Shown: positions 1-64,000, counted from the stretch's first letter. The stretch is 64,000 nt of DNA from Acidobacteriota bacterium (GCA_947470805.1 CANIVU010000009.1:1-64000), one strand, 5' to 3'. The notes: a model not told the origin generated them from the letters alone. Translations and numbers: made by a program.

Positions 1-218
1 GCGAGGCCGGAGAGGACGATGAGCGGGGCGGATTGCCAGCCGATCTGGTAGGTTTGGCGGAGGATTTCGGTCCATTCGAAGGGCCGCTGAAAGCATTCGC
101 GGATGGCCTGGGCGGCGAAGAGGCAAAGCCCGCCGAACCATTCGATGGACTCCGAGACCGTCTCCATGAAGGACTGGAGGAGGGAGAGCGGAGGCGGCTG
201 TGTTGTGGCGGTCGGCAT
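1..218 (-). CDS. MlaE-like ABC transporter permease, N-terminal part (gene cut by left edge)
   Basis: Reading the minus strand from an ATG at 218 gives about 72 residues with no stop before the edge. After a Pro/Thr/Gln-rich start, the segment RPFEWTEILRQTYQIGWQS followed by PLIVLSGLA is typical of the N-terminus of MlaE/YrbE-type permeases, which form the inner-membrane channel of the Mla lipid-transport ABC system. An AAAGG ribosome-binding sequence lies about 6 bases upstream of the ATG. Mla systems move phospholipids between inner and outer membranes, so this is consistent with a diderm host. The rest of the gene and any MlaF/MlaD partners would lie to the left. Family assignment rests on a short region but the motif is distinctive. 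Confidence 0.72.
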   Translation of the reverse strand, partial: MPTATTQPPPLSLLQSFMETVSESIEWFGGLCLFAAQAIRECFQRPFEWTEILRQTYQIGWQSAPLIVLSGL

Positions 219-372
219 AGCCAGCCTTTGTTAGTGCAGGTGGATCTCCAATTGGGAAAGTGACGCCATTTGGGCAAAGAGCGCGTGGCGGGGCGGCGGC
301 GAAGGGTCAGGCGGCGAAATACGGTCACTGGGATTTTGGCCACCATCATGCAGACAAAAGGGGTGGGTAACC

Positions 373-954
373 ATGCAACAAAAACTGACCGAGACAATTC
401 ACACGACCGCACACGTGACGGAGATCCAAACCTATGGAACCGTGGCGACGCGGCCGATCGCGCTGGACCACCGGGTGCGGCTGGCGAGTGCCAATGGCCT
501 GAACCAGATACTGGCGGACACGATGACGCTACGCGACCTGTACAAGAAGCATCACTGGCAGGTATCGGGGCCGACGTTCTACCAGCTTCATCTGCTGTTT
601 GATAAGCATTTTGGGGAGCAGGCCGAGCTGGTGGACGCGCTGGCGGAGCGGGTGCAGATGCTGGGCGGCGTATCGATCGCGATGGCGCCGGACGTGGCTG
701 AGGTGACGCGGATTGCGCGGCCACCGCGCGGGACCGAAGACGTGACGGTACAGCTGTTTCGGCTGATGCAGGCGCACGAGCTGATCATCGCCGAGACGCG
801 GGAGTTGGCCCACATTGCGGCTAGCGGCGGGGACGATGGGACGAACGACCTGTTGGTTTCCGATGTGCTGCGGCTGAACGAGTTTCAGGTGTGGTTCATT
901 AACGAGCAGCTGGCCGGGACGGGGATCGCGGTGGATAGCCAAACGGCTGGTTGA
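373..954 (+). CDS. dps: Dps-family ferritin-like DNA-protection protein
   Basis: 193 residues, a usual length for Dps. The ferroxidase ligands are all present with the spacing of E. coli Dps (H51, H63, D67, D78, E82): here H61, H73, D77, D88 and E92. H61 lies in KKHHWQVSGP, and the rest lie in the helix running through LLFDKHF. The protein should form a 12-subunit shell that oxidises ferrous iron with peroxide and stores it, protecting DNA during oxidative stress or starvation. The roughly 35-residue extension before the ferritin fold is longer than in many homologues and not notably basic. A purine-rich AAAAGGGG stretch precedes the ATG. It is divergent from the MlaE-like gene and convergent with the histidine kinase. 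Symbol is by family. Confidence 0.9.
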   Translation: MQQKLTETIHTTAHVTEIQTYGTVATRPIALDHRVRLASANGLNQILADTMTLRDLYKKHHWQVSGPTFYQLHLLFDKHFGEQAELVDALAERVQMLGGVSIAMAPDVAEVTRIARPPRGTEDVTVQLFRLMQAHELIIAETRELAHIAASGGDDGTNDLLVSDVLRLNEFQVWFINEQLAGTGIAVDSQTAG

Positions 955-971
955 GTGAGCAGCGACGAATC

Positions 972-995
972 AGGGGGCACCTGCGGGTATCCCCT
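972..995. terminator. Hairpin between convergent dps and histidine kinase genes
   Basis: AGGGG at 972-976 pairs with CCCCT at 991-995, with an inner ACC/GGT pairing around a TGCG loop. It sits in the 44-base gap between two convergent stop codons. There is no T-run on either side, so it is at best a weak or factor-dependent terminator. Confidence 0.3.
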
Positions 996-998
996 GCG

Positions 999-2654
999 TT
1001 AGTTCATAGGCAGTTTGACGTGGAAGACAGCGCCCTTCGGTGCTGCCTGTGTAGCCCAGATTTCGCCGCCGTGATCGACGACGGTCTCCTTGCTCAACGC
1101 CAGGCCGAGGCCGAGGCCGTTCCGCTTGCCGAAGCTGGAGAAGGGCTGGAAGAGCTCGGCCTGAATTTCCTTGGCGATGCCTGGACCCTGGTCGGCGACG
1201 GTGATATGCATGTGGCCGTTTTCACGGACGCCGCGGATGGCGACGGTGCCGCCGTTGGGCATGACTTCAACGGCGTTGGCGATCAGGTTGACGAAGACGC
1301 GCTCCATGCGGGTTCGCTCGACATTGGCCTCCAGCTCCTCGGGAACATCGACGGAGAACTGAATGTGATTCGACGCTGCTTCCTGGCTGAGGACGGCGGT
1401 TTGCACGAGGTCCAGCATGTTGCAGCTTTCGCGTTCGCCCTTGGTGCCTTTGGAGGCGTCGAGCAGTTCCTGCAGCATTTCCAGAATGCGGCGGGAGGCG
1501 TTGTAGATGTTCACGGCGAGGCGCTTGCTGTGGGCTGGGGGGAGTTCGCTATCCACCATCATCTCGGCGCCGGAGTAGATGGCGGCCAGCGGGTTGCGGA
1601 GATCGTGTACGATGCTGGAGGCGAGGCGGCCGACGGTGGAGATCCGCTCGTGGCGGATGAGGTCGCGCTGGGCCTCTTCGAGCGAACCGGCCATCTGGTT
1701 GAAGGTCGCGGCGAGGCGGCCGAACTCGTCGCCGGTGTTGGCAAAGACTTCCGGGATGCGGTGTTTCAGGTGTTGTTTGCCGAGTTCGGAGGCGGCGCGG
1801 TCGAGCTCGGAAATGGGGCGGACGATGCGGTTGGCCAGGATGTAGCCGAGCAGGAGGCTTAAGATCAACGCGACGGCCCAGATCAGGAGAAGATCGCGAC
1901 GGAGGCGCGCGAGGCGCTGGCCGGCGGCGCCGAAGGTGCGGGCGATGGTGAGCTTACCGACGGGGGCGCCATCGAGACCGAGGAGGTCGCGTTCAATGCG
2001 GGCGTCGTCGTCGGAAACCTGGCCAACGGTGGAGGCGAAGCGGGTGTCTTTGCCGGCGAAGACGAAGTCACTGCCGCCGGTGGACTGTTTGAGCGAAGCG
2101 GCCATACTGTCGGTGACGGGGTAGCCGGCGACGAGGACGCTGATGAGGGCGGGGCCGCGGACGCTGTCGACAAAGATGGGTGTGAGGACTAGCCGGAAGA
2201 GCATGCCTTCCTGCACGTGATAGCCGGAGACCTGGCGAGGGGCGGATGGGACGACGGCGGTTTCGACGGGCCAGCGTTGGAGCTTGGGGGTGCCGGAGAG
2301 GACGGCGATGGTGTTGCCGCGGGGGTCGGCGACGATGAGGAACGTTGACTCCTTGAGGGTGGGGCTGAGGTAGGAGCCGAGCTCGGTGGCGGAGTCGCGA
2401 ATGGTGGCGGGGTCACCCGTGCCGAAGGCGGCGCGGACGTTGGGGAGGCTGGAGAGGAGGAGGGCGGCGGAGCCGATCATTTCCTGGCGGGCTTTCAGCA
2501 CCGATTCGTAGGCCTGGAAGCCGGCCTGCACCTCTTCTTCGAGGGAAAGGGTGGCGCTTTCGACGGCGTGCCGTTGGAGCATGTAACCGGCCACACCGAA
2601 GAGTCCGGTAACGATACCGAACACCGAGAGCCAGATCTTCCACCGCAGGGGCAT
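999..2654 (-). CDS. Membrane sensor histidine kinase (HAMP, HisKA, HATPase)
   Basis: 551 residues. Membrane helices lie near residues 7-25 and 254-275 and flank a roughly 225-residue periplasmic sensor region that looks like a CACHE-type domain. A HAMP linker follows (about 276-330), then the phosphoacceptor H350 in the H-box (SSIVHDLRNP). The ATPase domain has an N-box asparagine (NLIANAVEVM), a DQGPGI G1 box and a GLGLGLAL G2 box. All catalytic elements are present, so it should autophosphorylate and pass phosphate to a receiver. It is the last gene of a five-gene minus-strand operon, starting 7 bases after the cupredoxin-like gene. The two receivers encoded upstream (the OmpR-type regulator and the lone receiver) are the obvious partners. 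The stimulus is unknown, but the cupredoxin and porin neighbours hint at metal or redox sensing. Confidence 0.88.
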   Translation of the reverse strand: MPLRWKIWLSVFGIVTGLFGVAGYMLQRHAVESATLSLEEEVQAGFQAYESVLKARQEMIGSAALLLSSLPNVRAAFGTGDPATIRDSATELGSYLSPTLKESTFLIVADPRGNTIAVLSGTPKLQRWPVETAVVPSAPRQVSGYHVQEGMLFRLVLTPIFVDSVRGPALISVLVAGYPVTDSMAASLKQSTGGSDFVFAGKDTRFASTVGQVSDDDARIERDLLGLDGAPVGKLTIARTFGAAGQRLARLRRDLLLIWAVALILSLLLGYILANRIVRPISELDRAASELGKQHLKHRIPEVFANTGDEFGRLAATFNQMAGSLEEAQRDLIRHERISTVGRLASSIVHDLRNPLAAIYSGAEMMVDSELPPAHSKRLAVNIYNASRRILEMLQELLDASKGTKGERESCNMLDLVQTAVLSQEAASNHIQFSVDVPEELEANVERTRMERVFVNLIANAVEVMPNGGTVAIRGVRENGHMHITVADQGPGIAKEIQAELFQPFSSFGKRNGLGLGLALSKETVVDHGGEIWATQAAPKGAVFHVKLPMN

Positions 2655-2661
2655 TGCTTAA

Positions 2662-3351
2662 CTACTTCTTTCCGGGATAGGGACCGTTCTCCGCAGGCAC
2701 GGGCGGATAGTCGGCGCCGTGTTTGTTTTTGTGACCAACTTCCAGATAGCCGGTTTCGGAGATTTTTACCGATCCCAGATCCTGATCCGCACCCACTGTT
2801 ACGCGACGCTCCAAGGCGGCCAACGTCTTTTCCGTGGCGCGCTCATGAAACACCTTCAACGTATATTCCCCGGCCGGAACATTGTCGATTCGAAACGCTC
2901 CGCTCGCTACGGAGGTCGCGAAAAACGGGCTGGGTACTACCACGATAACCGCGCTCATCTGCGCATGGATGTTACAAAACACGCGAACCACACCGGAGCG
3001 GCGAAAAGTTATCTTTTGTGACGTGCCGGGGGCGTAGAGGCCGGTGTCGAATGGCTGGCCGGAGAAGTTGGAGAAGGCGTTGTGGAAGATGGGGTCGTGG
3101 TTGGGGAAGTCGACCTGGGAGCCGACGGGGATGGCGAGGATGTGGGGGAGGAAGCGCTTGTTGCGTTGGTCGAGGAGGAACTTGCCAGGGGTGGGCGGAG
3201 CCGGGCCGTTGACCGGTTCGAGCCAGACGACGACGCCTTCGGCGGAGCCTTTCTTCTTCGCGTCGAGCAGTTCCACCTTGCCTTGCAGGGCGGCGCCGGA
3301 GAGGGCGGCGGCGGCCGCGAGACTAAAACAGATAAGCGATGGAAAGGTCAT
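2662..3351 (-). CDS. Exported cupredoxin-like protein with carboxypeptidase-regulatory fold
   Basis: 229 residues with a signal peptide (about 1-20, ending in LSGAALQ). A methylamine-utilisation-type cupredoxin core follows. NHDPIFHNAFSN supplies H85 and H90, and VFCNIHAQM supplies C126, H129 and M132, together a plausible type 1 copper site (H90, C126, H129, M132). Residues about 145-200 (GAFRIDNVPAGEYTLKVFHE) resemble the small beta-sandwich of carboxypeptidase regulatory-like domains. The product is probably periplasmic. Its ATG lies 29 bases inside the end of the upstream barrel gene in another frame, so translation is probably coupled. Copper binding is inferred from motif order and not proven; the protein could also act as a redox sensor or metal carrier for the neighbouring kinase system. 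Confidence 0.75.
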   Translation of the reverse strand: MTFPSLICFSLAAAAALSGAALQGKVELLDAKKKGSAEGVVVWLEPVNGPAPPTPGKFLLDQRNKRFLPHILAIPVGSQVDFPNHDPIFHNAFSNFSGQPFDTGLYAPGTSQKITFRRSGVVRVFCNIHAQMSAVIVVVPSPFFATSVASGAFRIDNVPAGEYTLKVFHERATEKTLAALERRVTVGADQDLGSVKISETGYLEVGHKNKHGADYPPVPAENGPYPGKK

Positions 3352-4591
3352 AGCGATTCATGCGGCGGTTGGCGGCGCCGACGTAGTTGGAGCGAATTTG
3401 CAGGCCTTCGAAAGTGAGGACGACGTTGGGGGCCATCCGGTACATGACGTTTGCGCCGGCGTTGCGGTTGCGGCCGTTCTGGCCGCGGTTGAGGTCGCTG
3501 TCGCGGTCGTCATGGATGCCGGCGAACCAGTTGAAGGTGAGCCGGTCGGTGGCGGGAACGGAGATTTGGGTCCAGCCGCCGGTGGAGTGCACGGTGGTGA
3601 TGAAGCCGTTGGCGGCGATGCGGAAGGATTGGCGGAGGGCGCCCAGGTGATGGACGTTTTCCCCGCTGAAGAACGTGCCGGTGAGGGAGAGTTTTGATAG
3701 AGGGGTGATCAGCCAGTCGGCGGAGACGATACGGGAGGGGAGGCTCTGGGCGCTGATGCGGGATTCGGAGACGTGGGTGCCGACGCCGATTTCGAAGCTG
3801 CGATCGCCGGAGAAAGACTTGGCGGCGGCGGCCCGAAGTTCCAGGCTGGGACGGCGGCGATTGTTGATGAGATTGGCAGGGGCGCCGGTGGAATCTTCGG
3901 CGGTCTGCATCACGGCTGCCTGGCCTTTGAACCAGCCGGCGCGCTGTTCGAAGCGGACCTGCGGCTGCCAGCGCCAGAGATTGCCGGCGCTGGTGAGGGG
4001 AGTGATGCCGACGTAGGCCATGGAGTTCGGATTATGGGGGGAGATGAGCGGCTTCATCAGCCCGAGCGAGACGGAGCGAGTCGCCCAATCGACGGTGAAA
4101 TCGGCGGTGCGGATACGGAAGGGGGTGGTTGCGCCTTCGGTGTTACCGTCCCAGAAGTCCATCATGAGGGAACCGGAGATCTTGCCGCCCCAGAGGGTTT
4201 GGGGGCCGTGGTAGCGGAGGCCGATGATGGATTGGCGGACGGTGGCGCCAGCGGCGGCGCGGCCGGGGGTGGCGGCGGCGGTTGTGGGAACGTCGACGGA
4301 GTTGGCGCCTTTGGTGTTGTAGAACGTTTGGAAGAGGGCGGTGCCGGTGAGTTCAAGGGGGAAACGGCTGGGGGAATCGACCTTGGTTTGGGCCTGTTCT
4401 TCGACGCGGCGTTCGACGATATCGAGGCGTTCGGGGAGGGTGGGCTTCCCTTCGACGAGTTCGCGGAGCTGTTTGACTTCCTGCTTGAGTTCGCGGTTTT
4501 CCGATTCGAGTTTTTCGAGGCGGGCGACGATGGCAGCCATGTCCTGGGCGGCCAGGGGCACCCAGGCGAGCAGTAGTACCCACTTACGCAC
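3323..4591 (-). CDS. Outer-membrane beta-barrel protein with N-terminal coiled coil
   Basis: 422 residues from a GTG start at 4591, chosen because AGGAG lies 9 bases upstream and a signal peptide (VRKWVLLLAWVPLAAQD) begins there. Longer frames upstream would run through the receiver gene. After the signal comes a short coiled coil (LEKLESENRELKQEVKQL), then alternating polar/hydrophobic strands rich in Gly, Trp and Arg, ending in a terminal phenylalanine (SIAYLF), the usual outer-membrane barrel sorting signature. The coiled coil plus barrel layout resembles DcaP-like trimeric porins, but the similarity is only architectural. It overlaps the receiver stop by 8 bases. It probably forms a pore for a substrate sensed by the operon's two-component system. 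Confidence 0.65.
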   Translation of the reverse strand: MRKWVLLLAWVPLAAQDMAAIVARLEKLESENRELKQEVKQLRELVEGKPTLPERLDIVERRVEEQAQTKVDSPSRFPLELTGTALFQTFYNTKGANSVDVPTTAAATPGRAAAGATVRQSIIGLRYHGPQTLWGGKISGSLMMDFWDGNTEGATTPFRIRTADFTVDWATRSVSLGLMKPLISPHNPNSMAYVGITPLTSAGNLWRWQPQVRFEQRAGWFKGQAAVMQTAEDSTGAPANLINNRRRPSLELRAAAAKSFSGDRSFEIGVGTHVSESRISAQSLPSRIVSADWLITPLSKLSLTGTFFSGENVHHLGALRQSFRIAANGFITTVHSTGGWTQISVPATDRLTFNWFAGIHDDRDSDLNRGQNGRNRNAGANVMYRMAPNVVLTFEGLQIRSNYVGAANRRMNRYDLSIAYLF

Positions 4592-4952
4592 GGAGTAGCT
4601 CCTGCACGCGGGCGCGGACGGTGGCAAGGGGGAAGGGCTTCGTGAGGAACTCATTGGCGCCGGCGGCGAGGGATTCGGCACCATCATGGCGCGCCGACAT
4701 GGCAACGACGGGAACGCGCAACAGTTCGGGCCGGGAACGCATCCAGGTGATGAGTTGGTACCCATCGACACGAGGCAAATCGAGATCCGTAAGGACCACC
4801 GCCGGCGCGGGCGAGTGGGTCTCCAGATACTCCATGGCTTCGCGGCCGTCGAAGACGGTCACGGTGTCCACGTTGTCAATCGCCAGCAGGCCGATTTCGA
4901 GGGTCCCTGCCAGCGCTCTGTCATCTTCAACAATGAGTATGGTCCGGGCCAT
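4584..4952 (-). CDS. Single-domain response regulator (receiver only)
   Basis: 122 residues, a complete receiver domain with no output domain. The acidic pocket is E9, D10 and D11, the phosphoacceptor is D56 (VVLTDLDLP), the switch serine lies in AMSAR and the conserved lysine in FLTKPFP. Such CheY-like proteins act by protein-protein contact or as phosphate sinks or relays. It lies 9 bases after the OmpR-type regulator gene and overlaps the barrel gene, so it belongs to the same operon and probably takes phosphate from the histidine kinase encoded at 999-2654. Confidence 0.88.
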   Translation of the reverse strand: MARTILIVEDDRALAGTLEIGLLAIDNVDTVTVFDGREAMEYLETHSPAPAVVLTDLDLPRVDGYQLITWMRSRPELLRVPVVAMSARHDGAESLAAGANEFLTKPFPLATVRARVQELLRA

Positions 4953-4961
4953 GCCGCCCCT

Positions 4962-5636
4962 TTATGGAAGAAACCGATAGCCAACGCCATGCACCGTCAG
5001 AAAGTGTCTGGGCACGGCGGCGTCGGCTTCAAACTTCTGTCTCAACTTTACAATGTGTGCGTCGACAGTTCGAGTGTTGGGGAAGGAATTGTATCCCCAG
5101 ACCGAATTGAGGATAACGTCCCGGGTGAGGGGGCGGTCCGCGTTTTGCAGGAAGAACACCAACAAATTGTACTCCGCCGGGGTGAGTTTTACCTCTTCGC
5201 CCTTGCGGACGACGACGCGGCGTTCGATGTCGACTTCGGTATCGCCGAAGTGAATGACGCGGTGGGAATCGGTGGTGGCGCGGCGGAGGACGGCGCGGAT
5301 GCGGGCCATGAGCTCGCGGCGGCCAAAGGGCTTTGTAACGTAATCGTCCGCGCCGATCTCCAACAGGAGGACCTTGTCGATTTCGTCGCCGACGGCGCTG
5401 AGTACAATAATAGGTGTCTGTACCTTGTCGGCGCGCAGTTGCCGGCAGATCTCAACGCCGCTCATTCCTGGCAGTCGCAAATCGACGAGAATGAGGTCCG
5501 GGCGCAAGGTCAGACTTCGTTCGTAGCCCTCTCTCCCATCCGCGGCCAAGTGGACCCGGTAACCCTCCTGCTCCAACATCAAACCAATTGTGTCGCGGAG
5601 GCTGTCGTCGTCATCAATTACGAGTATCGTTTGCAT
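4962..5636 (-). CDS. OmpR/PhoB-family DNA-binding response regulator
   Basis: 224 residues. The receiver domain (1-about 118) has acidic pocket D9-D10, phosphoacceptor D52 (LILVDLRLPG) and the conserved lysine in YVTKPFG. A winged-helix Trans_reg_C domain follows (about 130-224), with the landmark LTPAEYNLL and the recognition-helix/wing region (NTRTVDAHIVKLRQK, GVGYRF). It is the first gene of the minus-strand two-component operon. Only 40 bases separate it from the divergent secreted-protein gene, so its own promoter and that gene's promoter probably share that space, which is a natural place for autoregulation. Confidence 0.93.
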   Translation of the reverse strand: MQTILVIDDDDSLRDTIGLMLEQEGYRVHLAADGREGYERSLTLRPDLILVDLRLPGMSGVEICRQLRADKVQTPIIVLSAVGDEIDKVLLLEIGADDYVTKPFGRRELMARIRAVLRRATTDSHRVIHFGDTEVDIERRVVVRKGEEVKLTPAEYNLLVFFLQNADRPLTRDVILNSVWGYNSFPNTRTVDAHIVKLRQKFEADAAVPRHFLTVHGVGYRFLP

Positions 5637-5676
5637 TCACGCCCGTCTGGAATTGTATCGAAAGGGACCTCATTTC

Positions 5677-6309
5677 ATGCGTAAGTTTTTTCTCAGCATC
5701 CTGTTAGCCGCTTCTGTCCTCCTGGGGGAGGAGTATAAGGCCGAAGCCGGGGGCGCGCCGCCGGCCGAATTGTCCGATAGTGTGAAGGGCCTTCTGGAGA
5801 AGCAGGGCGTCAAAGTGATGAAGGATGGCAAGCCGCTGAGCGAGATCTGGTTCCGCGCGGAGATGCCGGCGCCGAAGCCGACCGCGGAGCAGAATATCAC
5901 CATGCCGAACGTGCCGCACGGTTCGTTGTTGGGCGTGATCAAGGTGGAGCAGACCTATTCCGACCGGCGCGGGCAGATGTTCAAGCCCGGGTTGTATACG
6001 ATGCGGTACTCCTATTACCCCGAGAATGGCGACCACCAGGGCGCGGCGCCGCAGCGGGATTTCCTGTTGCTGAGCATGGCGGCTACCGATACGGATGGGG
6101 CGGCGACTCCGGTGTTTAAGGAGCTGGTGGAGCAGAGCAAGAAGGTTTCGAATACGCTGCACCCGTGTGTGTTCAGCATCCGCAAGGAAGATCCGAAGTA
6201 CTTCAAAGAAGGGTCCGTGGAGAAGGAAGGGGATCACGATTGGATCCTGATGCGGAAGATGGGAACGGTGCCTGTGTCGCTGGTTGTGGCCGGGAAAGTG
6301 GAAGCGTAG
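5677..6309 (+). CDS. Secreted protein of unknown function
   Basis: 210 residues from the ATG at 5677. That start is chosen because a clean signal peptide (MRKFFLSILLAASVLLGEE) begins there and AAAGGGA lies about 11 bases upstream. The mature part has motifs such as GKPLSEIWFRAEMP and KPGLYTMRYSYYPENGDH and may be a small beta-rich fold. I do not recognise a named family. It is divergent from the OmpR-type regulator across 40 bases and followed 35 bases later by the GH2 gene, so it could be co-transcribed with that glycosidase. Periplasmic or extracellular location is inferred from the signal peptide. Confidence 0.7.
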   Translation: MRKFFLSILLAASVLLGEEYKAEAGGAPPAELSDSVKGLLEKQGVKVMKDGKPLSEIWFRAEMPAPKPTAEQNITMPNVPHGSLLGVIKVEQTYSDRRGQMFKPGLYTMRYSYYPENGDHQGAAPQRDFLLLSMAATDTDGAATPVFKELVEQSKKVSNTLHPCVFSIRKEDPKYFKEGSVEKEGDHDWILMRKMGTVPVSLVVAGKVEA

Positions 6310-6344
6310 GATTCAACATCGCCGCCTGATAGAATGCTTTCGCC

Positions 6345-8138
6345 ATGTCGAAAGCGCTTACTATTGGATTTTTTGCAATTGCCCTGACGGCCGCCGTGCC
6401 GCGGCCGGAAGTGCCACAGCCGCAGTTCGCGCGGCCGGATTGGCAGACGTTGAACGGCGAATGGGAGTTTGAGTTCGACGACGCCAATGCCGGGCTGCGG
6501 GAGAATTGGGCGGTTACAAAGAAGGCGCTGTCGCGGAAGATCACCGTGCCGTATGCGTTTGAGACGAAGCTGTCGGGGATTGGCGACACTTCGTTTCACC
6601 CGTGGGTTTGGTACCGGCGCGCGGTTACGATGCCGGCGGGTTGGGCTGGGCGGCGGATCCTGCTGCACTTTGGCGCCGTGGATTACCGGGCTTCGGTTTG
6701 GGTGAATGGGCGGCTTGCGGGGCAGCACGAGGGCGGCAATGTGCCGATCAAATTGGACGTGACGGATTTCCTGGCGGGGACGGGGCCGCAGGTGATTGTG
6801 GTGCGGGCGGAGGATCCGCCGGAGGACCGTTACCAGCCGCGCGGGAAGCAGTACTGGCAGCCGCAGAGCCGGGGGATTTTCTATACGCGGACGACGGGCA
6901 TTTGGCAGCCGGTGTGGCTGGAGGCGGCTGGGGCGAGTTATCTCGATAAGCTACGGACGCAGACGCAGCCGGATGGGCATGTGGTGTTCAATGTGAAGCT
7001 GGCGCGGCCGGCGGCGGGGTTGACGCTGCATGCGACGGTGAAGTTCCGGGATAAGGTGGTGGCGAGCGGATCCGTGGCTGCTGCGGGGGAGCGGGCCAAT
7101 TTGGGGTTGTATGTGAACGATCCGGTGAAGTGGGGGACGGGGCAGGGGAACCTGTACGACGTCGATTTCGAGCTTCGGCGCGGCGGGGAGGTGTTGGACC
7201 GGGTGACGTCCTATTACGGCTATCGCGCGATCCACATTGAGAACGGGCGGTTTCATTTGAACGGGCGGCCGACGTATTTGAAGATGGTGCTCGACCAGGG
7301 GTATTGGATGGAGTCGACGTTGACGCCGCCGACGGATGAGGCCATCAAGTACGACATCAAAATGACGATGGATATGGGCTTCAACGGGGCGCGGAAGCAT
7401 CAGAAGCTGGAGGATCCGCGGTTTCTGTATTGGGCCGACAAGATGGGCTTTTTGGTGTCGAGCGAGATGGCGAATGCGTATCTTTACGACGAAGATTATG
7501 CGGCGAAATTCACGCGGGAGTGGATTGAGGCAGTGGAGCGGGACGTGAATCATCCGTCGATTGTGATGTGGATTCCGATCAATGAATCGTGGGGTGTGAG
7601 CGATGTGGCCGATACGCGGCAGACGCAGCATTTGAAGGCGTTGTACCACTTGACGAAATCGCTGGACGCGACGCGGCCGGTGATCGATAACGACGGGTGG
7701 GAGCACACCGATATGACGGATTTGTTCGGGATTCACGATTACGCGGCGCGCGGGGAGCGCCTGGTGGAGAAGTATGCGGTGTTGGGGCAGAAGGAGTTCG
7801 CATTTCCCGGGAACGGGCGGGCGGCGTTGGCGCCGGGGTTTAAATACAACGGGTCGCCGGTGTTTTTGAGCGAGTTTGGGGGGATTGCGTATCCGCTACC
7901 GGGGTCGCCGGTGCCGGCGGATGCGTGGGGGTATGCGGGGGTGGAGAAATCGCCGGATGCGGCGTTGGAACGGTTACGAAGTTTGTACGTGGGGATTGCG
8001 AAGATTCCGCAGATTATGGGGATTTGCTATACGCAGTTGACCGATGTGGAGCAGGAGATTAATGGGTTGTTGACGTATGACCGGAAGCCGAAGTTTGATG
8101 TGAAGGTGATTCGGGAGATTAATTCGCTGTTGCAATGA
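6345..8138 (+). CDS. Exported glycoside hydrolase family 2 enzyme (beta-galactosidase/glucuronidase type)
   Basis: 597 residues with an N-terminal signal peptide (residues 1-17, through the first alanines). It has the GH2 order: a jelly-roll sugar-binding domain (about 30-200; WQTLNGEWEFEF, WYRRAVTMP), an immunoglobulin-like domain (about 200-295) and a TIM barrel starting near FHLNGRPTYLKMVLDQGYW. The acid/base glutamate is in the PINESWG motif and the nucleophile glutamate in FLSEFGG. It hydrolyses a terminal beta-linked sugar, but galactoside, glucuronide or mannoside cannot be decided from sequence alone. About 600 residues is the short GH2 form, without the C-terminal domains of LacZ. 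Export fits the polysaccharide-degrading habit of this lineage. Confidence 0.88.
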   Translation: MSKALTIGFFAIALTAAVPRPEVPQPQFARPDWQTLNGEWEFEFDDANAGLRENWAVTKKALSRKITVPYAFETKLSGIGDTSFHPWVWYRRAVTMPAGWAGRRILLHFGAVDYRASVWVNGRLAGQHEGGNVPIKLDVTDFLAGTGPQVIVVRAEDPPEDRYQPRGKQYWQPQSRGIFYTRTTGIWQPVWLEAAGASYLDKLRTQTQPDGHVVFNVKLARPAAGLTLHATVKFRDKVVASGSVAAAGERANLGLYVNDPVKWGTGQGNLYDVDFELRRGGEVLDRVTSYYGYRAIHIENGRFHLNGRPTYLKMVLDQGYWMESTLTPPTDEAIKYDIKMTMDMGFNGARKHQKLEDPRFLYWADKMGFLVSSEMANAYLYDEDYAAKFTREWIEAVERDVNHPSIVMWIPINESWGVSDVADTRQTQHLKALYHLTKSLDATRPVIDNDGWEHTDMTDLFGIHDYAARGERLVEKYAVLGQKEFAFPGNGRAALAPGFKYNGSPVFLSEFGGIAYPLPGSPVPADAWGYAGVEKSPDAALERLRSLYVGIAKIPQIMGICYTQLTDVEQEINGLLTYDRKPKFDVKVIREINSLLQ

Positions 8139-8159
8139 TGGTCTGAGTGGCGAGTGTGA

Positions 8160-8711
8160 CTAGTCGAGGACGCGTTTGAGGATGGGTACGGTGAGGAGTA
8201 TTGTCACGCCAGCGAGGGCGAGAAGGGCGCTGGCCACCGCGCCAAACAGGCGGAACAAATGCTTGCCGTAGTGAGCATCGAGCCAAGCGTTGGGGTAGGT
8301 TTGGACAAGTAGTTTCGCGTTGGTGAGGCCGACTTTGTGGACGTCGAGCGATACCGCGTATTGCTGGCCTTTTTGCGCTTTGAACTCAGCAATCCAGCAG
8401 GCGGTGGCGTTGTCGGAGAAGCCCAGGGTGTCGGCCCTTGAAGAGCCGGATGCTTCGGTATTTCCGTTGCGGAGGATGGTCCAATCAATAGCGGATGGCG
8501 GGCAGGTGTGGTTGTTGCTTCCGCCGTAGAGGTAGAGCTGGAAGGATCTGTTTTCGGCGGCAGTGAAGGGTGGGATATCGACGCGGCCAGGGGTGGAGGG
8601 GACGGGATGGGCAACGGGCGTCCAGGTCCGGAGATCCTCCGGCTCCGGGCGGGAGAGGTATAGCAGGGCCCCGAGGGCCAACAGGACGCCGGCGATGACC
8701 CGGTGGGTCAG
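8160..8711 (-). CDS. Small two-helix membrane protein of unknown function
   Basis: About 183 residues if translation starts at a CTG at 8711 that overlaps the previous gene's TGA (CTGA), with AAGGGA 5-6 bases upstream. The only ATG/GTG/TTG upstream in frame is a GTG at 8807, but the extra 32 residues would be an out-of-frame reading of the neighbouring gene and look unprotein-like. An internal TTG is also possible. One hydrophobic helix lies near the start (RVIAGVLLALGALLYLS) and one near the end (LFGAVASALLALAGVTILLTV). A roughly 125-residue beta-rich periplasmic region with cysteines lies between them. I recognise no family. It is the last gene of the ThDP/crotonase operon. Confidence 0.5.
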   Translation of the reverse strand: MTHRVIAGVLLALGALLYLSRPEPEDLRTWTPVAHPVPSTPGRVDIPPFTAAENRSFQLYLYGGSNNHTCPPSAIDWTILRNGNTEASGSSRADTLGFSDNATACWIAEFKAQKGQQYAVSLDVHKVGLTNAKLLVQTYPNAWLDAHYGKHLFRLFGAVASALLALAGVTILLTVPILKRVLD

Positions 8712-8944
8712 GGCGTCCCTTTCACAACCACTACCCGGAAGCGAACCTCCAGCCGGGTGCCGGTTTTGTTCAACGGGGAGTCCGTTGGCTCGCCGTCGAT
8801 CTTCCACTCCATGGCGCTGTTGAGGATCGTCTCGCCTTCCATTGTCAGCGCCTGGCGTACGGTGTAGAGCATGTCTTCCCGTTCGATTTGACGGGGTTCG
8901 GACAGCTCATATACACCGCGCACCCAGGGGGCTGCTACTGTCAT
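8708..8944 (-). CDS. Small conserved-looking protein of unknown function
   Basis: 78 residues. No signal peptide or membrane helix. Two likely amphipathic beta segments (DMLYTVRQALTMEG and RLEVRFRVVVVKG) suggest a small beta-rich domain. The ATG overlaps the preceding isomerase stop (TGATG) and its own TGA overlaps the start of the next gene, so it is translationally coupled on both sides, which supports a real gene despite its size. No function can be assigned. The tight packing suggests a subunit or accessory role for the flanking genes. Confidence 0.55.
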   Translation of the reverse strand: MTVAAPWVRGVYELSEPRQIEREDMLYTVRQALTMEGETILNSAMEWKIDGEPTDSPLNKTGTRLEVRFRVVVVKGTP

Positions 8945-9828
8945 CAGCCGGCAATCCCCGCGCGCATCTCATTGACCGCTTTCTGCAGGCTCTTCACCTG
9001 CTCTTGCAGCGGGATGTACTCCATGGTGATGTAGTGCTCGTAGCCGGCCTTGGCGATCGCCTTGTAGATATTGGCGTAGTTCATCTCTCCGGTGCCGGGT
9101 TCGTTCCGTCCGGGATTGTCGGCCACGTGGAAGACGCGCACGTATTCCATCGCAGCGAGTGCGGTGCGGATGACGTCGCCGCGTTCCACCTGTTCGTGAT
9201 AGAGATCGAAGAGCAGACGGAGGTTGGGGTGATTGACAGCCTTCATGAGACGCAGGCCGTCGACGCAATTGGACAGGAAGTAGCCCTTATGGTTCACCTT
9301 CGTGTTGAGGGGCTCCATGATGAGGGTGATATTGGCCTTGGCGGCCAGATCCGTGGCGCGTTTGGCGCATTCGATCATGGCGGTGAACTGCTGTTCGAAC
9401 GTCAGGCTGGGCACCGCGTTGCCGGACATGATCAGCGCCATCGGCACTTCCAGCTTCTGCGCGAAGACCAGGTTTTTTTCCACTTCCTTCAGGAACGCTT
9501 CGCGCACGGCGGGGTCCACCATATTGATCTTCTGCTGGCCCCAGCGGGGCACGGAGCTGAGCGTATCGATGCCGAGTTTCAACGAACGTGTAAGCTTCTT
9601 CACCCGGTCGATATCGGCGTCGGTCCAGTCGTAATGTTCACCGACGAACTCCACCGATTGCAGACCGGCTTTGGCGGCCGCCTCCATCCTCTCTTCGAAC
9701 GTCCCCTTCAGGGTCCACAACATGACGCTCGAGGTGACCTTGGCCTTCTTCGGGGCGGCGGGCGTCGGAGCCTGCTGGGCGAGCATCATGGCTGACGGGG
9801 TGGCGGCGAGAAACGTTCGGCGGTCCAT
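8944..9828 (-). CDS. Exported TIM-barrel sugar isomerase/epimerase (AP endonuclease 2 superfamily)
   Basis: 294 residues from the ATG at 9828 (a TTG two codons earlier is an alternative). The N-terminus MDRRTFLAATPSAMMLAQ looks like a short twin-arginine export signal. The barrel carries the hydroxypyruvate isomerase/xylose isomerase-like pattern: VEFVGEHYDW, a metal-binding glutamate in TLIMEPLNTKVNHKGYF, the DLYHEQ motif, VFHVADNPGRNEPGTGEMNY and a final glutamate in ITMEYIPL. Metal-dependent isomerisation or epimerisation of a sugar or keto acid is expected; the substrate is unknown. It lies 6 bases after the crotonase-like gene and overlaps the next gene by one base. Confidence 0.83.
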   Translation of the reverse strand: MDRRTFLAATPSAMMLAQQAPTPAAPKKAKVTSSVMLWTLKGTFEERMEAAAKAGLQSVEFVGEHYDWTDADIDRVKKLTRSLKLGIDTLSSVPRWGQQKINMVDPAVREAFLKEVEKNLVFAQKLEVPMALIMSGNAVPSLTFEQQFTAMIECAKRATDLAAKANITLIMEPLNTKVNHKGYFLSNCVDGLRLMKAVNHPNLRLLFDLYHEQVERGDVIRTALAAMEYVRVFHVADNPGRNEPGTGEMNYANIYKAIAKAGYEHYITMEYIPLQEQVKSLQKAVNEMRAGIAG

Positions 9829-9834
9829 AACCAA

Positions 9835-10572
9835 CTAGCGTACCCCGCGCTTATCCAGGAACGCACGCATCTGTTCCTGCGCCACGTCCGCCAGCGCGTT
9901 ACGCTCCATCACGGAGCGGGCGAATTGATAGGCCGCCTCCTGCGGCATGTCGATCTGTTCGTAGAACGCGCGCTTGCCGGTGGCGACGGTATAGTCCGAC
10001 GCGCCGGAAATTTGGGCGGCGAGTTCGTCGACGGCGCTGTTCAGCTCCCCCGCGGGGACGGCGCGGTTGATGAGTCCCCATTCCGCCGCTTCACGGGCCG
10101 TTACCGGGCGAGCGGTCAGCAACATCTCCATGGCCCGTTTGCGGCCGATGGCACGTGTTAACGCCACCATCGGCGTGGAGCAGAACAGGCCGATCTTCAC
10201 GCCAGGCGTGGCGAACCAGGCTTCTTCGCTGGCTATCGCCAGGTCGCAGGTGGCGACCAGTTGGCAGCCGGCCGCGGTAGCCACTCCTTGCACCTGCGCG
10301 ATCACTGGCTGGCGGATGGATTGGATTGTCTCCATCAGCTCCGTGCAAACGGCGAACACCTCCTCCGCCTGCGCGGCGGTGCAGCCGATCATTTCGCTCA
10401 GATCGTGGCCGGCGCTGAAGACGGGGCCATCAGCGGCGAGGATGACCACGCGGCCGGTGGCGGCGCGCAACGCGTCGATCAACGCGCGCATCATGGCGAG
10501 CGAGAGGGCGTTGCGGCGCGGACCGGCGAGCGTGATGCGATCGATGGGGCCGTTGGAATCGGCGCGAATCAC
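9835..10572 (-). CDS. ECHDC3-like crotonase-family protein lacking both catalytic glutamates
   Basis: 245 residues from a GTG at 10572 that overlaps the ThDP enzyme's stop (GTGA), with GGAAGG about 6 bases upstream. The crotonase fold is clear: [10 protein letters not shown], then [20 protein letters not shown] and [15 protein letters not shown]. The pattern VATAAGCQL...FATPGV...GLFCSTP is that of human ECHDC3 rather than classical enoyl-CoA hydratase. The two glutamates that activate water in rat hydratase (E144, E164) are replaced by Gln and Gly, so ordinary hydratase activity is unlikely. An acyl-CoA hydrolase, isomerase, lyase or accessory role is possible. Coupling to the ThDP enzyme suggests a shared acyl-CoA pathway. 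Confidence 0.82.
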
Positions 10573-12215
10573 TTCTTGCCTTCCAACTGCCAGGAGGTGA
10601 ACGGCGAACGGGCGCCGCGGATGTTGACGTTCAACACGTACGGCCCTTCGTAGGCGAACGCGCGGGCGAGCGCGGGACCCACCTGGTCCATACGGTCGAT
10701 GGTTTCGCCGCCGCCGCCGAAGCCCTGGCAGACCAGGTCGTAACGCGTGCGGCGGAGTTCGCAGGCGGTGGTGGTCCCTTGCACTTCGCCCTGCAGTTCG
10801 CGTTCCAGGCCCCAACCCCCATCGTTGCCAACGATGATGACGACCGGAACCCCATAGCGGACCATGGTGTCGAGTTCGGCGATGTAGAAGCCGAGGGAGC
10901 CATCGCCGGTCATCATCATGACGGGCTGCTTCGGACGAGCCATCTGCTGGGCCATCGCGAATGGCAGCGCGGCGCCGATGGTGGCCATGGGCCCCAGCCG
11001 CAGCCAGCCGCCCGAATGGAGCGCTGGAAGAATGGCGCGGCCCCAGTGAATGAAGTCGCCGCCATCGAAGGAGAGGAGCGGAGAGACGGGAAGGGTGCGC
11101 TTCACCTCCTGGAAAAACTGGCCGGGGTGGAGGAGAGTGTCGTCGCCGGATTGGGCCAAAAGTTTCGTCATCCACTCTTTACGCCACTTGCCGATTTGCT
11201 TCATCCAGGCCGTTTGGGGCTCCCATTGCTTCGACGGGAGCGCGGCCTCCAGGAACGTCCGCACATCGCCGACCACGCCGACGGCAACGTCGCGAACATT
11301 ACCGATTTCACGAGGTTCAACGTCGACTTGAATGAACTTCGTTTCCTTGCCGAAGAGGCGGGGGCCGCCCATGGCCAGGCGGTAATCGATGCGCTTCCCG
11401 AGGACGAGGACGACGTCGGCCGCTTGGAAGGCGGGGATGCAGCCGCGGTTGAGGGAGGGGTCGGCATAACCGCAGTGGCCGGCGAACTTTTCGCTGATCA
11501 CGCCGCGCGCCATGGTGACATCGAAGTAGGGCAGGCGGGTTTGTTTCAGGAACTTCGTCAGCGCGGCGCCGGCGTCGCTCCACCACAGGCCGCTGCCGCC
11601 GATGATCACCGGGCGTTCGGCGGAGGCCAGGAGGTCCATCGCGGCAGCCACGTCCTCGCATTGCCGGGCGATGCCGCGCGCTTTCGGCATATTCAGCGGA
11701 GCCTCGGTTTTGCCGGTGAAGACGTTGACGGGGATGGAAAGGTGCGTGGCGCCGTAGCGGCCGGAGAAGGCTTCATTGTAGGCGTGGCCGAGCGCGAACG
11801 GGACCTGGGACGGCGTGGTGACGAGGTGGGAAAACTTCGTAACCGGCGCGGCCATGCCGACCTGATCGATGTCCTGGAACACCACGCGGTGGCGCGCTTC
11901 CGTCGCTGGCGTGCCGCTGACGGCGATGACGGGGCTCCCGTTGGAATGGGCGGTGGCGATACCGGTAAGAGCGTTAGTATGGCCGGGACCGCCGGTGACG
12001 ATGGCCAGGCCGGGGCGGCGCGTCATGCGGCTCCAGCCGTCGGCGGCGTGGACCACGGCAGCTTCGTGACGCATGTGGACAATCGGCACTCCACGTTTCT
12101 CCGCGACGGAAAGCACCTCATTCAAATGATCTCCGACCAACGTAAAAATGCGGTCGATCCCGAGTTGCAGCGCACTCTCCACGAACAGTTCAGCACCAGT
12201 AGGCATGTCTGCCAT
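10569..12215 (-). CDS. ThDP-dependent enzyme of the acetolactate synthase/2-hydroxyacyl-CoA lyase superfamily
   Basis: 548 residues. The PYR domain contains the cofactor-activating glutamate in [14 protein letters not shown] central Rossmann-like domain follows (about 190-330), then the PP domain with the ThDP/Mg motif GDGSLGF...NDGGWG, with about 26 residues between GDG and NDGG as expected. It should cleave or form a C-C bond next to a carbonyl. Acetolactate synthase, 2-hydroxyacyl-CoA lyase and oxalyl-CoA decarboxylase are all in this superfamily and cannot be separated here. No ALS small subunit is nearby, and the coupled crotonase-like gene favours an acyl-CoA substrate. The start at 12215 leaves only 13 bases to the divergent epimerase gene; an ATG at 12206 is an alternative. 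Confidence 0.83.
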
Positions 12216-12228
12216 ACTAATCTTTTTG

Positions 12229-13203
12229 ATGCCCAAAATACTCGTCACCGGCGGCGCCGGCTACATTGGTTCTCACACCGTTTACCAGCTCCAACAGCAG
12301 GGCTTCTCCGTTGTTGTGGTGGATGACCTTTCCAAAGGCCATGCCGCGAGTGTCCCGGCCGGGACACTGCATGTGTGTTCGCTGTTTGAACGGGAGCGGC
12401 TGGCGGCGTTGATGCAAGCGGAAAAAATCGACGCGGTGATTCATTTTGCGGCATTTATCGCGGTGGGCGAATCGACGCGGGAGCCGGAAAAGTATTTTCA
12501 CAACAACACGGCGGGTTCGATTTCGCTGTTCTCGGCTATGGCCGACGCGGGTGTGAACAAGCTGGTGTTTTCTTCGACGGCGGCGGTTTACGGGAATCCG
12601 GCTGTGGTACCGATTCCGGAGACTTCGACGATCAGCGCGGTGAATCCGTACGGCGAATCCAAGGTGATGGTGGAGAAGATCCTGGATTGGCTGGACACAA
12701 GCCGTGGCGTCCGCAGCATTCGCCTGCGCTACTTCAATGCGTGCGGCGCCAATAACGAAGCGGGTTTGGGCGAACGGCACGATCCGGAGACGCATCTGAT
12801 TCCGTTGATTTTGAAAGCGGTGATCTCGGGCAAGCCGGTTACGCTCTTTGGGGATGACTACGCCACGCCCGATGGCACCTGCGTGCGCGATTATGTGCAC
12901 GTGGACGACCTGGCCAGCGCGCACATCGCGGCCGTCAATCATCTACTGGGCGGAGGCGCCACCGGGGCCTACAACGCGGGCACCGGTCGCGGTTATTCGG
13001 TGAAGGAAGTCGTGGCCGCGGTTGAAAAAGTGACCGGCCAGAAGGTGCCGTTTATCATGGGTCCGCGGCGCGAAGGCGACCCGGATCAGCTGGTTGCTGA
13101 CTCCTCCCGGCTGCGCGAAACGCTCGGCTGGAAGCCCCGTTTTGACACTATCGAAGCCATCATCGAATCCGCCTGGGTTTTCGAAAAGCAAAACTTAACA
13201 TAG
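12229..13203 (+). CDS. galE: UDP-glucose 4-epimerase (extended SDR)
   Basis: 324 residues from the ATG at 12229. The Rossmann NAD motif GGAGYIGSH lies at 8-16. The catalytic triad is Ser/Thr in FSSTAAVYG (115-117), Y141 and K145 (NPYGESK). The C-terminal substrate domain has RLRYFNACGA and the typical GTCVRDYVHVDDLA. It interconverts UDP-glucose and UDP-galactose in the cytoplasm, feeding surface polysaccharide or galactose metabolism. The length is slightly shorter than E. coli GalE (338). It is followed 9 bases later by the amidohydrolase gene, which appears functionally unrelated. Confidence 0.92.
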   Translation: MPKILVTGGAGYIGSHTVYQLQQQGFSVVVVDDLSKGHAASVPAGTLHVCSLFERERLAALMQAEKIDAVIHFAAFIAVGESTREPEKYFHNNTAGSISLFSAMADAGVNKLVFSSTAAVYGNPAVVPIPETSTISAVNPYGESKVMVEKILDWLDTSRGVRSIRLRYFNACGANNEAGLGERHDPETHLIPLILKAVISGKPVTLFGDDYATPDGTCVRDYVHVDDLASAHIAAVNHLLGGGATGAYNAGTGRGYSVKEVVAAVEKVTGQKVPFIMGPRREGDPDQLVADSSRLRETLGWKPRFDTIEAIIESAWVFEKQNLT

Positions 13204-13212
13204 AATACGCGC

Positions 13213-14511
13213 ATGGTGCGCATTTTATCCGTCCTGGCCTTTACGGCCTGCCTTATGGCACAAGACTATGACGTGTTGCTGAAAAACGGCCACGTCATCG
13301 ACCCCAAGAACAACATCAACGCCGTCCGGGACGTTGCCATTAAAGATCAGAAAATCGCCGAAGTTGCCGCGAATATCGACGCGAGCAAGGCGAAGAAGGT
13401 CGTGGATGTAAAGGGCCTCTACGTGATGCCCGGGCTGATCGATCTGCACGTTCACACCTTCTACGGCGATGGACCAAGCTATCGCGACGGGCAGCTGAGT
13501 GTGATCCCGGATTCGCACACGTTCCGCAGCGGCGTGACCACCGTTGTCGATGCCGGCACACCCGGCTGGCGCAACTTTGAAGTGTTCAAAAAGCGCATTG
13601 TGGACCGTTCCAAGACGCGTGTGCTGACCTTCCTGAACATCGTCGGCGCGGGCATGGGCGGCGCGGTGGAACAGAACATGGAAGACATGGATCCGGCGCC
13701 GGTTGCGGCGATGATCAAGAAGTACCCCGAATTGATCGTCGGCGTGAAAACGGCCCATTTTGCGGGGCCGGAGTGGATTGCGGTGGACAGCGCGGTGAAG
13801 GCTGGCGAGACGGCGAACGTGCCCGTCATGGTGGACTTCGGCAGCTTCCGGCTCGAACGGCCGCACCAGGATCTGGTGTTGAAGCATCTGCGTCCGGGCG
13901 ACATGTACACGCACGCCTACCTGGCCGCGGTCCCGATGATTGATGACAACGGCAAGGTGCGGCAGTACTTGTTCGACGCCAAGAAGCGCGGCGTGAAGTT
14001 CGACGTCGGTCACGGCGGCGGCAGCCTGGTGTTCCGCTGGGCGGTGCCGGCCATCAAGCAGGGCTTCATTCCTGATTCGATTTCGACGGATCTGCACACG
14101 TCGTCGATGATCGGCGGCATGAAGGACATGACCAACGTGATGTCGAAGTTCCTGAACATGGGAATGACGATGCAGCAGGTGGTGGAAGCATCGACGTGGC
14201 ACCCGGCGCAGCAGATTAAACGGACGGAGTTGGGGAATCTGTCAGTGGGTTCAACGGCCGACGTGACGGTGCTCTCCGTGCAGAAGGGCGACTTCGGGTT
14301 CGTGGATGTCTATGGCGCGAAGTTGAAGGGCAACCAGAACCTGGTGGCAGAGATCACGATGAAGGGCGGTCGGGTGTACTGGGATCTGAACGGCCGCTTC
14401 GCTCCGGTGTGGGACAAGCTGGAAAAGGGTTATAACGCGCAGGGCAATCCGCTGTGGGATGGGACCATTTCCGGCGGCGTGCGCGCGCGGCGGGGTTCGG
14501 AAATCAAGTAG
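13213..14511 (+). CDS. Exported amidohydrolase/deacetylase-family metallohydrolase
   Basis: 432 residues with a signal peptide (MVRILSVLAFTACLMAQ). It shows the amidohydrolase fold: a composite beta-sandwich start (VLLKNGHVIDPKNN), metal-binding HVH at residues 79-81 (LIDLHVHTFYG), a likely bridging lysine in GVKTAHFAGPEW, a histidine in MYTHAYLA, another in DVGHGGGSL and the catalytic aspartate in STDLH. It resembles the EF_0837/Atu3266 group of dihydroorotase-like deacetylases. The cytoplasmic paralogue at 59575-60765 shares the ISTDLH and TMSKFL-type segments, whereas this copy is exported. Substrate unknown; hydrolysis of an N-acyl or ester bond is expected. Confidence 0.83.
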   Translation: MVRILSVLAFTACLMAQDYDVLLKNGHVIDPKNNINAVRDVAIKDQKIAEVAANIDASKAKKVVDVKGLYVMPGLIDLHVHTFYGDGPSYRDGQLSVIPDSHTFRSGVTTVVDAGTPGWRNFEVFKKRIVDRSKTRVLTFLNIVGAGMGGAVEQNMEDMDPAPVAAMIKKYPELIVGVKTAHFAGPEWIAVDSAVKAGETANVPVMVDFGSFRLERPHQDLVLKHLRPGDMYTHAYLAAVPMIDDNGKVRQYLFDAKKRGVKFDVGHGGGSLVFRWAVPAIKQGFIPDSISTDLHTSSMIGGMKDMTNVMSKFLNMGMTMQQVVEASTWHPAQQIKRTELGNLSVGSTADVTVLSVQKGDFGFVDVYGAKLKGNQNLVAEITMKGGRVYWDLNGRFAPVWDKLEKGYNAQGNPLWDGTISGGVRARRGSEIK

Positions 14512-14525
14512 TTTCGCATTGAGAA

Positions 14526-14559
14526 AAGGGCCGCCCGGCCGGGGCGGCCCTTATTTTTT
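14526..14559. terminator. Bidirectional intrinsic terminator
   Basis: An 11-bp perfect stem, AAGGGCCGCCC (14526-14536) with GGGCGGCCCTT (14542-14552), has a 5-base loop and is followed on the plus strand by TATTTTTT. On the minus strand the stem is followed by TTCTC. It separates the convergent amidohydrolase and kinase genes, and the kinase TAA lies inside it. Confidence 0.85.
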
Positions 14560-17124
14560 CAAGCCAGCCTGCCAGTTCAGAATCAGGTTGTAGGTACGTG
14601 GCCCGCCGGGGTTCCCTGTTCCCAGGAAGCGCCTCCCGTCGTTGGAGGCTTCGGAGGCGAAAAATCCAAGGTGTTTCGTCGCGCCCACATGAAACGAGGG
14701 TACGGTGGAAATCTCGACCGCTTCCAGTGACCCATCTCCGGAGCGATAAAACAGTTCACGGGAATCGCCTCGCCAATAGGGATCTGTCCCGAAACCGCCG
14801 GAAATGGATAACCCGCCGCTGGCCTCGATGGATGTTCCCGTCGCATTCAAACGGATGGATCGCACGTAGATTTCGTGCTGTCCGGACTCATCGGACTGGT
14901 AGGCAACCCACTTTCCATCCGGCGACAGCCGGGCATTGTTCTCGTCGAATCTGGTTGCCAGGAATGGCACTGGCCTCCGTTCCCCTTCCAGCGGCAGGAC
15001 CCAGATATCGGACTTGGTCTGTTGATTCCGCACCGAATAAAGCAGGAACCGCCCATCCGCCGACCAACTGGTGGCGAACTTGTCCGCAGAAGACTTCAGA
15101 AGCAGCTCATCCTCTCTCGATCCGTCCACATGCTTCAGGAACAAGTTGAACGCGCCGTCGCGGTTCGAACTGAACACAATCCGGCGCCCGTCCGGTGCCC
15201 AGACAGGATTTGAATCGCTCAACGAACCAAAGGTGAAGCGTGTCGCAGCTCTGCCGTTGGGAGAATCCAGTAGCCAAAGGTTGGATGTATCCGCGGTCCC
15301 GCCGTTTCTTACGAGCGCGATGCGGCTGCCGTCCGGTGAGAGGGCGAACTCCCCGATGAGCCCCGGTTCTCCAACGGTTCCGGTCACCTTGCCGTCGCGA
15401 TCGTACCAGATCAACTGCCGCTCATTCGTGCCGCTCCGGGGAGAGGCCAACATGTTCGTAGCCGAAACCGAAAATGGCACATAAATCGCCCCCGCCACAC
15501 TAATGCTCACCTGGGTAGCAAGTACGTAGGGTTGTCCGGTCAAGGTCAATTGCCTGTCATCAAACGGCTGCGCCATCAGGGAACCACCCCGCATAAAGAT
15601 CACATGACCGCTGCCTCCATCCACGGGCGGCGCGTAGGCCGGCTGGGAATTGCTTGCCAGCAAGGGTGTCGCACTCTGGTTTGCCGGATTGGCGTCGATG
15701 GACCCGACATAAATCGCACTTTTTCCCTCGTCGGTAGAGCTCCGAACATAGAGGAAACGCCGGCCATCGGGTAGAAAAACAGGGCAAAAAGTGGAGTTTT
15801 CATGCTGCGTCGCGTCCAGAGTGACGATCGGCACCACGACGCCACCCGAAGCCGGGACCCGAAACAACCCTTGCGTTCGTTTCCCGAAAACAATCACGTC
15901 GTCCTGGTTCCACGTACCGCCGCCCCACGCGCTCGTCCTGGTCAGATCCGCAATTGTTTGCGGTGGGCCACCTGCTGCTTCTATCCTCTTGAGCTTGCCG
16001 TCCGATGGGAACCCGATGAAGCGGCCGTCGGGAGACCAGAACGGCACCCCGCCCGCCGGGACCGCCAGATCCCGTGATTCTCCTGTCACCAGCGAATGGA
16101 CCCAAAGCCGGCCCTCGCCAACGAACGCTATGTTCCGGCCATCCGGGGACAAATTCAGGAGCAATCTGCTGTTCTGTGGCGCGGCGATCTGAAAGTGCAG
16201 TGGCGTCACGGATTGTTGAGCGCTGCGGGAGTAGGATACGGCCAACCCGATTAGGGCCATCGCCAAAACTCCGGCCACGCTCCAGGGCAGCCAGTTGCGC
16301 CAGCCAATGCCCGCGGAAGGCGCCGGCATGCCGACGCCGGAGACACTCCAGTCCAGCGCCATCCTCAAATCCCGCGCACTCTGAAACCGATTTGCCGGGT
16401 CCTTTTCCAGACATGCCTTTACGATCCGGTTCAAGCCTTCCGGCTCGAGTTCAGGCGCATCGCGCTCCAGGATCGCGGCGATGATACTGATGGAGCTGGA
16501 GCCGGTAAATGCCCGCTTTCCGCAAATCATCTCGTAGAACACAAGACCGAAGGAGAAGATGTCGCTCCGGGCGTCCGTCTCCTTGCCCTGCGCCTGCTCC
16601 GGCGACATGTACTGGACGGTGCCGAGAACCGTACGCTTGTCTGTAAGTGTGTCCGAACCTTCGCTCACTGCCGCGGTGTGCGTGATCTTCGCAAGCCCAA
16701 AATCCAGTACCTTCACGCCGGCGTGAGTAAGCATGATATTGCCTGGTTTCAGGTCCCGGTGCACGATTCCCTTTGCGTGCGCGGCCGAGAGGGCATCCGC
16801 AATCTGGGCGCCGTAACGAAGCGCATCGTGCATGGGAAGCTTTCCGCGCACCAACCGTTCGGCCAGCGTCTCTCCTTCACAGAGCTCCATTACGAGATAG
16901 TCCGGACCGACGTCGTAAAGCTGGCAGACGTGCGGATGATTGACGGCGGCTACAGCCCGAATTTCGCGGGAAAAACGGTCTGTAAACCGCTCGGATATTG
17001 TTTTGACCGCAATATCGCGGCCGGTCCGCGGGTCGTGGGCGCGGTAGACCTCACCCATACCGCCCGCTCCGAGTACTCCGACGATTTCGTACGGACCAAG
17101 GCGGGTTCCGGAAGACAGAGACAT
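14551..17124 (-). CDS. Ser/Thr protein kinase with transmembrane helix and TolB-like beta-propeller
   Basis: 857 residues. The Hanks-type kinase domain (about 11-270) has glycine loop GAGGMGEVYRA, catalytic lysine K41, HRD at 122-124 with D124, DFG at 141-143 and an activation-loop GTVQYMSPEQ. One transmembrane helix (about 287-305, WSVAGVLAMALIGLAV) is followed by an extracytoplasmic PD40/TolB-type propeller with repeated SPDGR-like motifs (LSPDGRNIAF, WSPDGRFIGF, WAPDGRRIVF, WSADGRFLL, LSPDGKWVAY). The propeller probably binds a ligand or protein and signals to the cytoplasmic kinase. All catalytic residues are intact. A 9-bp inverted repeat overlaps the start codon, suggesting control of its expression. 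Confidence 0.92.
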   Translation of the reverse strand: MSLSSGTRLGPYEIVGVLGAGGMGEVYRAHDPRTGRDIAVKTISERFTDRFSREIRAVAAVNHPHVCQLYDVGPDYLVMELCEGETLAERLVRGKLPMHDALRYGAQIADALSAAHAKGIVHRDLKPGNIMLTHAGVKVLDFGLAKITHTAAVSEGSDTLTDKRTVLGTVQYMSPEQAQGKETDARSDIFSFGLVFYEMICGKRAFTGSSSISIIAAILERDAPELEPEGLNRIVKACLEKDPANRFQSARDLRMALDWSVSGVGMPAPSAGIGWRNWLPWSVAGVLAMALIGLAVSYSRSAQQSVTPLHFQIAAPQNSRLLLNLSPDGRNIAFVGEGRLWVHSLVTGESRDLAVPAGGVPFWSPDGRFIGFPSDGKLKRIEAAGGPPQTIADLTRTSAWGGGTWNQDDVIVFGKRTQGLFRVPASGGVVVPIVTLDATQHENSTFCPVFLPDGRRFLYVRSSTDEGKSAIYVGSIDANPANQSATPLLASNSQPAYAPPVDGGSGHVIFMRGGSLMAQPFDDRQLTLTGQPYVLATQVSISVAGAIYVPFSVSATNMLASPRSGTNERQLIWYDRDGKVTGTVGEPGLIGEFALSPDGSRIALVRNGGTADTSNLWLLDSPNGRAATRFTFGSLSDSNPVWAPDGRRIVFSSNRDGAFNLFLKHVDGSREDELLLKSSADKFATSWSADGRFLLYSVRNQQTKSDIWVLPLEGERRPVPFLATRFDENNARLSPDGKWVAYQSDESGQHEIYVRSIRLNATGTSIEASGGLSISGGFGTDPYWRGDSRELFYRSGDGSLEAVEISTVPSFHVGATKHLGFFASEASNDGRRFLGTGNPGGPRTYNLILNWQAGLKK

Positions 17125-17148
17125 ACTATTTCGTGTGCCAATAGTATG
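17122..17148. promoter_or_regulatory. Inverted repeat covering the kinase start codon
   Basis: CATACTATT (17122-17130) and AATAGTATG (17140-17148) are perfect 9-bp arms separated by 9 bases. The kinase ATG is the end of the left arm on the minus strand. It could be a repressor operator, or an mRNA hairpin hiding the start codon. Confidence 0.5.
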
Positions 17149-17181
17149 CGATTTGAGGGCCGAAAGAAATGGGCCGTTCGC

Positions 17182-18573
17182 TTACCCAAGGATGGCGCGA
17201 ATCGGCCCGGTACCTTCTTCAATCAGGTGGAACGGGCGGCCGTTTACAATTACGCTCATCCGTTTGTAGTCCAGTCCCATTTGGTGCAGAACGGTGGCCT
17301 GCAGGTCGGTCACATACTGCGGCTTTTCCGCAACCTTATGGCCAATCTCATCGGTCGCGCCGTGGACGATCCCGCCCTTCACGCCGCCGCCGGCCAGCCA
17401 GCAGGTGAAGCCGTGCGGGTTGTGGTCACGCCCCAGATTGTTCTGCGAATACGGCGTCCGGCCGAACTCGGTGGCCCACACCACCATCGTGCTGTCCAAC
17501 ATACCGCGCTGCTTCAAATCGCGAATCAGGCCGGCGATGGGCTTGTCGGTTTGCCTCGCCAACGGAGCGTGGTCGGCCACATCGTCATGCGAATCCCACT
17601 TCCCGTTGCCGCCCCCGGCGCCGCCGTGGCACACCTGAATGAACCGCACGCCGCGCTCCGCCAGGCGGCGGGCCAACAGCATCTGGCGGCCGAACTCGTC
17701 CGTCTCCGGCTCGTCGACGCCGTACATCTCTCGGACGTGTTCCGGCTCCTTGGAAAAGTCCACCAACTCCGGCCCGGCGGTTTGCAGTGTACCGGCCAAT
17801 TCGTAACTTCGCACGCGCGAGGCCACCTCGGCATCGAACACGTGCTGCTCGTGAAACTCGCGGTTCAAACGGGCTAGCGTCTCCATCTGGCGGTCCCGCT
17901 CGGCGCGGGTGGTACCCACGGGCAACTTCAAATTCGCCAACGGTGTTTCGCCCGCTTCAAATGGCGTTGCACCTTCCTGGCCGCCCAGATAACCGCCGGT
18001 CAACTGTGCCGGCGACGACGGCTTACCCATGTTCACGAACGTCGGTAAGTTGCGGTTCGCCGAACCCAGCGCATAGCCGGTCCAGGCGCCCAGCGCCGGA
18101 TGGTCGAACACGCGGTTTCGCTTGCCGGTGGACATCTCCCAGCACGCCTGAAAATGCCCGGCATCGTGGCAGTACATGGAACGGACCATGGCGATGTCAT
18201 CGATCACGCCGCCGATATGTGGGAACCATTCACAGACCGGCGTGCCCGATTTTCCATACGGCTTGAAAACACGCGGATTGTGCAGCACGGGCCGCAGTTG
18301 GGGCTTGCCGTTGTTGCCGTTGATGGTGTCCAGCATCTTCCCGGCCCACTTATTGTCCTTGGGGTCGAACGTGTCCATGGCGCTGACGCCGCCGCACATG
18401 AACAGGAAGATCACCGACTTCACTTTGGCCGGGAAATGGGGCCCCGCCCCGGCGCGCAGGATCTTCTCATCCTCCGCCCACAGCGTACCCAGCGCGGCGC
18501 CGGTGACGCCAAAACTCATGCGCCGCAGGAATGCCCGCCGGCCGGCAGCGGAAAGGGAATTGGAAAAGGTCAT
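17182..18573 (-). CDS. DUF1501 family protein, Tat-exported
   Basis: 463 residues. An N-terminal twin-arginine-like signal (RRAFLRRMSFGVTGAALG) is followed by the DUF1501 (alkaline-phosphatase/sulfatase-like) fold: FLFMCGGVSAMDTFDPK, FKPYGKSGTPVCEWFPHIG, MVRSMYCHDAGHFQACWEMSTG, FIQVCHGGAGGGNGKWDSHDD and VVWATEFGRTPYSQNNLGRDHNPHGFT. These are the signature segments of the family common in Acidobacteria and Planctomycetes, where it is almost always paired with a DUF1549/DUF1553 gene, as here (ATGA overlap). The biochemical role is not established in the literature I know; a periplasmic hydrolase, perhaps of sulfated or phosphorylated polymers, is a guess from the fold. Confidence 0.88.
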   Translation of the reverse strand: MTFSNSLSAAGRRAFLRRMSFGVTGAALGTLWAEDEKILRAGAGPHFPAKVKSVIFLFMCGGVSAMDTFDPKDNKWAGKMLDTINGNNGKPQLRPVLHNPRVFKPYGKSGTPVCEWFPHIGGVIDDIAMVRSMYCHDAGHFQACWEMSTGKRNRVFDHPALGAWTGYALGSANRNLPTFVNMGKPSSPAQLTGGYLGGQEGATPFEAGETPLANLKLPVGTTRAERDRQMETLARLNREFHEQHVFDAEVASRVRSYELAGTLQTAGPELVDFSKEPEHVREMYGVDEPETDEFGRQMLLARRLAERGVRFIQVCHGGAGGGNGKWDSHDDVADHAPLARQTDKPIAGLIRDLKQRGMLDSTMVVWATEFGRTPYSQNNLGRDHNPHGFTCWLAGGGVKGGIVHGATDEIGHKVAEKPQYVTDLQATVLHQMGLDYKRMSVIVNGRPFHLIEEGTGPIRAILG

Positions 18574-20666
18574 GGCAGAAATACGAACTCGCTCAAATTC
18601 AGAAGCATCCAGGCAAAGCCGGTCAACTGCGCCGGTTCCGCTTTGCCGAGATACGACAGTGCCGCGTCCCGCTCCGTGGCCGATGGCGCCCGGCCCAGCA
18701 CCAGTTTATAACCGTAGTCGACTTTGGCTGCCGCGCCCGGGCCGGCTTCCAGAAAGAGCCGTTCCGCCAGGTCGCGGGAGGCTACCTGGGTGAGCTCCCC
18801 ATTCAATAGATACAGCACCTGCGGCGCGGTAATGCTGCGCTCGCGGCGCGCGCATGGCGCGTGGCCGTCCTCGGCATCGAAGGTCGTCAGGAAGGCCGGC
18901 ATCATGTTCATGGACGCGTCGGATCCGCGTCCCATATAGATACCGCGCCGGGTGTCCCGCGTGTCGTAGTAGCCGGTGCGTGTGGCGCTCATCACGCGAC
19001 GTTCATTGATGTCCGATCCGCGGAAGGACATGCCGCCGATGGCCGTATCCAGCTTGCCCGAGACGGCGAGAACGGAGTCGCGAATGGCTTCGGCTTCCAG
19101 GCGTCGCGCGGGAAATTTCCAGAGGTGCCTGTTGTTGGCGTCGGCGGCTGCATTGGCCGCCTGCAACTCCTTGGTCACGACGCCCGTGCGTTGATAGGCC
19201 TCCGACGTCACGATCAGCCGGTGCATCGCTTTCATGCTGTAGCCGCGGGCAACGAACTCGCTGGCCAACCAATCGAGCAGTTCCGGATTCGTCGGCATCT
19301 GTCCGGTGCGGCCGAAGTCACTGGGAGAGCCCGCGATCCCTTCGCCGAAATGCCACTGCCACAGGCGGTTGACGGCGACGCGGGCGAACAGCGGATTGTC
19401 GCCGGCGGTCAGCCAGTTCAAAAACACCTGCCGCCGGTCGCCTTCGAATTTCAGGTCCTTCGGCGCGAACGGGAAGCCGGGTTGCACCTCGTCGCCCTTC
19501 TTCGTCCGGTCGCCGCCAAGATAGATGTTATTTTTCTGCGCCGCGCGGGAGGCGTCGGCCCGTACGGTCCAGAACACGGGCAGCGTGGGCGCATCGCGCC
19601 GCAGTTCGGTCTGCCCCTTGCGCGTCCACTCGTAAAGCACCGTTTCGTGGGGCTTCATGACGTCGCGGAACTTCCGGGCGTCGGGTGCCACCACGGTGTT
19701 GTACCGCGTCACGATTTCCTGTTCTGCCACCGTGCGCAGCTTGGGGTCCTTGCGGAAGACGGCCTCCACATCCTTCGGCAGGAACGTCATGCGCTCTTCG
19801 AAGATCTGCTTTTCGTAAGGCTTGGTCAACACGTCCATGCGCGCCTGAATCACGTTCTGCTGGGCGCGCCAGCGTTCCAGCACCTCTTCATGACGCAGAA
19901 TTTCGTCGGCGGTGGCGAGGTTCTTTTTCTCCGGCAACAGCGGGTCGAACAGCGCCTTCATTGCGTAGTAGTCTCGCTGCAGGATCGGGTCGTACATATG
20001 GTCGTGACACTTGGCGCAACCCGTGCTCATTGCCATAAAAGCGGTGGAGACCTTTTCTACGGCGTTGAAGGCGATGTCCTCGGCGCCATCGGCGGGCGAG
20101 TGGGCGGCGCGGGTAAGGAAGCCGGTGGCGAAGAAGTCGTCGGCACGCGGGGAGAGATCGCCGGCAATATGTGCGCGGACGAATTGGTTGTACGGAAGAT
20201 CTCGATTTAACGACTTGATGACCCAGTCGCGCCAGTGATAGATTCCCGACTCAGCCAGCATGCCTTCGTCGACGTCGGCATAGCCCAGTACGTCCAGCCA
20301 GTGGCGGGCGTAGCGGACGCCGTGTTGCGGGTCGGCCAGGAGTTTGTCGACTACTTTCGCGTAGGCGTTGGGGGATGAGTCGTTCAGGAATTGGTCGAGC
20401 GCGGCAGGGGTTGGCGGCAGGCCGGTCAAGTCCAGATGCAGGCGGCGGAGCAGGGTGGCTTTATCGGCGCGGCCAGCCACGCGGAGGCCTTTTTGCTGGT
20501 GTTTGCGGGCGATCAGCGCGTCGATGGGGTTGGCATCGTTAGCCGGCACCTCTGGACGCACAACGGGGCGCAGCGACCAGAGCGGAGGCTTGGCCGGTGG
20601 CTGTTGACCGGACATGGTGAGCGCCGCCAGCAGGAGAGCCAGCGGCGCCGTGCGAATACGTTTCAT
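18570..20666 (-). CDS. DUF1549/DUF1553 domain protein with CxxCH motif
   Basis: 698 residues with a signal peptide (MKRIRTAPLALLLAALTMSGQQ). The DUF1549 part (about 45-250) has LHLDLTGLPPTP and DVLGYADVDEG and ends with a heme c-type or metal-binding CAKCHDHMYDPI (CxxCH). The DUF1553 part (about 400-690) has LNWLTAGDNPLFARVAVNRLWQWHFG, GRTGQMPTNPELLDWLA, LIVTSEAYQR and RRLEAEAIRDS. No separate cytochrome-type domain precedes it. It forms an operon with the receptor gene upstream (3-base gap) and DUF1501 downstream (4-base overlap). The function is unproven; co-occurrence suggests a surface polymer-degrading or electron-transfer complex. Confidence 0.88.
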   Translation of the reverse strand: MKRIRTAPLALLLAALTMSGQQPPAKPPLWSLRPVVRPEVPANDANPIDALIARKHQQKGLRVAGRADKATLLRRLHLDLTGLPPTPAALDQFLNDSSPNAYAKVVDKLLADPQHGVRYARHWLDVLGYADVDEGMLAESGIYHWRDWVIKSLNRDLPYNQFVRAHIAGDLSPRADDFFATGFLTRAAHSPADGAEDIAFNAVEKVSTAFMAMSTGCAKCHDHMYDPILQRDYYAMKALFDPLLPEKKNLATADEILRHEEVLERWRAQQNVIQARMDVLTKPYEKQIFEERMTFLPKDVEAVFRKDPKLRTVAEQEIVTRYNTVVAPDARKFRDVMKPHETVLYEWTRKGQTELRRDAPTLPVFWTVRADASRAAQKNNIYLGGDRTKKGDEVQPGFPFAPKDLKFEGDRRQVFLNWLTAGDNPLFARVAVNRLWQWHFGEGIAGSPSDFGRTGQMPTNPELLDWLASEFVARGYSMKAMHRLIVTSEAYQRTGVVTKELQAANAAADANNRHLWKFPARRLEAEAIRDSVLAVSGKLDTAIGGMSFRGSDINERRVMSATRTGYYDTRDTRRGIYMGRGSDASMNMMPAFLTTFDAEDGHAPCARRERSITAPQVLYLLNGELTQVASRDLAERLFLEAGPGAAAKVDYGYKLVLGRAPSATERDAALSYLGKAEPAQLTGFAWMLLNLSEFVFLP

Positions 20667-20669
20667 CCG

Positions 20670-23600
20670 TTAAAAGTTTATCTTTAACCCGAGCTGAATG
20701 TTGCGGGGCTGGTTGGCCTGGCCGGTCAGCTGGGTATAGGTTGGGCTGGTGATGCCGGTGTTCAAGCCGCCGAACCAGACACGGTTGAAGGCGTTGATCA
20801 TTTCGGCACGGAACTGCATCTTGACTCGTTCACCATAGATATAGGTGCTCTTGATGAACGCCATGTCCCAGTTGTTTATGGCCGGTGAACGGAGGCCGGT
20901 CCAGAAGTACGGAATGCGCCGCGCCGTGAAAGCGGGGAGCACGGCCATGGAGGCGCCGTTGAACCAGTTGGTGATGGTGGGGTTGTCCAGGCGCGGGCTG
21001 ACGCCGGTGGCGACGGCGGCGGGCAGGGCAACGGCCGCTCCTGTTTGATAGATATACATAGCGCTCCACTGCCAGCCGCCGGCGAGCTTCTTCACGAGGG
21101 CCGATTGGCCTTTGCCAATGGGGATCTCGTAGAGAATGCCGAGCGAGACGCGGTGCGGATTATCGAACTGGCCGATCATTTTCGACGGGGCCGGATCGCT
21201 GGGTTCGATGTAACGGAGGTTCTCCAATTGTTTGGAGAAGGTGTAGGCAAACTGAATCATGGCTCCGGCGGCGAATCGTTGCACGCCGCTCAACTGGAGC
21301 GAATGATAGTTGCTTGTGCCGCCGGGGGAGCGGTTCAGATTGATGTTGCCGAAGGCCGGATATGGGTTCAGAAGCTGGGCCACGGTGATGGTGGAGCCGG
21401 CCAGCGCGCTGGGCGCGGGGATAAGGCCGGCGAAGGGGTTGGGAACGCGCGCGTTCAGGCGAGCGCCGAGCGAATAGTAACGCTGGTCAAACGTGCCGCC
21501 GCTGCCGTTCCAGCCGGCGTTGATGACCTTGCCGGAATCGCTGGAGCTGGTGCTGGCGATGAGGTTCGGCGCGCGCTGGCCGACGTAGTTCAGCTCCACT
21601 TGCAGGTTGCGACGAATCTCGTGTTGGAAGCCGAAACTCCAGCGATCGTTGCGGATGTTCTTGCGGGAATAGTCGTAGGGCGAGAGCGTCTGGCCGAGCA
21701 GTGTTTTCAGGCCGAGCGTTGCGCCGGTGGGTTGGACGAAGCCGTTGGGGAAGGGGTTGGTCATGGTGTCAGCCGGGGTGAGGCCGCCGTCGAGCGTGGT
21801 GACCATGTCGGTTTGCGCGGAGAAGCCGGTGGCGTTGACGAACGGCTGCCACCAGCCGCTGTAGAAGATGCCGTAGCCGGTGCGGATGACGGTCTTGGGC
21901 AGGACGCGGTAGGCCAGGCCGATGCGCGGTTGCCAGTTGGTTTTGTCGGCGATGACGTTGCGGCGGTTGTCTTTGGTGGCGAAGAACAGGCCACCTTTCA
22001 CGGCGAAGTTGGCCGGGGAGAGTTCCGGCGCCGGGTTGGCGGCGTAGGCGGTTTTGGCGGCAGCTTCGATGGGGTTCGCTGATACGAGGTCGAAGCCCAG
22101 GTTGTTCTGGTTGTAGCGCTCGGTGATGCCGAGCATGAGGTCATAACGCAGGCCGAAGTTGAGCGTGAGCTTGGAGGTGACTTTGTAGTCGTCCTGGAAA
22201 TAGAAGCCGTAGAAAGGACTCTGCGGGGCGGTGGCGGCGCGGAGGTTCAACAGGCCGCTGGACGGGTTGCCGAGCAGGAAACTGGCGATGCCGTTACCCA
22301 GATTGTTGCCGGGTGTGAAGGCGTTGGGCTGGGTGAAGGCGCGGTCGAAGTTATACTCGCCGCCGGGGCGGTTGGCGCCTTGGGAGTTGTTCTGTTTCAC
22401 CTGGCTTTGCAGGCCGAACTTCATGTTGTGGCTGCGCCAGTTTTTGGACACGCCGAGGTTGAAGGAGAAAGTGTTTGTATGTTCGTACCACTGGCCTTCG
22501 GAGGCGCCGATGTAGTAGCTGTCGGCAATGTTGAAGCGTGGGAAGATCTTCTGCTGCATGCCGCTGATGAGCGATTGGGGAATCCCGATTTGCGTCTGGT
22601 CAAAGTCGGGGTGCGTGCCTTCCTGTGTCCAACGGGTGAAGCCAGCCTGCGCGGTGATGACCATCGATGGGTTCAGCGTGTAGATGTCGCTTAAGCCGAT
22701 GGAGGTTTGCGCGCGGTTGTTGCCTTCCAGCGCGCCAACGCCGCCCGCGCCGATGTCCCATGGCGTGGGCGTGCCGGGGAAGCCCTGGTTGGTGGACCAG
22801 CGGCCGAAGATGCGGTGGGCTTTGAAGTTCTGGTCGATGCGGACGGAGTAGTTCTCGCCGTCGTAGGGGGCGGGCACCTGATTGAAATAGTTGTTGGCGC
22901 CGGTGTTGGTGTCGCCGGGGAGATTGGCGGCCGGGTAGCGTGCGATGACGGCGCGGGAGACGGCATTCAGGCGAGTGGCGGGGATGCGCGCGTTGGGGAA
23001 CAGCGTGCGCGCGCCGGAGGCGTTGGTGGTGAGCGGATCGGCAATTTGGAAAGGCGTGCCGGCGACGTTGAAGGTTTGGGAGAAGTCCCCGGCGCGTTGG
23101 AGCGCGGTGGGCACGGTGAAGCGGTAGGCCACGGGGGTGCGCTGGCGGAGGCCTTCAAAGTTGAAGAACCAGAACGTCTTGTTTTTGACGATCGGCCCGC
23201 CGGCGGTGAGACCGTATTGATTGAAGCGGAAGACGGGGCGTTTGGCGCCGTTTTTATTGGCGAAGAAGCTATTGGCGTTCAGCTTGTCGTTGCGGAAGAA
23301 CTCGTAGACGTTGCCGTGGAACGCATTCGTGCCGCCCTTGGTGACCACGTTCACGTACATGCCGCCGCCGTGGCCGTATTCGGCGTCGAGCGCGTTGGTG
23401 GACACGGTGAACTCCTCCACGTCGTCCACGCTGGGGATATAGGCCACGCGGTCGGAGACGTTGTTCGGGATGCCGTCCATCAGGAATTCGTTGGTGCGAT
23501 TGTTGGCGCCGGAGGCGGAGGTGTAGGAGACGCTATCGATATCGATCAGCCCGGTGGAGCTGCCGGTGGGCGAGTTGTTGGTGATGCCGGGGGCGAGGTT

Positions 23601-24062
23601 GACCAGCATCAGTACATTTCGCGCCAGCAGCGGCATGTCCTGCACGGTGCGCTGGTTGATGTTTTTGCTGACGGCGGAGGTGGAGGTTTCGAGCAGGGGC
23701 GATTCGCCGGTTACTTGCACGGAATCGGTGACTTGGCCGAGTTGTAACGTGAAATCAGCCGTGGAGCGGATGCCGGTGCGTACGGTAAGTTCTTGTACGC
23801 TCTTTTTAAAGCCAGTCTTTTCGACCGACGCTTCGTAGCGCCCCGGGTTCACCAGAGGGAAGAAGTAATTGCCGTTTTCATTGGTCTGGGTATCGCGGGC
23901 GACGCCTGTTTCCACATTGCGCAGCGTGACCTTCACGCCGGTTAGTGTTCCTCCGGAACCATCAAGGACAGAGCCATCCACAGTGCCAACCGGCTGAACT
24001 TGCGCGTGTAATAGCAGTCCGGTCAGGAGAAGTAGCGAGTAAGTACGGTACGTGGAAACCAT
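20670..24062 (-). CDS. Oar-like TonB-dependent outer-membrane receptor with carboxypeptidase-regulatory domain
   Basis: About 1130 residues from the ATG at 24062, chosen because a signal peptide (MVSTYRTYSLLLLTGLLLHAQ) starts there; upstream residues are unlike a leader. A carboxypeptidase regulatory-like domain (GTVDGSVLDGSGGTLTGV, NENGNYFFPLVNPGRYEASV) precedes a plug domain (NINQRTVQDMPLLARNVLMLV, NRTNEFLMDGIPNN, VDDVEEFTVSTNALDAEYG) and a long barrel ending in QLGLKINF with terminal Phe. These receptors probably import glycans or peptides through the outer membrane. It leads an operon with the DUF1549/1553 and DUF1501 genes. A promoter with an extended -10 lies about 40 bases upstream of the start. 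Confidence 0.88.
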   Translation of the reverse strand: MVSTYRTYSLLLLTGLLLHAQVQPVGTVDGSVLDGSGGTLTGVKVTLRNVETGVARDTQTNENGNYFFPLVNPGRYEASVEKTGFKKSVQELTVRTGIRSTADFTLQLGQVTDSVQVTGESPLLETSTSAVSKNINQRTVQDMPLLARNVLMLVNLAPGITNNSPTGSSTGLIDIDSVSYTSASGANNRTNEFLMDGIPNNVSDRVAYIPSVDDVEEFTVSTNALDAEYGHGGGMYVNVVTKGGTNAFHGNVYEFFRNDKLNANSFFANKNGAKRPVFRFNQYGLTAGGPIVKNKTFWFFNFEGLRQRTPVAYRFTVPTALQRAGDFSQTFNVAGTPFQIADPLTTNASGARTLFPNARIPATRLNAVSRAVIARYPAANLPGDTNTGANNYFNQVPAPYDGENYSVRIDQNFKAHRIFGRWSTNQGFPGTPTPWDIGAGGVGALEGNNRAQTSIGLSDIYTLNPSMVITAQAGFTRWTQEGTHPDFDQTQIGIPQSLISGMQQKIFPRFNIADSYYIGASEGQWYEHTNTFSFNLGVSKNWRSHNMKFGLQSQVKQNNSQGANRPGGEYNFDRAFTQPNAFTPGNNLGNGIASFLLGNPSSGLLNLRAATAPQSPFYGFYFQDDYKVTSKLTLNFGLRYDLMLGITERYNQNNLGFDLVSANPIEAAAKTAYAANPAPELSPANFAVKGGLFFATKDNRRNVIADKTNWQPRIGLAYRVLPKTVIRTGYGIFYSGWWQPFVNATGFSAQTDMVTTLDGGLTPADTMTNPFPNGFVQPTGATLGLKTLLGQTLSPYDYSRKNIRNDRWSFGFQHEIRRNLQVELNYVGQRAPNLIASTSSSDSGKVINAGWNGSGGTFDQRYYSLGARLNARVPNPFAGLIPAPSALAGSTITVAQLLNPYPAFGNINLNRSPGGTSNYHSLQLSGVQRFAAGAMIQFAYTFSKQLENLRYIEPSDPAPSKMIGQFDNPHRVSLGILYEIPIGKGQSALVKKLAGGWQWSAMYIYQTGAAVALPAAVATGVSPRLDNPTITNWFNGASMAVLPAFTARRIPYFWTGLRSPAINNWDMAFIKSTYIYGERVKMQFRAEMINAFNRVWFGGLNTGITSPTYTQLTGQANQPRNIQLGLKINF

Positions 24063-24092
24063 AAACCACCTTGGAAAATTGAGTTTCAGCAG

Positions 24093-24118
24093 GTTCGCGA
24101 ACGATGGGGAGTATATCA
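24093..24118 (-). promoter_or_regulatory. Candidate extended -10 promoter and palindrome before the Oar-like receptor gene
   Basis: On the minus strand TGATATACT gives an extended -10 (TGn then TATACT at 24110-24115), about 45 bases before the receptor ATG. A perfect 10-bp palindrome, GTTCGCGAAC (24093-24102), lies just downstream, close to the expected transcription start. No convincing -35 is seen. The divergent sialidase-like gene starts at 24149. Confidence 0.35.
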
Positions 24119-24148
24119 GATTCGTCACGGCGTTCAGTTGGAGATAAA

Positions 24149-25318
24149 ATGACGGGAATCTTGCGAGCTATTTTTCTACTTGCTGTTTCTCTCTCCGCTC
24201 AGGTGCAGGTGCAACTTGGGCCTGCGCGATTAGTAGCCGCCGGGCCGGAGGGCGAGCGCCGTTGGGGCCGTTGGCAGTTTCCCTCATTGGAAGCCGGGGA
24301 AGACGGGCGAATGCTGCTGTTTGTGCATGTGGAGCCGGATTCGGCCGCATCGTATGGGAAGGCTCGGAAGGTGTATGTCTCCGGGGACAAGGGGCGCACA
24401 TGGCGCGAAGATTCCGCGGCCGTTTCGGGACCCTATGGGCTACGGCTGCCCAATGGCGAATGGCTGCGGACGGACACGGTTCCCGCCACGCCCGTCACGC
24501 AAGTTACTCTTCCCACGCAGCGAGCGGAACGCGTCAGTTACCGTACGCCGTTTCAGCTGTATTTGTTGAACGAGCTGCCAGAGCAGCTTCGGAATATATA
24601 CTTCCAGCGCTATGCGTCGCAGTGGGCGGCGGAGAGCCATCCGCTCCGCGACCCGCAGGCGCTGCGCTATGCCACCGGTGGGCTGATTCCGCAGATCTGG
24701 TGGGGCGATATGAAGGTGCTTCCGGATCGATCGATTGTCGCGTTGACCTATCCCTACTATCACAACAGCCAGCCGGTGCCGTATACTTCGGCGGCGAGTT
24801 ACCGGTCGATTGACAACGGCCATTCATGGGAGAAACTGGGCCATATTCTCTACGACGAAGCGGACCGCCGGCGGGATGGGTTCACCGAACCGGCATTGGA
24901 AGCGTTGCCGAACGGCGAGCTGCTGGGTGTTCTGCGGACAACTGATGGGAACGGTGTTGGCCCGATGTACAGTGTCCGTTCTGCGGACGAGGGTCGGACG
25001 TGGTCGCCGCCGATGGCATTTGCTGAAACCGGTGTGTTGCCGCGGTTGTTGCAGTTGAAGAACGGGGTGCTAGTGCTTTCGTCCGGGCGGCCTGGAGTGG
25101 ATCTGCGGTTCAGCACAGACAACGGGCGGACGTGGTCGAAGGCGTCGGAGTTGGTGCCGCTGCCGGACCGATCGAAGATTCAGGCTGATTCCTGTGGATA
25201 CACGTCGCTGCTGCCTTTGGGCAAGGACCGGTTTCTGATCGCCTATTCGTGGTTCACGCCGCCCTCCGGGCGTAAGTCCATCTATGTGCGCGAGGTACGT
25301 GTGCGGCCGTCGAAGTAG
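24149..25318 (+). CDS. Exported sialidase/BNR-repeat protein
   Basis: 389 residues from the ATG at 24149 with a signal peptide (MTGILRAIFLLAVSLSAQ). Four Asp-box motifs of the S-x-D-x-G-x-[TS]-W type mark a six-bladed propeller: SGDKGRTW, SIDNGHSW, SADEGRTW and STDNGRTW. The segment RDGFTEPALEALPNGELLGVLRT contains a conserved glutamate as in exo-sialidases and related glycosidases. It could remove sialic or other acidic sugars, or be a non-catalytic glycan-binding propeller. It is divergent from the Oar-like receptor operon, 86 bases between start codons, and probably works on the same secreted or imported glycan. Confidence 0.8.
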   Translation: MTGILRAIFLLAVSLSAQVQVQLGPARLVAAGPEGERRWGRWQFPSLEAGEDGRMLLFVHVEPDSAASYGKARKVYVSGDKGRTWREDSAAVSGPYGLRLPNGEWLRTDTVPATPVTQVTLPTQRAERVSYRTPFQLYLLNELPEQLRNIYFQRYASQWAAESHPLRDPQALRYATGGLIPQIWWGDMKVLPDRSIVALTYPYYHNSQPVPYTSAASYRSIDNGHSWEKLGHILYDEADRRRDGFTEPALEALPNGELLGVLRTTDGNGVGPMYSVRSADEGRTWSPPMAFAETGVLPRLLQLKNGVLVLSSGRPGVDLRFSTDNGRTWSKASELVPLPDRSKIQADSCGYTSLLPLGKDRFLIAYSWFTPPSGRKSIYVREVRVRPSK

Positions 25319-25406
25319 GTGGATTCGTTTAACACTCGGGAATAATCTCCTCGGGCTCATCCCACGAGAAACGCGCACGTTGCCGCCGTAACATTTGGGC
25401 AGTGCC

Positions 25407-26663
25407 ATGACTCGCCTACTTGCTCTCTCTCTCCTCCTGCTGCTCCCTACGGCCCATGCCGCTTCCCGCGCCCACAAGAACCGCTGTTCCGACGCCGTTC
25501 GCGTCGTCCGTGGCGGTGTCGGTTTCGTCTATGAAAAAGAACCGGTGGATCCACGGAAAGTGGATTCCGCCGAGCGCCATATTCAGCAAATGGCGGAGCG
25601 GTACAAGGAAGCTGTGCAGCAGCTGAATTCCGCCGGACAGTGGGATCCGAACGATCCGGACCTGGCCGAGTGCGTCAGCCTGATGAAGCCGATGCGCGCC
25701 TACATTCTCTCCACGGTGGAAAAGATCAAGGTGGCCAAGGAATCGGCCACCAAGGGCGGGCCGGTGGTGGAGACGGTGAAGAGTCAAGAGGTGAGGGGCG
25801 CCTTCTTCGTGCTGGCGGCTGTGCAAGTGGAGCCCACGGTGAACGCGTTCCAGAATTTGAAGCCGGCGCAGGCGAAGGAACTGGTGGCGCTGTTGGCACC
25901 CACGGCGGCGGCATGTCAGCAGTCGATGCCGGAGGCGATGAACGCCACGCCGTCAGCCCTGGTGCGCGCCAGTACGGAGCGACGGATCGCCAACGTGGTG
26001 CTGCCCGGGGACCTGGACACGAAGGCCGATTGGCTCTGCTTTGTGGCGGCGCAGCGGGACAAGTTAGCGCTGCGGGCGTTGGGGAATGTGCGAGTCTATG
26101 CACCGAACTACGGAAACACGGACATGGCGTTCAATGAGATCTTCGCTAAAGGCGCGGGCTGGAGCGGGGAAGCCAATGCGGGACTTTTCGATATCGCGGC
26201 GAATGAGGCGCACTTCATGGGCCAGATGAAACAGGGCATCCAGGAGTGGTACACCACCTTCGGCGCTCCCATGCCGGACCAGCCGTTTCCGGGCTTGCAG
26301 GACCAGATCCTGAAATTCCGTAAGGCGGTGAATGAGGCGGCCGCGCGCAATCCCATTCAGCCCGGACCGCATAAGTTCGCGCCGATGGAGACACGGGCGA
26401 AGGCCTATGTGGGCAAGTTGTATCCGAAGATGGTCATCTTGAATACCTGGATGGACGAAGCCACCTATACCGTGCGAACCAACGCGTTGGGTGTGCCGCT
26501 GTCACGCTATCGAGCAGGTCAGATCGTCTACCGCGTCAATAATGATAGCTTCTGCCGCCAGCGCTCATTTAGCTTCTCGGAGGCGCACCAAGGCGGCGGC
26601 AGTTACGTCGCCGGAGGGGAGCCTTCGCTCTTCGAAACCACGCGCGCGGTGAAGTGTCCGTAG
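25407..26663 (+). CDS. Secreted protein of unknown function
   Basis: 418 residues from the ATG at 25407. Signal peptide MTRLLALSLLLLLPTAHAAS is clear with a cleavage site after AHA. The mature protein is mostly helical and polar, with scattered cysteines (about residues 27, 83, 170, 212, 386, 417) that could form disulfides. It has a predicted helical middle (RHIQQMAERYKEAVQQL) and a C-terminal region containing RYRAGQIVYRVNNDSFCRQRSFSF. I recognise no family. It precedes the kinase-TPR gene by 84 bases on the same strand and may be an exported partner, but nothing in the sequence proves this. Confidence 0.68.
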   Translation: MTRLLALSLLLLLPTAHAASRAHKNRCSDAVRVVRGGVGFVYEKEPVDPRKVDSAERHIQQMAERYKEAVQQLNSAGQWDPNDPDLAECVSLMKPMRAYILSTVEKIKVAKESATKGGPVVETVKSQEVRGAFFVLAAVQVEPTVNAFQNLKPAQAKELVALLAPTAAACQQSMPEAMNATPSALVRASTERRIANVVLPGDLDTKADWLCFVAAQRDKLALRALGNVRVYAPNYGNTDMAFNEIFAKGAGWSGEANAGLFDIAANEAHFMGQMKQGIQEWYTTFGAPMPDQPFPGLQDQILKFRKAVNEAAARNPIQPGPHKFAPMETRAKAYVGKLYPKMVILNTWMDEATYTVRTNALGVPLSRYRAGQIVYRVNNDSFCRQRSFSFSEAHQGGGSYVAGGEPSLFETTRAVKCP

Positions 26664-26747
26664 GTAATTCGCCTGTAAAAGCGGGTAATTAGGGTGGTAC
26701 ACTCGTGAATTCCAATTACAGGGAATTAAGAGGGCTCACCCTACCGC

Positions 26748-29700
26748 ATGACTCCGGAGCGTTGGAAACGCATCACTGAGGTCTATTCGGACGTATGTGA
26801 CTTGCCGCTTGAGCAGCAGGAGCAACGGCTGGGGGAGTTGTGCGCCGGGGATACTGACCTTTTGGAACAGGTCCGGAAGATACTGCGCGACGACCCGAGT
26901 GAAGGGAAAGGGTTTGTCGATAATCCCCCCTTGGGCGACGCGCTGGCGCGCTTCACCAGTACCGGCCGGCGGCTGGAGGCGGGCGAGGTGCTGGCCGATC
27001 GGTTCACCATCGTGCGCCATCTGGGTTCCGGTGGCATGGGCGAGGTGTATGAGGCCGAGGACCGGCGCCTGCACACGCATGTCGCCATTAAGCTAATCCG
27101 CCGGGATATCGCCGACCAGGCCGAAGCCGTCGCGCGATTCCGGCGTGAAATCACGCTGGCCCGGCAGGTCACGCACCGGTCGGTGTGCCGCGTATACGAC
27201 TTCTTTCCGGCGAGCCCTACCAGCCGGGGTGACCGCGTAGACTTCCTCACAATGGAGTTGCTGACCGGCGAAACGCTGGCCGAAATGATGGAGCGCGAGG
27301 CGCCGATGCCACTGGCTCGCGCGGTTCCGATTCTCGAGCAATTGACGGCGGCGCTCGATGCCGCGCACGCCGCCGGCGTGTTGCATCGCGATTTGAAGGG
27401 TTCCAATGTCTTCCTGTCGCGGGACGGCGACGACCTGCGCGTCGTCATCACCGATTTCGGCCTGGCCCGCTCCGCCGACAGTGGCGACTCGCTCTCCACC
27501 GGCTCCGCCTGGGGCGCGGGGACTCCTCTCTACATGTCTCCCGAACAGCTGGAGGGCGGGGAACTCGGGCCACAGTCGGACCTCTATTCGTTGGGCGTGA
27601 TCATGTACCAGATGGCCACCGGGGTGGCGCCGCTGCAGGGCCATTCGCCTCTGCAGATCGCCGTCCGGCGCATCAAGGAGCAACCGCGATCGCCACGGAC
27701 GAGCAACCCGAACATTGACCCGGCGTGGGAGTCGGCCATCTTGCGCTGTCTGGCGCTTGATCCCAAACGACGTTTCGGTAAGGGCGCCGAGGTTCTCCGT
27801 GCGCTCGGCGACCGGCGTGCGAGAACGTATCGGATTCCCCGGAAGCCTGTGCTGGTGGCCGCAGCGGCCATTGCGATTTCGGTGGCCGGTTGGTGGTCGT
27901 TCACGCGGTTCCGCGTAGCGCCGGTCCGTCCGGACGTGGCACGTTGGTATCGAGAAGGTGAAGTGGCGCTCGCCGATGGATCAATCGCTAAAGCGGCCAA
28001 GCTCTTCGAGCGATCGCTCGAGATGGACCCAGGCTATCTCTCCGCCCGCTGCCGGTTGGCGGAGACGTATATCGAACTCGACATGCGGGACCGCGCGCAG
28101 GAACAGATCCTGCAGGCCATGGGCGGAAGCCATCGGTCGGCGGAAGAACGGCTTCTCTGCGAAGGAGTGAGGGCGACCCTCACGGGGCAGTGGGACCAGG
28201 CGCTGGCGTCGGCCAAGGACCGGGGCAACGCGCAACTCGATGAGGCGCGTTGGAATGAGCGGGCCGGGCGGAATGCCGAGGCCGCGGCGATCTATGAATC
28301 ATTGATCAAAGCCGATAGCTCGCAACCAGGGCCGCTGCTGCGGTTGGCGAACATTCGGATCCGCGAAGGCAAGAATGGCGAGGCGGTGGCCCTCCTCGAT
28401 CGTGCTGAGTCCTCCTACAAGGCGCTTGGCAACGCGGAAGGGCACGGCGAGGTGGCGCTGGCGCGCGTGACCGTAACTGCAAATGTTGCGCAGGCTCTTG
28501 GAATCAGTGAAGAGGCCGTACGCCGTGCCCGTGAGGCCGGAAGCCAGTGGTTGCTTGTGAGGGCCATGCTGGCGCGCGCCGCGCGGCTCCAACAGGGGGG
28601 CGATCTGACGGCATTTCGGAGTACCGTCGCCGAAGCCATTGCCACCGCGGAAAAAGAGGGATTCGGCACGGAGGCCGTCAACGGTTTTCTTGACCTCGGA
28701 TCCAGTGCGATTACGCAAGGGAAACCAGAGGAGGCAGTTCCCGAATACGATAAGGCGCTCACGCTCGCCATCCGCTATCGGGCACAAAGAGCCGAGGCAA
28801 AGGCCAATCTGGCAATTTCTCAACTCCATATGGTCCTCAATCATCCCCAGGAATCCGGCCCGTTCCTGGATAAAGCACTGGCCTTCTATCGCGCCACCGG
28901 TGACTCCGTTCAGGCGACAAAGACCCTGCGCTTCCGCGGGGACCAGATGGAAAAGCTCGGCCGTTTTGACGAGGCCCGAACCGGTTACCTCGAAGCCCTC
29001 GCGGCCAGCAAGACGCCAGGCGACATACTGCTTTCCCGCCAGCGTTTGGCCCTGTTGGCGCGGCAGCAAACGCACTACGAGGAATCAGTAGAGCGCTTCG
29101 GCGAGATCGTCGAAACCTTTGAGGCGCAGGGCAGCAAGGTCAACGCGCAGAACTACCGGATTGAGCGGGCGAAGGCGCTGATTATGGTCGGCCGTTTCGC
29201 CGAGGCCGCGTCTGATCTGGATCACGTGCGCTCAGGCCCCCCCGCCAGTGCAAAGGTGCAGTGGCAGTTGGATGGCGCCCAGTCGTCGTTGGAATTTCAG
29301 CAGTTGAAGTTCGACGCATCCATCGCTCGCTGGGAATCAATGCGGGCGGATGCCGGGAAATCCGGGCGAATCATTGAGGAAAAAGCACTCCGCTACGAGT
29401 TATGCCCGAAGTACGCCGAAGCTGGCCGCCCCGCCGAAGCGGCGCCGTTGTGTGAGGACGCGAAAAAGGAATTCAGTACGCGCGCCGCGCAGCTTGTCAC
29501 TCCGCACTACGCCATGGCGCAAGTGTTCCTCCTCCGCCGCGAGCCCTTGAAGGCAATTGAACAGGCTCGTTTAGCCCTTCACTACAGCGAAAAGATCAAT
29601 GCATCCCGTGACATTTGGTATAGCCTGCTCATCCTCACCGAGTCCCTCCACGCGGCCCGGAATGCCGAGTGGAAGCAAACGCGCGAGCGCGCCCGCACCG

Positions 29701-29804
29701 TCCTGAGCGAAATCAATACCAAAGTGGGCGCCGCCGCCGCCAAAAGCTATTTCAACCGGCCCATCATCGCCCGCCACCACCAGATTGTCGAGAAGTTGCA
29801 GTAA
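26748..29804 (+). CDS. Ser/Thr protein kinase with transmembrane helix and long TPR region
   Basis: 1018 residues. The N-terminal segment (1-75, MTPERWKRITEVY...) is typical of kinases in this lineage. The kinase domain (about 86-355) has GSGGMGEVYEA, K115, HRD with D215, DFG at 236-238 and GTPLYMSPEQ. A transmembrane helix follows (about 370-385, VLVAAAAIAISVAGWW). The remaining 600 residues are TPR-like helical repeats (AAKLFERSLEMDPGYLSARCRLAETY, EAAAIYESLIKAD, RFDEARTGYLEAL), placed outside the cytoplasm by the helix. They probably scaffold a signalling partner. Catalytic residues are complete. An imperfect inverted repeat, AATTCC-N8-GGAATT, lies at 26708-26727 upstream. The next gene (small basic protein) follows after 20 bases. 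Confidence 0.9.
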   Translation: MTPERWKRITEVYSDVCDLPLEQQEQRLGELCAGDTDLLEQVRKILRDDPSEGKGFVDNPPLGDALARFTSTGRRLEAGEVLADRFTIVRHLGSGGMGEVYEAEDRRLHTHVAIKLIRRDIADQAEAVARFRREITLARQVTHRSVCRVYDFFPASPTSRGDRVDFLTMELLTGETLAEMMEREAPMPLARAVPILEQLTAALDAAHAAGVLHRDLKGSNVFLSRDGDDLRVVITDFGLARSADSGDSLSTGSAWGAGTPLYMSPEQLEGGELGPQSDLYSLGVIMYQMATGVAPLQGHSPLQIAVRRIKEQPRSPRTSNPNIDPAWESAILRCLALDPKRRFGKGAEVLRALGDRRARTYRIPRKPVLVAAAAIAISVAGWWSFTRFRVAPVRPDVARWYREGEVALADGSIAKAAKLFERSLEMDPGYLSARCRLAETYIELDMRDRAQEQILQAMGGSHRSAEERLLCEGVRATLTGQWDQALASAKDRGNAQLDEARWNERAGRNAEAAAIYESLIKADSSQPGPLLRLANIRIREGKNGEAVALLDRAESSYKALGNAEGHGEVALARVTVTANVAQALGISEEAVRRAREAGSQWLLVRAMLARAARLQQGGDLTAFRSTVAEAIATAEKEGFGTEAVNGFLDLGSSAITQGKPEEAVPEYDKALTLAIRYRAQRAEAKANLAISQLHMVLNHPQESGPFLDKALAFYRATGDSVQATKTLRFRGDQMEKLGRFDEARTGYLEALAASKTPGDILLSRQRLALLARQQTHYEESVERFGEIVETFEAQGSKVNAQNYRIERAKALIMVGRFAEAASDLDHVRSGPPASAKVQWQLDGAQSSLEFQQLKFDASIARWESMRADAGKSGRIIEEKALRYELCPKYAEAGRPAEAAPLCEDAKKEFSTRAAQLVTPHYAMAQVFLLRREPLKAIEQARLALHYSEKINASRDIWYSLLILTESLHAARNAEWKQTRERARTVLSEINTKVGAAAAKSYFNRPIIARHHQIVEKLQ

Positions 29805-29824
29805 ATCACCCCAAAGGAGCCGAT

Positions 29825-30175
29825 ATGGCGACAAGGAAAACACCCGAAAAGAAACCCGCGCCTGTAAAACCCGCAAAGGACACTGTGCCGCCGGGAAAAG
29901 CGAAAGATAATGCAGGAAAGAAGACTCCGCCCAAGATTACTTCGGAGATCGTCATCGAGGCGGCGAAAAAGATTGCGCTCAATCCCAAGAACCCCGCGAA
30001 GGCCGCGGCCTTGTCGGTCATTTACCAGCTCGCAAAAATGGCGAAGCAACTGCCCAAACGTAATTACGAAATTGAGGAGTTCCTGGACACCGCCTACGCC
30101 TCGGTGATGAAGGGCGGCGGCTCAGACGGTGGAAACGGTGCCGACCCGTTCCCTCCCGCTGAACCTGCTTCCTAA
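29825..30175 (+). CDS. Small lysine/proline-rich protein of unknown function
   Basis: 116 residues from ATG 29825 with an excellent ribosome-binding site (AAAGGAG, 6-base spacing). The first 40 residues are Lys/Pro/Ala-rich and probably disordered (TRKTPEKKPAPVKPAK). A helical middle follows (ITSEIVIEAAKKIALNPKNPAKAAALSVIYQLAKMAKQL), then a Gly/Pro/Asp-rich tail. No signal peptide. The basic N-terminus could bind nucleic acid or be a kinase substrate. It follows the kinase-TPR gene by 20 bases and is convergent with the subtilase gene. Family not recognised. Confidence 0.65.
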   Translation: MATRKTPEKKPAPVKPAKDTVPPGKAKDNAGKKTPPKITSEIVIEAAKKIALNPKNPAKAAALSVIYQLAKMAKQLPKRNYEIEEFLDTAYASVMKGGGSDGGNGADPFPPAEPAS

Positions 30176-30180
30176 TTGAA

Positions 30181-30201
30181 GGGGCGCCATAACGGCGCCC
30201 C
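30181..30201. terminator. GC-rich hairpin between convergent genes
   Basis: GGGGCGCC (30181-30188) and GGCGCCCC (30194-30201) form a perfect 8-bp stem with loop ATAAC, filling the 28-base gap between the small basic protein and the subtilase gene. It has no T-run, so it may act with Rho or as a bidirectional stop. Confidence 0.5.
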
Positions 30202-30203
30202 TC

Positions 30204-31655
30204 CTACTCCTGTTCGTCTGATTCCCAGTACAGCGGCCACCATTGCAAGTCCAGGTCCGCGTCGAACTGGGCACTCCCCTTCAGGCGATTGATCACGCTC
30301 TGTCTCGTGATCAACGGGTCCTTAGCCCGCAGGACCGCCGCGCACGCCGCTACGAACGGGGTCGCCATGGATGTTCCGGTCAAGACGCCGCCAAACGACT
30401 GCCCGAGAAAGTTCTTGTTCTCAGGCAGTGCCGCAATAATGCGTTCGCCGGGCGCGTAGATATCCACGCTGGGATCCCGGCCCGTATCGGGCGTGGACAA
30501 ATTCGTATTTTTCCAGCGCTTCCATTTCGGCCCGTGGGCCCCAACCGAAATGCACCACGGCAGTGCTGCCGGATGCCGCACCTTTGACCTGGTGCCCTCT
30601 GCCAGTAGGCCATTTCCCGCACTCGCGACCACCAGTATGTTCTTGGCCTCCAGTTTCGCGATGTCATCTTTTTCTGTTAACCAGGTTTCTTCCCCGCTCC
30701 AAATACTCAGGCTGACAACCTGGATACCCAGCGGCGGCCGGGTCACCTTGCTTTCCAACCACATCCCTGCCGTGTTCGCTTCCGCGATTACATTCAACGC
30801 TAGCGAATAGCGTCCCGCGTCCAGTTCATCCGTGCCGTCCTTCCGGACGATGACCTTCATGGTCCAAACGCGTGAAGAAGGAAAAATCCCCGGCGGCAGC
30901 GCCGGTTCCTCGTCGCTTCGCGCGACGTCCGCACGTCCAACCAATGTCCCGCAGATAAACGTGCCGTGCCCGTAGTTGTCTTTCTGGCTCTCCGTTGTAC
31001 CGTAGTTCACTGCCGCATATGGCAGAGCCCTGTGCCCGCCATCAAAGCCTGAGTCGAGCACCGCGATGCTATTGATGACGATCTGGTCCCAGCCTTTGGG
31101 CCTTCCCATCGCTTTTCGATGCCAGCTGAATCGATCTTCCTCGCTGGTTTGCACCCCGCCGAATGTCGCCATCCCCATCGGCCGCCCACCGCTTCCACCG
31201 ATAAAGTTCGTCGCCTCAAACTTCGGCGCCACAATCAATGGCACTGCCTCCGCATACAACACCGCCGGGCTCTCTCGGATCTGGCTTAGTGCCGCCTCCA
31301 CCCTGCCCGGATCCGCCACCCGCGCATGCAGCCGCAACCGCGACCGCGTCAGAATCCCATGGTTCAGCCATTCCAGCCCGTCCAATTTCTCCTTGACGAA
31401 CATCGCCGGGCCCGCCGCGGCTAACTCGCTCACATAAGCCGGCAGCCCGGGCGGCAACGGTGCCGGACTCGGCGCCAATACATCCACGCCCACCGGCCAC
31501 AACGTCTTCACCACGGCACCAAAATTATTCCGCAGCATCGCCAGCAACTGCAGCGCTGGCGCCGGATACCCAAACGCTAAAGGATGCAGCAGCATCTCTG
31601 GCCGCAGAGCGATGATCACTTCCCCTGGCCGAAACGGTCTACTCTTCACGGGCAT
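30204..31655 (-). CDS. Subtilisin-family (S8) serine peptidase without a signal peptide
   Basis: 483 residues from an ATG at 31655 (a GTG four codons earlier is the alternative; GAGAGG lies upstream). The catalytic triad is D201 (SIAVLDSGFDG), H230 (NYGHGTFICGTLVG) and S429 (GTSMATPFVA), with oxyanion-hole asparagine N348 (VVASAGNG). The first 150 residues look like a prodomain-like region (PGEVIIALRPEM, ESPAVLYAEAVPL). No export signal is visible, unusual for a subtilase, so it may be cytoplasmic or leave by another route. It is convergent with the small basic protein and the kinase-TPR gene. The substrate is unknown. Confidence 0.85.
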   Translation of the reverse strand: MPVKSRPFRPGEVIIALRPEMLLHPLAFGYPAPALQLLAMLRNNFGAVVKTLWPVGVDVLAPSPAPLPPGLPAYVSELAAAGPAMFVKEKLDGLEWLNHGILTRSRLRLHARVADPGRVEAALSQIRESPAVLYAEAVPLIVAPKFEATNFIGGSGGRPMGMATFGGVQTSEEDRFSWHRKAMGRPKGWDQIVINSIAVLDSGFDGGHRALPYAAVNYGTTESQKDNYGHGTFICGTLVGRADVARSDEEPALPPGIFPSSRVWTMKVIVRKDGTDELDAGRYSLALNVIAEANTAGMWLESKVTRPPLGIQVVSLSIWSGEETWLTEKDDIAKLEAKNILVVASAGNGLLAEGTRSKVRHPAALPWCISVGAHGPKWKRWKNTNLSTPDTGRDPSVDIYAPGERIIAALPENKNFLGQSFGGVLTGTSMATPFVAACAAVLRAKDPLITRQSVINRLKGSAQFDADLDLQWWPLYWESDEQE

Positions 31656-31718
31656 ATCAACAAACACCTCTCCCAGTTCCCACTGTGTAATCCCCCCCCC
31701 TCAACCGGGGCCAAACAA

Positions 31719-32315
31719 CTACTTCACCCCGCTCACCTTCAAATTCCGAAAGCTCCCCGTTTCATTAAACGACCCCAACCCAACCCGCCCACTCTTCAAC
31801 GACAAATCCACCCCATGCAGCGCCTCGCTCGTCTTCCCGTCCGCCCAGCATCGCACCTCCCCCGTCTTCCCATCCCACACCAATTTCACATGCGTCCACT
31901 CCGGAGTTGGCAACAACCCCGGCCCGCCTTCCAACGACGATATCCGCACCCGCTCCCCGCCAAAAACATGGAACACACCGTTATGCACATTCTGCTTCGC
32001 CGGGTCGTCCACCGAGATATGCGCATAGTTAAAATGCCCTTCGTCCTGATGCGCAAACGCCAGCGCCAGCGACTTCCCATTCCGCTTCACGTCCACCTCC
32101 AACGTGAACGACTTGTACGGCCCCTCCTGCAAAATCGCGAATTGCTTCGGCCTTCGCGGCACGCCCGGTTCGTCCTTCACTACCAGTTCCAACCCCTCCG
32201 GCGTCCCCTTCCAGTCGGCCGCCTTCCGCACCGAAAACGTTTTCCCCATCGCGGTCACGGTCTCGTCCGCCCACACCGCGCCCGCCAGCAATAACAGTCC
32301 ACAAAGTAGCTTCAT
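31719..32315 (-). CDS. Secreted DUF1080/LamG-like beta-sandwich protein (copy 1)
   Basis: 198 residues with a signal peptide (MKLLCGLLLLAGAVWAD). The mature part has the concanavalin-like pattern of the DUF1080 (3-keto-disaccharide hydrolase) and laminin-G-like group: FTLEVDVKRNGKSLALAFAHQDEGHFNYAHISVDDP, WTHVKLVWDGKTGEVRCWADGK and GRVGLGSFNETGSFRNLKVSG. It probably binds or cleaves a sugar outside the cell. It lies 15 bases after the close paralogue at 32331-32924; the central 70 residues of the two are mostly identical, so this is a recent tandem duplication. Enzyme activity is not established. Confidence 0.75.
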   Translation of the reverse strand: MKLLCGLLLLAGAVWADETVTAMGKTFSVRKAADWKGTPEGLELVVKDEPGVPRRPKQFAILQEGPYKSFTLEVDVKRNGKSLALAFAHQDEGHFNYAHISVDDPAKQNVHNGVFHVFGGERVRISSLEGGPGLLPTPEWTHVKLVWDGKTGEVRCWADGKTSEALHGVDLSLKSGRVGLGSFNETGSFRNLKVSGVK

Positions 32316-32330
32316 AGGATTTCTACAAGG

Positions 32331-32924
32331 CTATAACAACCGCCCAGTAACTCGCAGATTCCGAAAGCTAGCCGTCTCAAAAAATGACCCCAATCCAATC
32401 CGCCCCGTCCGCAACGATAAGTCCACCCCCCGCAGTGCCCCCGTCGTCTTTCCGTTCACCCAGCAAACCACTTCTTTCCCATCCCACACCAATCTCACCG
32501 GTGTCCATTCGGCAACCGGCAACGCCCCCGCCCCGCCCTCCAAAGAAGATATCCGCACCCGATCGCCGCCAAACACGTGGAAAACCCCGTTATGTACCGG
32601 CTGCTTGGCCGGGTCGTCCACCGACAAATGCACGTAGTTGAAATGCGCATCATCCTGATACGCATACACCAGAATCAACGACGTCTCGTTCCGCTTCACC
32701 TCCACCTCAATCGTCACCGCCGCATACGGCCCCTCCTCCAACAACGCAAACTGCTTCGGCCGCCGCGGTTTCTCCTGCGGCCGTTTCACCAACAAATCCA
32801 ACACACCCTCCGCCCCTCGCCAATCCGCCGCCAACGGCACGCTCCACCGCCGTCCCAACGCCGTAATCGTATCCTCCCCCCACGCCGCCCCCGCCATACA
32901 CATCACTATCCACAGTAACTTCAT
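32331..32924 (-). CDS. Secreted DUF1080/LamG-like beta-sandwich protein (copy 2)
   Basis: 197 residues from the ATG at 32924, where a signal peptide starts (MKLLWIVMCMAGAAWGED). It has the same fold and motifs as the gene at 31719-32315. Shared stretches include PRRPKQFA, VHNGVFHVFGG and RVRISSLEGG. The copies differ most near the N-terminus of the mature chain and at surface positions, which would fit different ligands. Only 18 bases separate its start codon from that of the divergent helicase gene, so the two promoters must overlap or lie in each other's coding sequence. Confidence 0.74.
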   Translation of the reverse strand: MKLLWIVMCMAGAAWGEDTITALGRRWSVPLAADWRGAEGVLDLLVKRPQEKPRRPKQFALLEEGPYAAVTIEVEVKRNETSLILVYAYQDDAHFNYVHLSVDDPAKQPVHNGVFHVFGGDRVRISSLEGGAGALPVAEWTPVRLVWDGKEVVCWVNGKTTGALRGVDLSLRTGRIGLGSFFETASFRNLRVTGRLL

Positions 32925-32942
32925 AGAAGATACAGTATCCCT

Positions 32943-35825
32943 GTGGACGATCTCTTTCAAACGGCGCGCCACCCCAACCCCCTCTTCTGCCACCCAGACT
33001 TCCTCGAAAGGCTGGAATCCTACCGAACGCAACCCATCGGTAAGCGCGCCGCCCTCCTCCTCCAACGCCTCTTAATCGACCCCGAACGCCTCCATTTCAA
33101 AGGCACCCAGGGCGACAACAAAGGCTGGCGCCGCTCCCGCCTCGGCGGCTCCTCCGGCTCCCACTTCTACGCCTGGTGGGCCCCCCAAGGCGCCATCCCC
33201 GTCAAAGGCTTCAACGCCCCGCAAGGCGCCCTCTTCCTCCGCGATATCCGCCACCACGACGACCACTCCCCCCTCCCCTCCCACAACTTCCCCGACGACT
33301 ATCTCCCCATCACCGTCCCCGAAGTACGCCGCGAAGACTACGGCCCCGCCCCCTGGACCCCCCAACAATCCAAATTCGCCACCGCCCGCGACTCCGTCCG
33401 CGTCCTCAAAGGTCACCCCGGCTCCGGCAAAACCACCGCACTCCTTCACGCCGCCGATCAAACCAGCGCCACCAATATCCTCTACCTCACCTACAGCGCC
33501 GATCTCGCCATCCTCGCCCGCGCCTTCTTCGACCGTTACTGCTCCAACGCCCGCAACTACCACGTCGCCACCTTCCCCCGTTTCCTCCGCGATCTCGTCG
33601 GTGTCGACACGCCCCCCGTTCCCCTCGCCCAGCAACGCTCCCGCTTCCGCGTTGAAACCGCCTCCCTTGCCCGCACCCTCGGCCCCTGGGCGCAGAACAA
33701 CGCCGCGCTCTACGACGAATTCCACGCCCACATCATCGGCGGCGCCCTCCCCGCCCGCCTCGGCCGTTTCGCCGCCGCCCGTATCCAGCGTCAGAACGAC
33801 GCCGAATACATCGAACGCCGCTCCGTCTACCTCGGCCGCCAGGCCGCCGAAGCCGCCAACGCCGCCGCCACCCGCATCGAAAAATCCGGCGGCGCCATCG
33901 CCGCTCGCCTCTTCCCCGATCTCCACCTCGCCTGGCTCGCCGTCCAGCAACTCCCCAACAAAGACCTCCCCTGGGACTGCATCGCCATCGACGAATGCCA
34001 GGACCTCACCCCCATCGAAACTCTCTTCATCGCCCGCCTCGCCAAACGCCTCACCGAACTCCGCGGCCGCCCCGTGCCCGTCCTCATCGCCGGCGATGAA
34101 GCCCAAACCGTCCGCCCCACAGACTTCGAATGGGCCTGGCTCAACGACATCTTCCACCACGAGCTCACCTCCCCGTCCATCCACAAACTCAGCTCCAATC
34201 TCCGCAGTCCCAAACAAATCGCCGAACTCATCAACCGCGTCTGGGACCTCTACGCCCACCTCGAAAAACGCGATCGCCCCTCCGGCCAGGGCTGGGCCGC
34301 TATCGAAGACGACGCCACCGATCAGCTCCTCTACTGCGCCGCCGCCCCCGGCCCCGACCTCACCGCCCTCCTAGCCGATCTCTCCTCCCGCGAAGGACTC
34401 GCCATCGTCACCTTCAACGAAACCCAAACCCTCGTCCCTAACGCCCTCACGGCCTCAGAAATCAAGGGCCTCGACTTCCACTCCGTGTGCGTCATCGACC
34501 CCGGTGAACAGCTCGAACGCATCAAACAAGACACCCGCTACACCGCCGCCGACGTCGAAGCCCTCTCCCGCCGTCTCGCCATCGATCAGCTCCGTGTCGC
34601 CGTCAGCCGCCCCACCGAACGCCTCATCTGGCTCGACGTCAGCCCCAAACCCGCCCGGCTCCAATCCAGTCTCAACTTCCTCCATCTCAGTACCCCCGAC
34701 ATTTCTGCCCTCACCCCCGCCGCGCTCCTCAAGTCGCTCCAGGAAGAAAATCTAGACCTCGAAGAACGCATCCAGCGCTGCCAGGAAGACGCCCGCCAGT
34801 ACCTATCTGTCCGGCCCGATCTCGCCTGGTCCCGCGCGCACCAGGCCGTCTCCCTCCTCGGCCATCCTCGCGATGTCAACGCTGTCGATGATCCCCTCAC
34901 CCGCAAATCCGCCTACCTCACCCTCGCCGAAGTCTGCTTCAGCCTAGGCATGCGCAAGGCCACGCTCTCCCCCGAACTCGGCAATCCCAACCTCCGCTAC
35001 GAAGCCGCCGTTGCCGCCCGCCACGTTGAAAACCCCACCCTCGCCTCCACCCTGCTCGAAATCTCCGATCTCTATTCCCTCTCCGGTACCGAAGAAGCAA
35101 ATGCCACCGTCGGCCTCATGCGTCACCTCCCCGCCGCGCTCCCCCAACTCCCTCCGTGGGTCCTCCTCGAACTCGGTGCCGAACCCGCCCGCTGGATCGC
35201 CATGCTCGAAAAGGTCCAGCACGTCGGTGCCAACGCCGCCATCTGCGTCAAAGTTCTCCCGCCCTTCTTCGAAGCCATCGGCCTGCCCGATGCCGCCGAG
35301 CGCTCCGCCAAGCTCCGCGCCAACGCCGTCACCGGCCTCGTCAAGGCCCGCCATTTCAAAGAAGCCCTCGCCGTCCTCGCCGCCCTCCCCGAACGCAACC
35401 ACAAGCTCGAAGCCCAGTGCCACGAAGGCGCGGGCAATTTCGCCGCCGCCGCCGCTGCCTACCGCGACGCCGGCGACGCCGAAGCCGCCATCGATTGCTA
35501 CCGTCGCGTCCCCGACATCGCCCAGACCCTCGCCGCCATGAAGGAGCTGAAAAAGCCCCACACCGCCGCCCCCGCCCTCGAATGGGTCGCCGCCATGCAA
35601 GCCCTCGCCGCCAAGCGTCCGGAGAACTTCAACCGCGTCGTCAAACCCGAAGAAAAGCAGCTCCTCGAAGCGGTGTTGGAATCCGCCCTAGGCGTGCAAC
35701 GCAAGAAACCCGCCACAAAAAAGGTCGCCACAAAGAAAGCCGCAGCCAAGAAGACGGCGACGAAAAAGGCCACCACGAAGAAGCCGTTCAAACTCCCTCC
35801 CTCGCCCTATAAGGAGTTCTTGTAG
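32943..35825 (+). CDS. Superfamily 1 (UvrD-like) helicase with unusual N-terminal domain and histone H1-like tail
   Basis: 960 residues from a GTG at 32943. Residues 1-125 contain GWRRSRLGGSSGSHFYAWWA and ALFLRDIRHHDDHSPL, a pattern faintly like a RelE-type toxin fold. The helicase core starts near 137 with a Q-motif-like PWTPQQSKF and Walker A GHPGSGKTTAL (157-167). Walker B DECQD is near 350, followed by motif III-like LIAGDEAQTV and motif VI-like DQLRVAVSRPTERLIWL. Residues about 600-905 are Ala-rich helices, probably TPR-like. The tail (about 921-952) is a (K)KxATKK-type repeat like eukaryotic histone H1 or bacterial HU/Hc tails, and probably binds DNA. Repair, replication restart or defence roles are possible; nothing here decides. 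Confidence 0.8.
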   Translation: MDDLFQTARHPNPLFCHPDFLERLESYRTQPIGKRAALLLQRLLIDPERLHFKGTQGDNKGWRRSRLGGSSGSHFYAWWAPQGAIPVKGFNAPQGALFLRDIRHHDDHSPLPSHNFPDDYLPITVPEVRREDYGPAPWTPQQSKFATARDSVRVLKGHPGSGKTTALLHAADQTSATNILYLTYSADLAILARAFFDRYCSNARNYHVATFPRFLRDLVGVDTPPVPLAQQRSRFRVETASLARTLGPWAQNNAALYDEFHAHIIGGALPARLGRFAAARIQRQNDAEYIERRSVYLGRQAAEAANAAATRIEKSGGAIAARLFPDLHLAWLAVQQLPNKDLPWDCIAIDECQDLTPIETLFIARLAKRLTELRGRPVPVLIAGDEAQTVRPTDFEWAWLNDIFHHELTSPSIHKLSSNLRSPKQIAELINRVWDLYAHLEKRDRPSGQGWAAIEDDATDQLLYCAAAPGPDLTALLADLSSREGLAIVTFNETQTLVPNALTASEIKGLDFHSVCVIDPGEQLERIKQDTRYTAADVEALSRRLAIDQLRVAVSRPTERLIWLDVSPKPARLQSSLNFLHLSTPDISALTPAALLKSLQEENLDLEERIQRCQEDARQYLSVRPDLAWSRAHQAVSLLGHPRDVNAVDDPLTRKSAYLTLAEVCFSLGMRKATLSPELGNPNLRYEAAVAARHVENPTLASTLLEISDLYSLSGTEEANATVGLMRHLPAALPQLPPWVLLELGAEPARWIAMLEKVQHVGANAAICVKVLPPFFEAIGLPDAAERSAKLRANAVTGLVKARHFKEALAVLAALPERNHKLEAQCHEGAGNFAAAAAAYRDAGDAEAAIDCYRRVPDIAQTLAAMKELKKPHTAAPALEWVAAMQALAAKRPENFNRVVKPEEKQLLEAVLESALGVQRKKPATKKVATKKAAAKKTATKKATTKKPFKLPPSPYKEFL

Positions 35826-35915
35826 CGCCAGCCGGGACAATCTCGAATATTCGGAAACTATGCGGCGGGTGCCGCCATCAACCAGTTGGGCTGATCCGTA
35901 AAGCCGCCGTCAGGA

Positions 35916-36938
35916 GTGGCTTTGAAAACTTCCGAAGTAGTGAAAGCCTGGGGAATGATCCTCAAGGGCCAACAACCCTCGCTTTCCATTGAGATCACCA
36001 AAGAATGCCCGCTCCGCTGCCCGGGCTGTTACGCCTATGACGACGGCCACCTCGGCGGCGGCACCACCCTTCGCAGCCTCACCGACCGCAAGGGTCAAGC
36101 CCTCATCGACGGTGTCCTGGAAGTAGTGGACCGCCTCAAGCCCCTCCACCTCTCCCTCGTCGGTGGCGACCCCCTCGTGCGCTACCGCGAAGTCGAGGCC
36201 ATGGTTCCCCTTCTCCTCCAGCGCGGCGTCCACGTCCAACTCGTCACCAGCGCCTTCCGCGCCATGTCCCCTGATTGGGCGAAGCTCGAACACTTCACCG
36301 TCGTCGTCTCCATCGATGGGCTCCAACCCGATCACGACGTCCGCCGCGCCCCCGCCACCTATGAGCGGATCCTCAAGAAAATCGAAGGCCAACGCGTCAC
36401 CATCCACTCCACCATCACCGGTCAGATGATGAAGCAGCCGCGCTATCTCGAACGCTTTCTCGACTTCTGGACGCCGCGCCAGGAAATCCGCAAAGTCTGG
36501 TTCAGCATCTTCACGCCCCAGGTGGGCGATGTCCTGCCCGAAATCCTCACGCCCGCCGAGCGCCGTCAAGCCATCGCCGAACTGCTCGATCTCCGCCAGC
36601 GCTACCCGAAACTGGACATGCCGAAAGGCATGATCGCGCAGTTCGCCACGCCTCCCCACAGCCCCCAGGATTGCGTCTTCGCCCGCACCACCCAGGTCCT
36701 CTCAGCCGACATGACCACCAAGGTCACCCCGTGTCAGTACGGTGGCAACCCCGATTGCGGCTCCTGTGGCTGCATCGCCTCCATGGGCCTCGCCGCCGTC
36801 GCCGCCCACAAACTCGGCGGCGTCATTCCCGTCGGCGCCATCTTCCGCGGCTCCATCGCCATCGGCGAAACCTGGCAGCGCCTCACGGCGCCACCCCAGC
36901 CCAGCCCTGTCGTGTCGCCGCTCAAAGTGCTGCCATAG
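35916..36938 (+). CDS. Radical SAM enzyme with C-terminal cysteine cluster
   Basis: 340 residues from GTG 35916. A TTG at 35922 has a better-placed AGGAG and may be the true start. The radical SAM motif CPLRCPGCY provides C31, C35 and C38 for the 4Fe-4S cluster that reduces S-adenosylmethionine. LSLVGGDPLV is the GGE-like SAM-binding segment. The barrel contains VSIDGLQPDHD. The C-terminus has a second group of cysteines (TPCQYGGNPDCGSCGCIAS), suggesting a SPASM-like auxiliary cluster. It may modify a peptide, lipid or cofactor. No obvious precursor peptide lies next to it, and the helicase 90 bases upstream seems unrelated. The 90-base leader contains a short hairpin (GGCGG/CCGCC). Confidence 0.82.
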   Translation: MALKTSEVVKAWGMILKGQQPSLSIEITKECPLRCPGCYAYDDGHLGGGTTLRSLTDRKGQALIDGVLEVVDRLKPLHLSLVGGDPLVRYREVEAMVPLLLQRGVHVQLVTSAFRAMSPDWAKLEHFTVVVSIDGLQPDHDVRRAPATYERILKKIEGQRVTIHSTITGQMMKQPRYLERFLDFWTPRQEIRKVWFSIFTPQVGDVLPEILTPAERRQAIAELLDLRQRYPKLDMPKGMIAQFATPPHSPQDCVFARTTQVLSADMTTKVTPCQYGGNPDCGSCGCIASMGLAAVAAHKLGGVIPVGAIFRGSIAIGETWQRLTAPPQPSPVVSPLKVLP

Positions 36939-36947
36939 CCGCTTCGC

Positions 36948-39590
36948 CTACCGCCCAATCGCCACCGTGCTCCCCGCCGGGCTCCCCTGCGTCCCCACGC
37001 GCAACACAATAGGCACCGCGGCGCCCACCTCCGCCTCTTCCGGCACCAATACATTCAACTGCATCAACCCCACGAACCCCGGCGCCGGCCCGCCATACAG
37101 CACGCGCGCCGGCCGACCGCCAATCTCCACCGCCACCGTCAACGCTGTCGTCGCCAAGGGAGCCGCCGCCGGCACCCCCGTACGTCCAGCCGGGCTCAAC
37201 TGCCCGTCCCCGCTCGCAAAAAATACCAGCACCTCGCCCCCCTTCGCCGGCGCTGTCGGCCCGTTCAAAGCACCGCTCTGGTTCAACGCCACAATCTGCC
37301 CCTTCCCCCCGGAAAGCGAATAGATTGCCGGCGCCGCCGCCACCACCGCGGAAACCAGCGTTGTCCGCGTCACGCCCCCGGAAATCACCTTGATCGTTGC
37401 AAAGTCCGCTCCCGCCAGCTCATACGGCGCCTGCACATTCACCTGCGTCCGGTTGGTGAAGAAGATTGGCCCCGGCACGTCGTTAAACGTCACCTGCACG
37501 CCCCCAATCGTCGTCAACAACACCCCATCCGGCCCCAGCACCGCTCCCGCTCCCTCCGCCGGCCCAAACCCGTCGCCAAACAGCGAAAGAATCTGCCCCG
37601 GCGCAATCGCCCCCACCTGGAACGATGCCGAATGCACCAGCCCCTTTGCCGGTCCGATCGGCTCCAGTCTCCGTACCCGCTGGTTGGAAGTGTCCACCAC
37701 ATACACCACCCCATTCGCGTCCACATCCATGGCTCGCCCCCCAAACAGCCGCGCCTTCGGCCCCGCTCCGCCATCGCCGCTGAACCCAAACGCCCCCGTA
37801 CCCGCAATGGTCCGGATCCGCCGCTCCCCATCCACGGCCCACGTTCGCGCGGCGCCCGAAATAAACACCGTCCCCGCCCGGTCCACCGCCACATCCATCG
37901 GCGTCGGCAACCCGGTCCCCGTCGCCAACCCGCCTTCCCCCTCAAACGTCGTCGCCCCCGTCCCCGCGAAGGTCCGGATCACCCCATCCCGCCCCACCGC
38001 CCGCACCCGGTTATTATCCGAATCGGCAATGTACAACGTCCCATCCGCCCCCAGCGCCAATCCGCGCGGAAAGTCCAATTGCGCCGCCGTCGCCGCGCCC
38101 CCGTCCCCGCCATACCCGGCAACTCCATTCCCAGCGAACGTCGTAATAATCCCCGTCGTCCCGTCCACCCGCCGCACCCGATGATTCCGCGTATCGGCAA
38201 TGTACATCGTGTCGGCGGCATCAAACACCAGCCCCTCGGCAAACTGCAGCCGCGCCGTATTCGCCACGCTCCCATCCCCGCTAAAACCCGCCACGCCCGT
38301 CCCCGCAATCCGTGTGCTGCTCCCGTCCGCCTCAATCCGCAACACGCCCGACCCGTTCGTCGCATGCAGCCGCCCCTTGCTATCGAACGCCAGCGCCTCG
38401 CCCTGCGCCGTCCCCACCGTGCTGATCACCCCATTCCGGATCCGCCGCACCCGCACATCTTTGAAATCCCCAACAAACACATCTCCATTCGCCGCCACCA
38501 CCACACCCAAGGGCGAGAAGAACTTCGCACTCTCCGCCGGCCCGCCATCACCGATTCCGTCGGAAGACGAAATCCCCGCAAATGGCGTGATCGCCGCGCC
38601 GTTCACCCGGCTCACGATCCGCGCAAACTTACGGACAATCAGGAACCCGCCATCCGGCAGCGGATACAGGCTCACCGGATTATCAAACGTGCCGCTGCTG
38701 AAGTTCCCGATCGACCCGCCCGCGCTCACCACCCGGATCCCCCCATTCCGCAAGTTCGAAATGTAGATGCTCCCATCCGCCGCCCCAAACACATCCGCCG
38801 GCTCGGCCAGCGAGGCGGCCGTCGCGCTGCCCCCATTCCCCGCCGATGCCGATTGCCCGTTCCCCGCAATCGTCGAAATGTTGCCATTCGCGCCCACCCG
38901 CTTCACCTTGAAGTTCAGCGAATCCGCAATCAGCAACAACCCGTCTTTGTCCAACCCCCAACCCCACCGGCGTGTTCAACAGCGCATTCACCGCCGGCCC
39001 GCCCTCCCCGCCATCGCCCTGCGTGCCCGTCCCTGCCACAGCCGCCACCGCCCCGCTCGCCAGCGTCAGCCGCCGCACCCGGTCCCGCGACGGTTCTGAA
39101 AAATACAGCTGCGCCCCGTCCTGCGAAAGCACCAGATCGCGTGGGCCCGCCACCGAGGCCGGCGCCTGCGGCCCGGCCACCGTGCTGATCACCCCGTCCG
39201 TCCCAATCCGCCGTATTCTCGAATTTACCGAATCGGCCACATAGCCGCATCCACCGCAATGCCCAGCGGGCCGTTCAGCTGCGCCTGCAACGCCTGCCCG
39301 CCGTCCCCTGCAAAACCCGCCGTCCCAGTCCCGGCAAACCGCGTAATGACGCCGCTAGGGTTCACCCGAAGCACCAGGTTCAGGAAGCTGTCGGTGATAT
39401 AGATATTCCCCGCCGCGTCCCGCGCCGCCGAATCCGGGTCCACCAACCGCGCTCCCGTCGCCGCACCGCCCTCCCCGGTAAACACCACCGCCCCAGACCC
39501 GGCAAAGGTCGAGATCCGATACGGCACCGCCTGGCACATCGCCGACGCCGCGGACAACAAACAAAGGGAAAAGGCATTCAATAGGCGCAT
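36948..39590 (-). pseudogene. NHL-repeat secreted protein gene with two frameshifts; Solibacter-type C-terminal domain
   Basis: The gene begins at ATG 39590 with a signal peptide (MRLLNAFSLCLLSAASAMCQ) and encodes many NHL/SMP-30-like propeller repeats (AGTGTAGFAGDGG, YITDSF, YIADSDNNRVR). The C-terminal domain (about GLVHSASFQ to VPIVLRVG) matches the Solibacter C-terminal family TIGR03437. Reading is broken twice. Near 39230 the text DAA-Y-VADS lacks about 10 bases compared with the repeat consensus and hits a TAA. Near 38957 one extra T (GTTGGAC for GTGGAC) restores the first frame. The shifts sum to a multiple of three, so both outer parts share one frame and about 280 bases between them use another. 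It is either a pseudogene or carries sequencing errors. Confidence 0.75.
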
Positions 39591-39640
39591 AAGAATCTCC
39601 AGAGGTTCGCATAATAGCGAATCCACTACCCCCTCCAAAT

Positions 39641-39661
39641 AAACCGTGTCACACACGGTTT
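39641..39661. repeat. REP-like palindrome, copy 1
   Basis: AAACCGTGT and ACACGGTTT form perfect 9-bp arms around CAC. A near-identical element lies 130 bases away at 39768-39794. Together they occupy much of the 206-base gap between the NHL gene and the next secreted-protein gene. They may be intergenic palindromic repeats or terminators. Confidence 0.6.
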
Positions 39662-39767
39662 ATTTTCCCTGCCACTCAACCCAACAAACCACCCCTCGAA
39701 AGCCACCTGCGACGGCAAACAAACCACTTATCTTCTGCCCTCTCCCCTCCCAAATCCCCAAAGCACC

Positions 39768-39794
39768 AAAAAACCGTGTCAGACACGGTTTTTT
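39768..39794. terminator. REP-like palindrome, copy 2, acting as bidirectional terminator
   Basis: Perfect 13-bp inverted repeat: AAAAAACCGTGTC (39768-39780), centre A39781, GACACGGTTTTTT (39782-39794). The hairpin with flanking A and T runs is a textbook intrinsic terminator in both directions and lies immediately after the stop of the minus-strand gene ending at 39797. It shares its core CCGTGTC/ACACGG with copy 1. Confidence 0.75.
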
Positions 39795-39796
39795 CG

Positions 39797-40285
39797 CTAC
39801 TCCGAAACCTGCCGGACAACGTCCTGAACCACGATAATCCCCGCAAACCCACCCTGATCCCCATAGCCCACTCGCAAGCGCGGGTCTTTCTGCACGACCG
39901 TGATCGCCCGGCTGGCCTCCGATTCCACCAGCCCGACCACCTCCAGCACCAGCGGTTTCCCCTTCGCTCGCCGTACCTTGCGTAACTTCTGATCGATGGC
40001 CGCAACGCGCTTCGGATCGTTTTCCCAATCCATGAACAGCAAGCAGGGCACACGAACGCCCCGGATCTCCACCTCAGATTCCGTTCGATCCCTCAGCGCC
40101 GACCCATGCCCTCCGTGCTCCACAATGCCAACGACCTGCCGCTGCACCGCTCTCCCAGCCGCTCCCAATTGGATCGCCCGACAGATCGAAATCGCCTCTC
40201 CCTCCGCCGCCCTCTCGGCGCAAAGCAGGGTCAGGAACAAAATTGCTGCCAAGGCCATACCGTTCTTCGATCCAGCTATCCGCAT
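39797..40285 (-). CDS. Small secreted or membrane-anchored protein of unknown function
   Basis: 162 residues from ATG 40285. The N-terminus (MRIAGSKNGMALAAILFLTLLCAERA) is a signal peptide, possibly with a cysteine near the cleavage site. The mature chain contains an alpha/beta mix, with VRVPCLLFMDWENDPKRVAAIDQKLRKVRR and a Val/Gly-rich C-terminus. I recognise no family. A perfect palindromic terminator follows its stop by 3 bases. A possible promoter lies 27 bases upstream of the ATG at 40312-40339. Confidence 0.55.
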   Translation of the reverse strand: MRIAGSKNGMALAAILFLTLLCAERAAEGEAISICRAIQLGAAGRAVQRQVVGIVEHGGHGSALRDRTESEVEIRGVRVPCLLFMDWENDPKRVAAIDQKLRKVRRAKGKPLVLEVVGLVESEASRAITVVQKDPRLRVGYGDQGGFAGIIVVQDVVRQVSE

Positions 40286-40311
40286 CTGAATACCCCCAAT
40301 AAGTCTCCAAC

Positions 40312-40339
40312 ATCGTACTCCCCCGCCCAACATTCACAA
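40312..40339 (-). promoter_or_regulatory. Candidate sigma-70-type promoter for the secreted protein gene
   Basis: Minus strand TTGTGA (40334-40339), 16-base spacer, TACGAT (40312-40317), about 27 bases before the ATG at 40285. Four of six bases match in each box. The same TTGTGA -35 appears before the kinase gene at 56749. Confidence 0.28.
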
Positions 40340-40379
40340 TCCACCATCACCCCACCCCGCCCTATGAAATAATGCCCTC

Positions 40380-41312
40380 ATGAATCGTCGCGATTTCGGA
40401 AAACTGGCCCTCGCCGCCCTCCCCGCCTCCACCCTCGCCGCCAAACCCAACTCCAAGTTCGGCGGTGTCCAGATCGGTGCCATCACCTACTGCTTCCGCT
40501 CCCTCCCCAGCTCCGCGCCGGAGCTGCTCAAATACTGCACCGACCTCGGCATCAGCGCCGTCGAACTCATGGGCGATGCTGCTGAAAACTTCGCCGGTGC
40601 CCCCGCCTCCCGCCCCCCGGCCTTCGGCGGTGGCCGCCGCGAACTCACCCCCGAACAACGCGCCACCCTCCAGAAGATCGCCGACGAACGCAAAGCCTGG
40701 CGCCTTTCCGTCTCCATGCAGAAGTACAAGGACCTGCGCAAGATGTACAACGACGCCGGCGTCTCCATCGAAATCGTCAAGCTCAGCCTCGACGACAAAA
40801 TGTCCAACGAAGAGTACGACTACGTCTTCAACGTCGCCCACGCCCTCGGCTCCCACTCCGTCACCATGGAACTGCCCAAGGACGAAAAACTCACCCAGCG
40901 TATCGGCGATTTTGCCGCCAAACACAAAATCTACGCCGGCTATCACAACCACACCCAGGTCAACGCCTCCAGCTGGGAACGCGCCCTCGCCCAATCGAAG
41001 TACAACTCCATCAACCTCGATTGCGGCCACTTCACCACCGCCATCAACGGCTCCCCCATCCCCTTCATCAAGGCCAATGCCAGCCGCATCTCGAGCTTCC
41101 ATTTGAAGGACCGCAAGTTCCAGACCGAAGGCGGCGACAACCTCCCCTGGGGCAAAGGCTCCACCCCCATCAAGGATGTCCTTCAGCTCATGAAGAAGGA
41201 AAAGTACAAGTGGCCCGCCAACGTTGAACTGGAATACGCGATCGGCGAGGGCACCACCGTCATGGCCGAAATGAAGAAGTGCCTCGACTTCTGTCAAGAA
41301 GCCCTCGCCTAA
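40380..41312 (+). CDS. Exported TIM-barrel sugar isomerase/epimerase
   Basis: 310 residues. N-terminal Tat-like signal MNRRDFGKLALAALPASTLAA. The TIM barrel of the xylose isomerase-like/AP endonuclease 2 superfamily is marked by VQIGAITYCFRSLP, ISAVELMGDAAENFAG, the metal-site histidines in YAGYHNHTQV, the aspartate in NLDCGHFTTAINGSP, SSFHLKDRKFQTEGGDNLPWGKG and the last glutamate in VELEYAIGEG. An exported sugar or keto-sugar isomerase/epimerase is expected. It lies 7 bases before the sulfatase gene, suggesting joint action on a sulfated or modified sugar. It is a distant homologue of the isomerase at 8944-9828. Confidence 0.82.
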   Translation: MNRRDFGKLALAALPASTLAAKPNSKFGGVQIGAITYCFRSLPSSAPELLKYCTDLGISAVELMGDAAENFAGAPASRPPAFGGGRRELTPEQRATLQKIADERKAWRLSVSMQKYKDLRKMYNDAGVSIEIVKLSLDDKMSNEEYDYVFNVAHALGSHSVTMELPKDEKLTQRIGDFAAKHKIYAGYHNHTQVNASSWERALAQSKYNSINLDCGHFTTAINGSPIPFIKANASRISSFHLKDRKFQTEGGDNLPWGKGSTPIKDVLQLMKKEKYKWPANVELEYAIGEGTTVMAEMKKCLDFCQEALA

Positions 41313-41319
41313 GCCAGCA

Positions 41320-42912
41320 ATGCTCTCGCGCCGTGCCTTCCTGCACACCGTGGCCGCCGCCAGCGCGGCCACGGCGCGCAAACCCAATCTGCTCCTCATC
41401 CTCGCCGATGACCTCGGCTTCTCCGATCTCGGCTGCTTCGGCGGTGAAATCGAAACCCCCAATCTCGACCGCCTGGCCGCCAACGGCCTTCGCCTCACCC
41501 AGCTCTACAACAACGCCCGCTGCTGCCCCTCCCGCGCCGCGCTCATGACCGGCCGCCATCCCCACGCCGTCGGCATGGGAAACATGACCGGTGGCCAGCC
41601 CAAACCCGGCTTCCCCGGCTACTCCGGCCGTGTCGACCCGGCTGCCGAATTTCTCCCCCAAACGCTCCGCCGCGCCGGCTACACGCCCCTCATGTGCGGC
41701 AAATGGCACCTCGGCCAGCCCGGCCCCATCGCCCGCGGCTTCGAAGAGTTCTACGGCATGATCCAGGGCTTCGATACCTTCTGGGACCCATCGAAATACA
41801 CCCGCCTCCCCGCCGGCCGCCCCGTCGAAACCACCGAGCCCTTCCACGCCACAACCGCCTTCACCAACCACGCCCTCCGCTTCATAAAAGACACCAAAAC
41901 CCCCTGGTTCCTCTATCTCGCCTACAACGCCCCCCACTTTCCCCTCCACGCTCCCAAAGATCTGATCGATCACTACCAACCCGTCTACGAACAGGGCTGG
42001 GACAAGATCCGCGAACAACGCCATCGGCGCCAAATCACCTCCGGACTCCTCCCCAAAACAACAAAACTCACCCCCCGCTCCATCGTCGGTCCCAACCGCG
42101 TCTCCACCCCAAACGGCTGGGCCGAAAAGCAAAACCCGCCCTGGGATTCGCTCCCACCGAACCGCCAAAAAGACCTCGCCCGCCGCATGGCCATCTTCGC
42201 CGCCATGGTCCACCAAATGGATCAAAACATCGGCCGCATCCTGAAACACCTAGAAGCCACCAACCAGCTCGCCAACACCCTCATCCTCTTCACCTCCGAT
42301 AACGGCGCCTGCGCCGAATGGGACCCCTTCGGCTTCGATACCTCCAGTGGCCCCCTGAACACCCTCCACACCGGCGAAGCCCTGGACAAAATGGGCCAGC
42401 CCGGCACCTATCACAGCTACGGTTCCGCCTGGGCCAACACCAGCAACACCCCTTGGCGTCTCTACAAGCACTACACCCACGAAGGCGGCATCTCCTGCCC
42501 AACCATCGCCCACTGGCCCGAAGGCATTTCCGCCAAAAACGCCATCAATCACCAACCCTGGCACTTCATCGACGTGCTCCCCACCCTCGCCCACATCGCC
42601 GGCGCGACGCCACCCGCGCCCACGCAAGGCGAAAACATGGCCGCCCTCTTCCAAAACAAAAAGCCCAAACGCGGCCCCCTCTTCTGGGAGCACGAAGGCA
42701 GCCGCGCCGTCCGCCACGGAAAGTGGAAACTCACCGCCGTCCACCCCACCGGCCCCTGGGAACTCTACGATATCGAAGCCGACCGCACGGAGCTGAACAA
42801 CCTCGCCGCCCAACATCCCGCCCGCGTCAAATCCATGGCCGCCCAATGGCTCCAGTGGGCCAAAGCCAACAACGTCCTCCCCTGGATCTGGGATCCGCCC
42901 TACTCCGAATGA
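41320..42912 (+). CDS. Exported type I sulfatase
   Basis: 530 residues with an N-terminal Tat-like export signal (MLSRRAFLHTVAAASAATA). The sulfatase signature CCPSRAALMTGRHP gives C68 within C-x-P-S-R, the formylglycine-modified nucleophile, and D30/D31 in LLILADDLGFSDLG bind calcium. KWHLGQPGP and ILFTSDNGACAEWDP are the other active-site segments. It hydrolyses a sulfate ester, probably on a polysaccharide, in the periplasm. A formylglycine-generating enzyme must be encoded elsewhere, as none is present here. It is preceded by the TIM-barrel isomerase gene (7 bases) and overlaps the SWIM protein gene (ATGA). Confidence 0.9.
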   Translation: MLSRRAFLHTVAAASAATARKPNLLLILADDLGFSDLGCFGGEIETPNLDRLAANGLRLTQLYNNARCCPSRAALMTGRHPHAVGMGNMTGGQPKPGFPGYSGRVDPAAEFLPQTLRRAGYTPLMCGKWHLGQPGPIARGFEEFYGMIQGFDTFWDPSKYTRLPAGRPVETTEPFHATTAFTNHALRFIKDTKTPWFLYLAYNAPHFPLHAPKDLIDHYQPVYEQGWDKIREQRHRRQITSGLLPKTTKLTPRSIVGPNRVSTPNGWAEKQNPPWDSLPPNRQKDLARRMAIFAAMVHQMDQNIGRILKHLEATNQLANTLILFTSDNGACAEWDPFGFDTSSGPLNTLHTGEALDKMGQPGTYHSYGSAWANTSNTPWRLYKHYTHEGGISCPTIAHWPEGISAKNAINHQPWHFIDVLPTLAHIAGATPPAPTQGENMAALFQNKKPKRGPLFWEHEGSRAVRHGKWKLTAVHPTGPWELYDIEADRTELNNLAAQHPARVKSMAAQWLQWAKANNVLPWIWDPPYSE

Positions 42913-44552
42913 AATCGCTAAAAGCCCTCCTCACCGCCTCCCGTATCCGTTCCCTCGCCTCACCCACCACCATCCAGCGCGGCCAGGACTACTACGCCCG
43001 CAACCGTGTCCAGTCGCTCTCCAATACCTTCACCGGCATCCGCGCCTACATCCTCGGCCAGCGCGTCTACTCCGTAGAGCTCTCCGCCATCGGCAAGGAG
43101 CTCGATTTCGATTGCACCTGTCCCATCGGCGAACAAGGCGACTTCTGCAAACACTGCGTCGCCGTCGCCATCGCCTTCCTCAACGATCCCCCGCCCGAAG
43201 ACGTTTTCCCCATCGAAGAACTGCGCGCCCAACTCACCGCCGAACCCCCCGCCCGCCTCGCCGAACTCATCCTCGAATGGGCGGCGGATAACGAACAGCT
43301 CCAAAACAGCCTCTACAGCTACCAGGCCGTGCTGGCTGGGCCCGATGCCGCCATCGCCGCCCTCCGCCGCGCCCTCGTCAAGGCGCTCCGCGAATCGCCG
43401 CACGATTTCCCCACCTACGCCGAAGCCGTCCACACCGCGCTCGACCCCATCGAAAAGCTCCTCCCCACCGCCCCGGATTCGGTCATCGAGATCTGCGAGG
43501 AAGCTGCCAAAGCCCTCATCCCCGCCAGCGAATACGCCGACGAGGATGACGAGGACTTCGAACTCCTCCAGGACCGCATCGAGGACATCCATCGCGATGC
43601 CGCCCTCCTCGCCAAACCCAATCCCGTCCAGCTCGCCCAGCGGCTCTTCCAACTCGAAACCACGTCGTCCCAATACCTCTTCTGTGACGCCGCCGAGGCC
43701 TACAAAGAAGTGCTCGGCCCCACCGGCCTGGCGGCGTACCGGGACCTCGCCGAAAACGCGACGTTCGCCCGTCCCGGCGAGCGGGACCGCATTCTCGAAT
43801 CGATCGCCCGCGCCACCGGCAGGTTGGAGGACCTGATCGCCGTCCTCGCCCGCGACCTCTCCACCCCGGACCGTTTCATCCGCATCGTCATCGCCTGTCG
43901 CCAAGCCGACAACCCACCCCAAGCCCTAACCTGGGCAGAGCGTGGCCACAAACTCTATCCCTCCAGCGCCGCACTCCGCGAAGTGCTGGCGCAAGAGTAC
44001 CACCAAGCCAACCGCCCCGCGGACGCCCTCAAGCTAATCTGGAAAACCTACGCCGAGTCCCCCGGCCTGCCCCTGTACGAAGTTCTAAAGAGCCACGCCG
44101 AGCGAGCCAACGATTGGCCCGAACACCGCGACCGCGCCCTCGGCCTGATCCGCAGCAAAATCGCCGCCTCCCAGGGCAAGCAGGACCACTCCGCCCTCGT
44201 AGAAATCCTTCTCGCCGAAAACAACCAAGAAGAAGCATGGCGCGAAGCGCAAGCCGCCGGTTGCGCCTCCTACCTGTGGCTCCAACTCGCCGAAGCCCGC
44301 GAAAAGAAACACCCCGGCGACGCCGCCCCGATTTACCTCAAACGCGCCGACGAAGAACTGGCCCGCGTCCGCAACTCCAACTACGACGTCCCCATCGCCC
44401 TCCTCCTCCATGCCGCCAAACTCCTGAAGAAGATCGGCGCCCTCCCCCACTTCCACCGCCACCTCGCCGCCCTCCGCGAACAACACAAATCCAAACGCAA
44501 ATTCATCGAACTCCTCAACAAAAACCGCGCCAAACTCGAAGACGCTAAATAG
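42909..44552 (+). CDS. SWIM zinc-finger protein with long helical repeat region
   Basis: 547 residues from ATG 42909, overlapping the sulfatase stop (ATGA). A SWIM zinc finger lies at residues 69-83 (C69, C71, C80, H82 in CTCPIGEQGDFCKHC), preceded by the usual RGQDYYARNRV segment. The remaining about 450 residues are Ala/Glu-rich helices, probably HEAT or TPR-like (ALVEILLAENNQEEAWREAQAAG). Such SWIM proteins are often DNA- or protein-binding and sometimes accompany SNF2 helicases; none is adjacent. A frame continues upstream through the sulfatase gene but is the shadow of that gene. Function unknown. Confidence 0.8.
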   Translation: MKSLKALLTASRIRSLASPTTIQRGQDYYARNRVQSLSNTFTGIRAYILGQRVYSVELSAIGKELDFDCTCPIGEQGDFCKHCVAVAIAFLNDPPPEDVFPIEELRAQLTAEPPARLAELILEWAADNEQLQNSLYSYQAVLAGPDAAIAALRRALVKALRESPHDFPTYAEAVHTALDPIEKLLPTAPDSVIEICEEAAKALIPASEYADEDDEDFELLQDRIEDIHRDAALLAKPNPVQLAQRLFQLETTSSQYLFCDAAEAYKEVLGPTGLAAYRDLAENATFARPGERDRILESIARATGRLEDLIAVLARDLSTPDRFIRIVIACRQADNPPQALTWAERGHKLYPSSAALREVLAQEYHQANRPADALKLIWKTYAESPGLPLYEVLKSHAERANDWPEHRDRALGLIRSKIAASQGKQDHSALVEILLAENNQEEAWREAQAAGCASYLWLQLAEAREKKHPGDAAPIYLKRADEELARVRNSNYDVPIALLLHAAKLLKKIGALPHFHRHLAALREQHKSKRKFIELLNKNRAKLEDAK

Positions 44553-44588
44553 CCTGTCACTATTTCCCGGCACTCCTCGCTACAGAAA

Positions 44589-44611
44589 GTGACGCCTGTT
44601 CCACGCGTCAC
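44589..44611. promoter_or_regulatory. Palindromic operator candidate before the lipid-type cluster
   Basis: GTGACGC (44589-44595) and GCGTCAC (44605-44611) are perfect 7-bp arms with a 9-base spacer, ending 25 bases before the first start codon of the cluster. A third half-site, GTCACT, lies at 44556-44561. The layout suits binding of a dimeric regulator near the transcription start. No regulator gene sits inside the operon. Confidence 0.45.
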
Positions 44612-44635
44612 AAAATCCTGTCGAGAGGCCCTCCC

Positions 44636-45919
44636 ATGCGCTCCGTGAAATGCGATGAAACGCACCAACTCCGTGACACCATCGCCGCCCACTTTCCCGT
44701 AAAGGGAATGGACCTCCTCGCCCGCACCGAACCCTTCCACCGCTGGTTCTCTGCCCGTCGCGATAGCGGCACCTGGATGGGCAACCGCACCGTCGAAACA
44801 CGCGACCGCCTCCGTGTCCGCCTCGCCAATCTCGATGGCACCGTCGCCGAAGGTCTCAACTTCGCCGCCCAGGACTACCTCGGCCTCAACGATCACCCCG
44901 CCGTCCACCAGGCCGTAGTTGACGCTCTCCACGAACACGGCCCCCACTCCGCCGGCTCCGACATGCTCCTCGGCAACTCCCGCGACTCCCTCGCCCTCCG
45001 CGCCGAACTCGGCCACTTCCTCCAGCGCGAACACGTCGTCCTCTTCCCCACAGGATGGGGCGCCGCCTTTGGCGCCATCCGCGGTCTTGTCCGCCGTAAC
45101 GATCACCTCGTCCTCGATCGCCTCTCCCACAACTCCCTCCAAAACGGCGCCCGCTCCGCCACCGAAAACATCAGCTATTTCGACCACAACGACATCGATT
45201 CCGCCGAACAAATCCTCCGTGCCATCCGCGCCAAAGACAAGCAAAACGCCATTCTTCTCGTCACCGAAAGCGTCTTCTCCATGGATGCCGATTCCCCCAA
45301 CCTCCGCCGCCTCGGCGAACTCTGCCGCGAATACTCCGCTGCCTTCCTCGTCGACGTCGCCCACGATCTCGGCGCCCTCGGCCCCACCGGCCTCGGCCGC
45401 CTCGAAGAACAGGACGCCCTCGGCATGCCGGACCTCATCATGGGCGCCTTCTCCAAAACCTTTTGCACCACCGGCGGTTTCCTCGCCGTCCGCAGCGAAG
45501 CCGTCGCCCAGTACGTCCGTTGCTTCGGGGATGCCAACACGTTCTCCAACGCCATGACGCCGCTCCAGATCGCCGCCGTCCGCGCCACCCTCAAAATCAT
45601 CCGCCAACCCGAAGGCGCCCATCTCCGCGCCAAACTGCTCCAGGCCTCCCTCCGCCTCCGCCAGTCGCTCACCACACGCGGCCTCAAAATCTTCGGTGAA
45701 CCCTGCGCCCTCGTCCCCGTCCACACCGGCCCGGAACGGCTCGGCCGCACGGCCGCCGCTCTCTCCGCCCGCCGTGGCGTCCTCGTCAATTCTGTCGAAT
45801 ACCCCGCCGTCGCCATCGGCGCCACCCGCCTCCGCCTCCAACTCTCCCCCGCCCATGCCGATGAGGACCTCGATCACTGCGCCCAGGTCATCGCCGATTC
45901 CATCTCGGAGGCAAAATGA
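44636..45919 (+). CDS. Alpha-oxoamine synthase (PLP-dependent aminoacyl-ketone synthase)
   Basis: 427 residues. Fold-type I PLP enzyme of the 8-amino-7-oxononanoate/5-aminolevulinate/serine palmitoyltransferase family. LNFAAQDYLGL is the N-terminal signature, H104SAGS plus LGN follow, then DRLSHNSLQNGARS. The cofactor aspartate and histidine are in DVAHDLGALGPTG (D240, H243). K274 in GAFSKTFCTTGG forms the Schiff base. Such enzymes condense an acyl thioester with an amino acid, with loss of CO2, giving an alpha-aminoketone. Here the acyl donor is probably loaded on the neighbouring carrier protein. It starts a seven-gene operon, overlaps the next gene by 4 bases and has a GAGAGG ribosome-binding site. 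It is unlikely to be BioF, because no other biotin gene is near. Confidence 0.85.
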   Translation: MRSVKCDETHQLRDTIAAHFPVKGMDLLARTEPFHRWFSARRDSGTWMGNRTVETRDRLRVRLANLDGTVAEGLNFAAQDYLGLNDHPAVHQAVVDALHEHGPHSAGSDMLLGNSRDSLALRAELGHFLQREHVVLFPTGWGAAFGAIRGLVRRNDHLVLDRLSHNSLQNGARSATENISYFDHNDIDSAEQILRAIRAKDKQNAILLVTESVFSMDADSPNLRRLGELCREYSAAFLVDVAHDLGALGPTGLGRLEEQDALGMPDLIMGAFSKTFCTTGGFLAVRSEAVAQYVRCFGDANTFSNAMTPLQIAAVRATLKIIRQPEGAHLRAKLLQASLRLRQSLTTRGLKIFGEPCALVPVHTGPERLGRTAAALSARRGVLVNSVEYPAVAIGATRLRLQLSPAHADEDLDHCAQVIADSISEAK

Positions 45920-47190
45920 GCCCCCGCGTCGTCATCACCGGCCTCGGCACCATCGTCCCCAAGGCCCCAAACGTCGCCGCGTTTGAACTCATGCTTCGCC
46001 AGGGCCGCTCGTCCATCACCTACCGCCCCGAAGCCGAAGCCCATGGCCTCTCCTGCCACGTCGCCGGCGTTCCCGAAGTGGACGAACAGCGCCTCGCGGC
46101 CATCACCATCCCCGCCCAGCGCCGCTCCATGAACGGCATCATGGATCTCGCCACCCTCGCCGCCATCGAATGTTGGCAGCAAGCCGGCCTGCCCTACACC
46201 CCCGGAGACGATGGCCCCATGGACCCCCACACCGGCATGGTCTTCGGCACCGGCATCGCAGGCGTCGAAACCCTCTGCGCCACCGTCGCGCCCTCCGTCG
46301 AATCCGCCCAGGTCCGTCAGCTTGGCGCCAAACGTGTCGAACAAACCATGTCGAGCGGCGCCGCCGCCTGCGTCTCCGGCCTCCTCGGCATCGGCGGCCC
46401 CGTCATTTCCCCCAGCGCCGCCGGCACCACCGGCTCCGCCTGCCTCGTCCAGGCCCTGCGCCTCCTCCGCGCCGGTCTCTGCCGCCGCATCCTCGCCGGC
46501 TCCGCCGAAACGTCAAATATCTACACCTGGGCCATGTTCGACGCCATGCGCGTCCTCGTTCGCGATGGCAACCACGACCCCGCCTCCGCCTCCCGCCCCT
46601 TCAGCGCCGCCGCCGCCGGCTTCGTCGCCTCCGGCGGCGCCGGTGCCCTCATGCTCGAAACCCTGGAAAGCGCCCGCGAACGGGGCGCGCACATCTACGC
46701 CGAACTCGCCGGCGGCTACGAAAACTGCGGCGGCCAGCGCAGCGGCGGAACCATGACCCGCCAAAGCCCCGAAGGCGTCGAACGCTGCATTCGAGGAGCT
46801 CTCGTAGATGCCGCCGTCCACCCCCGCGAAATCGATTACGTCAACGCACACAGCACCGCCACCATGGGCGATCGAAACGAAATCCGCAGCATCGCCAATG
46901 CCCTCAGCCGCAACGGCGACGACTTCCCCTGGGTCAATGCCACCAAGTCCCTCATCGGTCACTGCATCGGCGGCGCCGGCTCCGTCGAAAGCGTCGCAAC
47001 CGTTCTCCAACTCCACGGCGGCTTCCTCCATCCATCTCTAAACTGCGAAGCAGTCCACTCCGAAATCGCCGCGATCGACAGCCGCATTCCCCGCCGTTGC
47101 CTCGAAAAACCCCTAACCACCGCGCTCAAAACCAGCTTCGGCTTCGGCGATGTCAACGCCTGCCTAATCTTCCGCGCCTGGCCCAACTAA
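45916..47190 (+). CDS. Beta-ketoacyl-ACP synthase homologue lacking the active-site cysteine
   Basis: 424 residues with the thiolase fold of FabF-type (KAS II) synthases: N-terminal RVVITGLGTIVP, histidines H312 (NAHSTATMGD) and H349 with K344 (TKSLIGHCIGGAGSVES), and a C-terminal FGFGDVNACLIFR. The nucleophile position (FabF C163, in TACTSG) is G170 in SAAGTTGSAC. The sequence aligns without gaps around it, so the cysteine is really absent; the nearest Cys (176) is six residues on. Normal condensation through an acyl-cysteine is not expected. Homologues with Gln there (KSQ, chain-length factors) decarboxylate malonyl-ACP or act as scaffolds; a similar role with the next-door ACP is plausible. 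It overlaps the oxoamine synthase gene by 4 bases. Confidence 0.88.
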   Translation: MSPRVVITGLGTIVPKAPNVAAFELMLRQGRSSITYRPEAEAHGLSCHVAGVPEVDEQRLAAITIPAQRRSMNGIMDLATLAAIECWQQAGLPYTPGDDGPMDPHTGMVFGTGIAGVETLCATVAPSVESAQVRQLGAKRVEQTMSSGAAACVSGLLGIGGPVISPSAAGTTGSACLVQALRLLRAGLCRRILAGSAETSNIYTWAMFDAMRVLVRDGNHDPASASRPFSAAAAGFVASGGAGALMLETLESARERGAHIYAELAGGYENCGGQRSGGTMTRQSPEGVERCIRGALVDAAVHPREIDYVNAHSTATMGDRNEIRSIANALSRNGDDFPWVNATKSLIGHCIGGAGSVESVATVLQLHGGFLHPSLNCEAVHSEIAAIDSRIPRRCLEKPLTTALKTSFGFGDVNACLIFRAWPN

Positions 47191-47211
47191 CGCCCCAAAA
47201 GGAAAACCCAA

Positions 47212-47466
47212 ATGAACCGCCAACAAATCACCGCACAGTTCCTCGACCTCCTGAAGCCCTTCACCCGCAAGCTCCCCCCTGGCTTCCAGGTCACAGACCC
47301 CCTCTCCCTCTCCACCGACCTCAACGTCGACTCCGCCGACCTCGTCGATCTCGTCCTCCAAATCGAAGAACGCTTCGAAGTCGAAGTGCCCGACAGTGCC
47401 ATCACCGAACTAAAAACCGTGGGCCAAGTCATCGACCTGCTCGAAGCACGTCTCGTCGCCGCCTGA
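47212..47466 (+). CDS. Acyl carrier protein
   Basis: 84 residues, normal ACP length. The phosphopantetheine attachment site is S41 in NVDSADLVDL, followed by helix III (VPDSAITELKTVGQVIDLL). It carries the acyl chain on a 4'-phosphopantetheine arm added by a transferase encoded elsewhere. The N-terminal 25 residues are more basic than in FabD/F-type ACPs and the recognition helix differs from the primary-metabolism form, so this is a dedicated carrier. It lies 21 bases after the ketosynthase-like gene and 10 bases before the desaturase gene. It probably presents acyl groups to the oxoamine synthase and the desaturase. Confidence 0.9.
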   Translation: MNRQQITAQFLDLLKPFTRKLPPGFQVTDPLSLSTDLNVDSADLVDLVLQIEERFEVEVPDSAITELKTVGQVIDLLEARLVAA

Positions 47467-47476
47467 GACCTCCGCC

Positions 47477-48472
47477 ATGCCGCCCACCCGCCAGGCGCTC
47501 CGCGCCGCCATTGCCAATTGCTACACCAAAAGCAACGCCCGCGCCTCGCTCACCGCCGTGGTCGACATTGCCGCCTTCTGTCTCTTCTTCGGCCTCGCCG
47601 CCACCTCCGGCCCGCTGCTGCTCCGTATCCCAAGCGCCTTCGCCGAAGCCATCTGCATGGCCCGCCTCTTCATCCTCGGTCACGACGTCTGCCACGGCAG
47701 TCTCTTCACCCGTCCCTGGCAACGCGCCATCTTCGGCCGCATCCTCTTCCTCCCCACCCTCACCACTTACAGCCTCTGGCAAATCGGTCACAACTCCGTC
47801 CACCACGGCTATACCAACCTCAAGGGGCGCGATTCCGTCTGGCCACCCTTCTCCCCGCAGGAATTCGCCTCCCTCCCTCCCCTCCGCCGTGCCCTGGAAC
47901 ACGTCTACCGCTCCCCCATCGGCCAAGGCCTCTACTATTTCTGCGAAATCTGGTGGAAACAACTCTTCCAGCCCGCCCCCACCCGTTCCACCCGGCCCAG
48001 CTACTGGCTGGACTCCTGGCTCGTCGCCGCCTTCGCCGCTCTCGCCATCGGCGTCGCTAAAACACCCACAGCCATCATCCTCTCCTGCCTCCTCCCCTTC
48101 GCCTTCTGGAATCACCTCATGGGCCTTGTCATCTATCTCCACCACACCCACCCGGACACCAAGTGGTACCGCGACCGCGAATCCTGGTCCTTCACCGCCG
48201 GCCAGCTCGATTCCACCATCCACGCCGAACTCCCCTTCGGCCTTCACCGCCTGCTCCACAACATCCTCGAACACACCGCCCACCACATCGACGTCACCAT
48301 TCCCTTCTACGCCCTGCCAAAAGCCCAACGGCAATTGGAAGAAACGTTCCAAGGCCACATCGTCCGTCAACCCTGGTCCTGGCGAGCGTTCCTCCACACC
48401 ACACGCACCTGCCAGCTCTTCGATTTCGATCGCCAAACCTGGGTCCCCTTCCGTCCTCCCGCAACGCCATGA
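47477..48472 (+). CDS. Membrane fatty-acid desaturase
   Basis: 331 residues. The three histidine boxes of di-iron membrane desaturases are present: HDVCHGS (HxxxH), HNSVHHGYTN (HxxHH) and HTAHHIDV (HxxHH). Hydrophobic helices lie around residues 25-65, 180-200 and 205-225. The pattern resembles DesA/omega-6-type acyl-lipid desaturases, which introduce a cis double bond using O2 and an electron donor. Here the substrate may be an acyl-ACP or the lipid product of the cluster. Its stop overlaps the exporter permease start (ATGA). Hydroxylases share the same boxes, so hydroxylation cannot be excluded. Confidence 0.87.
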   Translation: MPPTRQALRAAIANCYTKSNARASLTAVVDIAAFCLFFGLAATSGPLLLRIPSAFAEAICMARLFILGHDVCHGSLFTRPWQRAIFGRILFLPTLTTYSLWQIGHNSVHHGYTNLKGRDSVWPPFSPQEFASLPPLRRALEHVYRSPIGQGLYYFCEIWWKQLFQPAPTRSTRPSYWLDSWLVAAFAALAIGVAKTPTAIILSCLLPFAFWNHLMGLVIYLHHTHPDTKWYRDRESWSFTAGQLDSTIHAELPFGLHRLLHNILEHTAHHIDVTIPFYALPKAQRQLEETFQGHIVRQPWSWRAFLHTTRTCQLFDFDRQTWVPFRPPATP

Positions 48473-49575
48473 CCAACACACTCCTCTGGAAAAACCTCGT
48501 CCACGACCCCCTCCGCTTCGCCATCGCCGTCGCCGGCATCGGCTTCTCCGCCTTCCTCATGACCGTTCAATCGGATCTCCTCTTCGGCTTCACCGAAGCC
48601 GCCTCCCGCATCATCGATGCCACCGATGGCGCTATCTGGATCATGCCCCGCGGCGTCCCCTGTTTCGATTACGCCACCCACATGCCCGCCGCCATCCGCG
48701 AACGCGCCCACGGCGTGCCCGGCGTCGCTGCTGTCGGAAAGGTCGCCGCCGGCTTCACCGCCATCCAACGGGCCGATGGCCTTAGCCAGGTCGTCCTCCT
48801 AATCGGTATCGAAGACTCCGTCGCCGGCCGTCTCCCCACCGGGCCCCGCGGCCAACGCAACCTCGCCATCGTCGATGTCACCGATGCCCAGCGCCTCGGC
48901 GCCGCCCAACTCCCCGCCGATATCGAAATCGCCGCCAAACGCGCCCGCATCGAAACCAACGCCACCGGCTTCGCCTCCTTCCTCGGCTCGCCCTATCTCT
49001 TCACCGCCTACCAGGACGCACTCGAATATCTCTCTGTGCCCTCCGGCAAAACGATGTTCGTCATCGTCAAACTCGCCCCCGGCGCGGACGCCTCCCAAAC
49101 ACGGGACCTCCTCCAAACCCGCTTCCCGGAATTCGATGTCTGGGAGAAGGCGGACTTCTCCCGCCGCGCCCGCCTCTTCTGGCTCGTCCAAACCGGCGCC
49201 GGCGGCGCGCTCTCCCTCGCCGCCGTCCTCGGCTTTGTCATCGGCCTCGCCGTCGTCTCCCAAACCATGTACGCCGCCACCATGGAACACCTCGATGAGT
49301 TCGCCACTCTGAAAGCGCTCGGCGCATCCAATTGGACCGTTCGCCGCATGGTCATCGGCCAGTCATTTCTCTGCGGCATCGTCGGCGCCGCCGTCGGCTT
49401 CCTCGCCGTGCCTCCAGCCGTTACGCTGGCAAGCTCCGTCATCACCTGGATCGTCTCGCCCCTTTGGATGTACGCCCTCGTCGGTGGAGCGCTCACGGTC
49501 CTCTGCGCCGCCGCCGCGCTCCTGGCGGTCCAGCCAGCCATCAGCATCGAACCCGGGCGCGTGTTCCGTGCCTGA
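48469..49575 (+). CDS. DevC-like ABC transporter permease (FtsX/MacB fold)
   Basis: 368 residues from ATG 48469. One N-terminal helix (LRFAIAVAGIGFSAFLMTVQS) is followed by a roughly 220-residue periplasmic domain and three C-terminal helices (about 245-270, 295-320, 330-355), the FtsX/MacB topology. LAVVSQTMYAATMEHLDEFATLKALGAS is the loop typical of the DevC branch, which exports heterocyst glycolipids in cyanobacteria together with DevA and DevB. Here the partners are the ATPase and membrane-fusion genes that follow. The permease stop overlaps the ATPase gene start by 8 bases. Substrate is unknown but presumably the lipid product made by the upstream enzymes. Confidence 0.85.
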   Translation: MTNTLLWKNLVHDPLRFAIAVAGIGFSAFLMTVQSDLLFGFTEAASRIIDATDGAIWIMPRGVPCFDYATHMPAAIRERAHGVPGVAAVGKVAAGFTAIQRADGLSQVVLLIGIEDSVAGRLPTGPRGQRNLAIVDVTDAQRLGAAQLPADIEIAAKRARIETNATGFASFLGSPYLFTAYQDALEYLSVPSGKTMFVIVKLAPGADASQTRDLLQTRFPEFDVWEKADFSRRARLFWLVQTGAGGALSLAAVLGFVIGLAVVSQTMYAATMEHLDEFATLKALGASNWTVRRMVIGQSFLCGIVGAAVGFLAVPPAVTLASSVITWIVSPLWMYALVGGALTVLCAAAALLAVQPAISIEPGRVFRA

Positions 49576-50263
49576 CGCCGCTGTCCTCGCCGCCAACGGC
49601 GTCTCCATCATCTATGGCCAGGGTCCCCTCGCCGCCACCGCCGTAGACAACGTGTCCCTCAATTTCCAACCCGGCGAAGTCACTCTGCTCATGGGTGCCT
49701 CCGGCAGCGGTAAAACCACGCTGCTCTCCGCGCTCGGCTGTCTGCGAACGGTGGATAGCGGGCATATCACGCTGCTCGGCCGCCCGCTCGGCGGCCAGGC
49801 CGAAGCAGCGCTCGGCCAGCTCCGCAGCCGCCACATCGGCTTCGTCTTTCAGTTCTTCCGCCTCTTCCGCTCGCTCACGGCCCAGGAAAACGTGGAGCTC
49901 GGCCTGGAGTTCGCCAAAGCCACCGGCGCCGCAACCCAAACCGCCGCCGAAACCCTCGCCGCCGTCGGCCTGGCGGCCAAGCGCCATCTCCGGCCGGATC
50001 AGATGAGCGGCGGAGAACGCCAGCGCGTAGCCGTCGCCCGGGCGTTGGCCAAGCAGCCGGAAATCCTGCTGGCGGACGAACCAACGGCGGCATTGGACAG
50101 TACCTCCGGCCGCCAGGTGGCAGCGCTCATCCGGGAGCAAGTCAAGGAGCGCGGCATGGTGGCCGTCATTGCCACCCACGACCCAAGGCTCGCGCCCTAC
50201 GGGGACCGCGTCGTCGAAATGCGGGATGGCCGCGTGGTGAGGGATGAAAGGAGCAACGGATGA
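49568..50263 (+). CDS. DevA/LolD-like ABC transporter ATP-binding subunit
   Basis: 231 residues from GTG 49568. Walker A GASGSGKTT, Q-loop region, signature SGGERQRVAVARAL, Walker B ILLADEPTAALD and the switch histidine in IATHDPRL are all complete. It belongs to the MacB/LolD/DevA subclass that powers tripartite efflux with FtsX-type permeases. It overlaps the permease gene by 8 bases and the membrane-fusion gene by 4 bases, so the three exporter subunits are co-translated. About 230 residues is the usual length for this class. Confidence 0.93.
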   Translation: MPDAAVLAANGVSIIYGQGPLAATAVDNVSLNFQPGEVTLLMGASGSGKTTLLSALGCLRTVDSGHITLLGRPLGGQAEAALGQLRSRHIGFVFQFFRLFRSLTAQENVELGLEFAKATGAATQTAAETLAAVGLAAKRHLRPDQMSGGERQRVAVARALAKQPEILLADEPTAALDSTSGRQVAALIREQVKERGMVAVIATHDPRLAPYGDRVVEMRDGRVVRDERSNG

Positions 50264-51282
50264 AAGCCGCATTGGCATTGTTGATCGGAGTCTTACTCGG
50301 AGCCGCCGCGGTATGGCGAACGGGGCGAGTGGAAGCAACCGCCGTGGCCAGTCCGCCACCACCCAAACACGCCCCGCTAGCCGCCGCGCAGGGGCGGGTG
50401 GAGGGGATGACGGAAAGCGTGGAAGTCGGAGCCGCCACCGATGGCGTCATCAAAGCGGTGTTCGTAAAGGAGGGCGATACCGTCACGCGGAACCAGCCCA
50501 TCGCCGCCATCGATTGTGAAAATCTGACCGCCGAAACCCGGTCGTTCGCGGCCGCCGTGGAAGCCGCCCGCCAGGCCAGAGTCAGGGTGCGCCGCGGCAG
50601 CCGGGAGGAGGAGAGGAGGATCGCCGCCGAAGAGCAAAGAGCCGCCCAAGCCATCCAGCAGCAAGCCCGCCGCCAACACGAACGCATGCAGCAGCTACTG
50701 CAAAATGGAGACATCTCCCGCCACACCGCGGAGAATGCACAGCGGGAGTGGCAAACCGCGGAAGCCGCCGCCAACGCAGCGGCAGCGAAACAAAATCTAG
50801 CCGAAGCCGGCGCCCTCCCTGAGGAAGAGGCCCGTTCCACCGCGGAGGTACAAGCCGCCGAAGAGCACCAGCAAGCCGCCACCGCAAAGGAGGAGAAGTG
50901 TATTGTCCGCGCCCCCATCACCGGGACGATGACGAGGCTATACAGAAAGCCAGGCGAAGGCTACAGCACGTTTGCCGGCAGACCCATCGCGACGATGGCG
51001 GATCTGACGGGCCGCAGAATCCGGGCGGAGGTAGACGAGCGCGACCTCGGCCGCGTGCATAAGGGGCAAAAGGTGAGAATCCAAGCCGAAGGCCACCCCG
51101 AGCCATTCGCGGGAACGGTGATCTGGACGGCGGTAGTGATGGGCCGAAAGACCGCCCGCAGCCCCGACCCCGCCGAAAAATCGGACCGCGACATCCTCGA
51201 AGCCCTCATCCAGCCCGAAGGAAACCCCACCGCCCTCCCCATCGGCCTCCGCGTCGTCGTCGTGGAGTTCCTGGGAAACTAA
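50260..51282 (+). CDS. DevB-like membrane-fusion (periplasmic adaptor) protein
   Basis: 340 residues. A single N-terminal membrane anchor (ALALLIGVLLGAAAVW) is followed by a lipoyl half (GVIKAVFVKEGDTVTRNQPIAAI), a long alpha-helical hairpin (about 90-205, rich in Ala, Gln, Glu, Arg), the second lipoyl half (APITGTMTRLYRKPGEGYST) and a beta-barrel domain. The C-terminal part has VMGRKTARSPDPAEKSDRDILEALI, like DevB. It should bridge the inner-membrane transporter to a TolC-type outer-membrane channel, which is not encoded in this window. It ends the seven-gene cluster. Confidence 0.88.
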   Translation: MKAALALLIGVLLGAAAVWRTGRVEATAVASPPPPKHAPLAAAQGRVEGMTESVEVGAATDGVIKAVFVKEGDTVTRNQPIAAIDCENLTAETRSFAAAVEAARQARVRVRRGSREEERRIAAEEQRAAQAIQQQARRQHERMQQLLQNGDISRHTAENAQREWQTAEAAANAAAAKQNLAEAGALPEEEARSTAEVQAAEEHQQAATAKEEKCIVRAPITGTMTRLYRKPGEGYSTFAGRPIATMADLTGRRIRAEVDERDLGRVHKGQKVRIQAEGHPEPFAGTVIWTAVVMGRKTARSPDPAEKSDRDILEALIQPEGNPTALPIGLRVVVVEFLGN

Positions 51283-51306
51283 GTCGCCGTCGCCGCCGGA
51301 TTCGCT

Positions 51307-51909
51307 ATGATATTGGACACTCCCATGAGTGAGCCTGGCGAAGTAACTGGCCTGCTGCAACGCAGCGCGAACGGAGATCGGCAAGCGGAAGAGCAACTCT
51401 TTACGCAGGTCTACGATTCGCTCCGCCGCATCGCCGCATCGCATCTGCGCAAGGAGCGAAAGGACCACACCTTGCAGCCCACGGCGTTGATCAACGAAGC
51501 GTTTGTGTTGCTCATGCGCGGCGCGGAGATCAACTTCAATTCCCGCGATCATTTCTACGCCATCGCCGCCACCCAGATGCGACGGATACTCATCGACCAC
51601 GCCCGCCGCCACACCGCCGCCAAGCGTCCCAACGCCCTGCACCGTGTAGAGCTGGAAAAAGCCCAAAGCTTCTCCATGGAAGACCCGGACTTCCTGTTGG
51701 CGTTGGACCAATCCCTCCACCGCCTGGCCGCCGAATCCGAGCGCGCCTGCAAAGTCGTCGAACTCCACGTCTTCGCCGGCCTGACCCTGGAACAAGTCGC
51801 GACGGCCCTGAACCGCTCCTCCCGAACCATCAAGCGCGACTGGGACACCGCCCAAAAATGGCTCTACCGCGACCTCGGCCGCACGGTGAGTGCGTCTACT
51901 TCAGCATAG
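51307..51909 (+). CDS. ECF-type RNA polymerase sigma factor (Sig-70_X6/TIGR02999 type)
   Basis: 200 residues (alternative ATG at 51325). Region 2 is visible as LFTQVYDSLRRIAASHLRKERKDHTLQPTALINEAFVLLM and region 4 as LEQVATALNRSSRTIKRDWDTAQKWLYRDL. It belongs to the ECF group that occurs beside Ser/Thr kinases in Acidobacteria and Planctomycetes and has no anti-sigma gene next to it. Here a kinase-TPR gene lies on the opposite strand about 2 kb away (53921-56749). It follows the exporter by 24 bases on the same strand, so it may be co-transcribed with, or control, the lipid-type cluster. Its end overlaps the convergent tyrosinase gene by 14 bases. Confidence 0.9.
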   Translation: MILDTPMSEPGEVTGLLQRSANGDRQAEEQLFTQVYDSLRRIAASHLRKERKDHTLQPTALINEAFVLLMRGAEINFNSRDHFYAIAATQMRRILIDHARRHTAAKRPNALHRVELEKAQSFSMEDPDFLLALDQSLHRLAAESERACKVVELHVFAGLTLEQVATALNRSSRTIKRDWDTAQKWLYRDLGRTVSASTSA

Positions 51910-53452
51910 GCCCCTTGCCTAAAACGTACTTCTCAAGCCGTACGCTCCCTATCAGTGGAAGAACCTTCCCTCCTTTCCCGATCGGTGAAAGGTTGAGTTT
52001 CAACTTTGAAGAGTTAGTTGTCCCAAGAAGCTTGGACAACTGCTTCGCGGTGCTACGATCTGCGAAAAAGTCAACAGTATCACCGTTGCCAATGTGATGT
52101 TTCACTAGAGAAGCTCTCCAGCTCGAAAACTGAATCGTTCCCATTTCCACACGCCTCCGACCCTTTGCTACCGATACTCGGAATGGCGACCTCGTTTGCC
52201 CCCCCCATTGGATTCCCTCGAGCCTGAGGCGGTAGCTTACTTCTCCCGTTGCTGTTTCGGCAAATAAGATATCGTCTTCAGTAGCGGCCTCATTTTGGGA
52301 AAGAATGATTGTTCGAGTCCGAATTGCTTGCGGGCAGCTGAAATCTCCATTGATGAGTACTCCCGCGCACTGCTCTTGATTCTCCTGTTTGGTACATGGC
52401 GGCTCCAAGGTCAATTCGCCCATACCCTCGTAGGAGGCTTGCCAAAATCGTGTGTCGCGCAGGACCTCACCTACATTGAACGACCGAGTTGGAAATCCTC
52501 CTCGTTTTGGTAAGTCGCTACACTTCTTTGCGACGTCCAGGTTCGTTACAACGTCCCTAATCGAAACTACTCGCTCAGACTCAACATGAAAGGTCTTCTG
52601 TGGCGCATCGTACGAGAGACATCGCGGTTCAGGGAGATCCTTCAACACTAGTTTGCTCCAGATTCTACTTTCGACAATAAAGGGAACTGAACCGGTCACG
52701 TGGTTGGCGCATAACTCGCACTTAAGGCGGGGCGAACTGTCTAGAAGTCTTACCAACATCGCGTCAATACCAGCATGAAACGGCTGAAATAATGGGTCAG
52801 ATGCCGCCGTCCAGGAGTTTTCCATCACACCGGTGCTTTTAGTGTGTACTCGTTCATGAACGTTTTGTTCAAGAAAACCAGCACTTACATCCGTTGTGAT
52901 CCCCCCCCCGAGCGCGTTGATCCCATCGGGATTTGAGCAAAAATAGCTATTTGCACCAGTGTCGAGCACGTGTTGCCACGAAGCCCGCTCAATATCAAAA
53001 ATCGGGTACGGCAGCGGGTAGCGGTTCGTGTTTTTCAGCAGTTGGCACCTAGGATCACCATTTGAACATCGGAATACACTTGGCACACGCGGACTTTGTG
53101 CTGGACTCCAATAAGGCATTAGGAATGGCTTCGATGAAACAGCAAGAGTGAACAATTCCTCGGTTAGGACTAGATATGCGTGATGCCAGATTAAAAACTC
53201 GGCTCGCCAATGGGCACAGTTGTCGGTACGCCCCCCCCATCCATTATGAAACTGCGCCCAATTTGCGATCACGTCAGGATGAATATTTGAGAGAGCCTCA
53301 GTGTAGGAAGCGACGACCGCCTCACCCTGTTGATCCGGAATCAGTTTTCGGCGTGGAATCTCTTGCGCATAAATCCCGGTATAGGTCGCCGCACAGGATA
53401 TGCCTATAACTAACCACAATAAGCGAGATTTAAAAGGGGCAATCCGTTTCAT
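51896..53452 (-). CDS. Exported tyrosinase-like copper protein
   Basis: 518 residues with a hydrophobic N-terminal signal (about 10-30, LLWLVIGISCAATYTGIYAQ). Two type 3 copper sites fit the tyrosinase/hemocyanin pattern. CuA: H69 (FHNGW), H81 and H90 (NCAHWRAEFLIWHHAYL). CuB: H199 and H203 (NVHERVH) and H226 (DPLFQPFHAGID). A long C-terminal region (about 245-518) of unknown fold has many cysteines and may be a lid or binding domain. It probably oxidises phenols, possibly cross-linking or pigment-forming. Third-position bases are less biased and AT content is higher than in flanking genes. It is the last gene of a three-gene minus operon. Confidence 0.78.
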   Translation of the reverse strand: MKRIAPFKSRLLWLVIGISCAATYTGIYAQEIPRRKLIPDQQGEAVVASYTEALSNIHPDVIANWAQFHNGWGGRTDNCAHWRAEFLIWHHAYLVLTEELFTLAVSSKPFLMPYWSPAQSPRVPSVFRCSNGDPRCQLLKNTNRYPLPYPIFDIERASWQHVLDTGANSYFCSNPDGINALGGGITTDVSAGFLEQNVHERVHTKSTGVMENSWTAASDPLFQPFHAGIDAMLVRLLDSSPRLKCELCANHVTGSVPFIVESRIWSKLVLKDLPEPRCLSYDAPQKTFHVESERVVSIRDVVTNLDVAKKCSDLPKRGGFPTRSFNVGEVLRDTRFWQASYEGMGELTLEPPCTKQENQEQCAGVLINGDFSCPQAIRTRTIILSQNEAATEDDILFAETATGEVSYRLRLEGIQWGGQTRSPFRVSVAKGRRRVEMGTIQFSSWRASLVKHHIGNGDTVDFFADRSTAKQLSKLLGTTNSSKLKLNLSPIGKGGKVLPLIGSVRLEKYVLGKGPMLK

Positions 53453-53476
53453 CTAGTTCGTACCCATATCGAATCG

Positions 53477-53917
53477 CTACTGACTCTCTTTCACCCGCCA
53501 ACGGATGATCCGGGCTGCTTCAATTAGGTCCATAAAATCGAAAGCATCGCCATCACACTGCCCGTATGCTGACTTATACTTCGCCTCCTGAAAATCCTTC
53601 CAGGTCTTCCGAAGACACTCTATTGCGCCCCTGTTGGCGGCAATCCATTCCAATAAATCGCTCAATCCGGCATGCTCAGTGTTCCTATCCTTCCAGTGGT
53701 CGAAGTACGTTCCCGCAGTCTTGACCGAACCCTCTCCTTCAACCGTTTTCTCAAGGACCGTCTTCTTGAACTTCGCTTCTAATTCTTCTGCAGTGAAAGA
53801 TTCAGAAAGAAATTCGTTCGTGAGTTTAGAATCGTGCAGTACGAATCCGAACAGAACGAGCAGTTCGAGATCCATAAGCCCCTTCCGGCCCTGCGTAATC
53901 AAGTAATTCTTAGCCAT
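53477..53917 (-). CDS. Protein of unknown function between kinase and tyrosinase genes
   Basis: 146 residues, mostly helical, soluble, no signal peptide. Central KTAGTYFDHWKDRNTEHAGLSDLLEW and acidic/basic mixed composition; C-terminal FDFMDLIEAARIIRWRVKES. I recognise no family. It starts 3 bases after the kinase stop codon and ends 24 bases before the tyrosinase start, which indicates co-transcription. It may be an adaptor or substrate linking the kinase to the tyrosinase-like protein. Confidence 0.65.
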   Translation of the reverse strand: MAKNYLITQGRKGLMDLELLVLFGFVLHDSKLTNEFLSESFTAEELEAKFKKTVLEKTVEGEGSVKTAGTYFDHWKDRNTEHAGLSDLLEWIAANRGAIECLRKTWKDFQEAKYKSAYGQCDGDAFDFMDLIEAARIIRWRVKESQ

Positions 53918-53920
53918 TGT

Positions 53921-56749
53921 CTATTCTCCTGTGTGAGTGAGTGACTTCCCAAATACATCCAGCTTGGCGGCCTCATCTGCAATCATCCCGCTGCTTCGCA
54001 ATAATCCAGGCCAGGATCGCTGCGCTAGATACCATATGGCCGCTGCCCGTGGAACAGACGCTGGGATTTTCCACAAATCCAACCCGGTACCAACGGCTAT
54101 TGCAGGCCACATGAATGATGACGTAACTTGCAGTGCTTGTAAGTATAATCGCTCTGCCGACTTGGGCCCTTGCTCCAGGCAGACCAATTCTCCTGCTGTC
54201 CAAACAGTTACACCTGTAAACACAGGCAGCGTCGGCCAGTCTTCAGATATGGCTTTCAGCCGCCTCAAACCTGCTCCGTCTCCTGAAAGTCGATAGAATG
54301 TGGCAAGTTCCTTAATGGGTTGGGGTGCCCGTTCACCCTCGGCGGCCTCGCGAGCGGCCGCGACGGCAGCGGACTGATTTCCCAGTACCAATTCCAAATA
54401 TGCAAGATGTAGGAGGCGTCGCACTACAATACCGTGCCTTCCCCATTTCCTCGCCTCGGCAACGTGCTTGCGGCAATGCTCAACCGCAAGGTCTAGCCTT
54501 CCGGAATCGGCATACAAGCATGTCAAGAATCCGAGCGATTGATCCTTAATAGATATGTCTCCCTTCGCGCTAGCCGCGAGAAAACACTCTCTTGTCTTTT
54601 CGTACTCACCGCGCAGGAATGCGGTTTGGCCGAGCCATTTCCAGTAAAAGGGGTCATTGCCAAGGGTTCGCAGCGCCTCCAGCCAGTGCTCACTTGCATC
54701 GAACTCCTTCTTCATCCACCCCGTCGCAACCAGATATGCCGCGGCTCGTGCGGACTTACCTATCGCCCATGCCCCCTCAAACGCCCGCTGCGCCTCATCA
54801 AACCGGTAATGGTGAAACAGCGACGAACCCAGAAAATACTGAGCTGACTCATCCCCCGGGTAATGCACCGCCCAAGCCTGCACCGACGTCAATTGCCGGT
54901 CGTACTGAAAACTATCCTCAAAATAGAGCGTCTCCAGCCGGTACCGCTCCCGAAACGTCACCCGCCGCCGCGACAACAAATCCACCGTCTTACCCCAATG
55001 CGCATGCCCCTCCGCAAACCGCGCCTTCGAAATATAGAAATCCGCCAACTCCTGCTGCGCCGCCACAAATCCCGGATCCGCCGCCAACGCCTCCTTCAAT
55101 AACTGCTCCGCCAACTCATCCGGATCCCCACGCCGCCACGCCAACACCGCCCGCGAATACGCCGCCAGCGCCTCCCAACTCCCCGTACTCACCTCCTGCG
55201 GCGGCCGGTCAAACTCCGCAATCTGCGCCAACGTCTCCCCCGCCTCCCCCCGCACCCACTCCCCCGCCAGCCGGAACTGCCCCAACATGTCCTCCGCCCC
55301 GCTCGCCCGGAACGTCTTCTCGGCCTTCCACCCCACCGCATCCGGCCGCCCTCGCAACGTCTCCAGCACAAACGTCAAAACGTAATCCCCGCCCACCGCC
55401 GCCATCGTCCCATGCAAAACCGCCGGAACCCCCAACCGCCACGCCAACTCACGCAGCTTCCCCACCTCCAACGTCGCTCCCGCCGCCAACCCCATCCGGT
55501 CCACTGCCGCATCCCGCTGCGCCGCCGTCACCAACTGCAGTTGCGGACTCTGGTCCAACAACGATTGCAACAACGCCGTCGCCCCATCAAACCGCTTGTC
55601 CCCCGTCAAGTTTTGCACCGGAGCCACCAGCAACTTCGCCACCCGCCCCGGCCGCCCCAGCCAACTCCCCGCGGACCGTGACGCCACCACTCCCACCGTC
55701 GCCGCCGCCGTCAACCCGCCCAGCCACCACAACGTCTCCCGGCGCCTCCAAAACCCAACCTCCAATGCCGCAACCGCCTCCTCCGCGCTCCCCCACCGCT
55801 GCCGCGGGTCCATCTCCAGGCACTTTCCAATCACCCGCTCCCAATTCCCCGGCGGCCGTCCCCCTTTCCTCTCGCTCGGATGCCAGCCCATCACCATCTC
55901 ATGCAACACAATCCCCAGCGCATAAACATCGCTTGCCCCACTCACACTCTTCCCCGCCCATTGCTCCGGAGCCACATATCCCGGCGTCCCCAGCCGCAAA
56001 CTCGTCGTCGACCGGTCCTCCCCCTCCCGTACCGGTACCGCCAACCCGAAGTCCGTGATCACCACCCGTTCCCCCGCCAGCATCACGTTCGACGGTTTGA
56101 AATCCCGATGCACTACCCGCGCCGCGTGCGCCGCGCTCAACCCCTTCGCCAACTGCCGCGCAATCCCCAACGCCTCCGCCGGATCTAACTTACCCTTGAA
56201 CTCAATCCGCGCCGCCAGCGTCTCTCCTTCCAATAACTCCATCGCGAAGTAGAACAGCCGCCGTCCGCCGTGCTCCCATTCGCGACCGATGTCAAACACT
56301 CGAGCCACGTTCGGGTGAGTAATCTCCCGCGCCAATCCAATCTCCCGCTTGAACCGCGAAAGATAAGCCTCCTCCTCCGCCAAATCAGGATGCAGAATCT
56401 TCAGCGCCACCCGCACCCGCAGCGTCTCATCCTGCGCCGCATACACTTCACCCATCCCGCCCCGGCCCACAAACTTCTCCACCACAAACCGTCCGTCAAC
56501 CACGTCCCCCGGGCGCAGTCTCGGCTCAACCACCGGTGTATCCTGCTCTTCACCCACCCACGAAGGTAGCTCCCGGATGGAAATCTCCCCCTCCGGCACG
56601 GGCACATCCAACAGACTCAGAACCTCGTCCACCAAATCGCGATCGTCAGTACGGCTCTCCAGGAAGCTGCGCCAGCTCTCCCGGGGCCTGTCGGATGCCT
56701 CTGCAAGCAAGTCCGACAGCAGTTCCCATCGGCCCTCCTTACCGCCCAT
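53921..56749 (-). CDS. Ser/Thr protein kinase with C-terminal TPR region
   Basis: 942 residues. An N-terminal 75-residue segment precedes a kinase domain (about 88-335) with GRGGMGEVYAA, K117, HRD 214-216, DFG 233-235 and GTPGYVAPEQ. A hydrophobic stretch (WWLGGLTAAATVGVVAS, about 345-365) is a single membrane helix. The rest is a roughly 140-residue linker with an adenylyl-cyclase-associated-like KLLVAPVQNLTGD start, then TPR-like repeats (LLKEALAADPGFVAAQQELADFY, EAQRAFEGAWAIGKSARAAAYLV). It leads the operon kinase-unknown-tyrosinase. The coding composition changes within the gene near 54.9 kb: the 5' part is strongly C-biased on the plus strand, the 3' part is not. Confidence 0.9.
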   Translation of the reverse strand: MGGKEGRWELLSDLLAEASDRPRESWRSFLESRTDDRDLVDEVLSLLDVPVPEGEISIRELPSWVGEEQDTPVVEPRLRPGDVVDGRFVVEKFVGRGGMGEVYAAQDETLRVRVALKILHPDLAEEEAYLSRFKREIGLAREITHPNVARVFDIGREWEHGGRRLFYFAMELLEGETLAARIEFKGKLDPAEALGIARQLAKGLSAAHAARVVHRDFKPSNVMLAGERVVITDFGLAVPVREGEDRSTTSLRLGTPGYVAPEQWAGKSVSGASDVYALGIVLHEMVMGWHPSERKGGRPPGNWERVIGKCLEMDPRQRWGSAEEAVAALEVGFWRRRETLWWLGGLTAAATVGVVASRSAGSWLGRPGRVAKLLVAPVQNLTGDKRFDGATALLQSLLDQSPQLQLVTAAQRDAAVDRMGLAAGATLEVGKLRELAWRLGVPAVLHGTMAAVGGDYVLTFVLETLRGRPDAVGWKAEKTFRASGAEDMLGQFRLAGEWVRGEAGETLAQIAEFDRPPQEVSTGSWEALAAYSRAVLAWRRGDPDELAEQLLKEALAADPGFVAAQQELADFYISKARFAEGHAHWGKTVDLLSRRRVTFRERYRLETLYFEDSFQYDRQLTSVQAWAVHYPGDESAQYFLGSSLFHHYRFDEAQRAFEGAWAIGKSARAAAYLVATGWMKKEFDASEHWLEALRTLGNDPFYWKWLGQTAFLRGEYEKTRECFLAASAKGDISIKDQSLGFLTCLYADSGRLDLAVEHCRKHVAEARKWGRHGIVVRRLLHLAYLELVLGNQSAAVAAAREAAEGERAPQPIKELATFYRLSGDGAGLRRLKAISEDWPTLPVFTGVTVWTAGELVCLEQGPKSAERLYLQALQVTSSFMWPAIAVGTGLDLWKIPASVPRAAAIWYLAQRSWPGLLRSSGMIADEAAKLDVFGKSLTHTGE

Positions 56750-56783
56750 TCATCCACTCGCCTCCCGTATAACTCTCCAGCAT

Positions 56784-56812
56784 AGAATAACCAGTCACCA
56801 CGCCCTTCACAA
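56784..56812 (-). promoter_or_regulatory. Candidate sigma-70-type promoter for the kinase/tyrosinase operon
   Basis: Minus strand TTGTGA (56807-56812), 17-base spacer, TATTCT (56784-56789); a transcription start about 7 bases on would leave a leader of about 28 bases before the ATG at 56749. Confidence 0.38.
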
Positions 56813-56860
56813 TAACTAGCGCGACCCGCCCGCATACCGTGACAAAAAGAAAACTCATCG

Positions 56861-58240
56861 ATGTTATCCTGCTACAACCGTGAAATTCACTTGCCTGCTC
56901 TGACTGTGCTTCTCGCCCAGCCGAAAGCAACTCCCAAGCCCTGCTCGCCCTCCCTGGCCAATTCCAACTGCTCCATCGAAATCGACACCTCCGCCGCCGT
57001 CTCCCCTCTCCCCATCCAACTCAACTCCGGAGCCGCCGTCTCTCTCATCGTCAAAAAACGAGGCGTCGAAAAAATCGTCGTCGAGACCGAGTGGAAGGAA
57101 ATCGATACCCCCGACCCTACCCTGGAAATCGTCAAATCATTCCTTCCCTCACTGGCCAAACTCCGCATTGAAGCCTCCCTAAAGGAGCAGGTAGACCGTG
57201 ATTCCGAGTTCCCCGCAGTCAAGCGGGTTCAAAAACAGCAAGTGAAAACCGACAAGATCCTCACCGCACTCCTTACCTCCCTCGAAGCCGCAAACACAAA
57301 ACTCAAAAACCTCGCTGAAATACCCGTCGCTAAATGCGACAACACCGCATTCTTGACGGCCCAGACCGAGGCTCTTGACCTAGCCGACGTCGCGACAGCA
57401 GGCACAACCTCCCTGCGCGCCATGGACGAGTCCATAAAAAGAGCGACCACTGACATGACCAGACTGATGGAAGCAAACCCTATTGACGAAAAAACAATCT
57501 CCCGGTTCCGCACTGCAATTGAAAAAATCGACGCCAAGCGTGTTCGTCAGGCCGCAATCCTCAAAACAATCAATGAGGCCCAGGACGCTCTACGCGCCAT
57601 CCATAAAGTGCTTTCCGAGAAGCCACCCGCCAATCAGCCAGCCTCGCCCTGCAACTTCAGCCCCGACCCCATCACCGCCCCAACAGGAAGCTGGATCGGC
57701 ACCACCGCCACCGTAAAACTGACATCGTTCGACGCCGTGACCGGAACAAAGAAAACTCTCTCCACCATCACCCTCTCCTGGAACACCACCCGCTGGGAAA
57801 TCTCCGCCGGCGCCATCTTCTCATCCCTCCCGGACCGTTCCTTCTCGGCAACCAGGAACGTCGTAAACGGCGCTGCCCAACCCGATACCAATAAATTCCT
57901 CACCGCCCAAACCATCAACCGCCCCACAGTAGTCCCCGTCGCCCTCGCCCACTACCGACTTTCCGAAAAACTCACCGCCACGCACCGCCGAATCGCATTC
58001 CTCCTAACCGGAGGCATCGGAGTCAACACAACCTCCGGCACAGCGGATTTTCTCGGCGGCGTCAGCATCGGCTATCGCAGCCTTCTCTTCACCCCAGCCG
58101 TTCACTTCGGCCGCGATACCCGGCTCATCAACGGCGTCCAGATCGGCACTCCTTTCGCTGAGTCTGTGACTCCGCCCACACAGCGCTTCTGGAAGCCTGC
58201 CTTCGCCATCGGGATTTCCTATCGGATCCCGTTCAAGTGA
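56861..58240 (+). CDS. Coiled-coil protein with C-terminal beta-barrel-like region, unknown function
   Basis: 459 residues from ATG 56861. A TTG ten codons later may be an alternative start, and the weak hydrophobic lead (LPALTVLLAQ) could be part of a signal. Residues about 95-265 are helical with repeating Leu/Ala/Lys/Glu (EASLKEQVDRDSEF, ALLTSLEAANTKLKNL, AILKTINEAQDALRAIHKVL), probably coiled coil. The C-terminal 170 residues have beta-rich amphipathic strands (TLSWNTTRWEISAGAIFSS, GGVSIGYRSLLFTPAVHFG) ending ISYRIPFK, suggesting an outer-membrane or barrel-like domain. It is divergent from the kinase/tyrosinase operon across 111 bases and may be its outer-envelope partner. No family recognised. 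Confidence 0.6.
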   Translation: MLSCYNREIHLPALTVLLAQPKATPKPCSPSLANSNCSIEIDTSAAVSPLPIQLNSGAAVSLIVKKRGVEKIVVETEWKEIDTPDPTLEIVKSFLPSLAKLRIEASLKEQVDRDSEFPAVKRVQKQQVKTDKILTALLTSLEAANTKLKNLAEIPVAKCDNTAFLTAQTEALDLADVATAGTTSLRAMDESIKRATTDMTRLMEANPIDEKTISRFRTAIEKIDAKRVRQAAILKTINEAQDALRAIHKVLSEKPPANQPASPCNFSPDPITAPTGSWIGTTATVKLTSFDAVTGTKKTLSTITLSWNTTRWEISAGAIFSSLPDRSFSATRNVVNGAAQPDTNKFLTAQTINRPTVVPVALAHYRLSEKLTATHRRIAFLLTGGIGVNTTSGTADFLGGVSIGYRSLLFTPAVHFGRDTRLINGVQIGTPFAESVTPPTQRFWKPAFAIGISYRIPFK

Positions 58241-58255
58241 TACGCGGCTGAAAGA

Positions 58256-58285
58256 CACGCCGGCGTCTAAACCAACGCCGGCGTG
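58256..58285. terminator. GC-rich hairpin between convergent genes
   Basis: Perfect 11-bp arms CACGCCGGCGT (58256-58266) and ACGCCGGCGTG (58275-58285) around an 8-base loop, in the 63-base gap between two convergent stop codons. No T-run follows, so termination would be Rho-assisted or inefficient. Confidence 0.5.
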
Positions 58286-58303
58286 CCCTGGCTCTATCAC
58301 CCC

Positions 58304-59578
58304 TCACTCCTCCCCAATCTTCCGCGTAGCATCCAACACCAGCGACGTCACCCCACTCAACGCAAACACCCCCGCGCAAGTCGCAAACAACCAGTTCCAC
58401 TGCCCCACCCCCGGCGTCTCCCCCAACACCGCGTTATAAACCAACGGCGCAATCGCCGCCCCCACCGCGCTCCACATATTCGACCACCCCATAATCGACG
58501 CCGTATACTTCCCCCCCACATCCTGCGCATACGCCCAAATCGCCGGCACCCCCAAATCACTGCTGAACGTCGCCAAACTCAACCCCCCAATCACACCCCA
58601 CGCCGAGTCCCCCAAAAACATACAAACAACATACCCCGCCGCCGCCAAAAACCGCGTCGTCATCAACGGCAGCCGCCGCCCCCACTTCAACCCAAACCGC
58701 CGCGCCGCCGCGTCCGTCCACCACCCCCCGCCCATCATTCCCACAATCCCCGCCACCGTCGGCACCGCCGTCATCAACGCCTGCTCTCCCAGCGGCACCC
58801 CGTGCACCTTGTCCAAATACCGCGGCAGCCAAGTCACCACAAACAGCCACCCCATCGTCATCAACAACTGCGTCACCGAATTCCCCCACAGGCTCACGCT
58901 CGTCAACACCGCCCGCCACGGAAACGGCGGCGCCTCCACCGAACCCGCCAAAACCGGAGCACCAATCAATGCCCGCTCCGCCGCATTAACCGCCGGATGC
59001 TCCCCCGGCGTGTTCCGGCAATAAACGGCCACAATGAGAGCCACCAATATCCCCGCTGCCCCGTATAACAACAAAACCGTCTGCCACCGCCCGCCCAACA
59101 GCGACATCAAATAGGCCGTCAAAATCGGCGCCAGCACCGCCCCCGCCCGCCCCCCAATCGTCACAATCGAACTCGCCACCCCCCGCTGCGCCACCGGGAA
59201 CCAAACCCGCAACATCCCCGACGCTACCGGATACGCCCCCGCCTGCGTCACCCCGCACAAAAACCGCCACAACAGCACCAGCGCCACCGAAGCCGTCATC
59301 CCCAACAACCCCGTAAACAAGGACCATCCAGCAATAAACGCCGTCAACGTCACCCGCGGTCCCCACCGGTCGCTCATCCACCCCGCCGGCACCTGCGACA
59401 ACGCATACGACCAGAAAAACGCGCTCAAAAACCAGCTCATCTCCGTCTGCGTCATCTGCAAATCAACGCGCATCCGCTCCGCCGCAATGCCCACCGCGTA
59501 GCGGTCCAGATACAACAGACACGCCACAACCGTCAGCACCGCCGCCGTTCCGTAGCGGACCCGCGTCGCGCCCATCAT
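58304..59578 (-). CDS. Major facilitator superfamily transporter
   Basis: 424 residues from ATG 59578, which overlaps the amidohydrolase stop (ATGA). About 12 hydrophobic helices. The MFS motif lies after helix 2 (GWMSDRWGPR) with a degenerate repeat in the second half (WTDAAARRFGLKWGRR). The YLDRYAVGIA start and the pattern resemble the anion:cation symporter group (hexuronate, glucarate or phthalate type). It probably imports the substrate degraded by the neighbouring hydrolases. A much longer frame upstream is the shadow of the amidohydrolase gene. It is the last gene of the catabolic operon. Confidence 0.88.
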   Translation of the reverse strand: MMGATRVRYGTAAVLTVVACLLYLDRYAVGIAAERMRVDLQMTQTEMSWFLSAFFWSYALSQVPAGWMSDRWGPRVTLTAFIAGWSLFTGLLGMTASVALVLLWRFLCGVTQAGAYPVASGMLRVWFPVAQRGVASSIVTIGGRAGAVLAPILTAYLMSLLGGRWQTVLLLYGAAGILVALIVAVYCRNTPGEHPAVNAAERALIGAPVLAGSVEAPPFPWRAVLTSVSLWGNSVTQLLMTMGWLFVVTWLPRYLDKVHGVPLGEQALMTAVPTVAGIVGMMGGGWWTDAAARRFGLKWGRRLPLMTTRFLAAAGYVVCMFLGDSAWGVIGGLSLATFSSDLGVPAIWAYAQDVGGKYTASIMGWSNMWSAVGAAIAPLVYNAVLGETPGVGQWNWLFATCAGVFALSGVTSLVLDATRKIGEE

Positions 59579-60765
59579 GCCGCGCCAGTACAGCCGGACC
59601 ACGCCCCGCGCTTGCAAACCCGCACCGGCACCACCCGCTCCGGCGAATGCCGCGTCACCCCCTCCACATCGGTCAACGGGAACGTCCCCCGCTCGTGCCG
59701 CAACAACACCACATCGGCGTCCATCCCCACGCGCAACGTTCCAATCCGGTCCCCCATCCGCATCGCCGCCGCCGGGGCTGCGGTCGCCGCCTGAATGACC
59801 TTCTCCATCGGCATCCCCAGATACAGAAACTTGCTCATCGTCGTCGGCAGATCCACCACCGGCCCCAGCAGGTTGAAGTGGTGCAAATCCGTGCTGATCG
59901 TGTCCGGCCAGAAGCCGAATTTCTGACAAGCCGGCTCGGCCACCCGCCACGCAAACGCGCCCACGCCGTGCCCCACGTCGAACACAACCCCCCGCTCCCG
60001 CGCGTCCATCAAAGCGCCAATCGGCGCGCCACCCTCGTCAAAACAGTGGTCCGGATTCGGGTTGTACAAGTGCGTATACGTGTCCCCCTTCCGCAGCGCC
60101 TTCAGCACCGTGACGTTTGGAATCTCCGACGCCGCATGATGAATCATCAACGGCCGTCCCGTCTGCTCCGCGGCGGCAAATACACCCTCAAACCCCGCCC
60201 ACTCATTCTTCACATCAAAATTCGCCAGCCCCGAAGTCAGCCGTACTTTCATCCCAATCAACTGCTCGGGAAACCGGTTCACACACTCCACCGCCGACGG
60301 CACATGCGCGTGCCGCCCATCGTTCAAATCTCCCATATACGGAGGAAACAGCGGATGCCCCTGAATGCACCCGATCATCGAAATGTTCAACAGCGCAAAC
60401 ACATCCTCCGGCGCCCGTGGAATGATGAACCGCGCCATATTCGCAAACGTCAGCGCCCCCGCCGTTCCCGTATCCAGCATCGTAGTCACGCCCGTCCGCA
60501 GCCCCGCGTCGAAAGGGTCAATCGAATACAGGCCAATCCCGCTGAAAACGTGCACATGCAGGTCCACCAGCCCCGGCGCGACCAGCAACCCCGTCGCGTC
60601 TACGATGGTCTCCCCGCGCGCCTCCAACCCCGGTCCAATCTCGGTAATCCGCCCATCCGCCACCCGGACGTCGACCCGCCGTCCCGCCTCCCCACTCCCG
60701 TCATAAACCAACCCGCCCCGAATCAGCGTCGCTCCAACCGTCTTCTCCTGCATCGCTTCGTTCAT
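59575..60765 (-). CDS. Cytoplasmic amidohydrolase/deacetylase (EF_0837/Atu3266-like)
   Basis: 396 residues from the ATG at 60765, chosen because AGGAGG sits 9 bases upstream; an ATG at 60774 and a TTG at 60789 are too close to it. No signal peptide. Metal-binding HVH in LVDLHVHVFSG, a likely bridging lysine in IGMKVRLTSG, histidines in LMIHHAASE, THLYNPNPDH and VGHGVGAF, and aspartate in STDLHHF. The sequence resembles the dihydroorotase-like deacetylase group often encoded beside SelA-like PLP enzymes, exactly as here. It should remove an acyl group or open a ring. The secreted paralogue lies at 13213-14511. Confidence 0.85.
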   Translation of the reverse strand: MNEAMQEKTVGATLIRGGLVYDGSGEAGRRVDVRVADGRITEIGPGLEARGETIVDATGLLVAPGLVDLHVHVFSGIGLYSIDPFDAGLRTGVTTMLDTGTAGALTFANMARFIIPRAPEDVFALLNISMIGCIQGHPLFPPYMGDLNDGRHAHVPSAVECVNRFPEQLIGMKVRLTSGLANFDVKNEWAGFEGVFAAAEQTGRPLMIHHAASEIPNVTVLKALRKGDTYTHLYNPNPDHCFDEGGAPIGALMDARERGVVFDVGHGVGAFAWRVAEPACQKFGFWPDTISTDLHHFNLLGPVVDLPTTMSKFLYLGMPMEKVIQAATAAPAAAMRMGDRIGTLRVGMDADVVLLRHERGTFPLTDVEGVTRHSPERVVPVRVCKRGAWSGCTGAA

Positions 60766-60806
60766 CCCTGCCATCCTCCTAATTCCCAAACAAAATCAAT
60801 CCCACG

Positions 60807-60928
60807 GTCCGGTCCCACGCCATCGTGCTCGATCCGACCTCCAGCCCGCTCGGTCTCCCCCCAGCCTGTCCGGTCCCACGCCACCGCGCTCGGTCCGACC
60901 TCCCGCCTGCTCGGTCTCCCCCCAACGT
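60807..60928. repeat. Two-copy 61-bp tandem repeat with a degenerate third unit
   Basis: GTCCGGTCCCACGCCA begins at 60807 and again at 60868. The two 61-base units differ at a few positions; a third, more diverged unit (GTCCAGCCTG and CGGCCTCCCC near 60943-60966) follows. They lie in the 288-base gap between the amidohydrolase and SelA-like genes. No coding sequence is supported in the gap. Confidence 0.6.
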
Positions 60929-61053
60929 GCGCGGCCCCTCACGTCCAGCCTGTTCGGCCTCCCCGCCTACCGAACCGCGCTCGTCAGCAAGCGGCGCTTC
61001 GCCTCCCGCTTCCCCCACCTCCGCCCCCCACCCACCCCCCAAAAAACCGCCCC

Positions 61054-62268
61054 TCATGATCCCCCCAACTCGCGTACAATCTCCCGCACCGCCGCCACAA
61101 TCTCCGCCCCATCCCCCGCCTGCAAACACTGCGGAAAAATCACCGCCCGGTCCGGCGTCCGCTCATCTTCAGCCAGCAGAATCCGCCGAGGCCTCTCCCG
61201 CAGCGCCCGCTGCAAATCCCCAACCCGAACCGTACCCGACTCTACCCGCAAATTCGGATACCGCTGCCCGTTCGCCCCCGCCGCATGCCGCGTAATCAAC
61301 AACCCACTCAAATCCCGCAAACCCGCATACATCTCATCCACCGTCGCCGCCCACACCGCATACTCCGCCGCCGCATCGCGATTCTCATACCGCCGCAACG
61401 CCGTCATCACCCCAACAATGGCCTCTTTACTCACCTTCATCGAACGCCCAATCCCATGCCGCGGCGCCCGCGAAATCCACCCCTGCTCCACCCAGTGCCG
61501 AAGCGACCACGTCCCGCCCCGCACATCCATATCCACCATCTGCACCCAGGCGCTCCGGATCAACTCCTCTCGCCCGCACAGAATCCCCGAAGCCTGCGGC
61601 CCGCCCAGATGCTTGCCTCCGCTGTAAGCAATCAAGTCCGCCCCAGCAGCCGTCAATCCCCGCAAGTTCTCCCGAGGCGGCAGCGCGCAAGCCCCATCCA
61701 CAATCAGCGGCAGCCCATGCCGGTGCGCCAACTCCGCCAGCGCCGCAATCCGCGGCCGCTCCTCCACCTCCAGCCAAACATAACCCACAGCCGCCGTCCG
61801 AGGCCCAATCGCCGCCGCAATCCGCTCCAGCGCATCCGCCGCATGATAATCCACCAACCGCAGCCGCGCCCCGCTCAGCCGGATCGCATGGTCATAGTCA
61901 AACGGCCCCGGCATCGGAAACACAATCTCGTCCCGCTCCAGCCCCGTCACATCCGGCAGCTGGTCCATCACCTCCGGCCGGTTCCCCGCCAGGCACGCCG
62001 CCGCCCCCAGCGTCAACGCCGCCCCCGCGCCACACGTCACAATCCCGGCCTCCGCCCCCGTCGCCCGCGCAATCTCCCGGCTCGCCGCCGTCAGCAAATC
62101 GTCAATCTCAAAGTACGCGCCACTCGCCGCCGCCATCGCCGCCACTACGTCCGGATGCGGACAACTCCCGCTCACCCGCGTCGCGTAGCCAACGGCATTA
62201 ATCACCGGCCGTATGCCAAATTCACCGAACCAATCAGACCCCGCCACGAACCCTCCGCGAAAACACAT
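61054..62268 (-). CDS. SelA/DgaE-like PLP-dependent enzyme
   Basis: 404 residues (ATG 62268; a GTG at 62247 with GGAGGG just upstream is an alternative). Fold-type I PLP enzyme of the selenocysteine synthase-like group: INAVGYATRVSGS start, TCGAGAALTLGAAACL phosphate-binding loop, D191 (LPLIVDGACALPP) and K219 (SGGKHLGGPQASG) for the Schiff base. It is too short for SelA proper and lacks a selenium context. Relatives such as DgaE remove ammonia from amino-sugar acids or act on similar substrates. It overlaps the phosphotriesterase-like gene by 35 bases and precedes the amidohydrolase, suggesting one degradation pathway for an acylated amino compound. Confidence 0.82.
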   Translation of the reverse strand: MCFRGGFVAGSDWFGEFGIRPVINAVGYATRVSGSCPHPDVVAAMAAASGAYFEIDDLLTAASREIARATGAEAGIVTCGAGAALTLGAAACLAGNRPEVMDQLPDVTGLERDEIVFPMPGPFDYDHAIRLSGARLRLVDYHAADALERIAAAIGPRTAAVGYVWLEVEERPRIAALAELAHRHGLPLIVDGACALPPRENLRGLTAAGADLIAYSGGKHLGGPQASGILCGREELIRSAWVQMVDMDVRGGTWSLRHWVEQGWISRAPRHGIGRSMKVSKEAIVGVMTALRRYENRDAAAEYAVWAATVDEMYAGLRDLSGLLITRHAAGANGQRYPNLRVESGTVRVGDLQRALRERPRRILLAEDERTPDRAVIFPQCLQAGDGAEIVAAVREIVRELGGS

Positions 62269-63184
62269 TCGCCGGATTCGTCACCATCATCTGATGAATC
62301 TGCTCATCCGTCACGCCCCGCTCCCGCAACATCGGCAAAAAGACCTCCAGAATGTACCCATACCCCTTCCCGCCCGTGTACTTCAGGTGGTTCAACATGC
62401 AGATATCCTCGGACAGCAAAACCTGCTTCACAAACCCCGCATGCACCAGGTTCGCCACATTATCAGCGCGCACCCATTCCGGCTGATAGTCCAGATACCC
62501 GATGTTGTCCACCTCTACATAAACCCCCTTCTCCGCAATCGGCAGCAAATGGTGCACACCCACCCTGTCCCCCAAATGCCCGATGATCACGCGGCTCAAA
62601 TCCGCGCCATACTCTGCCAATAGCGCGATCTGCTCCATCGCCAGCGTGCCCCACCGCGTCGTATGCGTGGTAATTGCCACACCCGTCTGCGCCTGTGCCA
62701 GCGCCGCCGCCCGGAACACCCGTTCCTCCCCCGGCAGAATCGAATGCCGCCCAGTCCCAATCTCCCCAATAAACCCGGCCCGGATCCCCGTATCCCCAAC
62801 CCCGACCTCGATCTCCTTCACCAGAATCTCAGCCAACTCACGGCTCGTCTTTTCCTTCACAACCGCCGGATAGCCGAACTCCCGGTACCACCCGCACCCC
62901 ATCAACACGTGGATACCGGTACGCTGAGAAAACCGCGCCAGCCGTTTCGGATCCCGCCCGATCTCGTCCAGCGTAACGTCGCAAATGGTCCGCCCGCCCC
63001 GCTGTGTGAACTCGGCAATCTCCTTCGCCATCATCTCTTCGTCATCGATGACCAGTTGATACCCATACCCCGGATAGTGGTCCATCGCATCCAGAAAAAG
63101 ATGCTCATGCGTCTGCGTGACGCCCATCTCCTCCGGCCGAATGACCCCATTCACAGTGATAACTTCGCGCTCATTCCAATCCAA
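62234..63184 (-). CDS. Phosphotriesterase-homology (PHP/lactonase) family hydrolase
   Basis: 316 residues from a TTG at 63184, chosen because GGAGGG lies 7 bases upstream and the family start (ITVNGVIRPEEMG) follows; earlier residues are unlike the family. The metal site has H26 and H28 (THEHLFLD), a bridging glutamate in GFIGEIGTG (as in E. coli Php), histidines in AITTHTTRWG and IIGHLGDR and aspartate in LLSEDICML. Relatives hydrolyse lactones or phosphotriesters. It heads the group with the SelA-like, amidohydrolase and MFS genes, and a lactone intermediate would fit. Confidence 0.87.
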   Translation of the reverse strand: MDWNEREVITVNGVIRPEEMGVTQTHEHLFLDAMDHYPGYGYQLVIDDEEMMAKEIAEFTQRGGRTICDVTLDEIGRDPKRLARFSQRTGIHVLMGCGWYREFGYPAVVKEKTSRELAEILVKEIEVGVGDTGIRAGFIGEIGTGRHSILPGEERVFRAAALAQAQTGVAITTHTTRWGTLAMEQIALLAEYGADLSRVIIGHLGDRVGVHHLLPIAEKGVYVEVDNIGYLDYQPEWVRADNVANLVHAGFVKQVLLSEDICMLNHLKYTGGKGYGYILEVFLPMLRERGVTDEQIHQMMVTNPANVFSRRVRGGV

Positions 63185-63237
63185 GCTGTCGCCCTCCGTA
63201 GCGGTTTCTAGTTGACGCAGTGTATCATCTCCGCGCC

Positions 63238-64000
63238 CTACTGAAACCCCTTCTTCGAAACATGCCACCCCGGAGCCTCGCAAAGCCCGCACTGCGCCCC
63301 CAGAAACATCTTCCCGGCCTTCTTGTGCCCCTTCAACTGCCACTGCAACAGCGCCACGCCAACCTTCCCAAACTCGCCCCCATTCGGCTGCCCGTAAGTC
63401 CCCCCATGGCCCACCCCATCCCGATACATATGAATGGCAGGCACCTTGGTAATCCGGGTGAAATCGTCCAGCCCGTTCTCGAACGCAATATCAGTCTTAT
63501 CCCCCATCACAAAGAAAATCGGCGTGCGCAACTTCTCCAACTCTTCCTTCCGGACGTCCTCCATCTGCGGCCCGCCCGGCCGAGTCGGCGCCTTCAAAAT
63601 GCCGCTGTTCCAAATCCCCAGCATCCGAATCCGCGGATCGGTCGCGACGGCGTACGTCTGAATCCCCCCGCACGACATCCCCATCACCGCAATCCTGCTC
63701 GTATCGAGCTTCTTGTAATAAGGGCTCCCCTTCCGCCCGTTCTCCGCGATAGCCCAATTCATCGCGTCCACCAACTGGCTCGACTTCGTCGCCGGCCCGG
63801 CCCCTGCCGGCCGAGGCCCCGGCGCCGGCGAAACCACCGGAGGCCCAATCGCGATCGCCAGGAACCCATGCGAAGCAATCTCCAGCAGAAAGTTCCTATG
63901 CGCCAGTCCATTATTGGCGCAAGCCCCATTCCCCCAGGCCAGAATCGGCAACTTCCCCTTCACCGCGCCGAGATCTTTCGCCCGGTACACGGTATGGGTC
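63238..64000 (-). CDS. Alpha/beta hydrolase (dienelactone hydrolase type), N-terminus cut by right edge
   Basis: About 254 residues visible; the reading frame stays open to the edge (THTVYRAKDL precedes an internal GTG), so the true start is outside. Nucleophile serine in GMSCGGIQ (G-x-S-x-G with Cys). FVMGDKTDIAFENGLDDF supplies a likely aspartate and DGVGHGGTYG the histidine. The oxyanion region is in LPILAWGNGACANNG. Such secreted or cytoplasmic hydrolases cleave esters. It lies 53 bases upstream of the phosphotriesterase-like gene on the same strand, so it is probably the first visible gene of the catabolic operon. Confidence 0.75.
   Translation of the reverse strand, partial: THTVYRAKDLGAVKGKLPILAWGNGACANNGLAHRNFLLEIASHGFLAIAIGPPVVSPAPGPRPAGAGPATKSSQLVDAMNWAIAENGRKGSPYYKKLDTSRIAVMGMSCGGIQTYAVATDPRIRMLGIWNSGILKAPTRPGGPQMEDVRKEELEKLRTPIFFVMGDKTDIAFENGLDDFTRITKVPAIHMYRDGVGHGGTYGQPNGGEFGKVGVALLQWQLKGHKKAGKMFLGAQCGLCEAPGWHVSKKGFQ

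Follow-up and report, generated by a model that had tools for sequence, protein, structure and literature searches.

A seven-gene acidobacterial operon joining an alpha-oxoamine synthase of an unnamed clade to a dedicated acyl carrier protein, a desaturase and a DevCAB-like exporter

Among the alpha-oxoamine synthases (AOS), those of the CqsA/LqsA/JqsA type are associated with cell-cell signalling: the product of CqsA is 3-aminotridecan-4-one (PMC3376566), and JqsA has been linked to a sensor kinase and a regulator (PMC3566124). CqsA/LqsA enzymes form an aminoketone from an acyl thioester and either an amino acid or SAM. BioF, glycine C-acetyltransferase (Kbl), serine palmitoyltransferase (SPT) and 5-aminolevulinate synthase belong to the same superfamily. 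A different function is represented by DevBCA, which together with HgdD exports heterocyst glycolipids in Anabaena (PMC6161253). Here we describe a locus where distant relatives of both kinds of system are found side by side, in a window of 64,000 nucleotides from the genome of a soil-type Acidobacteriota bacterium (GCA_947470805.1, CANIVU010000009.1:1-64000).

Pfam and NCBIfam models identified seven genes on the plus strand between positions 44636 and 51282, in the order AOS, ketosynthase (KS) homologue, acyl carrier protein (ACP), desaturase, DevC, DevA and DevB. Reading of the DNA at the junctions revealed overlaps of 4 bp at AOS/KS, desaturase/DevC and DevA/DevB, and of 8 bp at DevC/DevA (the GTG start of devA at 49568 being deduced from this overlap), with gaps restricted to 21 bp between KS and ACP and 10 bp between ACP and desaturase. 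This is the pattern of a single operon, and the description in an earlier note on this DNA, of seven same-strand genes with overlaps of 4-8 bases or gaps of at most 21, proved accurate: the seven genes form a real, tight operon. Its GC content (0.60-0.68) and GC3 (0.75-0.82) are close to the values of the whole window, so it does not have the look of recent foreign origin. No sigma-70-like promoter was found within 44300-52100, which is a weak indicator in Acidobacteriota. The gene of an ECF sigma factor (Sig-70_X6; 51307..51909, +; TIGR02999, 199 bits, above cut-off; PF07638) starts 24 bp past the devB stop and is possibly co-transcribed with the operon. ECF sigma and Ser/Thr kinase genes often adjoin in Acidobacteriota, however, which makes the membership of this gene uncertain. 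Also downstream, on the opposite strand, there are genes for a tyrosinase-domain protein (51896-53452) and a Ser/Thr kinase-like protein (53921-56749).

The first gene (44636..45919, +) encodes a PLP-dependent AOS (PF00155, 129 bits) that conserves the catalytic residues H165, D240, H243, the PLP lysine Lys274 and R400. From its family and these intact residues, the enzyme is predicted to condense an acyl thioester with an amino acid to yield an aminoketone. No NCBIfam model exceeded its cut-off with this protein or with five relatives that were tested; the scores of the window AOS were 240 bits for bioF (cut-off 426), 212 and 192 for the Kbl models (460 and 493), 205, 197 and 147 for the SPT models (500, 640 and 670) and 150 for the CqsA/LqsA model NF005526 (428). 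Identity with PigH/RedN was about 29-32%. Plasmid and genome searches returned relatives with 40-50% identity, mostly from Alphaproteobacteria and Massilia, with other phyla contributing a few. A quick tree of 141 sequences, with long branches and without verified SPT, placed the window AOS as a basal branch of a clade with 100% support and a long branch of its own, separated from E. coli BioF and Kbl, one 5-aminolevulinate synthase, PigH-type enzymes, one member of the CqsA/LqsA family and further AOS enzymes from Acidobacteriota. This clade has 84 distinct members in the present set and is covered by no NCBIfam equivalog. Residues H104, W141, P221, D244 (directly after H243, in an AHD motif) and E388 are fixed in it; all of them are present in the window AOS and mostly absent from the reference enzymes. 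Although it has the superfamily and catalytic residues in common with BioF, Kbl, SPT and 5-aminolevulinate synthase, the window AOS belongs to a widespread, unnamed family and is neither a BioF, Kbl, 5-aminolevulinate synthase, PigH nor CqsA/LqsA enzyme. A firm grouping with BioF or Kbl, which the earlier note had named as evidence against its proposal, was not observed in the tree or in the model scores. In another acidobacterial locus (L035), an AOS from outside the clade (31%) shares its strand with a KS (32%). A search of the literature, with most subscription papers outside reach, found nothing on an AOS associated with an ACP and desaturase, an acyl-AMP ligase, a ketosynthase or a histidine kinase.

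The surroundings of the AOS relatives offer some indications about their function. A gene encoding a multi-pass sensor domain is located within five genes of the AOS in 53 of the 83 clade loci, and in two more (L052 and L097) it is adjacent although the AOS was uncalled, which gives a total of 55. A profile of this domain matched 75 of the 1106 genes in the clade loci; in roughly a hundred further loci, its only matches were duplicates of the same places. The domain has about four to six membrane spans according to hydropathy. Its fusion partner is a HisKA-HATPase histidine kinase in Alphaproteobacteria and GGDEF-EAL in Massilia (profile E values of 1e-12 to 1e-7), and a response regulator often accompanies the sensor (examples of the sensor genes are L042:13355-14779, L085:7258-8709 and 10257-11744, L079:5054-8174 and L060:6331-8886). 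Pfam detected only the output domains in these proteins, the multi-pass domain being matched by no model. In the sensors next to AOS genes this domain is N-terminal and shows the pattern xWFIP...GP...LR...GG.SP..W.

Genes that could be related to acyl supply are also found in the clade loci. Straight after the AOS of a Massilia locus (L060:10310-13975) there is a fusion of AMP-binding ligase, acyl-CoA dehydrogenase and carrier (ACP) domains, an AMP ligase gene lies beside the AOS relative of Nevskia, and on the Streptomyces clavuligerus plasmid pCLA1 (L043:10434-13287) a KS gene with its Cys is immediately upstream of the AOS relative; an adenylation-domain-like protein is encoded nearby on the opposite strand of this plasmid. 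In Luteibacter, a window-type AOS lies amid genes resembling RHS-repeat genes (L200:2478-13350). One Luteibacter genome harbours both a genuine CqsA-family member (NF005526, 539 bits) and a clade-type AOS (about 165 bits), and the putative kinase of the former has no similarity to the sensor profile (E about 1).

The frequent proximity of clade AOS genes to receptor genes suggests a signal-like product, and the product may be a chemical signal. The layout of the clade loci is similar to that of Cqs/Lqs systems, with the same AOS fold and reaction type and with membrane histidine kinases and response regulators close by, but the sensor is not recognisably CqsS-like. Under this explanation the window operon would make an aminoketone, or a hydroxyketone derived from it, that acts between cells as the CqsA, LqsA and JqsA products do, its synthase having gained an acyl supply and an exporter of its own. 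We regard this as possible but tentative for the acidobacterial locus. The window AOS is basal in the clade, there is no sensor kinase gene among the neighbours of the operon, the sensor domain has no match in the window or in the whole source genome, and none was found near the other basal clade members, acidobacterial ones included.

The second and third genes appear to have a common history. The KS homologue (45916..47190, +; PF00109, PF02801) is of the FabB/FabF type and aligns best with FabB-type enzymes of solved structure. It retains H312, K344 and H349 in an intact reading frame, but of the Cys, Lys and two His expected of a catalytic ketosynthase it has lost the Cys, replaced by Gly170 (S-A-A-G-T-T-G, compared with S-S-A-C-T-T-G in its nearest relative); alignments and DNA both support what the earlier note had said about the missing cysteine. 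The ACP (47212..47466, +; PF00550 and NCBIfam ACP models) conserves the attachment site Ser41. The nearest KS relative, 49% identical, comes from another acidobacterium, has its Cys and is directly followed by an ACP within a cluster resembling a secondary fatty-acid synthase (L139:7089-13081), with a reductase-like SDR, FabH, FabA, FabZ, KS, ACP, an acyltransferase and a PPTase-like protein, while AOS, desaturase and DevCAB are absent from the stretch read. Both KS proteins have the unusual motif H[S/L]TAT-M[G/A]D and, given this and the setting of the relative, a secondary fatty-acid synthase is the probable origin of the KS-ACP pair. Further KS relatives (about 39%) occur in unrelated contexts and keep the Cys where it could be aligned. 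The KS fold without a nucleophilic Cys is known from KSQ domains and from KS-beta (chain length factor) subunits; the former, like KS enzymes with a mutated Cys, can still decarboxylate malonyl-ACP. The window protein differs from both in having Gly rather than Gln, in keeping the His/Lys/His set and in having no Cys-bearing KS partner in the operon. Having lost its nucleophile, it cannot form an acyl-enzyme. By analogy, and in view of the retained Lys and His residues, it may be a malonyl-ACP decarboxylase; it may also be a partner subunit that binds the ACP, or a degenerate protein. No usable paper on Cys-less KS decarboxylases was found.

The Gly170 codon, GGC, is one transversion away from the Cys codon TGC, so the loss may be recent. 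This would fit an alternative where AOS-KS-ACP and desaturase-DevCAB are two adjoining modules rather than one working pathway, with a KS recently inactivated by a single base change, and the fact that the nearest relatives of each gene lie in different contexts is consistent with it. On the other hand, every joint overlaps except for the gaps of 21 and 10 bp, and the KS gene has kept its reading frame and its other active-site residues. We consider this alternative rather improbable.

The remaining genes encode a putative modification and export unit. The membrane fatty-acid desaturase (47477..48472, +; PF00487, 94 bits) has three His boxes, HDVCH, HNSVHH and HTAHH. A paralogue with 41% identity in the same genome (contig C16, L185:9004-10975) follows a methyltransferase-like gene, and a similar gene precedes DevCAB in locus L187. 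Another relative (38.7%) is near cyo and nif genes, and a search of 375 other acidobacterial genomes at E 1e-30 detected none. The exporter comprises a DevC-like FtsX-type permease (48469..49575, +; TIGR01185, 75 bits, cut-off 290; PF02687), a DevA-like ATPase (49568..50263, +; TIGR02982, 228 bits, cut-off 296) with Walker A, signature and Walker B motifs, and a DevB/HlyD-like membrane-fusion protein (50260..51282, +; TIGR02971, 95 bits, cut-off 129; PF13437, PF16576) with one N-terminal transmembrane segment by hydropathy. The Dev models rank first for DevC and DevA (heterocyst_DevA being the best of 190 families) and second for DevB, all below the curated cut-offs. The three components are those of DevBCA, but the order here is C-A-B and the operon has no glycosyltransferase or polyketide synthase. 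The closest DevCAB relatives have as neighbours LPG_synthase_C, P450 and aminotransferase genes (L186), a methyltransferase-like gene and a patatin (L187), or, on a Beijerinckia plasmid where the order is also C-A-B, KS III, PPTase and glycosyltransferase genes (L198). Ranking of the models and these lipid- or glycolipid-making neighbours agree with the assignment of the exporter to the DevBCA type in the earlier note, and its expectation of a TolC encoded outside the cluster was confirmed by 39 PF02321 matches in the source genome.

The full gene order was not found in a second genome among about 540 acidobacterial genomes and the best 80 AOS loci. Searches by KS and/or AOS covered 150 relatives plus a further 395 genomes from the phylum, those by desaturase plus permease 375 other acidobacterial genomes, and those by KS 249 genomes of Pseudomonadota, and none of these sets contained another copy of the cluster; nor were ACP, DevC or DevB genes detectable next to the AOS in the best 80 loci. 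The operon is so far unique to its source genome among the genomes searched. The order is thus not conserved in related genomes, a result that the earlier note had listed as speaking against its interpretation.

From the gene content, residues, clade membership and contexts we infer substrates, reaction order, export and any signalling role as follows. The dedicated ACP would be charged with a fatty acyl chain that general fatty-acid synthesis provides, and the AOS would join this thioester to an amino acid in a decarboxylating condensation, yielding a long-chain alpha-aminoketone. The desaturase would introduce a double bond into the chain or the product, which would probably be unsaturated, and DevCAB would export it with a TolC encoded elsewhere in the genome. 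The KS homologue would most likely act in malonyl-ACP decarboxylation or as a partner binding the ACP. Outside the cell the product could serve as a signal, the role suggested for the AOS relatives; alternatively, it could be an amphiphile that is secreted or resides in the envelope. Production and export of an acyl-derived aminoketone amphiphile is the reading we prefer, at about even odds. It is favoured by the tight same-strand order, the intact catalytic residues of AOS, ACP, desaturase and ATPase, the distinctness of the AOS from housekeeping enzymes, the acyl-supply genes near its relatives in Massilia, Nevskia and S. clavuligerus, the ACP beside the nearest KS relative, the lipid-type neighbours of DevCAB relatives, the TolC homologues and the DevBCA-HgdD precedent (PMC6161253). 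Against it, the set is present in one genome only, so that co-function rests on a single locus. The operon contains no acyl-loading enzyme, no separate ACP gene could be detected next to the AOS of other clade loci, enzymes of the desaturase family might have membrane lipids as substrates instead of the product, given the relative near cyo and nif genes, and the substrate of an exporter cannot be read from sequence.

Two other products can be given little weight. The earlier note had contemplated an unsaturated aminoketone or a sphingoid-like lipid; while the first part gains from the separation of the AOS from BioF and Kbl and from the DevCAB-like exporter, the second is unsupported. If the AOS were an SPT, with the other genes modifying and exporting a sphingoid lipid, the common superfamily would be accounted for, as would G107-S108 at the place where 5-aminolevulinate synthase has G-T, which leaves room for an amino acid other than glycine. 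Nevertheless, the SPT scores are far below their cut-offs, the AOS belongs to a separate clade (in a tree lacking verified SPT) and the operon has no ketoreductase or ceramide synthase, so sphingolipid synthesis seems quite unlikely. About as doubtful is a PigH/RedN-like route, where KS and ACP would extend the acyl chain and the AOS would close a pyrrole from a beta-ketoacyl thioester: prodiginine-type clusters also combine AOS, KS and ACP, but this KS has no nucleophile, PigH-type AOS enzymes form a separate tree group and the other prodiginine genes are absent.

If the proposed pathway is correct, it would add to what is known of Acidobacteriota a route to a lipid-like aminoketone, equipped with a dedicated exporter. 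More broadly, and only as a tentative idea, the clade might represent an undescribed, widespread family for aminoketone signalling, with a multi-pass receptor of its own whose outputs, histidine kinase or GGDEF-EAL, are interchanged, the window operon being a form of the system that brings its own acyl supply, desaturation and export. This would point to an oxoamine synthase family paired with one kind of receptor in Alphaproteobacteria and Massilia, whose product could be found through expression of a single gene, so that one could test directly which compounds these bacteria use for signalling.
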